DNA from: Bacteroidaceae bacterium | GTDB taxonomy: Bacteria > Bacteroidota > Bacteroidia > Bacteroidales > Bacteroidaceae | Direction of reading: 5' to 3' | Length of the DNA: 35,133 nucleotides | Assembly: GCA_017472635.1 (NCBI GenBank) | Contig: JAFUPU010000068.1 | Location: 1 to 35,133 of the forward strand | Made by a program: the position numbers and the translations under genes | The notes under the pieces: model-generated | What the model was told of the DNA's origin: nothing | Database searches by the model: none | Seen by the model: the letters and a program-made list of their open reading frames with translations, nothing else | In this document: positions 1-35,133 of the stretch, piece by piece | How the letters are laid out: the number at the start of each line of letters is the position of its first letter | Position numbering within the stretch: position 1 is the first letter of the stretch

Positions 1-111
1 ATCAGCTTAAAGTCTTATTTGTGCAGCCAAAATTACAAATAATAATTGGAAGTTTCTGATTTTATGGTAAAAATTTCCATAAGAAATACCCAAATTAGTG
101 ATATACAAACA

Positions 112-148
112 AAAAAGGTGTGTACCCCATTGGACTGCACACCTTTTT
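112..148 (-). terminator. Intrinsic terminator of dnaK
   Basis: Perfect 11-bp inverted repeat (AAAAAGGTGTG at 112-122, CACACCTTTTT at 138-148) with a 15-nt loop, 22 nt past the dnaK stop. Read on the minus strand, the stem runs into a T tract. It is A/T-flanked on both sides, so it could work in both directions. The rest of 1-169 holds no gene that I can see. Confidence 0.8.
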
Positions 149-169
149 GTTGTTGAATATGTTCGTTTG

Positions 170-2068
170 TTACTTCACTTCCTCGAAGTCAGCATCTTGA
201 ACATCCTCCTTGCCATTGTTGTCAGCTTGCTGTGCACCGGGACCTGCCTGCTGACCAGCTTGTCCGCTCTGTGCGTACATTTCGGCACTGGCTGCCTGGA
301 AGGCTGTGTTCAGTTCGTTCATAGCGGCATCGATAGCAGCGAGATCCTGAGCCTTATGAGCATCTTTCAATTTACCGAGGGCAGCTTCGATAGGAGCCTT
401 CTTGTCAGCGGGGAGTTTGTCACCCAATTCCTTCAACTGATTCTCTGTCTGGAAAATCATAGAGTCGGCCTGGTTGAGCTTGTCAACCTTCTCGCGCTCC
501 TTCTTGTCGGCATCGGCGTTGGCTTCTGCCTCGGCCTTCATGCGGTCAATCTCTTCCTTGCTGAGGCCTGAAGAGGCTTCGATGCGGATGGCTTGTTCCT
601 TACCTGTTGCTTTGTCCTTGGCAGATACCTTGAGGATACCGTTGGCATCGATATCGAAAGTTACTTCAATTTGAGGTACACCACGACGAGCGGGAGCGAT
701 ACCTGTCAAGTTGAACTGACCGATGCTCTTGTTTTGAGCAGCCATAGGACGTTCGCCCTGAAGCACATGACTGGTCACTTCGGTCTGGTTGTCGGCAGCT
801 GTAGAGAAGGTTTCTACCTTGCGGGCAGGGATGGTGGTGTTGGCATCAATCATCTTGGTCATCACACCACCCATGGTCTCGATACCCATTGACAGAGGAG
901 TAACGTCGAGCAATACGATGTCGCCTACGCCCTCTTCCTTATTGAGGATAGCACCCTGAATTGAAGCACCGATAGCTACTACTTCGTCAGGGTTTACACC
1001 CTTTGAGGGAGCTTTTCCGAAGAAGTCTTCCACCAACTTTTGTACAGCAGGGATACGGGTTGAACCACCTACGAGGATTACTTCATCAATGTCTGCATTG
1101 TTGAGTCCGGCATCACTCATAGCTTTCTTGCAAGGCTCTAAACAAGCCTGGATAAGGTTGTGAGCCAATGCTTCGAACTTAGCGCGAGTCAAAGTTACAA
1201 CCAAGTGCTTGGGACCGCTGGCTGTTGCTGTGATGTAGGGCAAGTTGATTTCAGTTGTTGTAGCTGATGAAAGTTCAATCTTTGCCTTTTCGGCAGCTTC
1301 TTTCAAGCGTTGCAGAGCCATGGGGTCTTGAGTGAGGTCAACTCCATGTTCGTTCTTGAACTCTTGTACCAACCAGTCGATGATAACTTGGTCGAAATCA
1401 TCACCACCGAGGTGTGTATCACCATTTGTTGAGAGTACTTCAAATACACCGCCACCGAACTCGAGGATAGAGATATCGAATGTACCACCACCGAGGTCGA
1501 ACACGGCAATCTTCATGTCTTTGTTGGCTTTGTCAACACCATAAGCTAATGCGGCAGCTGTAGGTTCGTTTACGATACGTTTCACTTCAAGACCTGCAAT
1601 CTGTCCGGCTTCTTTAGTTGCTTGACGTTGTGAGTCGCTGAAGTAAGCAGGAACGGTGATAACGGCTTCTGTCACTTCTTGTCCCAGATAATCTTCGGCA
1701 GTCTTTTTCATCTTTTGCAGAATCATAGCACTGATTTCTTGTGGAGTGTAAAGACGTCCGTCGATATCTACGCGCGGAGTATTATTGTCTCCCTTTACTA
1801 CCTTATAAGGTACGCGTGAGATTTCTTTAGCCACCTGGTCATACGTCTCACCCATAAAACGCTTGATTGAGAATATGGTGCGTTGGGGGTTTGTGACAGC
1901 CTGGCGTTTTGCAGGGTCTCCCACAATGCGTTCTCCATCTTTGAATGCAACGATTGAAGGTGTAGTACGTTTGCCTTCGCTGTTAGTGATTACTGAAGGT
2001 TCGTTTCCTTCAAACACAGCAACACATGAGTTCGTTGTTCCTAAGTCAATTCCAATGATTTTTCCCAT
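170..2068 (-). CDS. dnaK: Molecular chaperone DnaK (Hsp70)
   Basis: ATP-dependent cytosolic Hsp70 chaperone that binds exposed hydrophobic peptides and works with DnaJ and GrpE. The 632-residue length is normal for the family. The N-terminal ATPase domain starts with the phosphate-loop motif [14 protein letters not shown] (5-18) and has the second phosphate motif DLGGGTFD at 191-198 and VGGSTRIP at 333-340. The hydrophobic interdomain linker VLLDVTPLS (385-393) precedes the substrate-binding beta domain. The helical lid follows, then a Gln/Ala/Gly-rich tail ending in DADFEEVK, a variant of the EEVD-like end. The ATG at 2068 gives the canonical [13 protein letters not shown] start. No dnaJ or grpE is adjacent. 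It has its own terminator and so is probably transcribed alone. I found no CIRCE element upstream. Confidence 0.98.
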
Positions 2069-2163
2069 AATTGTATTTTCTTTTATTTGTTATTATTCAA
2101 AATGTATTTGGTGGCGTTTTGTTCACTCTATTGTGATTCGCTCACACTTTTGAATATACAAAT

Positions 2164-2264
2164 CCCGTGCCAAACTTCATTTGCTCCTTGGTAGGATGGG
2201 TTGAAGTATGACACGGGAAGCGTAGGAAATAAATCTTTGAGTCAAAAATGGCAGTTTTCCTGCC
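2164..2264 (-). terminator. Two possible hairpins between the META gene and dnaK
   Basis: Both lie 3' of the META lipoprotein gene and 5' of dnaK on the minus strand. The first (2250-2254 paired with 2260-2264, GGCAG/CTGCC, 5-nt loop) runs into ATTTTT on the minus strand and looks like a short intrinsic terminator. The second has 16-nt arms at 2164-2179 and 2202-2217 that match at 14 of 16 positions (CCCGTGCCAAACTTCA against TGAAGTATGACACGGG). It ends in a weak ATTTGT tract. The larger one could equally be a leader structure of dnaK. Confidence 0.45.
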
Positions 2265-2287
2265 TTATTGTCAGTTTTCTGCTATTT

Positions 2288-3040
2288 TTAGTCTTGGGAT
2301 TGCAAGGTAATCAACTCTTCTCCTTTGGCATTTTGCAGTGTTAACACGCCATCGTTCCCGATTTGATATTGCTTTACCTCATGAAGTGCTGCTTTTATTT
2401 TGTCTTCTGTTTCTTGATTGGGTCCCATCATCATGGTGGCGGCTCCTTGTGCGAACTCAAGTTTATTGGCATCTGTTTGTATGTCGGCATTGAATTGGTT
2501 GTCTCCTATCTTGCCATTGACCCGTTGTTGCTGAAGGTCGAAAATGAGGTATGGTGTTGTGCCGTCAGTCAATTGGACATTTTCTCCTTTAACCGTTTTG
2601 ATATTCCATTTACCATTCAGGTCTGGCTGGCTGCGTGTGATGGTCATGAGCTGTTGTCCGATGCTGTCGTTGAGTGTTAGCTCGTTTCCATTGATTTGGT
2701 AAGTCTTGGATTTTTCGAGAGCGTTGAGAATATCTTGTTCAGTTTGCATGTCCTTGCACATCATGCGTGTACAGCCTACTTGGCTGAACTGCAGGATAGA
2801 TTTTTTGTTGTCGCTTGTGTAGGTGCCCATCATCCGGTTGCATCCACTGTATCCACTCATTTGGTTGTTGTCACTGAATAGGATGTATGCTCCCTTGTCG
2901 GTCAGTTGTTTGCCATTTACAGAGGTGATGTCCCATTTTCCATTTAATGAAAGGGTAGAGGTTTGCTTGGTTGAAGTGCATGAGGCAATGAGTGTGCCTA
3001 CTCCGATAAGTGCCATTGTTTTAATGATTCTCATTTTCAT
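2288..3040 (-). CDS. META (HslJ-like) domain lipoprotein, two domains
   Basis: Predicted 250-residue lipoprotein. A basic, hydrophobic signal ends in the lipobox LIASC with Cys21 as the likely lipidated residue. Two HslJ/META-type repeats follow, at roughly 30-135 and 140-245. Each starts with a 'LNGKW-I-V-G---L' segment (LNGKWDITSVNGKQL and LNGKWNIKTVKGENV) and has a central sheet with Gly/Asn/Met residues (SGYSGCNRMMG in the first). META domains are known from secreted or envelope stress proteins such as E. coli HslJ; the biochemical role is unclear. The second copy is divergent and lacks the NR-GCN-type motif of the first. It has a good promoter upstream and is followed by possible terminator hairpins, so it is probably monocistronic. 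Confidence 0.85.
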   Translation of the reverse strand: MKMRIIKTMALIGVGTLIASCTSTKQTSTLSLNGKWDITSVNGKQLTDKGAYILFSDNNQMSGYSGCNRMMGTYTSDNKKSILQFSQVGCTRMMCKDMQTEQDILNALEKSKTYQINGNELTLNDSIGQQLMTITRSQPDLNGKWNIKTVKGENVQLTDGTTPYLIFDLQQQRVNGKIGDNQFNADIQTDANKLEFAQGAATMMMGPNQETEDKIKAALHEVKQYQIGNDGVLTLQNAKGEELITLQSQD

Positions 3041-3097
3041 TCTTGATTTAATTGATAGGTTGTTTAATTTAAAATGTAATAGCTTGATTTGCGGTTA

Positions 3098-3128
3098 CAA
3101 AGTTAGTTTTTTCTTTTTGTATATACAA
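3098..3128 (-). promoter_or_regulatory. Bacteroidetes-type promoter of the META lipoprotein gene
   Basis: On the minus strand a -7 box TAACTTTG (3105-3098) matches TAnnTTTG. A TTG lies exactly 20 nt upstream (3128-3126). This predicts a start near 3091 and a leader of about 50 nt. Confidence 0.65.
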
Positions 3129-3266
3129 CTATTTGTAGTGCCAGTTATTATTCCTGTCGATGGGTTGTTCCTGTCTAAAATGTGTAAAAAGTGACTTTTT
3201 TCTCTCTTTGTGTGGTTGTATTGTGTGGTTTTTGTTTCAAAATTCGATTAATTGATGGATTTTGCT

Positions 3267-3274
3267 TACTTTTG
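3267..3274 (+). promoter_or_regulatory. -7 box upstream of the 3312 gene
   Basis: TACTTTTG matches TAnnTTTG and lies 37 nt before the ATG at 3312. The -33 region is only a weak match (TTC at 3243-3245, with no TTG at proper spacing). Confidence 0.45.
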
Positions 3275-3311
3275 CGCAGAATTTTATAGAAGTTAAAAAG
3301 TTTGATTTGGT

Positions 3312-4580
3312 ATGAAAAAGGTATTTTTATCTTTTGCCTTGTTGGCAGGAGTCCTTTGTGGTGTTGCACAAAATAGCTATTTAGTGAAAACCGCTGATGC
3401 CCGCGGAGAAAATCAGCAAAAGGGTGTAAGCCTCTCTCCGGAAGTCGAGTTTGTCTCTTCAAATTTCAAGTATTATAGCTTGTGTGATTGGTTTCCGGGT
3501 ATGAAATTTATGGTTATGCCAGAAAGTATAGATTTGATTGTCTCAACTTTTAAATTGGCATCATCGGGAAAGAGTGTGGGAAGTGGAGAACTGAAGCATC
3601 GGATTATGGAGTATCAGGGAGTGGAAACTACAGAGCGTGGCGCTATTCATTTTAAGTTCCTATGTGATAGTGTAGAATATTATTGCGAAGTGAAAAATAC
3701 TACGTTGGCAGATTATTGTTCGAATCCCAAGAAGGGAATAAAGACGCTTGCTTATTTGGGAGATGTGGATATAGCCAATGCTTTGTTGGTCGGTAGAGAG
3801 CTTTTTACACGAGGCGAACGTTATTATCAGGACGATGCAAATGCGGCTAATGGCTATCGTGAGGTGAAATTGCCTAAAAATACCAAGGTTACGGTTACGG
3901 CTGTGGGGGTAGGAAGCAAGCGGGCTTTTCCGGTTAAGATAGTTTTTGAGGATAGCAAGGGTGTTTCTTATTATAAGGAGGTGGCAATCTCGAAAACCAA
4001 TAGCGGAATGCTGGACAATGAGTTTATTATGAACAAAGCTGATTGCACTTTTGGCAAAGCATTTGGATTTACTGACCCTAACAAAAGCAGACAAGAACAG
4101 CTCAATGCCCGTTATGCCAATTTGTTGGTGTACCTTAAGCATAACAGTAGCATGATGTCAGGGGGAAAAGAACAGCAGGTAAATCGTTATACCCAATATA
4201 CCATTAAAGAGGTAAGCGTTGAAAACGGAAGCAATTATGTGACCATGACATTGGTTGACAAGAGGGGTCGTCTTTTTACAAAGAAAGTGACCTTCCTGCG
4301 TGAAAGTGTGACAGGAGATGTGCATGAGAGTGAAAACTACTTCAATGAAGTGTTTGGCGTTGGTGATTTACGCAAACTGTATCCGGCTATTTCAGAGTCT
4401 GTTTGGAGTCGGATTGAGAAAGGAGAGGCTACGATTGGCATGACGATGCAAGAATGTCGGTTGGCTTTGGGCGAGCCAATGCGTACATATAAAGATACTA
4501 TGACCGGTGTACAAGACTGGATTTATGAGAATCGTGTAATCTTGTCGTTCAAGGAAGGTAAGGTTATTACCATAAAGTGA
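3312..4580 (+). CDS. Secreted protein of unknown function with BamE-like C-terminal motif
   Basis: I do not recognise this 422-residue protein as a named family. It starts with a clear signal peptide (MKKVFLSFALLAGVLCGVAQ, cleavage likely near residue 20), so it is periplasmic or exported. The middle is mixed beta-rich sequence without obvious catalytic motifs. The last 50 or so residues read 'IEKGEATIGMTMQECRLALGEP ... DWIYENRVILSFKEGKVITIK'. This follows the SmpA/BamE (OmlA) pattern: GMT-x-E-x3-LG-P, then an aromatic W-Y strand, then F-x-x-G-K-V. I infer a BamE-like fold at the C-terminus. It is a single gene with its own -7 box, convergent with the 4690 gene and separated from it by a bidirectional terminator. 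Confidence 0.75.
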   Translation: MKKVFLSFALLAGVLCGVAQNSYLVKTADARGENQQKGVSLSPEVEFVSSNFKYYSLCDWFPGMKFMVMPESIDLIVSTFKLASSGKSVGSGELKHRIMEYQGVETTERGAIHFKFLCDSVEYYCEVKNTTLADYCSNPKKGIKTLAYLGDVDIANALLVGRELFTRGERYYQDDANAANGYREVKLPKNTKVTVTAVGVGSKRAFPVKIVFEDSKGVSYYKEVAISKTNSGMLDNEFIMNKADCTFGKAFGFTDPNKSRQEQLNARYANLLVYLKHNSSMMSGGKEQQVNRYTQYTIKEVSVENGSNYVTMTLVDKRGRLFTKKVTFLRESVTGDVHESENYFNEVFGVGDLRKLYPAISESVWSRIEKGEATIGMTMQECRLALGEPMRTYKDTMTGVQDWIYENRVILSFKEGKVITIK

Positions 4581-4612
4581 TATCCTCTACTTTGCGGGGG
4601 TAATTGAAAAAG

Positions 4613-4675
4613 AAAAACGGATGATGCAAAAGAGGCGGTTGCCTTAAAACTTGCATCATCCGTTTTTTTTGTTCG
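4613..4675. terminator. Bidirectional intrinsic terminator
   Basis: Perfect 17-bp inverted repeat: AAAAACGGATGATGCAA at 4613-4629 and its complement at 4651-4667, with a 21-nt loop. A T run continues on the plus strand to 4670, and the A run lies on the other side. It sits between the convergent 3312-4580 and 4690-5124 genes and should stop transcription both ways. Confidence 0.88.
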
Positions 4676-4689
4676 ATTGGAACGAGGAG

Positions 4690-5124
4690 TTATTTGAATA
4701 ATCCGCCCAAAATGCTTCCTGCTGCATTTTTCAGCATGTCGGTAGCACTTGATTTGCCTACTTCTGACAAAATTTCATTGAGGTCGATGCCTTTGCCTGA
4801 AGTTATCATCTCAATGACTTTAGGAATCAGAGGAGTCACTGCATTGACGATGCCGGGTGAAAGTCCCAATTTTCCGGCAATGCTTGTGCTGAACTGTTTT
4901 ATGGCAAGTGTGCTGATAGAACTTGTTGCAGCTTCGCTTTTACCTGTAAAAAGAGAGGTCAGTTTCTCGATTCCGCCTTCTTCGCCAGCAGTCTCTTTGA
5001 TGCTGTCAAAAATAGAGTCAGATACACCACCTAAAACTTTCTCTTTTAAGTCTTCAGGAATAGATACGTTGCCAGCCAATACATCGCCGGCTTTTTCTTT
5101 GATCAAATCTGTTAAAAATGACAT
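4690..5124 (-). CDS. Small hypothetical protein, DUF937-like
   Basis: 144-residue protein without signal peptide, rich in Gly, Ser, Lys and Ile. The helical segments GGVSDSIFDSIKE and LGLSPGIVNAVTPLIPKVIEMI, and the C-terminal AAGSILGGLFK, resemble DUF937/YidB-like proteins, whose role is not known. I start it at the ATG at 5124 (MSFLTDLIKEKAG). The longer reading from 5178 adds 18 residues of different character that overlap nothing useful. It lies 71 nt downstream of the PrsW gene on the same strand, with no promoter box seen between them, so it is probably co-transcribed. The family call is tentative. Confidence 0.7.
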   Translation of the reverse strand: MSFLTDLIKEKAGDVLAGNVSIPEDLKEKVLGGVSDSIFDSIKETAGEEGGIEKLTSLFTGKSEAATSSISTLAIKQFSTSIAGKLGLSPGIVNAVTPLIPKVIEMITSGKGIDLNEILSEVGKSSATDMLKNAAGSILGGLFK

Positions 5125-5195
5125 GTTTACTGTTTTTATGGTAACGTTGGCATTTGCTATTGTGTCTTGTAGTAGCATGACTGCACGTTACGGGG

Positions 5196-5987
5196 TTAAT
5201 TGAATGATGTTTCTTTGTGTGCGAGTGAGTCCTCTTTTTCGTCTACTTTATCTTGCAGACCGGGAGCACATATATTGATGACTTGTACTTGACGGTCGCG
5301 TTCGAGATGCTCGTCGATTTTTTTGCTTCCATATTTCCACAGTTTATGGCAAAAGAAAAGGAATGCAATAATCAGCAGTGTACTGATTTCGGGGCTGACA
5401 TTGCAGATGAACAGGATAGAATCATAAACTCCGTGGGCAAGTATGGGAGCAGCCAATGCCAATGTCCAATGAGATTGACGTTTGCAAGGATAGAATTTGG
5501 CAAGTGAGTAGTAATATCCCATCAGGATGCCGAAGCAGAAGTGTCCAGGTACAGCAAATAGGGCACGCGATATGCCTGTTACCAGCCATTCTTCGTAGTT
5601 GCTTGTCAGGTACATGATGTTTTCTAAAGCAGCAAATCCCAATGATACGCATACGGCATATACAATGCCATCCATCTTTTCATTGAAATGACGATTTTTT
5701 CTTAAGAATAGCCATAATATGAAAAACTTGGCAAGCTCTTCGGGGATGGCTGCACCAAAAAAAGCAACGCTGATGGCACCGGCTATAGAGGTGGCTTCAG
5801 CTGGGTAAAGTCCTATAGCACCCGAAGGTATGGAGATGAAGAGTGAGAGGATGACTGACGTTATTCCTAAAAAGAATGCTTTTAGCATTTGTCCGATAGG
5901 TTCGGGCTGCCATTTGTCACGCTTGTATATGTACCACAAGAGTAGAACTATGGGTAACAGGGCTGCTATATACACGATGATAGTCAT
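5196..5987 (-). CDS. PrsW-family intramembrane metalloprotease
   Basis: 263-residue polytopic membrane protein with about seven hydrophobic segments. It carries the three motifs of the PrsW/CAAX-like (ABI-related) family: EELAK at 83-87, the E-N pair in GFAALENIMY (E122, N123), and the late histidines PGHF (H149) and AHGVYD (H185, D189). These would form the metal-dependent active site within the membrane. In Bacillus, PrsW performs site-1 cleavage of the anti-sigma factor RsiW. No anti-sigma factor is next to this gene, so the substrate here is unknown. The charged C-terminal tail after about residue 225 is cytosolic-looking. It has a good promoter and probably leads a two-gene unit with the DUF937-like gene. 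Confidence 0.9.
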   Translation of the reverse strand: MTIIVYIAALLPIVLLLWYIYKRDKWQPEPIGQMLKAFFLGITSVILSLFISIPSGAIGLYPAEATSIAGAISVAFFGAAIPEELAKFFILWLFLRKNRHFNEKMDGIVYAVCVSLGFAALENIMYLTSNYEEWLVTGISRALFAVPGHFCFGILMGYYYSLAKFYPCKRQSHWTLALAAPILAHGVYDSILFICNVSPEISTLLIIAFLFFCHKLWKYGSKKIDEHLERDRQVQVINICAPGLQDKVDEKEDSLAHKETSFN

Positions 5988-6010
5988 AGGTCTTGATGTT
6001 TTATTTTCTG

Positions 6011-6041
6011 CAAAGGTATGAATTTTCTTTGTTTGGGCAAA
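6011..6041 (-). promoter_or_regulatory. Promoter of the PrsW-family gene
   Basis: Minus-strand -7 box TACCTTTG (6018-6011) with TTTG at 6041-6038, spacing 19 nt. Predicted start near 6004, about 17 nt before the ATG at 5987. Confidence 0.65.
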
Positions 6042-6112
6042 TGTTTTCTGAATTTTGATAGAGAGAGCTTTTAAAAATAAGAAGAATACCTCATTTTTTC
6101 ATTTATCTTTCG

Positions 6113-6120
6113 TATCTTTG
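6113..6120 (+). promoter_or_regulatory. -7 box upstream of the BNR_4 gene
   Basis: TATCTTTG matches the Bacteroidetes -7 consensus 44 nt before the ATG at 6165. No proper TTG at -33. The following leader contains the dispersed 20-mer repeat at 6137-6156. Confidence 0.5.
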
Positions 6121-6136
6121 TCCTTGAAATAGACAA

Positions 6137-6156
6137 AAAACTATACCTTATTATAT
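6137..6156 (+). repeat. Dispersed 20-bp repeat, copy 1
   Basis: AAAACTATACCTTATTATAT occurs here, in the leader of the BNR_4 gene, and again exactly at 22800-22819 in the gene-free region before topB. Both copies are intergenic. Confidence 0.7.
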
Positions 6157-6164
6157 TATAGCAT

Positions 6165-7481
6165 ATGAATCAGATTGTGACCAAAAGAATTTTTCTGTAT
6201 GTGTTGGTAGGATTTTTGACGGTTTGTGTTTCGCCTGCGATAGCCCAATCTTTGTTACGGGTGGGGGATGCTTGGGGAAGTACCTCGGTAAATGCTGCTA
6301 TTTTTAGGAATAATTCGGTCGTTACGCATGGACGTTATCAATATGTTGCCTATTATGACGCGGATGGCTATCTGACTCTGGCAAAGCGCAGGTTAGGCAG
6401 AAATCGTTGGAAAGTAGAGCGTTCGAAATATAAGGGGAATTGCAAAGATGCCCACAATGTAATCAGTCTGATGGTTGATGGTTATGGATACTTGCATGTG
6501 GCATTTGACCATCACAATAATCCGTTGCGTTATGTAAAGAGCAGGGAACCTGAATCATTGGAATTGGGCGAATTGCAACCTATGGTGGGGAAAGGGGAAA
6601 AAGTTGTTACCTATCCTGAGTTTTATAGGTTGGCTGATGGAGATTTGTTGTTTGCTTACCGTCAGGGAGGTTCGGGTAATGGAAATTTAGTGATGAACCG
6701 ATATGATGTGGAAAGCGGTCAATGGTTGCGTGTGCAGGATGTGCTTATTGATGGCGAGCGTAAACGCAATGCTTATTGGCAGTTGTATGTCGATGAGAAG
6801 GGGGTGATTCACCTCTCGTGGGTATGGCGTGAAACACCCGATGTGGCAACCAATCACGACCTTTGCTATGCACGCTCAACAGATGGCGGAATAACTTGGG
6901 AAAAGTCAACCGGTGAAGTCTATACGTTACCTATCACGGCAAAAAATGCAGAGTATGCCTGCTTGATTCCGCAAAAGAGTGAATTGATAAATCAAACCAG
7001 CATGACAGCCGATGCTGTCGGACGTCCTTATATCGCCACTTATTGGCGTGATGCTGACAGTGAAGTTCCCCAATACCGCTTGGTATGGCACGATGGCAAA
7101 AAGTGGCAAAGCCAACAGGTGGCAGACCGCAAAACTCCTTTTTCACTTAGTGGAGGCGGGACGAAGTGCATTCCCATTGCACGTCCGCGTCTGGTGGCTC
7201 GTGAGAAGAAAGGGAAGACTGAAGCTTATTATATCTTCCGCGATGTTGAGCGGGGAAGCCGTGTTTCTATGGCTTATACTAAAGACTTGACCTCGGGTGA
7301 GTGGAGTGTCAGGGATTTGACAGACTTCTCGGTTGAGGCTTGGGAACCTTCCTATGATACTGAATTGTGGAAGAACCGTGGTAAACTTGACATCTACGTA
7401 CAATGTGTCCATCAAGGAGATGGAGAGAAAGTGGTATCTGTCAAAGCTCAACCTCTTTATGTCTTGCGGGTGAAAATGTAG
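6165..7481 (+). CDS. BNR repeat-containing secreted protein (BNR_4 family)
   Basis: 438-residue exported protein. Residues 1-28 are a signal peptide ending in SPAIAQS. The mature part fits the BNR_4 family (PF15892), a sialidase-like beta-propeller found in many Bacteroidetes polysaccharide-related proteins. Visible elements are HNVISLMVDGYGYLHVAFDHHNNPLRY near 100-125, the Asp-box-like RSTDGGITWEKS near 235-250, and WRDADSEVPQYRLVWHDGKKW near 290-310. The His/Tyr/Arg-rich propeller face suggests carbohydrate binding or lyase/hydrolase activity, but no substrate can be named. It stands alone with no SusC/D pair nearby. Its 3' end lies 10 bp from the convergent TonB-C gene, leaving no room for a terminator hairpin. 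Confidence 0.85.
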   Translation: MNQIVTKRIFLYVLVGFLTVCVSPAIAQSLLRVGDAWGSTSVNAAIFRNNSVVTHGRYQYVAYYDADGYLTLAKRRLGRNRWKVERSKYKGNCKDAHNVISLMVDGYGYLHVAFDHHNNPLRYVKSREPESLELGELQPMVGKGEKVVTYPEFYRLADGDLLFAYRQGGSGNGNLVMNRYDVESGQWLRVQDVLIDGERKRNAYWQLYVDEKGVIHLSWVWRETPDVATNHDLCYARSTDGGITWEKSTGEVYTLPITAKNAEYACLIPQKSELINQTSMTADAVGRPYIATYWRDADSEVPQYRLVWHDGKKWQSQQVADRKTPFSLSGGGTKCIPIARPRLVAREKKGKTEAYYIFRDVERGSRVSMAYTKDLTSGEWSVRDLTDFSVEAWEPSYDTELWKNRGKLDIYVQCVHQGDGEKVVSVKAQPLYVLRVKM

Positions 7482-7491
7482 TTCCCTTCCT

Positions 7492-8104
7492 TTATCTCTT
7501 TTTGGTTGTCAGTCGGAAATTCACAGGGACACTCTTTTTTACAGGGACTGCTTTCCCATTGTAGAGTCCGGGTTTCCATTTGGGCATAGCTTTTACCACT
7601 CTCAGTGCTTCGTTGTCAAGTAATGGATTCACTTTGCGCTCAACTTTCACATTCACGATGCTTCCATCGGGATTGACTGTAAATCCGATGCGTACAGAGC
7701 CTTGAATCTTTTTCTTTAGCGCTTCTTGTGGATATTTTACGCTTTGTGCCAAGTATTTTTTTGTAGGCTACATCTCCTCCAGGAAATTGTGGTTTGGGGT
7801 TGACTTCGTCTTCGCGGTAAAGAATCTTGCGTACATAGGTTCCTCCTGCAAGATTACCTTCTATAACCTCGGCGTTGTAGTCGACCACTTTACCCTCTTC
7901 TTTATTCTCTTTTGCAACGCTGCTTCCAGCGGTCGTGGTAGTTACATTTTCGGCTCTTCCTTGCACAATCTCTTGAGCGTCTTCAGAAGAAGTGCCTGTC
8001 TTGTCTGATGATTTTTGAACTGTGTTGAAAAGTGAACAGCTTGTCAACATTCCACAAGAGATGATGAGTAGCAGTTTGCTTGTATTTTTTCTGTTGTTTA
8101 GCAT
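7492..8104 (-). pseudogene. TonB C-terminal domain lipoprotein, interrupted by a frameshift
   Basis: The upstream frame starts at the ATG at 8104 with a lipoprotein signal (lipobox LTSC, Cys23). It reads through a Ser/Thr/Glu-rich linker to the TonB-C entry motif PQFPGGDVAYKK, then goes out of frame and stops at 7640. The TonB-C continuation, YLAQSVKYPQEALKKKIQGSVRIGF..., follows immediately in another frame from about 7758 to 7492, ending in a normal PVNFRLTTKKR. The break is a run of seven T on the plus strand (7756-7762). With six, the reading frame is whole and gives about 203 residues. TonB-C domains normally contact TonB-dependent receptors from the periplasm. Here the domain is on a lipoprotein with no TonB transmembrane helix. 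It may be a real frameshift, a sequencing error or a slippage site. lpxB lies 90 nt upstream on the same strand. Confidence 0.85.
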
Positions 8105-8194
8105 TGTTCTTTATCTTTTTTTCTTATTTATGTACGATGTTTTTTTCTCTCTATGATATAACTATCCTTGTATCTTGAATGTTTCCGTCAAAGA

Positions 8195-9343
8195 TTAGGC
8201 GGTTACAGGTGCTTTCAGTGAATTGACAATCTCTTTAGCCGCTTTTTCAGAAGCTCCGGCTGGACCTAAAATGCGTATCATACGTTCGTATTCTTCAAGC
8301 ATGTTTTGTCGTTCCTCAGAATGGTTGTTGAGCAATGGCTTCAGTTCGTGACAAATGTTGTCTGCTGTCATGGTATGTGCCACCAATTCTCGTACGACTT
8401 CTCGATTGGCAATGAGGTTTACTAAAGATATGAAACGTACTTTTAGTATGTGTCTGCGTAAAAATGAGATGACTTTACCAATGGGGGTATAGTAGCAAAC
8501 GACCTGCGGAACCCTGAATAAGGCTGTCTCTAAAGTGGCAGTACCTGAAGTGACTAAAGCGGCCTGGGCATGTTGCAAGATTCGGTATGTTTCTCCGAAT
8601 AGAATCTTAACAGGATGTTCGCCTATATATTGCGCATAGTATTCGGGTGGGATGCCTGGAGCTCCGGCAAGTATTATTTGGTGTTGTGGGAAGTTGGATA
8701 GGGCTTCCAACATTATGGGTAAGTTGTCTTTGATTTCTTGTTTGCGGCTTCCAGCCAATAAGGCAATAATAGGTCGTTCGTCCAACTCATGTTGCCGATT
8801 GAATTCTTCTCGGTTGGCGGGATGGTTACTGATGAAATGGGTGACCGAGTCAACGCTGGGATTTCCGACATAGTGGATGGGGTAGTCGTGGCTATTGAAA
8901 AAGTCAATCTCAAATGGCAGAATAGAGTACAATTGGTCAATATCTCGTTTGATGTTCTTTATTCGGTATTCTTTCCATGCCCATATCTTGGGTGAGATAT
9001 AGTAATAGACAGGGATGGAGGTCTTTGCGTGAATGTATTTGGCAATGTCGAGGTTAAAGCCGGGATAGTCGATGAGAATGACCACATCGGGAGACCATTG
9101 GCAGATATCTTGTTTGCATAAACGCATGTTTGACAAGATGGTTGGCAGATGCATTAACACGGGGATGAATCCCATGTATGCTAACTCTCTGTAGTGTTTT
9201 ACCAATGTGCCTCCGACTGATTTCATCAAGTCTCCACCAAAGAAACGGAAATCAGCTTGTGGATCTTGTTGCAGCAGTGCACGCATCAAATTGGAGGCAT
9301 GCAGGTCGCCTGAAGCTTCACCGGCAATGAGGTAGTATTTCAT
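8195..9343 (-). CDS. lpxB: Lipid-A-disaccharide synthase LpxB
   Basis: Glycosyltransferase (family GT19) that joins lipid X and UDP-2,3-diacylglucosamine to form lipid A disaccharide at the inner face of the cytoplasmic membrane. The 382-residue length is normal. It begins with the family signature KYYLIAGEASGDLHASNLM. Other visible family segments are VVILIDYPGFNLDIAK, YYISPKIWAWKEYRIKNIK, LPFE, and in the C-terminal half LAGSRKQEIKDNLP and LVTSGTATLETALFRVPQVVCYY. The start at 9343 is fixed by the N-terminal signature. It follows surE with a 24-nt gap and is almost certainly co-transcribed with it. No other lpx genes are in the window. Confidence 0.97.
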   Translation of the reverse strand: MKYYLIAGEASGDLHASNLMRALLQQDPQADFRFFGGDLMKSVGGTLVKHYRELAYMGFIPVLMHLPTILSNMRLCKQDICQWSPDVVILIDYPGFNLDIAKYIHAKTSIPVYYYISPKIWAWKEYRIKNIKRDIDQLYSILPFEIDFFNSHDYPIHYVGNPSVDSVTHFISNHPANREEFNRQHELDERPIIALLAGSRKQEIKDNLPIMLEALSNFPQHQIILAGAPGIPPEYYAQYIGEHPVKILFGETYRILQHAQAALVTSGTATLETALFRVPQVVCYYTPIGKVISFLRRHILKVRFISLVNLIANREVVRELVAHTMTADNICHELKPLLNNHSEERQNMLEEYERMIRILGPAGASEKAAKEIVNSLKAPVTA

Positions 9344-9367
9344 AGGCTATAGTTTGCTCTTTTTATA

Positions 9368-10144
9368 TCAGAAGGAAAGGTCCCAATTGTTGTTTATTTG
9401 TTCCATTAGTTCGTAGGCGGTCAAGTCAATTTGGGTGGGGGTGATTGCCACGAAACCATTGTCAAGAGCCCATTTGTCAGTGTCTATGCTTTGAGGCTCA
9501 TGGTTTGTAAATTCACCGGTAATCCAATATAGCTTTTCGCCACTTCGCGGATGTAAGCAGTGGCACCATTCCCGTTCCCATCTGCCAATTGTTTGCCGAC
9601 ACACTTTTATCCCTTTGTATGGAGGGAGTTCAGGGAAGTTCACATTCAAACATGTACCATTGGGAAGTCCATGCTTCAAGGTCTGCTTGGTGATGTGGAC
9701 GACATAAGGTATGGTAGGTGAGAAGTCGGCATTGGGATTGTGGTCGCAGAGTGAATATCCAATAGATGGAATACCTTTCATACACCCTTCAAGCACTACT
9801 CCCATGGTGCCGGAATAGTGGACATTTACGGCTGAATTGTCACCATGGTTAATTCCACCGATAACCAGGTCGGGGGTGCGTGGCACAATTGTTTCGAGTG
9901 CCAGTTTTATACAATCGGTAGGTGTGCCGGAACATTTATAAATGTGCAATCCCTCTTCTTGATGTACGATAGAGAATGATATGGCTATTTGTGAGGTTAT
10001 GGCTGATGATGCACCTGAACGGGGCGAGTCGGGTGCCATTACAAAAATTTCACCTATAGAGCGTAGGGCTTGGATGAGTTCGTTGATTCCCTTTGCATCT
10101 ACTCCGTCATCGTTTGATATGAGAATAAGAGGTTTTTCTTGCAT
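9368..10144 (-). CDS. surE: 5'/3'-nucleotidase SurE
   Basis: Metal-dependent nucleoside monophosphate phosphatase of the SurE family, cytosolic. The 258 residues match the family. The N-terminal metal site is PLILISNDDGVDAKGI (N11, D12, D13). The loop MAPDSPRSGASSAIT follows, then GTPTDCIKLAL and the second metal-site motif GINHGDN. SGTMGVVLEG is also typical. It is the first gene of a surE-lpxB unit that diverges from parA, an arrangement seen in other Bacteroidales. A -7 box lies at 10183-10190. Confidence 0.97.
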   Translation of the reverse strand: MQEKPLILISNDDGVDAKGINELIQALRSIGEIFVMAPDSPRSGASSAITSQIAISFSIVHQEEGLHIYKCSGTPTDCIKLALETIVPRTPDLVIGGINHGDNSAVNVHYSGTMGVVLEGCMKGIPSIGYSLCDHNPNADFSPTIPYVVHITKQTLKHGLPNGTCLNVNFPELPPYKGIKVCRQTIGRWEREWCHCLHPRSGEKLYWITGEFTNHEPQSIDTDKWALDNGFVAITPTQIDLTAYELMEQINNNWDLSF

Positions 10145-10182
10145 ATGTGTGATTTTATATGATGATTAGCAGTTTGATGGTA

Positions 10183-10190
10183 CAAAATTA
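10183..10190 (-). promoter_or_regulatory. -7 box upstream of surE
   Basis: Minus-strand TAATTTTG matches TAnnTTTG, 39 nt before the surE ATG. No TTG at the right spacing upstream, so the -33 element is weak or absent. Confidence 0.42.
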
Positions 10191-10286
10191 AGCAAAAAAA
10201 AGCAAATCTGTATGCTTGAAAGAAAAATAAATCTTAATGTATGGAAAGGCTTGCAAAAAAAGCATAGTTTATTGAACTGAAAATCG

Positions 10287-10294
10287 TATCTTTG
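10287..10294 (+). promoter_or_regulatory. -7 box of the parAB operon
   Basis: TATCTTTG matches the Bacteroidetes -7 box. It implies a start near 10301 and a leader of about 150 nt before the parA ATG, which contains the 20-bp tandem repeat at 10347-10386. A -33 TTG is not at the usual spacing. Confidence 0.5.
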
Positions 10295-10346
10295 CCGTGT
10301 TGATAGGCTCTCTTATTTGTGCTTGATGTTGGAGCTTTGGGTGAAG

Positions 10347-10386
10347 TTATTAACAAAACGGGCGACTTATCAACAAAACGGGCAAC
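10347..10386 (+). repeat. Two tandem 20-bp repeats in the parA leader
   Basis: Two directly adjacent copies of TTATYAACAAAACGGGCRAC (10347-10366 and 10367-10386) differ at two positions only. Each opens with TTATYAACA, one mismatch beyond the DnaA-box core TTATNCACA. They lie between the predicted transcription start and the parA ATG (67 nt away). They could be an operator for parAB autoregulation, a DnaA-like site or a leader RNA element. Confidence 0.75.
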
Positions 10387-10453
10387 TCGTCGCTGTTTTT
10401 GTAGGTGCTTTGGTTTTTTATCACTTATTTCGCAGCCGATTAAAAGTGATTCT

Positions 10454-11227
10454 ATGGGAAAAATAATAGCTTTAGCGAATCAGAAGGGTGGTGTGGGAAA
10501 GACTACAACCACAATCAATCTGGCAGCATCGTTGGCTACATTGGAAAAAAAGGTGCTGGTGATAGATGCCGATCCTCAGGCAAATGCTTCTTCGGGTTTG
10601 GGGGTGGATATTCAACAAATAGATGGGTCAGTCTATGAATGTCTGATAAAGAAGATGGATATCCGCGAAGCCATTTACACAACCGATGTGATTGATAATT
10701 TGGATATCGTACCGTCTCATATCGATTTGGTTGGAGCGGAAATAGAGATGCTCAACCTGAAAAATCGTGAGAAGGTGATGAAAGATATGTTGGCACCATT
10801 GAAAAAAGAGTATGACTACATCTTGATTGACTGTTCGCCTTCATTGGGGCTGATAACTGTGAATTCATTGACAGCTGCAGACTCGGTTATCATTCCGGTG
10901 CAGTGTGAATATTTTGCGTTGGAGGGAATCAGCAAGCTGTTGAATACAATCAAGATTATCAAGTCGAAATTGAATCCGACATTGGAGATAGAGGGATTCT
11001 TGCTAACAATGTACGATTCACGCCTCCGTTTGCATAACCAAGTGTATGATGAGGTAAAGCGCCATTTTCAGGAACTGGTGTTCCGTACTGTGATACAGCG
11101 TAATGTGAAGTTAAGTGAAGCTCCCAGTCATGGAATTCCGGTAATCCTATACGATGCAGATTCGACAGGCGCGCGTAATCATTTGGCATTGGCGCAAGAG
11201 ATTGTCAAACGTAATGATAAAGAATGA
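10454..11227 (+). CDS. parA: Chromosome-partitioning ATPase ParA (Soj)
   Basis: 257-residue Walker-type ATPase that, with ParB, moves chromosome origins over the nucleoid. The deviant Walker A is KGGVGKTT at 11-18 (with the signature Lys of ParA/MinD proteins). Walker A' is VLVIDADPQANASSGLG (35-50). Walker B is YDYILIDCSPSLG. I chose the ATG at 10454 (MGKIIALANQKGG). An upstream GTG reading from 10319 adds 45 residues of Cys/Arg-rich sequence foreign to the family and would run through the leader repeats. The short N-terminus without a DNA-binding helix-turn-helix marks it as the chromosomal (Soj, type Ib-like) form, not a plasmid type Ia ParA. parB follows after 14 nt. Confidence 0.97.
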   Translation: MGKIIALANQKGGVGKTTTTINLAASLATLEKKVLVIDADPQANASSGLGVDIQQIDGSVYECLIKKMDIREAIYTTDVIDNLDIVPSHIDLVGAEIEMLNLKNREKVMKDMLAPLKKEYDYILIDCSPSLGLITVNSLTAADSVIIPVQCEYFALEGISKLLNTIKIIKSKLNPTLEIEGFLLTMYDSRLRLHNQVYDEVKRHFQELVFRTVIQRNVKLSEAPSHGIPVILYDADSTGARNHLALAQEIVKRNDKE

Positions 11228-11241
11228 AATAAGGAATAAAT

Positions 11242-12132
11242 ATGGCAGTACATAAAAAGTTTTCCGCATTGGGAAGAGGGTTGGATGCACTGATATCAAC
11301 CGATGAGGTGAAGACTGAAGGTTCCTCATCGATTCATGAAATACCGATTGAGCAGATAGAGGTGAATCCCAACCAACCCCGTCGTGAATTTGACCAGACG
11401 GCTTTACAAGAATTGGCAGATTCAATCTCTGAAATAGGAATCATTCAGCCTATCACTTTGCGTAAAATGGATGAAGAGACCTATCAGATTATCGCTGGTG
11501 AACGCCGTTATCGTGCATCTCAATTAGCAGGTTTGCGTGCTATTCCAGCCTATATCCGCACAGCAGATGATGAGAATGTGATGGAGATGGCTTTGATTGA
11601 GAATATCCAGCGGGAAGATTTGAACTCATTGGAGATTGCGTTGGCATATCAAGGACTGATAGAACAATATGGATTGACGCAAGAACGATTGAGTGAACGG
11701 GTTGGTAAAAAGCGTACGACCATTGCCAATTATCTGCGTTTGTTAAAGTTGCCTGCTCCTATACAAGTCGCTTTGCAAAACAAAGAGATTGATATGGGGC
11801 ATGCCCGTGCTTTGCTTACTCTTGATAATCCGACATTACAGATTCGCATGTTTGAAGAGATTGTGCGTGAAGGGTATTCGGTGAGAAAGGTAGAGCAGAT
11901 GGTGAAAGCTCTGAATGAAGGAGAGAGTGTAGACAGTGGCTCAAAAAAGATAGTACCTCGTGGTGCCAAATTGCCGGAAGAATATAATTTGCTTAAGCAA
12001 CAACTCTCTAATTTCTTCCATAGTAAAGTGCAACTCTCTTGCTCGTCGAAAGGGAAGGGTAAAATCAGCATTCCGTTCAATAGTGAGGAGGACTTGGAAC
12101 GGATTGTCGGCATTCTTGATCAGTTGAAATAG
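11242..12132 (+). CDS. parB: Chromosome-partitioning protein ParB (Spo0J)
   Basis: 296-residue centromere-binding CTPase clamp. The N-terminal LGRGLDALI (10-18) is the segment that stimulates ParA ATPase. The ParB/Srx CTP-binding domain follows, with IEVNPNQPRREFD (39-51), GERRYRASQLAGL (86-98) and the box-III-like MALIENIQREDLN. A helix-turn-helix region (about 130-190, TQERLSERVGKKRTTIANYLRLLKLP) and a C-terminal dimerisation segment complete it. Co-transcribed with parA (14-nt gap) and probably with the next two genes. I see no canonical parS (TGTTTCACGTGAAACA) in the window. Confidence 0.97.
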   Translation: MAVHKKFSALGRGLDALISTDEVKTEGSSSIHEIPIEQIEVNPNQPRREFDQTALQELADSISEIGIIQPITLRKMDEETYQIIAGERRYRASQLAGLRAIPAYIRTADDENVMEMALIENIQREDLNSLEIALAYQGLIEQYGLTQERLSERVGKKRTTIANYLRLLKLPAPIQVALQNKEIDMGHARALLTLDNPTLQIRMFEEIVREGYSVRKVEQMVKALNEGESVDSGSKKIVPRGAKLPEEYNLLKQQLSNFFHSKVQLSCSSKGKGKISIPFNSEEDLERIVGILDQLK

Positions 12133-12152
12133 AACAAACAAAGAAAACAAAG

Positions 12153-13019
12153 TTGGAAACAATCAAACGCATATATCGGATTCTGCTATTGGGGGTGTTC
12201 CTTTGCTTCGTCAGTAGTGAGTGGTATGAACTTTATGCGCAGTCGGAAGCAGACACCGTACAGCGTGAGTTGCCTCAGGCCATGCAACGACGATTGCGTA
12301 TGAAACAACGGCATTTGAAAACTTCGGAAAGTTTGCGTAACGATTCGATAAAAGAAGAGAATCAACCTCAAGAGGTAGAGCCGGTTGTCGAACGAGACAG
12401 TATTGCAGAACAGAATGCAGAAGCAATGAGTGTGTTAGAACAACCGGTACATAGCGATACTTTATTGAAAGAAATGCCAGCAATGGAAGAGCCTTTGGCG
12501 GAAGAACCTTTTGAGAAAAAACGTTTTATTCCCGACCCGGCAAAAGCCACTTGGTTGGCTGTTGTTTTTCCAGGAGGTGGGCAAATTTATAACCGTAAAT
12601 ATTGGAAATTGCCGATTATTTATGGGGGATTTGTCGGATGTGCATATGCTTTGACATGGAATGGTCAGATGTATTCTGATTATTCACAAGCTTATCTGGA
12701 TATCATGGATGATGGCCCTGAGACAGATAGTTATTTGGACTTATTGCCTCCCGGATATAATGTAGATGCCAATATGGAGTATCTGAAAAAGGTGATTAAA
12801 CGAAAGAAGGATTCATATCGTCGGTATCGCGATTTGAGCATTTTTTGTTTCATAGGTGTTTACATCGTTTCTATCATAGATGCATATGTGGATGCAGAGT
12901 TGGCAAGCTTTGACATATCTAAAGATTTGACCCTGAAGATGGAACCGGCAATAATCAATAATGAGCGGAATTTGAAAGAGGGAAACTCTTATGGTTTGCA
13001 ATGTAGTCTGCGGTTTTGA
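12153..13019 (+). CDS. DUF5683 domain-containing membrane/exported protein
   Basis: 288-residue protein of the DUF5683 type, commonly found next to parB in Bacteroidales; function not known. The N-terminal hydrophobic stretch (about 7-28, IYRILLLGVFLCFVSSEWYELYAQS) is a signal peptide or anchor. A long Glu/Gln-rich low-complexity segment (30-120) follows. The conserved part starts at FIPDPAKATWLAVVFPGGGQIYNRKYWKLPIIYGGFVGCAYAL (about 124-166), with a second hydrophobic segment LSIFCFIGVYIVSIIDAYVDAEL near the C-terminus. The glycine-rich FPGGGQIYNRKYWK motif also occurs in TM2-like proteins. The start is a TTG at 12153, as no ATG precedes the signal sequence in frame. It lies 20 nt after parB and 41 nt before the lytic transglycosylase. 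Confidence 0.85.
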   Translation: METIKRIYRILLLGVFLCFVSSEWYELYAQSEADTVQRELPQAMQRRLRMKQRHLKTSESLRNDSIKEENQPQEVEPVVERDSIAEQNAEAMSVLEQPVHSDTLLKEMPAMEEPLAEEPFEKKRFIPDPAKATWLAVVFPGGGQIYNRKYWKLPIIYGGFVGCAYALTWNGQMYSDYSQAYLDIMDDGPETDSYLDLLPPGYNVDANMEYLKKVIKRKKDSYRRYRDLSIFCFIGVYIVSIIDAYVDAELASFDISKDLTLKMEPAIINNERNLKEGNSYGLQCSLRF

Positions 13020-13060
13020 TATACCTCTGTACCTACTTTATAATATTAAGGAGAAGGAAA

Positions 13061-14341
13061 ATGAAGAAATTAATTGTTATATGTTCAATAATGGGATGCG
13101 TCCAAATGGCAGCTGCCGCGATAAGCGACAGTGTTATGGTTCATGATGAACAGACAGGGTCAAGCCAGTTTGTTGAACTTCCTCAAGGAATGACGGATGA
13201 TGTGGATAGCTTATTGAATCTTTGGTATTCGAAAAACTATCTCAGCTATGTTGATGATTGTAATTCTACCGGAGTAAATCCTGTATTCAGCGATTCGGTG
13301 TATGTTGACCGTCTGTCTCGCATTTCAGCTATTATGGAGATGCCTTACAACGATGTCGTACGTAAGATGATAGACCTCTATGCTGAAAAACTCCGTTATA
13401 AAGTCTCCTATATGTTAGGAGCTATGAATTTTTATATGCCAATATTTGAAGAGGCTTTAGACTTATATGATATCCCCAATGAACTGAAATATCTGCCCGT
13501 TATAGAGTCTGCCTTAAATCCTTCGGCAGTATCTCGTGCCGGAGCCTCTGGATTGTGGCAGTTTATTGTAAGTACAGGCAAACTTTATGGCCTTCATTCT
13601 GACAGTTGGATTGATGAGCGCAGAGACCCAATTAAGGCTTCTTATGCGGCAGCCCGTTATTTAAAAGATTTGCATGATATATATGGTGATTGGAATCTGG
13701 TTATAGCTGCTTACAATTGTGGACCGGGAAATGTGAACAAAGCGATGCATCGTGCCGGTGGAATAAAGGATTATTGGGCTATCTATAATTATCTGCCGCG
13801 TGAAACACGTGGATATGTGCCGGCTTTTATTGCTGCCAATTACATCATGAACTATTATTGTGAGCATAATATATGTCCGATGGATGCCCAACTTCCTGCA
13901 GCTACAGATACAATCGTGATATCTCGTGAACTCCATCTTCAGCAGGTGGCAGATTTGTGTGGAGTAGAATTGGAACAGTTGCGTGCCTTGAATCCACAAT
14001 ATAAGCGCGATGTAGTGCCAGGAAATTCACGTGAATGTATATTGCGCCTGCCTTGTGAGGCTATCGGTAACTTTATAGAGCTTGGTGATTCGGTATATAA
14101 CCACAAAGCTAATGAGTTCTTCAAGAAACGTAAGCGGGTGGAGGTGAAAAGCTCAGTTGCTTCGGCTGGTAAGAAAGGTGCAGGTAAAGGCTCTTCCATT
14201 TTCTATCACCGAATAAAGAAGGGGGAAACACTTTCTACCATTGCACGTAAGTATGGAGTGACTGTTTCGCAATTGAAAAAGTGGAATAAGTTGAAAAATA
14301 CGAAGATTACGGCGGGTAAGCGCTTGATTATCTATCGTTAG
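13061..14341 (+). CDS. Membrane-bound lytic murein transglycosylase with LysM domain (MltD-like)
   Basis: 426-residue exported peptidoglycan lytic transglycosylase. The signal peptide is MKKLIVICSIMGCVQMAAAA; an upstream in-frame start at 13016 would overlap the previous stop and spoil it. The SLT (GH23) domain spans about 125-255. The catalytic Glu is E149 in LKYLPVIESALNP, followed by the diagnostic SRAGASGLWQFI and the AAYNCGPGNVNKAM motif. The C-terminus (about 380-426) is a LysM peptidoglycan-binding domain, YHRIKKGETLSTIARKYGVTVSQLKKWN. It lacks the multiple LysM repeats of E. coli MltD. Last gene of the parA-parB-DUF5683 unit, followed by a terminator. Confidence 0.94.
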   Translation: MKKLIVICSIMGCVQMAAAAISDSVMVHDEQTGSSQFVELPQGMTDDVDSLLNLWYSKNYLSYVDDCNSTGVNPVFSDSVYVDRLSRISAIMEMPYNDVVRKMIDLYAEKLRYKVSYMLGAMNFYMPIFEEALDLYDIPNELKYLPVIESALNPSAVSRAGASGLWQFIVSTGKLYGLHSDSWIDERRDPIKASYAAARYLKDLHDIYGDWNLVIAAYNCGPGNVNKAMHRAGGIKDYWAIYNYLPRETRGYVPAFIAANYIMNYYCEHNICPMDAQLPAATDTIVISRELHLQQVADLCGVELEQLRALNPQYKRDVVPGNSRECILRLPCEAIGNFIELGDSVYNHKANEFFKKRKRVEVKSSVASAGKKGAGKGSSIFYHRIKKGETLSTIARKYGVTVSQLKKWNKLKNTKITAGKRLIIYR

Positions 14342-14381
14342 TAGCAACAGAAAAAAGAGTTGCAGTGTTGAAAAAATGAAG

Positions 14382-14430
14382 AAGGTTCATCTCTTGACAA
14401 TAAAAAGATGAACCTTTTTTGTTTTTTTTA
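14382..14430 (+). terminator. Terminator of the parAB operon
   Basis: 11-bp stem AAGGTTCATCT (14382-14392) with AGATGAACCTT (14406-14416), 13-nt loop, then a long T-rich tail to about 14429. It lies 40 nt after the transglycosylase stop. Confidence 0.85.
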
Positions 14431-14463
14431 CATCTAACACGAAGGAGTTTCGTAGAATTTGGT

Positions 14464-14471
14464 TATTTTTG
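14464..14471 (+). promoter_or_regulatory. -7 box upstream of rel
   Basis: TATTTTTG matches TAnnTTTG, 25 nt before the rel ATG and just past the preceding terminator. The -33 element is not clear. Confidence 0.5.
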
Positions 14472-14496
14472 CATTTTCGCATAAAAAGCAAGGATT

Positions 14497-16767
14497 ATGG
14501 TAGATCAGACGAAAAAAGAATTGCAAGAAGAGGCTTTGATAAACGAAGCTTTTCAAAAGTTGTTGGATTGTTATTTGGCATCGAAGCATCGTAAGAAGGT
14601 TGAACTAATAACCAAGGCCTTTAATTTTGCAAAACAAGCTCATAAAGGAGTACGTCGGCGTTCAGGAGAACCTTATATTATGCATCCTATTGCTGTGGCA
14701 CAAATTGTGTGTGAAGAGATAGGTTTGGGGTCGACCTCTATTTGTTCTGCTCTGTTGCATGATGTGGTTGAAGACACTGATTATACAGTTGAAGATATCG
14801 AAAATATCTTCGGTTCGAAGATTGCCCAAATTGTGGATGGACTAACCAAGATATCGGGAGGTATCTTTGGCGATCATGCCTCGAGTCAGGCGGAAAACTT
14901 CAAGAAGTTGCTGCTTACCATGTCAGAGGATATACGGGTTATCTTGATTAAGATAGCTGACCGTCTGCATAATATGCGTACATTAGGCTCAATGCTTCCG
15001 AGCAAGCAATATAAGATTGCAGGTGAAACTCTCTATATCTATGCTCCTTTGGCAAACCGTTTGGGGTTGAATAAAATAAAAACTGAGTTAGAAGACCTTA
15101 GTTTTAAGTATGAACACCCCGAAAAATATAAAGAGATTTCTGATAAACTGCAGGCAACCCAGTTAGAACGGAGCAATGTCTTTGAAGATTTTATAGCTCC
15201 TATTAAGCAACAATTGGATGCAATGGGATTTACTTACCGGATAGAAGATCGCATAAAGACTCCCTATTCGATTTGGAACAAGATGCAAAACAAGCATGTT
15301 GCATTTGAAGAAATTTATGATATTCTGGCTGTACGTATCATATTTACTCCTTTGATACCCGAGGAGGAGATGAACGAATGTTTTGATATTTATGTTTCGA
15401 TGTGTAAGATTTACAAGTCGCATCCCGACCGCCTTCGCGATTGGGTGAGTCGGCCCAAATCTAATGGGTATCAAGCATTGCATGTGACATTGATGAGTGC
15501 GGGGGGAGAGTGGATTGAGGTACAGATTCGTAGTGACCGCATGAATGATGTTGCCGAACATGGGTTTGCAGCTCATTGGAAGTATAAAGAAGGGGGAGGA
15601 AGTGAAGATGAAGGTGAACTCGACAAGTGGTTGCATACTATCAAAGAAATATTAGACGATCCGCAGCCTGATGCGATGGATTTCCTTGATACTATCAAGC
15701 TCAATCTTTTTGCTTCCGAGATTTTTGTATTTACTCCCAAAGGTGAACTTCGTACTATGCCTCAAAATAGTACAGCACTCGATTTCGCATTCTCAATTCA
15801 CACCTTCTTGGGTAGCCATTGTATAGGTGCCAAAGTAAACCACAAGTTGGTGCCTTTGAGCCATCCTTTGCAAAGTGGAGACCAGGTGGAAATCATTACC
15901 TCCAAGAGTCAGCATGTTACCTCTGCCTGGTTGAATTATGCCACAACAGCCAAAGCCCGTACAAAGATAATGGCTATATTGCGTAAAGAGCAGCGAACAG
16001 CTCAAAAGGTTGGAGAAGAGATGTGCAATGAATTTTTCGCGAAGGCAGATTTAGAGCCCAATACAATTGATTTAGAGAAACTTTGTCAGGCACATGAAGT
16101 AGCAAATAAAGAGGAATTCTATGTAGCTATAGGGCTGAAAAAAATTGTATTAGGACAATCTGATTTAGATTTGCTTAAAGAAAAACAGCCCGGAGGTGTC
16201 AATGCTTGGAAAAAGTATTTGACGTTTAACTTCGTAGGAACTCGTGGAGGAAAAAACCGTAAGTCTGAAGAGAAGGGTGAGAAACTGCTGAATATAAAGG
16301 AGCTTGATCGCAAGAAACCACTGCTGCTTACTGAAGAAACCATCCAGAATAATGGGTATATAATGGCAGAGTGTTGTAATCCGATTCCGGGAGATGACGT
16401 GCTTGGATTCATTGATGAAAAAGACCGGATAGTCATTCATAAGCGTAAGTGTAAAGTTGCCACTCGCTTGAAGAGTAGTTTCGGAAATAAGATTCTGGCT
16501 GCAGAATGGGATACGCACAAAACCTTGTTTTTCCCTGTGGAATTGTGTTTGAAAGGTATTGATGGAGTGGGGGTGTTGAACTCGATTACAGAAATCATAT
16601 CCCGCCAGTTGAATGTGAATATTCATCGTCTCTCTTTTGAAACAAATGATGGAATTTTTGAAGGGTATATCCATCTTTATGTTCACGATGTAGAAGATGT
16701 GAAGATTATCTGTAAGAATCTGAAAAAGATAGAACAAATAAATAGTGTTACCCGTATAGAACGTTGA
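14497..16767 (+). CDS. Bifunctional (p)ppGpp synthetase/hydrolase (RelA/SpoT family)
   Basis: 756-residue stringent-response enzyme that makes and degrades (p)ppGpp. The N-terminal HD hydrolase domain looks intact: MHP (H63), LLHDVVEDT (H88, D89, E92, D93) and IKIADRLHNMRTL. The synthetase domain contains RIKTPYSIWNKM, the RIIF strand, SRPKSNGYQALHVTL and VAEHGFAAHWKYKEG. A TGS domain (VFTPKGELRTMPQNSTALDFAFSIHT) and, after a Lys-rich linker, a conserved Cys region (AECCNPIPGDDVLGF) and a C-terminal ACT domain (about 680-756) follow. Because both catalytic sites are present I call it a Rel-type bifunctional enzyme, not a hydrolase-dead RelA. It has its own -7 box. The next gene starts 48 nt later and may be co-transcribed. 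Confidence 0.95.
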   Translation: MVDQTKKELQEEALINEAFQKLLDCYLASKHRKKVELITKAFNFAKQAHKGVRRRSGEPYIMHPIAVAQIVCEEIGLGSTSICSALLHDVVEDTDYTVEDIENIFGSKIAQIVDGLTKISGGIFGDHASSQAENFKKLLLTMSEDIRVILIKIADRLHNMRTLGSMLPSKQYKIAGETLYIYAPLANRLGLNKIKTELEDLSFKYEHPEKYKEISDKLQATQLERSNVFEDFIAPIKQQLDAMGFTYRIEDRIKTPYSIWNKMQNKHVAFEEIYDILAVRIIFTPLIPEEEMNECFDIYVSMCKIYKSHPDRLRDWVSRPKSNGYQALHVTLMSAGGEWIEVQIRSDRMNDVAEHGFAAHWKYKEGGGSEDEGELDKWLHTIKEILDDPQPDAMDFLDTIKLNLFASEIFVFTPKGELRTMPQNSTALDFAFSIHTFLGSHCIGAKVNHKLVPLSHPLQSGDQVEIITSKSQHVTSAWLNYATTAKARTKIMAILRKEQRTAQKVGEEMCNEFFAKADLEPNTIDLEKLCQAHEVANKEEFYVAIGLKKIVLGQSDLDLLKEKQPGGVNAWKKYLTFNFVGTRGGKNRKSEEKGEKLLNIKELDRKKPLLLTEETIQNNGYIMAECCNPIPGDDVLGFIDEKDRIVIHKRKCKVATRLKSSFGNKILAAEWDTHKTLFFPVELCLKGIDGVGVLNSITEIISRQLNVNIHRLSFETNDGIFEGYIHLYVHDVEDVKIICKNLKKIEQINSVTRIER

Positions 16768-16815
16768 CGTGCTCCGCTGGAAAAGGCTATTGGAAAGATA
16801 GATAGGTATTGAGCA

Positions 16816-18189
16816 ATGAAGAATAAAATCTCTTATACATTTGTGCTGACTGTATTGGTCATAGGAATATTATGGTTGTTATCTTATTTGCCTGTGATTG
16901 AGTTTGGAGAGACGGCTTTGAGGCGGGTAGATTTATTGTCTGATATACGTCAGGATGAGTTTGAACAGAGCGAAGTTGTAGAAGATTCTCTACCCAATCT
17001 TCCTCTTGTCAAGCCGGAGTTTGTGGATTCTTGTAAGAGCGGACTTACTTGCATTGAAGATTTCTCTGATTCTCTGCAACGTGGAATGTTGCCTTTTTAT
17101 GCAGCATTGTCGCAGATAGACTCGTTGGACCGTCCTGTGCGTATAGCCTATTTGGGTGATTCGTTTATCGAAGGAGATATTTTTACCGCCCATTTGCGTA
17201 GCTTGTTGCAGGAACGTTGGGGAGGAAAAGGTGTCGGATGGGTAGATATAACTTCTCAAGTGTATGGGTTCCGTCCCACTGTTACTCACTCTTTTCATGG
17301 TTGGGAAAGTCATATCAGTACAGACAGTGTCGGATTTGACCGAACCCTTCAAGGGTTGTCCGGGCGTTATTTTATACCTGCCGGTCAGGCTTATGTCGAT
17401 TTGCGTGGAAAAAAATATTTGCCACATCTCGACACTTGCGATGTCTCGACTTTCTATTTCAAGGCAAAATCTCCAGTAGAGTTGACTTCACAGGTCAATG
17501 GTTCTTCTCACCAACGTTTTTATGCTGATACGATTGGGCGATTGCAACAATGCCGTGTCGAGGGTCGGATAGGGCGTGTGCGTTGGCAGGTGAGTCAGCC
17601 CGATGCAATGATTGCTTATGGGGTGGCAATGGAGGGAACATCCGGTATAACGGTAGACAATTTTAGTTTGCGTGGTAGCAGCGGATTGTCTTTGGCAGGA
17701 GTTCCCATGTCTCATTTGAGGCAATTTTCCTCTGTCCGTCCTTATGATTTGTTGGTGTTGCAATTCGGTTTGAATGTAGCCAACAAGCGTCAACGTAATT
17801 ACGAGAGCTATTATACAGGTATGTTACATGTAGTTAAACAGTTGAAGCATGCATTCCCCGATGCCGGTATTTTGGTGGTAGGTGTAGGTGACCGTTCAGT
17901 AAAAGATGAATTTGGAGAATTGCATACGATGGATGGCATCAAACATCTCATTCGTTACCAGCGTCAGATAGCAGCTGACGGAGCAGTGGCGTTTTGGAAT
18001 CTGTATGAAGCAATGGGAGGTGATGGAAGTATGCCTCAAATGGTAAAAGCCAATCCGCCGATGGCAAATCTGGATTATACACACATCAATTTCCGCGGAG
18101 GAGAGCATTTGGCGCATTTCTTGTATGAGACTATATGTTATGGATACGAACAATATGAAAAAAGGAAAGCGTATGAGGCGGCTTGGTAA
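16816..18189 (+). CDS. Membrane-anchored SGNH/GDSL hydrolase-like protein
   Basis: 457 residues. One N-terminal transmembrane segment (about 7-27), then a periplasmic part. The SGNH fold is visible: block I RIAYLGDSFIEGD with nucleophile Ser116 (109-121), the Gly-rich strand region, block III LLVLQFGLNVANKR (Asn), and a C-terminal block V LDYTHINFRGGEHLA supplying Asp and His. About 150 residues between blocks I and III probably form an inserted beta domain, as in the O-acetyl-esterase/transferase proteins AlgX/AlgJ and PatB. The gene overlaps the next SGNH gene by 35 nt and heads a three-gene set ending in an MBOAT acyltransferase. I infer a role in O-acylation of a cell-surface or wall glycan. 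The substrate is not known. Confidence 0.85.
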   Translation: MKNKISYTFVLTVLVIGILWLLSYLPVIEFGETALRRVDLLSDIRQDEFEQSEVVEDSLPNLPLVKPEFVDSCKSGLTCIEDFSDSLQRGMLPFYAALSQIDSLDRPVRIAYLGDSFIEGDIFTAHLRSLLQERWGGKGVGWVDITSQVYGFRPTVTHSFHGWESHISTDSVGFDRTLQGLSGRYFIPAGQAYVDLRGKKYLPHLDTCDVSTFYFKAKSPVELTSQVNGSSHQRFYADTIGRLQQCRVEGRIGRVRWQVSQPDAMIAYGVAMEGTSGITVDNFSLRGSSGLSLAGVPMSHLRQFSSVRPYDLLVLQFGLNVANKRQRNYESYYTGMLHVVKQLKHAFPDAGILVVGVGDRSVKDEFGELHTMDGIKHLIRYQRQIAADGAVAFWNLYEAMGGDGSMPQMVKANPPMANLDYTHINFRGGEHLAHFLYETICYGYEQYEKRKAYEAAW

Positions 18190-19123
18190 GTGGTGGATAT
18201 GGCTTGTTGTGTGCGGTCTCTTTCCGTATACTCTTTTTTCACAAGACCTGCAACCGCAGCGGTTGTCAGAGCAATCTCCCTTGAGTGTTGTTCCTGAATA
18301 TGCTGTACGTCATCCATTTTATATCACTTTAGTAGAAGTGGGCAATTCCATGCCGCTTTCTTTTCGCGATACGCTGGAAAATACGTTGTTACGTCCTGAG
18401 AAACTCTATCCTTTTTTTGACCGGTTGGTAAACAATGAGTCACCGGTTCGTATTTTGCATTTGGGTGATTCTCATGTGAGGGGGCATGTATTTACGGTTA
18501 CCACGCGCCATAGATTGGAGCAGGCTTGGGGAAGCTATGCTGTTGTGCCTGACTCTATAACTTATCGTACTTCTGCATTGGCAGTAGAGACCGGAGCTCC
18601 CGGACTCGTATACCATACTCTGGGTATCAATGGAGCTACTACGGTGAATTTTCGTACTCCAGAAAAACTGGCTGCTTTAGACAGTTTGCGTCCCGATTTG
18701 GTGATTTTGTCTTTTGGAACAAACGAGAGTCATGGTTCGCGTTATAGTGAAAAGATGCACCGGATGGAGCTTGATAGCATGCTTCATGCAGTAAATACCT
18801 ATTGTCCCAAAGCTGAAGTACTGCTTACCACACCCCCTGGTTCTTATTTGCGTCGTCGGCGTCGTCAGCGGGTGATAAATCCTACAACTCCCCGTGTTGC
18901 TGATGCTATTTTGGCATTTGCCAATCAGAAGGAATTGCCCGTATGGGATTTGTATCATATAGCCGGTGGAAGCCGTCGGGCTTGTGCCAATTGGGTGAAT
19001 AACAAATATATGCAACGCGATAGGGTGCATTACACCCACGATGGTTATCGTTTGCAGGGAGCCTTGTTGGCTGAGGCTATTTTAAAAGCTTATAATGGAT
19101 ATGTGGAAAATCGATTTGACTAA
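18155..19123 (+). CDS. Second SGNH/GDSL hydrolase-like protein, exported
   Basis: 322 residues from the ATG at 18155. Further in-frame ATGs lie at 18125, 18140 and 18173. I take 18155 because it gives a basic n-region plus hydrophobic core (MKKGKRMRRLGKWWIWLVV...LFSQ). SGNH blocks: PVRILHLGDSHVRGH (nucleophile Ser in GDS), the ILSFGTNESHG strand (Asn block), and the C-terminal RDRVHYTHDGYRLQGALL with the Asp/His pair. It is a shorter paralogue of its upstream neighbour, lacking most of the insert. Its start overlaps the upstream gene by 35 nt and its end overlaps the MBOAT gene by 29 nt, suggesting translational coupling. A role as a periplasmic acetyl carrier or esterase partner of the MBOAT protein is inferred. 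Confidence 0.85.
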   Translation: MKKGKRMRRLGKWWIWLVVCGLFPYTLFSQDLQPQRLSEQSPLSVVPEYAVRHPFYITLVEVGNSMPLSFRDTLENTLLRPEKLYPFFDRLVNNESPVRILHLGDSHVRGHVFTVTTRHRLEQAWGSYAVVPDSITYRTSALAVETGAPGLVYHTLGINGATTVNFRTPEKLAALDSLRPDLVILSFGTNESHGSRYSEKMHRMELDSMLHAVNTYCPKAEVLLTTPPGSYLRRRRRQRVINPTTPRVADAILAFANQKELPVWDLYHIAGGSRRACANWVNNKYMQRDRVHYTHDGYRLQGALLAEAILKAYNGYVENRFD

Positions 19124-20615
19124 ACTTGTTGATGAACTGACTTACCATGTTGAAAGTCCGATGATTTTCAGTACCGGTTTGTTTCTTTTTCTTTTCTTGG
19201 CTTTTAGTGCCATTTATCTGTTGTTGCGTCATCGCACATCGGCACGCCTATTCTTTGTTGTACTCTTCTCTTATTACTTCTATTATAAGAGTAGTGGTAC
19301 CTATTTCTTTTTATTAGGGGTAGTCACTTGTGCCGATTTCTTTTTGGCAGCCCGGATGCATCGTGCCGTTAAGGATGTGCATCGTCGGTTGTTGTTGGCT
19401 TGCAGCTTGTTGGTCAATTTAGGATTGCTATGTTATTTTAAGTATACCAACTTCTTTTACGAAATGTTGGCTCCTCTATGGGGAGGTGAATTTCATCCGT
19501 TGGATATATTCTTGCCAGTGGGCATTTCATTCTTTACGTTTCAATCGCTCAGCTATACCATTGATGTCTATCGCCGACAGATAGAACCTCTGCACAGTTT
19601 GTTGGATTATGCTTTCTACGTTTCGTTCTTTCCCCAGTTGGTCGCAGGTCCCATTGTGCGTGCTCGCGATTTTATTCCCCAGATTCGTCGTCCTTTGCTG
19701 GTCACCTCTGAAATGTTTGGGCGTGGAGTCTTTCTGATTGTCAGTGGTCTGTTCAAGAAAGCTGTGATTTCAGACTATATCAGTGTGAACTTCGTTGAAC
19801 GCATTTTTGAAAATCCTTCGTTGTATAGTGGTGTTGAGAATCTGTTTGGAGTCTATGGGTATGCATTGCAAATCTATTGCGATTTTTCAGGCTATAGCGA
19901 TATGGCTATTGGTTTGGCTTTGCTGTTAGGATTTCATTTCCCAGTCAACTTCAATTCTCCTTATAAATCTCTGTCTGTCACTGAATTCTGGCGGAGGTGG
20001 CACATCAGCCTCTCTTCATGGTTGCGCGATTATCTTTATATCTCGTTGGGAGGAAACCGCAAAGGCACATGGCGCACGTATGTAAACCTCTTCCTTACTA
20101 TGTTGTTGGGTGGATTGTGGCATGGTGCCTCATGGAACTTTGTAGTTTGGGGAGCCTTGCATGGTATGGTGTTGGCAGTACACAAGTTTTGGAGTCGTAC
20201 ATTCTTGCCGGCTATGGGATTCGAAGCCGAAGATGTGCGTAAGTTCTTCTCGCGTTTCCCTTTGATGGTCTGTCGGATTGTGCCTTGGTTGTTGACGTTT
20301 CACTTTGTGTGCTTCTGTTGGATATTCTTCCGCAATGCAACGTTCGACGCATCGTTGACCATGCTTGAGCAGATATTCACCCATTTCCAGCCTGAGTTGT
20401 TGCCCCAGTTGGTAGGTGGGTATACCGAAGTGTTTGCTCTGATGGGAATTGGTTACCTGCTTCACTTCCTTCCCGACTCATGGGAACGGTGGTGCGAGCG
20501 TGGTGTCATCCGGTTGCCTTTGTGGCTACAGGCAGTGCTGATAGCTGCGGTGGTATATCTTGTCATCCAAGTGAAGAGTAGTGACATACAACCCTTTATT
20601 TATTTCCAATTCTGA
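19095..20615 (+). CDS. MBOAT-family O-acyltransferase (AlgI/PatA-like)
   Basis: 506-residue polytopic membrane protein with roughly ten hydrophobic segments. It carries the AlgI/DltB-type MBOAT motifs: FFPQLVAGPIVRARDFIPQ (178-196), YCDFSGYSDMAIG (261-273), TEFWRRWHISLSSWLRDYLYI (about 296-316, H303) and GGLWHGASWNFVVWGALHG (339-357), where H343 is the expected catalytic histidine. Family members move acyl groups across the membrane for O-acetylation of alginate, peptidoglycan or D-alanylation of teichoic acids. The two overlapping SGNH proteins upstream fit the AlgI-AlgJ/AlgX or PatA-PatB logic. A second ATG at 19101 is equally possible. The window holds no polysaccharide polymerase, so the acceptor glycan is unknown. 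Confidence 0.92.
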   Translation: MDMWKIDLTKLVDELTYHVESPMIFSTGLFLFLFLAFSAIYLLLRHRTSARLFFVVLFSYYFYYKSSGTYFFLLGVVTCADFFLAARMHRAVKDVHRRLLLACSLLVNLGLLCYFKYTNFFYEMLAPLWGGEFHPLDIFLPVGISFFTFQSLSYTIDVYRRQIEPLHSLLDYAFYVSFFPQLVAGPIVRARDFIPQIRRPLLVTSEMFGRGVFLIVSGLFKKAVISDYISVNFVERIFENPSLYSGVENLFGVYGYALQIYCDFSGYSDMAIGLALLLGFHFPVNFNSPYKSLSVTEFWRRWHISLSSWLRDYLYISLGGNRKGTWRTYVNLFLTMLLGGLWHGASWNFVVWGALHGMVLAVHKFWSRTFLPAMGFEAEDVRKFFSRFPLMVCRIVPWLLTFHFVCFCWIFFRNATFDASLTMLEQIFTHFQPELLPQLVGGYTEVFALMGIGYLLHFLPDSWERWCERGVIRLPLWLQAVLIAAVVYLVIQVKSSDIQPFIYFQF

Positions 20616-20633
20616 AAATAATCTTCTTACTTG

Positions 20634-20664
20634 TTGCGTATTAATAGTTTCTGCATTATCTTTG
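20634..20664 (+). promoter_or_regulatory. Promoter of the GHL10 gene
   Basis: TTG at 20634-20636, 20-nt spacer, and -7 TATCTTTG at 20657-20664. The predicted start near 20671 falls just upstream of the ATG at 20689 and supports that start codon over those at 20581 or 20674. Confidence 0.68.
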
Positions 20665-20688
20665 CACGTACAAATGAATAGTGGAAAA

Positions 20689-22179
20689 ATGAAAAAAATA
20701 TCTCTTCTGTTAATCTTTATGGCTTGTGTAATGCTCGGGTATGCACAGCCCTCTCCGAAAAGAGAGTTTCGTGGAGCGTGGATTCAGTGTGTAAATGGGC
20801 AATTTATTGGGATGTCTCCTGCCGAACTCCGGCAGACATTAGTTGCTCAATTGAATACACTACAGCAAGCAGGTATCAATGCCATTATTTATCAAGTTCG
20901 TCCCGAGGCGGATGCATTATACAAATCGTCATACGAACCTTGGAGCCGTTTTCTCACAGGCGAGCAGGGGCTTGCTCCCAGTCCTATGTGGGATCCTCTC
21001 CAATTTATGATTGACGAATGCCACAAGCGGGGGATGGAACTTCATGCCTGGATAAATCCTTATCGGGCAAAAACCAAAGGGACTAAAAAGCTGGCCGGTC
21101 ACCATCCGTCCAAGTTTTATCCCGACCGTTTTATAGCTTATGAGGGACAACTCTATTTCGACCCCGGATTACCTGAAAACCGCAAGTATATTTGCAAAAT
21201 CATTACTGAGATAGTCACTAACTACGACGTGGATGCCATCCACATGGATGACTATTTCTATCCCTATCCTGTCAAAGGAGTCCATTTCAATGATGATGCC
21301 AGTTTTGCACAATACGGACGCGGATTTACCGACCGTGGCGATTGGCGGCGCAACAATGTCAACCTGCTTATCAAGGAGGTACATGAAACAGTGCGTGCAC
21401 TCAAGCCGTGGGTGAAGTTTGGCGTCTCTCCCTTTGGCATTTGGCGTAATGCGAAGAGTTCGCCCGAGGGAAGTCAGACAAACGGTCTGCAAAACTATGA
21501 TGACCTCTATGCCGATGTTCTCTTATGGGTAAACAAAGGGTGGGTCGACTATAACATTCCTCAAATCTATTGGGAAATCGGACATCCGGCAGCCGATTAT
21601 GCCCAATTGCTTCCCTGGTGGGCTGAAAAAGCAGCCAATCGTCCGCTCTTCATTGGGCAGGATGTTATGCGTACGGTCAAAGCAGCCGACTTGCAAAATC
21701 CTGCTACTCATCAACAGCATACCAAGATGCAGATGCAGCGTAACTATCAATCGGTCAAGGGAAGTTGTCAATGGCCGGCAAGTGCTGTGGTAGAGAATGC
21801 CGGAAATTATCGTGAGGTGTTGAAGTCTGTTTACCACCGCTATCCGGCTTTGCAGCCTGAGTTCCCTTTCATCGACGACAAAGCACCGGGTAAGGTGCGT
21901 AAACTGAAAGACGTGTGGACGAAAGACGGATTGATACTTTTCTGGACAGCACCAAAAGCCAAAACCGAGATGGACCGGGCACACCAATACGTTGTCTATC
22001 GTTTCGATGCTAAAGAGAAAGTCAATTTGAACGATGCAAGCAAGATTGTTGCCATTACGCGCAACACATTCTATAAGCTTCCTTATGCTGATGGCTCAAC
22101 CAAATACCGCTATGTCGTTACTGCCCTCGACCGTTTGCACAATGAGTCAAAGGCTGCCAAGAAGAAAGTGAAATTGTAG
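20689..22179 (+). CDS. GHL10-type glycoside hydrolase-like protein (family 10-like, DUF187)
   Basis: 496 residues from the ATG at 20689, which gives a clean signal peptide MKKISLLLIFMACVMLGYAQ. The catalytic-type barrel (about 25-345) fits the GHL10 family (PF02638): REFRGAWIQCVNGQF, QLNTLQQAGINAIIYQVRPEADALY, SSYEPWSRFLTGEQG, RGMELHAWINPYRAKT, VDAIHMDDYFYPYPV and KFGVSPFGIWRN. A C-terminal fibronectin-type-III-like module (about 400-496, PGKVRKLKDVWTKDGLILFWTAP ... YRYVVTALDRLHNES) follows. Enzymes of this group act on glycans; some are linked to peptidoglycan, but the substrate is not settled. The candidate acid in IHMDDY fits the family. It is transcribed from its own promoter. Confidence 0.93.
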   Translation: MKKISLLLIFMACVMLGYAQPSPKREFRGAWIQCVNGQFIGMSPAELRQTLVAQLNTLQQAGINAIIYQVRPEADALYKSSYEPWSRFLTGEQGLAPSPMWDPLQFMIDECHKRGMELHAWINPYRAKTKGTKKLAGHHPSKFYPDRFIAYEGQLYFDPGLPENRKYICKIITEIVTNYDVDAIHMDDYFYPYPVKGVHFNDDASFAQYGRGFTDRGDWRRNNVNLLIKEVHETVRALKPWVKFGVSPFGIWRNAKSSPEGSQTNGLQNYDDLYADVLLWVNKGWVDYNIPQIYWEIGHPAADYAQLLPWWAEKAANRPLFIGQDVMRTVKAADLQNPATHQQHTKMQMQRNYQSVKGSCQWPASAVVENAGNYREVLKSVYHRYPALQPEFPFIDDKAPGKVRKLKDVWTKDGLILFWTAPKAKTEMDRAHQYVVYRFDAKEKVNLNDASKIVAITRNTFYKLPYADGSTKYRYVVTALDRLHNESKAAKKKVKL

Positions 22180-22289
22180 TTTCATAATTGTATGTTTTTG
22201 GTCGCAAAGGTACTGAAATGTTTCGGAATTCAGTTGTAATGGTGTAACTTCTTATTTCATTTATGTATCATCGTTCCTTAAAATAGGTA

Positions 22290-22420
22290 GGACTCGCGTG
22301 AAAATCTCCAGGACTCACAGCATTTTATCCTAGGACTGATGATATTCTGTTCCAGGACTCAGGCGGATAAGTCCTGGGACTCAGCGACCTCAGTCCTGGG
22401 AAGTAGGCGGATGATTTTAA
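22290..22420 (+). repeat. Degenerate 22-bp tandem repeat array (five to six units)
   Basis: GGACT recurs at 22290, 22311, 22333, 22355 and 22377, spaced 21, 22, 22 and 22 bp. A decayed sixth unit (GGAAGT) lies at 22399. Units share GGACTC at the start and TCC(A/T)(A/G) at the end, with variable middles. The junctions are near-palindromes of the AGTCCnGGACT type, best at 22370-22381. Confidence 0.75.
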
Positions 22421-22799
22421 CATTGATTTAAAATTGCCGGTATTCTCCCTCTATATACTTCAATATCCCAACCCTGTTCCGCTCGTTTCATTTCACCTGC
22501 ATCTTGCTGTCATTTAGTGTGTTATAGGTGAAAGGAGGTAGCTTCATCTCTCATTCACCACTTCCAACCTGTTTCGTGCTGAGTTGGACTTACAGGTTGA
22601 ATCAGTCCATTCAGCCATGCACTACATCCGATAGAACTTGAAGGGTGACAGCATATGAAGATGTTGGAAGGGCTGGTGAAACCACGTTGAAAGCATCTCC
22701 TTTCACCCATAAGTGTTTGTAGGAAAGATGTTTGTGGGTGAAATGAATAAGTGAATAAGGGATGAATCTATGGGGAGATGGGGGGTGAAAGCAAAAGGT

Positions 22800-22819
22800 A
22801 AAACTATACCTTATTATAT
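22800..22819 (+). repeat. Dispersed 20-bp repeat, copy 2
   Basis: Exact copy of 6137-6156. Here it continues as ...TATATAAGG, so CCTTAT and ATAAGG form a short inverted repeat around TATAT (22809-22825). Confidence 0.7.
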
Positions 22820-22897
22820 ATAAGGAGGCACGTATGTCTGAAAAGCAGGTGCATGAGGTTAGCGCATGGTTTCTTTTGATATACAGCCTCGCGGAAT

Positions 22898-22929
22898 TTT
22901 GTAACTTTGCCGTAAAATGATTATCTTTG
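22898..22929 (+). promoter_or_regulatory. Promoter boxes upstream of topB
   Basis: TTTG at 22898-22901, a 20-nt spacer and -7 TATCTTTG at 22922-22929 make a full match. A second -7 box, TAACTTTG, lies at 22902-22909, 20 bp upstream. The predicted leader before the topB ATG is about 150 nt. Confidence 0.65.
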
Positions 22930-23082
22930 CCACTCTTTTCAGAACCGAAGGTGATAAAATACAGCCTCCTTTCACCCGCAACTGACTGGAAACGAAAGAG
23001 ATGTATGATGACTTCGTAGGGGGAGAATATGTGGAATGTAGCTTCTTTCCGGTAGAAGTCCGGCATAAATGTTAGATAAGAA

Positions 23083-25122
23083 ATGATAGTTTGTATAGCA
23101 GAGAAACCCAGTGTGGCAAAAGATATAGCCGATGTGTTGGGCGCCCGTAACCGACACGATGGTTATTACGAAGGAAACGGATATCAGGTGACCTGGACCT
23201 TCGGACACCTCTGTACACTGAAGGAACCGCATGAATATACCCCCTCGTGGAAGAGTTGGAGTTTGGGGAGTTTGCCTATGATTCCTCCCCGTTTTGGTAT
23301 AAAGTTGATAGCAGACACCGGCATTGAAAAACAGTTTGGCATCATCCAACGGCTGATGCAACAAGCTGATGGCATCGTAAACTGTGGAGATGCCGGACAA
23401 GAGGGAGAACTGATTCAACGTTGGGTGATGCAGAAAGCCGGTGCGAAATGTCCGGTAAAGCGATTGTGGATATCTTCGTTGACCGAAGAGGCTATCCGCG
23501 ATGGCTTTGCCAACCTGATGGACCAGTCAGAAAAACAGTCGCTCTATGAAGCCGGGTTGAGCCGGGCGATAGGCGATTGGCTGTTGGGTATGAATGCCAC
23601 GCGTCTGTACACATTGAAATATGGACAAAACAGACAGGTGCTCTCTATCGGGCGTGTGCAGACGCCTACGTTGGCATTGATTGTCAAGCGGCAAAAAGAG
23701 ATTGAAGAGTTCAAGCCCGAACCCTATTGGGAGTTGAAGACCATCTATCGAGGTACCACATTCTCGGCAACAAAGGGTAAGTTCACTTCGCAAGAAGAGG
23801 GACTCGAGTTTTTAGAAAAAGTGAAAGAGGCACCTTTCACCGTCACCGATGTATCTTCAAAGAAAGGAACTGAAGCTCCTCCTCATCTTTTCGATCTTAC
23901 CTCATTGCAGGTCGAGTGCAACAAGAAGTTTGCCTATTCAGCTGATGATACCTTGCGCATCATCCAGTCGCTCTATGAAAAGAAAATCACCACCTATCCG
24001 CGTGTTGACACCACTTACTTGAGTGATGACATCTATTCCAAGTGTCCCGGCATACTCAAAGGTTTGCGGGTATACGAGGCATTGACGACTCCGTTGTTAG
24101 GAAAAAAGTTAGCAAAGAGCAAGAAGGTGTTTGACTCGTCTAAGGTGACCGACCACCATGCCATAATCCCTACAGGAGTGGCTCCGCAAAATCTCACGGA
24201 TATGGAGAAACGGGTGTTCGACCTGGTGGCACGTCGTTTTATTGCTGTCTTCTATCCCGATTGTCGTTTCTCTACCACTACGGTGTTGGGCGAAGTCGAT
24301 AAAATAGGCTTTAAAGTAACAGGCAAGCAGATAGTTGACCCGGGATGGCGGGTTGTTTTTGCGCAACCGAATGCAACGATAAAGAGTGAACAAGACGAGA
24401 AACCGGAAGAAGACGAACGGGTGTTGCCCCTTTTCACCGTAGGCGAAAGCGGACCTCATGAACCCGGTTTGAATGAGAAGTGGACGCAACCCCCCAAACC
24501 TTATACCGAGGCAACCCTCTTGCGTGCTATGGAGACGGCAGGAAAGTTGGTCGACAATGACGAACTGCGTGAGGCAATGAAGGAGAACGGCATCGGGCGT
24601 CCGTCAACGCGGGCTGCCATTATCGAGACTCTGTTCAAACGCAGGTATATCCGTCGCGAACGTAAGAATCTGATTGCTACCCCTACCGGTGTTGAATTGA
24701 TTCAGGTTATTCACGAAGAGTTGTTGAAATCAGCAGAGTTGACCGGCATCTGGGAAAAGAAATTGCGCGAGATAGAACGGCGTAACTATGACCCGAAGAC
24801 CTTTTTGGAAGAGTTGAAGCAGATGGTGCAAGAGATTGTATACAAGGTGTTGAGTGACAATTCAAACCGTCGGATAGCCATTGAAGAGGCAGAACCCGAG
24901 AAACCCAAGAAGAGCACTGCAAAGAAACCGGCAGCTTCCCGTAAACCCCGCAAGAAGAGCGAAGCGAAGACTGAAGAAAAAACTGTCGCACCGGTAGCCG
25001 ATGCCATTGTGGGGACTCCCTGTCCGCTTTGTGGAAAAGGGGTTGTAATAAAAGGAAAAACAGCCTACGGATGCTCGGAGTGGAAAAACGGATGTGGTTT
25101 CAGAAAACCTTTTGCAGAATAA
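23083..25122 (+). CDS. topB: DNA topoisomerase III (type IA)
   Basis: 679-residue type IA topoisomerase that cuts one strand and can decatenate DNA. The Toprim domain has the catalytic EKPSVAKDI at 7-15 (E7) and CGDAGQEGELIQRWV (D103, E107). This DAG-x-EGE form replaces the DxDxE of E. coli TopB and is common in other TopB proteins. The catalytic tyrosine is Y305 in KITTYPRVDTTYLSDD. SIGRVQTPTLALI and NGIGRPSTRAAIIETL are further family motifs. A Lys/Ala-rich linker (about 605-645) leads to one C-terminal four-cysteine zinc-ribbon-like motif (CPLCGKG ... CSEWKNGCG). The ATG at 23083 gives the standard MIVCIAEKPS start. It is preceded by an unusual gene-free region and followed by the OmpA-family gene after 69 nt. 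Confidence 0.95.
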   Translation: MIVCIAEKPSVAKDIADVLGARNRHDGYYEGNGYQVTWTFGHLCTLKEPHEYTPSWKSWSLGSLPMIPPRFGIKLIADTGIEKQFGIIQRLMQQADGIVNCGDAGQEGELIQRWVMQKAGAKCPVKRLWISSLTEEAIRDGFANLMDQSEKQSLYEAGLSRAIGDWLLGMNATRLYTLKYGQNRQVLSIGRVQTPTLALIVKRQKEIEEFKPEPYWELKTIYRGTTFSATKGKFTSQEEGLEFLEKVKEAPFTVTDVSSKKGTEAPPHLFDLTSLQVECNKKFAYSADDTLRIIQSLYEKKITTYPRVDTTYLSDDIYSKCPGILKGLRVYEALTTPLLGKKLAKSKKVFDSSKVTDHHAIIPTGVAPQNLTDMEKRVFDLVARRFIAVFYPDCRFSTTTVLGEVDKIGFKVTGKQIVDPGWRVVFAQPNATIKSEQDEKPEEDERVLPLFTVGESGPHEPGLNEKWTQPPKPYTEATLLRAMETAGKLVDNDELREAMKENGIGRPSTRAAIIETLFKRRYIRRERKNLIATPTGVELIQVIHEELLKSAELTGIWEKKLREIERRNYDPKTFLEELKQMVQEIVYKVLSDNSNRRIAIEEAEPEKPKKSTAKKPAASRKPRKKSEAKTEEKTVAPVADAIVGTPCPLCGKGVVIKGKTAYGCSEWKNGCGFRKPFAE

Positions 25123-25191
25123 AATCAAGAAGAGACAGGCAATAAAAAGGGGGCTTTTGAGTTATATAGGAAGGTTCTATAAGTTGTTCTG

Positions 25192-27180
25192 ATGAAACGC
25201 ATTACTACTTTACATATCGTGTTGTGGACGCTTGCATGCTTGATTCTGTTTGCATGCGGAGCCGAGAAAGCTTTGAAAAAAGCGGAGCAGTTTGAGGCAT
25301 TGGGCGAATATGCCGAAGCTGCCAAATACTACAAGAAAGCCTATTCAAAGACTCCCATCAAACAGCGCGACAAACGGGGCGAACGTGCATTCAAGATGGC
25401 TGAATGTTACCGCCATATCAACCAGGCTTTGCGTGCCTCAGGCGGATATGCCAATGCCGTCCGTTACCGTTATCCTGACAGCATAGCATACCTGCATCTG
25501 GCAGACATGTTGCGGGCGAAAGGCGATTATAAGGCGGCTGCAAAAAACTACCAGATTTATCTGCAATACAGACCAGAAGACAAGCAAGGATTGAATGGCT
25601 TGAAGTCGTGTGAATTGGCACAGCATTGGAAGAAAAATCACAACCGTTATATCGTTAAACGCTTTCCCCTCTTCAACTCACGTAGGGCTGAGTATTCACC
25701 GATGTATGGAGGTGAAGAACTTGACCAAATCTACTTGACTTCGACCCGCGATGATGCTCAAGGTGAAGACCTGAGCGGCATTACGGGTATGAAAGCCCCT
25801 GATATCTTTGTCTCAAAGAAAGATGAAAAGGGAAAATGGATGCGTCCCGAGGTGGTGGCATCAGAGATAAACAGTGAGTTTGAAGAAGGAGCCTGTGCTT
25901 TCTCGCCCGATGGCAAGACCATGTATTTTACCCGTTGCCAAATGGATGAAGAGTCTCCCCGCTATGCTGAAATCTTTTCTTCAGCCCGTTCGGATGCCTC
26001 GTGGGGAGCACCCCGTAAGTGTGAAATCGTGAATGATACCCTTTCGTCGTTGGCTCATCCGGCAGTCTCGCCTGATGGTGAATGGCTCTATTTTGTTTCT
26101 GATATGCCCGGAGGATTGGGAGGGACCGATTTGTGGCGTGTGCGCATTACCTCCGATGGATATGGAGGGGTGGAGAATCTGGGCGAACCCATTAATTCAA
26201 AGGGGAATGAGATGTTCCCGACTTTCCGTCGGAATGGAGAACTCTACTTCTCGTCTAACGGACATCCGGGTATGGGAGGATTGGACCTTTTCATGGCTGT
26301 GTTGGATGAAGATACAGAGAAATGGAGCATCACCAACTTGCAGGCACCGATGAACTCGTCGGGCGATGATTTCGGTATGACTTTTGAAGAACCCTTCAAC
26401 CGGGGATTTTTCTCTTCCAACCGGGGAGATGCCCGCGGGTGGGACCACATCTTTACTTTTGAATTGCCGGAAATAACCAAGACCATTACCGGCTGGGTCT
26501 ATGAAAAAGAAGGCTATGAGCTGCCTGAAGCTGTTGTGCATTTGGTGGGTAATGACGGTACAAACAAAAAAATCAGCGTGCGCATGGACGGGTCGTTCAC
26601 CGAGAAGGTGGAACCGGCAGTACACTATGTGCTGTTGGGAACCTGCAAAGGATTTTTGAATTACAAGCAAGAGGTGCAGATTGATACCCTCAGCGAGTCG
26701 CGCGACTATGTGCTGCAATTCCCACTCTCTTCCATGACCCATCCCGTGTTGTTGGAGAATATCTTCTATGAGTTTGACAAAGCCACTTTGACCGAGGCTT
26801 CGACAGCATCACTTGATTCTTTGATTATCCTATTGAACGACAACCCCAATGTCACTATCGAACTGAGTGCCCATTGCGACTACAAGGGTAGTGACGCTTA
26901 TAACCAGCGCTTGTCGCAAAAGCGTGCCGAGTCGGTGGTTGATTACCTGATAAAGGGCGGGATTGTGGCAGAACGTCTGGTTGCAAAAGGATATGGCGAA
27001 GCAAGTCCCAAAGTCCTCAGAAAAAAGCTGGCAAACCAACTGGGATTTGTTCAAGAGGGTGACACTCTGACTGAAAAGTTTATTTTGGAACTCCCCGAAG
27101 AGCAACAGGAGATTTGTAATGCCTTGAACCGGCGTACTGAATTTAAAGTCTTGCGCACGACTTATGGCTTATATGAGTAG
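25192..27180 (+). CDS. PorE-like OmpA-family lipoprotein (TPR, PD40 propeller, CRD, OmpA)
   Basis: 662-residue outer-membrane-associated lipoprotein; a lipobox LFAC places the lipidated Cys at 22. Domain order: TPR-like helices (about 25-150, EQFEALGEYAEAAKYYKKAYSKTP); a WD40-like PD40 beta-propeller (about 165-425, with repeats such as FSPDGKTMYFTR, VSPDGEWLYFVSD, FRRNGELYFSSNGHPGMGGLDLF); a carboxypeptidase-regulatory-like domain (about 430-510); and a C-terminal OmpA peptidoglycan-binding domain (about 525-660, NIFYEFDKATL ... ELSAHCDYKGSDAYNQRLSQKRAESVVDYL). This order is that of PorE of the type IX secretion system in Porphyromonas, but similar lipoproteins occur in Bacteroidetes lacking that system. 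No other por or gld secretion genes are in the window, so a general envelope role is as likely. Confidence 0.9.
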   Translation: MKRITTLHIVLWTLACLILFACGAEKALKKAEQFEALGEYAEAAKYYKKAYSKTPIKQRDKRGERAFKMAECYRHINQALRASGGYANAVRYRYPDSIAYLHLADMLRAKGDYKAAAKNYQIYLQYRPEDKQGLNGLKSCELAQHWKKNHNRYIVKRFPLFNSRRAEYSPMYGGEELDQIYLTSTRDDAQGEDLSGITGMKAPDIFVSKKDEKGKWMRPEVVASEINSEFEEGACAFSPDGKTMYFTRCQMDEESPRYAEIFSSARSDASWGAPRKCEIVNDTLSSLAHPAVSPDGEWLYFVSDMPGGLGGTDLWRVRITSDGYGGVENLGEPINSKGNEMFPTFRRNGELYFSSNGHPGMGGLDLFMAVLDEDTEKWSITNLQAPMNSSGDDFGMTFEEPFNRGFFSSNRGDARGWDHIFTFELPEITKTITGWVYEKEGYELPEAVVHLVGNDGTNKKISVRMDGSFTEKVEPAVHYVLLGTCKGFLNYKQEVQIDTLSESRDYVLQFPLSSMTHPVLLENIFYEFDKATLTEASTASLDSLIILLNDNPNVTIELSAHCDYKGSDAYNQRLSQKRAESVVDYLIKGGIVAERLVAKGYGEASPKVLRKKLANQLGFVQEGDTLTEKFILELPEEQQEICNALNRRTEFKVLRTTYGLYE

Positions 27181-27283
27181 AAATTTAGGTAAAGTTCGTT
27201 AATTTGAAGAATAAAGAAGATAGAAAAAACTAAATTTTTGCTATTTACCCGAAAAACATTGCAGAGTTATGACAAATTTTGCG

Positions 27284-27291
27284 TTACTTTG
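27284..27291 (+). promoter_or_regulatory. Possible -7 box upstream of coaX
   Basis: TTACTTTG differs from TAnnTTTG at one position. It lies 30 nt before the GTG start of coaX, inside the longer ATG reading from 27269, and so supports the shorter start. Confidence 0.4.
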
Positions 27292-27313
27292 CACTCAAAA
27301 TAAGCTCACTTGC

Positions 27314-28048
27314 GTGAATTTAATTATAGATATAGGAAATACCATGGCTAAAATAGCCGTGTTTGATGCCGGAAATCCGGTGGAAGTGTGCTATGATTCC
27401 AATCAGAATCTGGAGCACTTGCGGCAATTGACAGCCAACTATCCGGTGAAAAGAGGGATAACCTCTTCGGTGGTTGAACTGACTGATGGACTGCGTGAGC
27501 AGATTGAAAGTTGCGGTGTGCCTATGCTCTATTTTGATTCACAAGTGCCGGTGCCTGTTACCAATCGGTATGCAACCCCTCAAAGTTTGGGGGCTGACAG
27601 GCTGGCGGCAGTAGTGGCTGCCCATTCGTTGATGCCTGATCGTGAGGTATTGGTGATTGATGCCGGGACGTGCATCACCTATGAGTTGGTTGATGCTGAT
27701 GGTAACTATTGGGGCGGAAACATCTCTCCGGGAATGAACATGCGCTTCAAAGCATTGCATGCCTTTACGGGGAAATTACCTTTGGTGGAGCAGGAGGGAG
27801 GATGTCCGGAATTGGGGTGTTCAACCGAAACAGCCATCCGTGCCGGGGTAAAACAGGGAATCATTTGGGAGATAGAGGGATATATAACCCATTGGCAGAA
27901 CAAATATCCGCGTTTGGGCGTTTGTCTGACAGGAGGTGATGACTTCCCTTTGAATTGTGATGATAAGATAGCTGTGGTAACAGACAAAATGTTGGTGCTG
28001 AAAGGCTTGGATAGAATATTAGAATTTAATAATGATACAATACAGTAA
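27314..28048 (+). CDS. coaX: Type III pantothenate kinase
   Basis: Phosphorylates pantothenate with ATP in the first step of coenzyme A synthesis; cytosolic. 244 residues from the GTG at 27314 (read as MNLIIDIGNTMAKIAVF). The ATG at 27269 would add 15 residues (MTNFALLCTQNKLTC) not expected in the family and would overlap the likely promoter. ASKHA-fold motifs are phosphate-1 IDIGNTMAKIAVF, the substrate and dimer region PQSLGADRLAAVVAA, phosphate-2 VLVIDAGTCITYELVD, GGNISPGMNMRFKALHAFTGKLP, and adenosine-site LGVCLTGGDD. The length is typical. The downstream gene begins inside its last codons (17-nt overlap), implying coupled expression. Confidence 0.95.
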   Translation: MNLIIDIGNTMAKIAVFDAGNPVEVCYDSNQNLEHLRQLTANYPVKRGITSSVVELTDGLREQIESCGVPMLYFDSQVPVPVTNRYATPQSLGADRLAAVVAAHSLMPDREVLVIDAGTCITYELVDADGNYWGGNISPGMNMRFKALHAFTGKLPLVEQEGGCPELGCSTETAIRAGVKQGIIWEIEGYITHWQNKYPRLGVCLTGGDDFPLNCDDKIAVVTDKMLVLKGLDRILEFNNDTIQ

Positions 28049-29318
28049 GAGATTTGGTGCGATATTATTCATGTTGTTGACCGTCTTAGGGGTGGTTGTT
28101 GCACAAAATGGAATGAACTCTCCGTTGACCCGATACGGGTTCGGACAGTTTTCTGACCAAAACTTGGGAGGCAATAAGGCAATGGGTGGTATCGGCATCG
28201 GTTTACGTGACGGAAGCCAGATTAATGTAAGTAACCCGGCTTCCTATTCTGACGTGGATTCACTAACCTTCTTGTTTGAAGTAGGTATGTCGTTACAGAA
28301 CGCCAACTTCAGCGATGGAACAAATAAGTTGAATGCCAAGAACTCAAGTTTCGATTATTTGGCAATGCAATTCCGTCTGGCTAAAAGGTTTGGTATGACA
28401 CTTGGCGTGTTGCCTTATTCTTCAGTAGGGTATAAATTCACCTCTACAGAAACGTTGCCGGCTGGAAGTGAATGGAGTGACGAGGTGACAGCTACCCGTT
28501 CGTATGCGGGAGAAGGTGGATTGCATCAGGTCTTTGCCGGGGTGGGATATGGCATCACTCCCCGTCTGTCTGTCGGATTGAATGCTGCCTATCTCTTTGG
28601 TAATTTCCAACATCAGGTATCAGCAAGTTTCAGCGATGCTAACATGTATTCATTGGCACGCACCTATTATGCTGAAATCAGCGATTTTACACTTGACTTC
28701 GGAGCCCAATATACCATGAACTTTGGTAAAAAACATAAGGCAACATTGGGTGCAACCTATTCATGGGGACATGACTTGAATGCAACCGAAGCCTATATCT
28801 CAGAAAAAAGCAGCATTGATTCTGTCAGAAACATCAGCAATGCGTTTCAACTGCCTCATGCATTTGGGGTAGGTGCTACGTATGTTTACGATGAGAAGCT
28901 GACTGTAGGAGCAGATGTGAAATTGCAGAAGTTCGGTGATGTACGCTATTTCGGTGAAGAGGGCAAGTTGGCAGACCGAGTGAAATATTCATTGGGTGTA
29001 CAGTATTTGCCTGACCCTATGGGAGCTTCGTTCCTGAAAAGTTTGAAATATCGGTTCGGAGCCTATTATTCAAAACCCTATGTGAAGGTAAACGGGCAAG
29101 AGGCTGCTCGTGAATATGGAGTAAGTTTGGGTGTGGCATGTCCTATATTTACCCGTTGGAATACGTTGGGAGGCAGACAATTCTCTATTGTCAGTGTCAG
29201 CGGTGAATGGGTGAAGGTTGACCCGAAAGTAGAAGGGGTGCTGACAGAAAATTACCTGCGGCTGAGCATAGGATTGACGTTCAACCAAGGCTGGTTCTAC
29301 AAACAGAAAGTGAGATAA
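28032..29318 (+). CDS. Predicted outer-membrane beta-barrel protein
   Basis: 428-residue exported protein. The signal peptide ends near VVAQNG (about residue 25). The mature sequence is made of alternating aromatic/hydrophobic strands with Gly-rich turns (YGFGQFSDQNLGGNKAMGGIGIGLRDGSQINVSNPASYSDVDSLTF), typical of FadL/PorV-like or OmpP1-like barrels in Bacteroidetes. It ends in LSIGLTFNQGWFYKQKVR and lacks a classical C-terminal phenylalanine. The start overlaps the coaX end by 17 nt and the TPR gene follows after 36 nt, so all three are likely co-transcribed. The function, lipid or hydrophobic-solute transport if FadL-like, is inferred from fold resemblance only. Confidence 0.75.
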   Translation: MIQYSKRFGAILFMLLTVLGVVVAQNGMNSPLTRYGFGQFSDQNLGGNKAMGGIGIGLRDGSQINVSNPASYSDVDSLTFLFEVGMSLQNANFSDGTNKLNAKNSSFDYLAMQFRLAKRFGMTLGVLPYSSVGYKFTSTETLPAGSEWSDEVTATRSYAGEGGLHQVFAGVGYGITPRLSVGLNAAYLFGNFQHQVSASFSDANMYSLARTYYAEISDFTLDFGAQYTMNFGKKHKATLGATYSWGHDLNATEAYISEKSSIDSVRNISNAFQLPHAFGVGATYVYDEKLTVGADVKLQKFGDVRYFGEEGKLADRVKYSLGVQYLPDPMGASFLKSLKYRFGAYYSKPYVKVNGQEAAREYGVSLGVACPIFTRWNTLGGRQFSIVSVSGEWVKVDPKVEGVLTENYLRLSIGLTFNQGWFYKQKVR

Positions 29319-29354
29319 AAAAGCAATAATTTAATAAAAATAAAAAATTGACCA

Positions 29355-30743
29355 ATGAAATCGAAGATGACAACCCTCTTGTTTGCACTGACAATGGGTG
29401 CAACAAGCTCTTTTGCGCAAATCGCAAAAGAAGACAGATTCGGACACGGCCAAGACAGTATCAACTGTCTGCAAAACATCAGTCTTTATAACGAACATGT
29501 GAAGACCAACAACTTTGCTGAGGCTTACGGTCCGTGGAAAGAAGTGTATACCAAGCATCCTGCTGCCCGTAATGACTTGTATGACAATGGTGCAAAAATC
29601 CTTCGCTGGATGATTGGACAAGAGAAAGATGCTGCCAAACGTGCAGCTTTGGTTGAAGAGTTGTTAGCTACTTATGACCAACGTATCCAATACCTGGAAA
29701 CGTTGAACTCGCTGATACGTAAGCCTTATACAAAGGCAAGTATCCTTGAGAAGAAGGCACACGACTATATCGTATATGTAAAGCCGTTGGATGCTGTAAA
29801 GGCACATACCATGTTGCGCGAAGTGTTGAATATGGATCCCGAGAATGCCGGTCACCAGATTATGCTTGACCTGATGAACATCTCAGCACAGATTGCCAAG
29901 CAGAAAGAAGCTCATAAGACAGAAGTTATCAAAGACTACATGCAAACCAGCGACTTGGCAACCAAAAATATAGAGAAAGCGCAAGCCAACGCGGCAAAGG
30001 GTGGAGCCAATGAGGCAACCTACAAGCAGATTGCCGGCATGTGGGAACAAGTGAAAAACAATATCGATGCCTATTTCATCAACAGTGGTGCCGCTGATTG
30101 TGAAAGTTTGCAAGCCATTTATGCTCCGCAAATTGAAGCAAACAAAGATAACTTGGACTTCTTGAAACAAGCTGTCACTATCATGGCTATGTTGAAGTGT
30201 ACTGACCAAGAGGCTTATTTGGCTGCTTCTGAATACGCTCACAACATCGAACCTACCTCAAAGTCTGCTGCCGGATGTGCCAGCCGCTATTTGAAGACAG
30301 GCGACAATGCCAAGGCTATGGAGTTTATGGATCAGGCTATAGAGTTGGAGGCAGACCCGAAGGAAAAAGCTACTTATGCGTACAAGGCAGCTGCCGTTCT
30401 CTATTCTATGAAGCAGTTGAGCAAAGCCAAAACTTATGCCAAGAAAGCCATCGAGTTGAATGGAGAGTATGGTGCTCCCTATATCTTGATAGCCCAGATG
30501 TATGCTTCAAGCCCGAAGTGGAGTGACGAGCCTGCAATGAACAAGTGTACCTATTTTGCAGCCATTGACAAGTTGCAACGTGCAAAAGCTGTAGACCCCA
30601 GTGTGGCTGAAGAAGCAAACAAGCTGATAGCAAACTTCTCGGCATATACTCCGAAGGTTGAAGACTTGTTCTTTATCGGTTTGAAGACCGGTGACAATGT
30701 AACTATCGGTGGATGGATTGGTGAAACAACAACCATCAGATAA
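29355..30743 (+). CDS. Exported TPR-repeat protein
   Basis: 462-residue protein with signal peptide MKSKMTTLLFALTMGATSSFAQ. The mature part is almost all helical. Tetratricopeptide-type repeats are clearest at the start (ISLYNEHVKTNNFAEAYGPWKEVYTKHPAARNDLYDNGAKIL) and in the second half (SRYLKTGDNAKAMEFMDQAIELEADPKEKATYAYKAAAVLYSMKQLSKAKTYAKKAIELNGEYGAPYILIAQMY). It is well known as a hypothetical TPR protein in Bacteroides with no set function. It probably serves as a periplasmic scaffold next to the barrel protein upstream and LptC downstream. The lptC start lies 16 nt after its stop. Confidence 0.85.
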   Translation: MKSKMTTLLFALTMGATSSFAQIAKEDRFGHGQDSINCLQNISLYNEHVKTNNFAEAYGPWKEVYTKHPAARNDLYDNGAKILRWMIGQEKDAAKRAALVEELLATYDQRIQYLETLNSLIRKPYTKASILEKKAHDYIVYVKPLDAVKAHTMLREVLNMDPENAGHQIMLDLMNISAQIAKQKEAHKTEVIKDYMQTSDLATKNIEKAQANAAKGGANEATYKQIAGMWEQVKNNIDAYFINSGAADCESLQAIYAPQIEANKDNLDFLKQAVTIMAMLKCTDQEAYLAASEYAHNIEPTSKSAAGCASRYLKTGDNAKAMEFMDQAIELEADPKEKATYAYKAAAVLYSMKQLSKAKTYAKKAIELNGEYGAPYILIAQMYASSPKWSDEPAMNKCTYFAAIDKLQRAKAVDPSVAEEANKLIANFSAYTPKVEDLFFIGLKTGDNVTIGGWIGETTTIR

Positions 30744-30759
30744 CCTTTTACACCCTGAT

Positions 30760-31377
30760 ATGTCGCGAAAAGCAAAACATACTTTTTTTAAAACCTATTT
30801 AAACATAACAGTAGCCATGTGGGCTGCTGTTATGTTTCTTTTAATTCCCGGATGTTCGGGAGGAGATAAAAAGTTGGCGGGAGCAGTCGTTAGCCGAGAC
30901 TCAATGGCTGTAATGCAAACGTTGGGAGTAGAGACTCTCATTTCAGATTCGGGTATCATCCGTTATAAGGTGATAGCCGAAGAGTGGTCAATATTTGACC
31001 GGATGACCCCTTCGTTCTGGGCATTTGAAAAGGGCATTTATCTCGAACAGTTTGATCGGGAATTGAACCCTGAAGCAGTTATACAAGCCGATACTGCCTA
31101 CTATTACGACAGCAATAAACTTTGGGAATTGCGAAGTAATGTACATATTGAAAACAAAAAGCATGAGAAGTTTGACACCGAACTGCTTTTTTGGAATGAA
31201 AAGACCAAAGAGGTCTATTCCGATGAGCGAATCCGTATAGAACAGGCGGACAAGATTATCGAAGGAAAAGGTTTCAAGTCAAATCAGCAATTGACAGATT
31301 ATGTCATTTATGAAACGGAAGGAATCTTCTATATCGATGAAGAAGAACCGGTTGCTGCTGATTCGCTTGCTCAATAA
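30760..31377 (+). CDS. lptC: LPS export protein LptC
   Basis: 205-residue periplasmic component of the Lpt bridge that moves lipopolysaccharide from the inner to the outer membrane. I use the ATG at 30760 (MSRKAKHTFFKTYLN); the longer reading from 30709 overlaps the TPR gene by 35 nt. The N-terminal hydrophobic segment ends in LIPGCSGG, which may be a lipobox or the end of a membrane anchor. The LptC/OstA-like beta-jellyroll follows: IRYKVIAEEWSIFDR, FEKGIYLEQFD, IQADTAYYYDSNKLWELRSNVHIENKKHEKFDTELLFWNEKTKEVYSDERIRIEQADKIIEGKGFKSNQQLTDYVIYETEG. The segment DTELLFWNEKTKEVYSDE is typical. With lpxB at the other side of the window, this is an LPS-related locus, though the two are 21 kb apart. 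Confidence 0.9.
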   Translation: MSRKAKHTFFKTYLNITVAMWAAVMFLLIPGCSGGDKKLAGAVVSRDSMAVMQTLGVETLISDSGIIRYKVIAEEWSIFDRMTPSFWAFEKGIYLEQFDRELNPEAVIQADTAYYYDSNKLWELRSNVHIENKKHEKFDTELLFWNEKTKEVYSDERIRIEQADKIIEGKGFKSNQQLTDYVIYETEGIFYIDEEEPVAADSLAQ

Positions 31378-31405
31378 CATTTAAAAAAGAAATCAACTAA
31401 TCCTT

Positions 31406-32668
31406 ATGGAAGGAGATATCATCATACAAATACTTATAACACTTGCGTTTTCTGCTTTTTTTTCGGGGATGGAGATTGCTTTTGTCTCTTCCAACAAGTT
31501 GAGATTTGAGTTGGAAAAGATGAATGACAACCTGACAACCAGAATCCTTTCGGTGTTTTATGCACATCCGAATGACTTTATCTCTACACAACTCGTAGGT
31601 AACAATATAGCGTTGGTCATCTATGGTATCTTGATGGCGAATCTGATAGAACCCGGTTTGGCTGGATTTGTCGATAATGATTTTACAGTCGTGCTGATTC
31701 AAACGATTATTTCAACGTTAATCGTACTCTTTACCGGAGAGTTCATGCCAAAGACGTTGTTTAAAATAAACCCCAACACGATGTTGCAGTTTTGTGCGCT
31801 CCCGGCATTCATCTGCTATGTCGTGTTGTTCCCCATTTCCAAGTTTGCTTCTATGCTGTCAAATGGTATACTGTATCTGGTGGGAGTAAAAGTCAATAAA
31901 GATGCATCAGGAAAGGCTTTCACGAAAGTCGACCTTGATTATTTTATCCAGTCGAGCATAGGAGACAGCAAAAGTGAAGAGGAGATAGAGACCGAAGTGA
32001 AGATTTTCCAGAATGCGTTGGATTTCTCCAACATAAAGATTCGCGATTGCATTGTTCCTCGTACTGAAATTGTTGCAGTGGAGGAACATGCTGAATTGGA
32101 TGAACTGAAATCGAGATTTATCGAGTCAGGCATATCCAAGGTGATAGTCTATCGGGAAAATATAGACAATATCATAGGATATATCCATTCTTCCGAGATG
32201 TTTCGTCATGCCGACAGTTGGCGTGAACATATCAGCAAAATACCATTTGTGCCGGAGACCATGTCGGCACAAAAATTGATGCAGATGTTCATGCAGCAGA
32301 AGAAGACGTTGGCTGTAGTTGTCGATGAATTTGGAGGAACATCCGGAATCGTGGCACTTGAAGACTTGGTGGAAGAGATTTTGGGAGATATCGAAGACGA
32401 ACACGATACCTCTAACTATATAGCTAAAAAGACCGGAGATGACGAGTATGTATTGTCAGCCCGGTTGGAGATTGAACGCATCAACGAAATGTTTGGATTG
32501 GAACTGCCCGAGTTGGATGATTATTTGACATTGGGCGGACTGATTCTGCACGAATATCAGAGTTTCCCCAAATTGCATGAGGTGGTCAGCTTTGACCGTT
32601 TTCAGTGTAAAATAATCAAAATGTCGGCTACTAAAATAGAACTTGTAAAGCTAAAAGTGGTGGATTGA
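31406..32668 (+). CDS. GldE/CorC-like membrane protein (CNNM/DUF21, CBS, CorC_HlyC)
   Basis: 420-residue protein of the CNNM/CorC (HlyC/GldE-like) family. The DUF21 membrane domain (about 1-185) contains FFSGMEIAFVSSNKLRFEL and STLIVLFTGEFMPKTLFK. A linker acidic helix (190-200) precedes the CBS-pair domain (about 208-335), starting IRDCIVPRTEIVAV and with VVVDEFGGTSGIVALEDLVEEILGDIEDEHD at 304-334. A CorC_HlyC domain closes the protein (345-420, YVLSARLEIERINEMFGLELPE). Family members are linked to Mg2+ transport and, in flavobacteria, to gliding (GldE). Only 28 nt separate it from lptC, so it is likely co-transcribed. Ion specificity cannot be read from the sequence. Confidence 0.92.
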   Translation: MEGDIIIQILITLAFSAFFSGMEIAFVSSNKLRFELEKMNDNLTTRILSVFYAHPNDFISTQLVGNNIALVIYGILMANLIEPGLAGFVDNDFTVVLIQTIISTLIVLFTGEFMPKTLFKINPNTMLQFCALPAFICYVVLFPISKFASMLSNGILYLVGVKVNKDASGKAFTKVDLDYFIQSSIGDSKSEEEIETEVKIFQNALDFSNIKIRDCIVPRTEIVAVEEHAELDELKSRFIESGISKVIVYRENIDNIIGYIHSSEMFRHADSWREHISKIPFVPETMSAQKLMQMFMQQKKTLAVVVDEFGGTSGIVALEDLVEEILGDIEDEHDTSNYIAKKTGDDEYVLSARLEIERINEMFGLELPELDDYLTLGGLILHEYQSFPKLHEVVSFDRFQCKIIKMSATKIELVKLKVVD

Positions 32669-32712
32669 TGCATTTTTCAGTCAAAAGTGTAGGTTAGGTA
32701 AAGAGATTTTTG

Positions 32713-32720
32713 TATCTTCG
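32713..32720 (+). promoter_or_regulatory. -7-like box upstream of the PpiD-like gene
   Basis: TATCTTCG differs by one base from TAnnTTTG and lies 54 nt before the ATG at 32775. No TTG at correct spacing. Low certainty. Confidence 0.4.
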
Positions 32721-32774
32721 TGCGCTCATTTGAAAATAAAGAAAATAATAACAATAAAAACTGTTTAAACGAAA

Positions 32775-34913
32775 ATGGCAACATTACAAAAGATTAGAAG
32801 TAAAGGCGTGTTGTTGGTCGCTGTAGTCGGTATTGCTCTTTTTGCTTTCGTGGCAGGAGATGCATGGAGAGTCTTGCAGCCCCACACAGGCGTGTTGGAT
32901 GCAGGAGAAATCGATGGTGAAGCTGTATCAGCTCAGGATTTCTCAAAAATGATTGATGAATATACTGAGGTCTACAAGTTCACTCGTCAGGTATCATCAG
33001 TTACCGATGAAGAGATGAGCCAAATCAAAGACGAGGTTTGGAATTCATTGGTTTCAAACAAACTCATCGAAAAAGAGGCTGAAAAGTTGGGCTTGCAGGT
33101 TACTGATGCCGAGGTGAAGGCTGTGTTGAATGCGGGTGTACACCCCATGTTGCAACAGACTCCGTTCACCAACCCTCAGACTGGAAAGTTTGATGTGGAT
33201 ATGCTCAAGAAGTTCTTGAACGAATATGCAACAATCGACTTGAGCCAGATGCCTCAGCAATATGCAGAATATTATCAGTCGTTGAGCAACTATTGGAATT
33301 TCGTGGAGAAACAAATCCGTCAAGGATTGCTTTCAGAGAAATACCAGAATCTGATTGGAAAGTCTCTCATCTCAAATCCTGTTGCAGCAAAGGCTGCTTT
33401 CGATGGACGTGGCAATGAAATGAACCTGATGGTTGCTGCAATCCCTTATACAGCAGTGCCCGATTCAACCGTAAAGGTTACCGAGAGCGACTTGAAGGAT
33501 ATCTACAATAAGAGAAAAGAGGAGTTCAAGCAATATGCCGAGAGCCGTGATATCAAGTACATCGATGTAGTGGTTACTCCGAGCGCTGAAGACCGTAATG
33601 AGATTATGAATGAAGTGACTGAATACGCAGGTCAGTTGAAAGACATGGATACTGAGTTTGCTTCATTCGTTCGTTCAGCAGGTTCTACGGTGGCATACTC
33701 TGAGGTTCCCGTCAAATCAATGGTATACCCCAGCGATATCGCCGGCAAGTTGGATACAGCTAAGGTAGGTGTGGTTGTTGGTCCTTATCACAATCAGGCA
33801 GACGACACTTACAATGCATTCAAGGTTATTGCTAAGGTAAACGAACCCGATTCTGTTCAGTATCGTATGATTCAAGTGGCAAATGCCGATTTGGACAAGA
33901 CTAGAACATTGGCTGATAGTATCTACACTGCTTTGCAGGGTGGTGCTGACTTCGTGGAGTTGGCTCAAAAGTATGGTCAAGAAGGAAAAGAGGTTTGGAT
34001 GACAGCCCAACAATATGAAGGTGCTCCGCTTGAAGGTGACAATGCCAAGTACATCAATACATTGAACAATACAGCCGTTAAGCAACTCGTAAATCTGGAG
34101 TTGGGACAGGTGAACCTGATTATCCAGGTGCTCGACCGTCGTGCCAATGCCGATAAGTACAAAGTGGCTGTAATCAAGCGTCCGGCTGAGTTCAGCAAAG
34201 AGACTTATAATAAGAAGTATAACGAGTTCAGCCAATTTGTAGCCGCTAACAATACATTGGAGAAGATTGAACAGAACGCAGAAGAGAGCGGCTTCCGTTT
34301 GTTAGAGCGTCGCAACTTCTACAGCAACGAACACTATATCAGCAACATCCCTGGTACTCGCGAGGCACTGAAGTGGGTGTTTGAGGCTGAAGATGGTGAG
34401 GTTTCTCCGTTGTATGAGTGCGGAAACAACGACCACATGTTGGTAGTAGCTGTTACAGACATTAATGAAGAGGGATACATTCCTTTTGAAAAAGTGAAGA
34501 GCGAGCTGATGTCTGAAGCAATCCGCAATAAGAAAGCCGAGAAATTGATGGCTGACATGGCACAAATCACCAATATGGCAAGCGCTAAAGCTGTAGAGAA
34601 CGTGGTAACCGATACATTGAAACACGTAACTTTCAATGCTCCGGCTTATATCTCTATCACACGCACCAGCGAACCTGTATTGGGAGCTTATGCTGCCAAG
34701 CTTGAAGCAGGAAAGGTAAGCCAACCGCTTAAGGGTAATGGAGGTGTTTACGTTGTTCAACTGTTGGATAAAGAAGCTCCTAAAGCTACATTCAATGCTG
34801 CAACCGAAGAGGCTGCTCTGAGCACTGCCAACGTAAGACGTGTCATCAGCAACGTGATGAACGACCTCTACTTGAAGGCAGATGTAAAAGACGATCGTTA
34901 TCTCTTCTTCTAA
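32775..34913 (+). CDS. SurA/PpiD-type peptidyl-prolyl isomerase
   Basis: 712-residue membrane-anchored periplasmic folding factor of the PpiD/SurA-N type. Residues 12-29 (VLLVAVVGIALFAFVAGD) are the single N-terminal membrane helix, with the short cytoplasmic MATLQKIRSKG. The SurA-like chaperone region follows, with DEVWNSLVSNKLIEKEAEKLGLQVTDAEV (about 94-122) and repeats of this helical pattern. A parvulin-like PPIase region is placed at about 365-475 (YRMIQVANADLDKTRTLADSIYTALQGGADFVELAQKYGQEGKE). A second, poorer parvulin-like region ends the protein (SAKAVENVVTDTLKHVT ... GAYAAKLEAGKVSQPLKGNGGVYVVQLLDKEAP). Such proteins help outer-membrane proteins fold. It is the last gene before a strong terminator. 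Confidence 0.92.
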   Translation: MATLQKIRSKGVLLVAVVGIALFAFVAGDAWRVLQPHTGVLDAGEIDGEAVSAQDFSKMIDEYTEVYKFTRQVSSVTDEEMSQIKDEVWNSLVSNKLIEKEAEKLGLQVTDAEVKAVLNAGVHPMLQQTPFTNPQTGKFDVDMLKKFLNEYATIDLSQMPQQYAEYYQSLSNYWNFVEKQIRQGLLSEKYQNLIGKSLISNPVAAKAAFDGRGNEMNLMVAAIPYTAVPDSTVKVTESDLKDIYNKRKEEFKQYAESRDIKYIDVVVTPSAEDRNEIMNEVTEYAGQLKDMDTEFASFVRSAGSTVAYSEVPVKSMVYPSDIAGKLDTAKVGVVVGPYHNQADDTYNAFKVIAKVNEPDSVQYRMIQVANADLDKTRTLADSIYTALQGGADFVELAQKYGQEGKEVWMTAQQYEGAPLEGDNAKYINTLNNTAVKQLVNLELGQVNLIIQVLDRRANADKYKVAVIKRPAEFSKETYNKKYNEFSQFVAANNTLEKIEQNAEESGFRLLERRNFYSNEHYISNIPGTREALKWVFEAEDGEVSPLYECGNNDHMLVVAVTDINEEGYIPFEKVKSELMSEAIRNKKAEKLMADMAQITNMASAKAVENVVTDTLKHVTFNAPAYISITRTSEPVLGAYAAKLEAGKVSQPLKGNGGVYVVQLLDKEAPKATFNAATEEAALSTANVRRVISNVMNDLYLKADVKDDRYLFF

Positions 34914-34938
34914 GAGATTGACCGAATATATTTCTCTG

Positions 34939-34976
34939 AGGATGTACTACTCTCCATGTAGTACATCCTTTTTTTG
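34939..34976 (+). terminator. Terminator of the PpiD-like gene
   Basis: Perfect 12-bp stem AGGATGTACTAC (34939-34950) with GTAGTACATCCT (34958-34969), 7-nt loop, followed by a T run to 34975. Confidence 0.9.
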
Positions 34977-35030
34977 TGCTTCAACCTTATCACCATGCAA
35001 ATGCTATCCGAAGAGAATATAAACCCGCTT

Positions 35031-35066
35031 CTTTTGTCAGGTGCAACATGTTGCACCTGACAAAAG
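35031..35066. repeat. Perfect 36-bp palindrome
   Basis: Both 18-nt halves are exact complements with no spacer: CTTTTGTCAGGTGCAACA (35031-35048) and its reverse complement (35049-35066). There is no T tract after it, so it is not an ordinary terminator, and a loopless 18-bp stem is unusual for an RNA hairpin. It lies 20 bp upstream of the -33 element of the promoter at 35087-35119, which fits a protein-binding site. Confidence 0.8.
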
Positions 35067-35086
35067 ACAACTTTCTTGAGATTTCG

Positions 35087-35119
35087 TTTGGAATGTAAAC
35101 CCATTTTGGATTATCTTTG
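35087..35119 (+). promoter_or_regulatory. Promoter firing out of the right end of the window
   Basis: TTTG at 35087-35090, a 21-nt spacer and -7 TATCTTTG at 35112-35119. The predicted start near 35126 would serve a plus-strand gene beyond the end of the window. Confidence 0.62.
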
Positions 35120-35133
35120 CAAAGCGTAAACTC

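What the first reader, a model, noticed from the sequence alone, without database searches (positions are those of the whole stretch)
35031..35066. Perfect spacerless 36-bp palindrome upstream of an outgoing promoter
Seen directly: an 18-nt half-site, CTTTTGTCAGGTGCAACA, is followed at once by its exact reverse complement. A perfect 36-bp palindrome is far beyond chance, and it lies in neither a gene nor a terminator (the PpiD-like terminator ends 55 bp earlier). It sits about 77 bp (centre) before a predicted start at about 35126, where many activators bind. I infer an operator for a symmetric regulator of the next gene, or a palindromic element used by a recombinase or nuclease. I do not recognise it as a described site.
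Basis: partly seen in the sequence, partly recalled or inferred. Interest (0 to 1): 0.75.

Follow-up and report, generated by a model that had tools for sequence, protein, structure and literature searches.

The report
Palindrome in an IS3 transposon remnant
The perfect palindrome is real, but it lies in the broken-off right end of an ordinary IS3-type jumping gene, over the last codons of its transposase and just before a promoter that points outwards, so it is more likely a hairpin of that element than a control switch of the host.

Summary
The palindrome is real: 38 bp without spacer, 35030-35067; the next-longest arms in the window are 7 bp. It lies 66 bp from the end of the contig, which is the whole window. 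The last 141 bp (34993-35133) recur with 1 mismatch in another species' MAG (L003) beside different neighbours and are the inner part of an IS3-family right end. The palindrome covers the last codons and stop of a transposase C-terminus (MQMLSEENINPLLLSGATCCT*). Then come 31-bp subterminal repeats with an outward Bacteroides-type promoter and, in L003, the terminal repeat. The contig stops after exactly 141 bp of the repeat, probably an assembly overlap. The host-operator reading is not supported; the promoter reading is, but the promoter belongs to the element. The palindrome is most likely the 3' hairpin of the transposase transcript (inferred). A G352 copy lacks it, so a chance inverted duplication is nearly as likely. 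In passing: 19 of 22 right ends of this IS group have 22 or 44 bp as best period in the outside flank, from arrays of palindromic units of unrelated sequence; such arrays also occur without the IS.

The parts
32775..34913 (+).
   Evidence: ORF list; homologues in same-genus genomes
34938..34970 (+). Terminator-like hairpin with T-run after that gene
34993..35133 (+). Inner part of the right end of an IS3-family element, truncated on the left at 34993 and cut by the contig end on the right
   Evidence: 141 bp with 1 mismatch in L003:1158-1298, no further match to the left; related copies
34995..35060 (+). C-terminus of an IS3 OrfB transposase: MQMLSEENINPLLLSGATCCT, stop TGA at 35058-35060
   Evidence: 7 synonymous and 3 non-synonymous differences over 14 codons to the G352 copy; the G352 peptide aligns with an intact IS3 OrfB, 50% over 20 aa, E 0.002 in a four-sequence database
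35030..35067 (.). Perfect 38-bp spacerless palindrome, possible RNA hairpin of 17 pairs with a 4-nt loop
35070..35100 (-). 31-bp subterminal repeat unit, starting GTTTAC
   Evidence: shown there for L003
35101..35131 (-). 31-bp subterminal repeat unit, starting GTTTAC
   Evidence: shown there for L003
35087..35119 (+). Outward Bacteroides-type promoter: -33 TTTG (35087-35090), 21 bp, -7 TATCTTTG (35112-35119)

Best explanation
The palindrome belongs to the right end of an IS3-family insertion sequence whose left part is lost and which lies just after the PpiD-like gene's terminator. Read outwards: transposase C-terminus, palindrome over its stop codon, outward promoter inside 31-bp subterminal repeats, then (past the contig end, seen in L003) the terminal repeat. 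Shown: the repeat, its two contexts, the promoter motif, the hairpin potential, and by comparison the transposase end. Inferred: in the intact element the palindrome is the 3' hairpin of the orfAB mRNA. IS3 elements such as IS911 move through a circle in which the right and left ends join, so an outward promoter at the right end would fire across the junction into orfA; a strong hairpin between the end of orfB and that promoter would stop transcripts from running round into it. In the remnant only the outward promoter could still act, on whatever lies beyond the contig end. The IS3 identity alone I hold at about 0.92; the confidence given is for the whole statement.
For: 141 bp shared with another species in another context. 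A related G387 element of about 1.5 kb carries orfA and orfB, OrfB passing the NCBIfam IS3 cut-off, 202.8 bits against 160. Peptide link G352 to that OrfB, and codon pattern window to G352. Promoter motif in 16 of 17 loci. RNA fold -26.8 kcal/mol, z -6.4; listed as terminator-like, 2 found in the region against 0.2 expected. The L051 element also has a strong fold after its OrfB stop, z -4.1.
Against: No intact copy of this exact element was found, so the window peptide is linked to IS3 only through G352; the direct alignment of the L003 peptide to OrfB has E 1.4, and OrfA of the G387 element scores below the cut-offs. The T-run after the palindrome is poor. The G352 copy lacks the palindrome (22-bp gap), and the L047 and L102 stretches fold weakly (z -2.0 and 0.3), so a hairpin there is not general to the group.
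Confidence: 0.45

Rival explanations
1. By-product: a short imperfect inverted repeat at the orfB end was made long and perfect by template switching or an inverted duplication in one lineage, and it does nothing.
For: The related G352 copy has only a weak CTATTT/AAAAAG-like inverted repeat at this place and a 22-bp gap in the middle of the palindrome. The window frame runs 7 codons beyond the G352 end.
Against: Both known copies keep all 38 bp, but they differ by 1 in 141 bp overall, so this says little.
Confidence: 0.35
2. A small mobile unit of its own (219 bp in L003): 34993 is a true left end, and the piece moves with help from the transposase of an intact IS.
For: The window and L003 diverge at 34993, and the 141-bp overlap suggests that copies in the window's own metagenome diverge there too.
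Against: No terminal repeat at the left boundary. L003 reads NTPMQM where the G352 copy reads KTPMQM and L051 KTPMEV, which suggests that L003 keeps a few more bases of orfB, so the two left ends are probably not the same. The branch at 34993 is equally expected if an intact IS and a truncated copy coexist.
Confidence: 0.12
3. Operator of a symmetric host or element regulator that acts on the outward promoter.
For: Perfect symmetry about 77 bp before the predicted start, beside a conserved promoter.
Against: One site in the own genome, none in 60 other relatives; the G352 copy keeps the promoter without the palindrome; it overlaps a coding end.
Confidence: 0.06

Closest known systems
IS3-family insertion sequences (for example IS911)
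   Same: orfA/orfB with an rve-type OrfB, TG-starting terminal repeats, outward promoter at the right end; IS911 makes its transposase from a junction promoter, and complete outward promoters are reported for the IS3 family (PMC9330008, passages)
   Different: The window copy is truncated; the promoter has the Bacteroides form and lies in 31-bp subterminal repeats; the perfect palindrome at the orfB end was not seen in the other copies that could be read there (G352 only)
IS1397, ISKpn1 and ISPsy8 (IS3 elements inserting in REP palindromes; PMC1525189, passages)
   Same: IS3-family elements found beside intergenic palindromic repeats
   Different: Those target REP sequences of their host; here the arrays differ in sequence even within one genome and share a 22-bp period and palindromic build; in the two elements with both ends seen an array was detected only on the right side
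Intrinsic terminator
   Same: Strong stem-loop after a coding end
   Different: 7 of 17 pairs are G-C and the following T-run is weak

Membership tests
IS3 family | DDE (rve) OrfB of IS3 type | tested here: met
   Met for the related G387 element (NF033516, 202.8 bits, cut-off 160). In the window only the C-terminal 21 residues are left, linked through G352.
IS3 family | OrfA with helix-turn-helix | tested here: inconclusive
   G387 element: PF01527 21.6 bits, gathering score 24.1; NF033516 21 bits, cut-off 160. Not present in the window.
IS3 family | Terminal inverted repeats | tested here: met
   Right end in L003 and relatives; both ends in L051 and L060. Beyond the contig end in the window.
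IS3 family | Short target-site duplication | tested here: inconclusive
   L060 has GTT on both sides, L051 does not. Not testable in the window.
Intrinsic terminator | GC-rich stem followed at once by a T-run | tested here: inconclusive
   17 pairs, 7 G-C, tail CAACTTTCTT
Operator of a symmetric regulator | Sites at several promoters or kept at orthologous genes | tested here: not met
   One site in the own genome (65% complete), 0 of 60 other relatives at up to 3 mismatches
REP-targeting IS | Insertion in or beside palindromic repeats | tested here: inconclusive
   19 of 22 right ends of the group have 22 or 44 bp as best period outside, but the window copy ends before that place

The most novel reading that the evidence does not exclude
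The element belongs to a Bacteroidaceae IS3 group that inserts, in one orientation, beside intergenic arrays whose units share a 22-bp period and a palindromic build but not sequence, so that the transposase or a partner recognises an architecture (hairpin or cruciform spacing, or a protein bound to it) rather than a motif. The 38-bp palindrome inside this copy could then be a mimic of such a unit, used in self-recognition or target immunity; nothing tested here bears on that last step.
Probability: 0.25. Interest if true: 0.65.

Novelty: new member of a known kind. Interest (0 to 1): 0.3.

Why it matters
As given, the finding suggested a new regulator site; it is instead a piece of mobile DNA, and readers of MAG contig ends should expect such pieces. 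The element group may matter more: IS3 elements with a conserved host-type outward promoter, which could switch on neighbouring genes, next to 22-bp palindromic arrays that are frequent in the two Bacteroidaceae genomes sampled and that six paper searches (listings only) did not show as described.

Tried and rejected
Searches for parts of the element found no viral contig, and the L003 element region found no phage or plasmid record. A transposase-end pattern matched 1 of 393 order genomes (the own one), 5 of 399 family genomes with one mismatch allowed and 1 viral contig. Of the five, G154, G193 and G348 are unrelated genes, leaving the own genome and G352; the viral hit is out of frame in another gene. 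Relatives of L003's genome gave 2 of 100: itself and a weak 33-bp match. The genus of G108 gave 5 of 19. No intact copy of this exact element was found. In one search only 2 candidates per genome were scored, so its 14 of 399 is a lower bound.

I first thought the palindrome might be a junction of two IS ends; rejected, because in L003 the terminal repeat lies further out and has another sequence. I first took the common contig starts in G108, G218 and G292 for a biological end; rejected, because the shared lengths are 141 (G218), 140 (G292) and 140 (G108 C29/C17), as in an assembly overlap. G108 C29/C70 shares 114 and the G352 pairs 126 and 127, so the value 141 does not hold for every pair.

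The second query (L102B) was translated in a wrong frame with stop signs dropped; its rows are meaningless and not used. The last of the 12 genome searches went to relatives of L003's genome, so a transposase protein search of the multi-copy MAGs was not run.

Full report
Observation. The 36-bp palindrome is exactly where stated and extends to 38 bp, 35030-35067. The next longest spacerless palindromes in the window have 7-bp arms; 100 Markov sequences reached 10 at most. The window is one whole contig, G000:C17, of a MAG 65% complete, and the palindrome ends 66 bp from the contig end.

It is part of a repeat. The 26-bp core occurs in one contig of the genome collection, JAFURM010000008.1, a Bacteroides MAG from roe deer rectum (records very near the own genome may be left out there). 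The window's last 141 bp match it with one difference, and the match stops at 34993. The left neighbours differ: the PpiD terminator here, an intergenic stretch beyond a tRNA-end-like repeat there. The genomes are different species: a stretch with rpsP is 77% identical. Matches to the L003 element were found in 14 of 399 family genomes, the own one included (several are short, and only 2 candidates per genome were scored) and in 2 of 15 same-genus genomes, the own one included.

What the repeat is. Related copies share an end that reads, from outside inwards, TGCAG or TGAGG, TGTACTGA, then AGTTGACAG, with 31-bp direct repeats behind. In G387 a related end belongs to an element of 1506-1507 bp with orfA and orfB. 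Its OrfB passes the cut-off of NF033516, IS3 family transposase (E 9.6e-60), and of the rve domains; its OrfA scores below the cut-offs. The G352 copy reads AINMKTPMQMISEENKNPLLFV* and aligns with that OrfB (50% over 20 aa, E 0.002 in a database of four sequences). The window reads MQMLSEENINPLLLSGATCCT*. Over 14 codons it differs from G352 by 7 synonymous and 3 non-synonymous changes, as expected of coding sequence. The direct alignment of the L003 peptide with OrfB is not significant alone (E 1.4). The palindrome overlaps the last seven codons and the stop.

Why the contig ends there. The window holds exactly 141 bp of the repeat. Two G218 contigs share exactly 141 bp before their flanks diverge; pairs in G292 and G108 share 140, another G108 pair 114, and G352 pairs 126 and 127. 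For the window this fits an assembler that breaks at a multi-copy repeat with an overlap of 141. It is an inference; the assembler is not named.

The promoter. In 17 loci that I chose because they hold this region, TTTG stands 21 bp before TATCTTTG in 16, pointing outwards; L044 lacks the -33 part. The anchor of that script contained the -7 part, so it tests only the -33 part and the spacing; the -7 part is invariant in the 8 aligned copies. L045 and L082 are one locus in two genomes, and four of the 17 are from G352. The pattern with spacers of 18-24 occurs 6 times in the window on both strands. TTTG and TANNTTTG define B. fragilis promoters, and complete outward promoters are reported in IS elements including the IS3 family (PMC9330008, passages).

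The hairpin. Folded as RNA the palindrome gives -26.8 kcal/mol, z -6.4, and the scan lists it as terminator-like with a poor T-run. The L051 element also folds strongly after its OrfB stop (z -4.1), but the L102 (z 0.3) and L047 (z -2.0) stretches do not. The G352 copy has a 22-bp gap in the middle of the palindrome. The G108, G218 and G292 contigs start just past this place, so whether they carry it is not known. A hairpin role is plausible, not established; a chance inverted duplication is nearly as likely.

The operator reading. There is one site in the own genome and none in 60 other relatives at up to three mismatches. The next gene is not in the window.

Left boundary. The window copy starts at 34993. 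L003 reads NTPMQM, the G352 copy KTPMQM, L051 KTPMEV, so L003 probably keeps a few more bases of orfB. Two truncations so close together are not explained.

Beyond the window. Among 22 right ends from 10 genomes with at least 90 bp of flank, the best period between 8 and 59 outside the terminal repeat was 22 or 44 in 19; in L003 it was 45, with 22 second; L083 and L084 showed none. Not counted, because the expression did not match them: L044 and L102, which show such units by eye, and L049 and L050, which do not. The arrays differ in sequence even within one genome: in G108 units with AGTACTCGAGTACT, TTCTGACTGCGAGCAGAA and TTCGCGAACGACCGCG. Such arrays also stand alone: 12 in 396,215 bp of G387, 2 of them next to the IS, and 25 in 400,000 bp of G009, none near such an end, against 0-3 at each other period from 15 to 31, and 0 in the window; Markov controls gave 0 and 0. 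Of these, 12 of 12 and 23 of 25 lie mostly outside ORFs of 150 aa or more. In the two G387 elements with both ends seen, an array was detected only beside the right end. IS3 elements that target REP palindromes are known (PMC1525189, passages). Six paper searches, seen as listings only, showed nothing on 22-bp arrays of this kind.

Verdict. A real feature of ordinary nature: an IS3-family remnant. The palindrome is most likely a transposase-end hairpin or a by-product. The array association is the part worth following.

Noticed in passing
L041-L043, L045, L047, L048, L051, L052, L054-L057, L060, L071, L072, L077, L079, L081 just outside the right end; without IS in loci among L103-L142: Intergenic tandem arrays of palindromic units with a period of 22 bp, of different sequence from array to array: 12 in 396,215 bp of G387 and 25 in 400,000 bp of G009. 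19 of 22 right ends of this IS3 group have 22 or 44 bp as best period outside.
   Followed up: partly
window 34993; L003 left of 1158: The IS remnants of two species appear truncated within about ten bases of each other, some 36 bp before the palindrome; chance or a deletion hot spot is not explained.
   Followed up: partly
window 32775-34913 and G000:C45 (L148:4203-6332): The bin holds two PpiD-like genes, 69% identical. The C45 one is 99.7% identical over 675 aa to that of G002, the window's is not close to any relative compared, so the bin probably mixes two species.
   Followed up: partly
L003:4022-4195 and many places in G061: A repeat of about 174 bp with inverted ends (AGAGTCTGTTTTGAATTTATTCC) accounts for 63 of the 69 matching rows in G061, opposite-strand rows of the same copy included; only 40 of 109 candidates were scored.
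   Followed up: no
L003:746-793 and G061:C28:80306-80354: A tRNA-end-like stretch of 48 bp is repeated directly about 8.4 kb apart, which suggests an element integrated at a tRNA gene.
   Followed up: no
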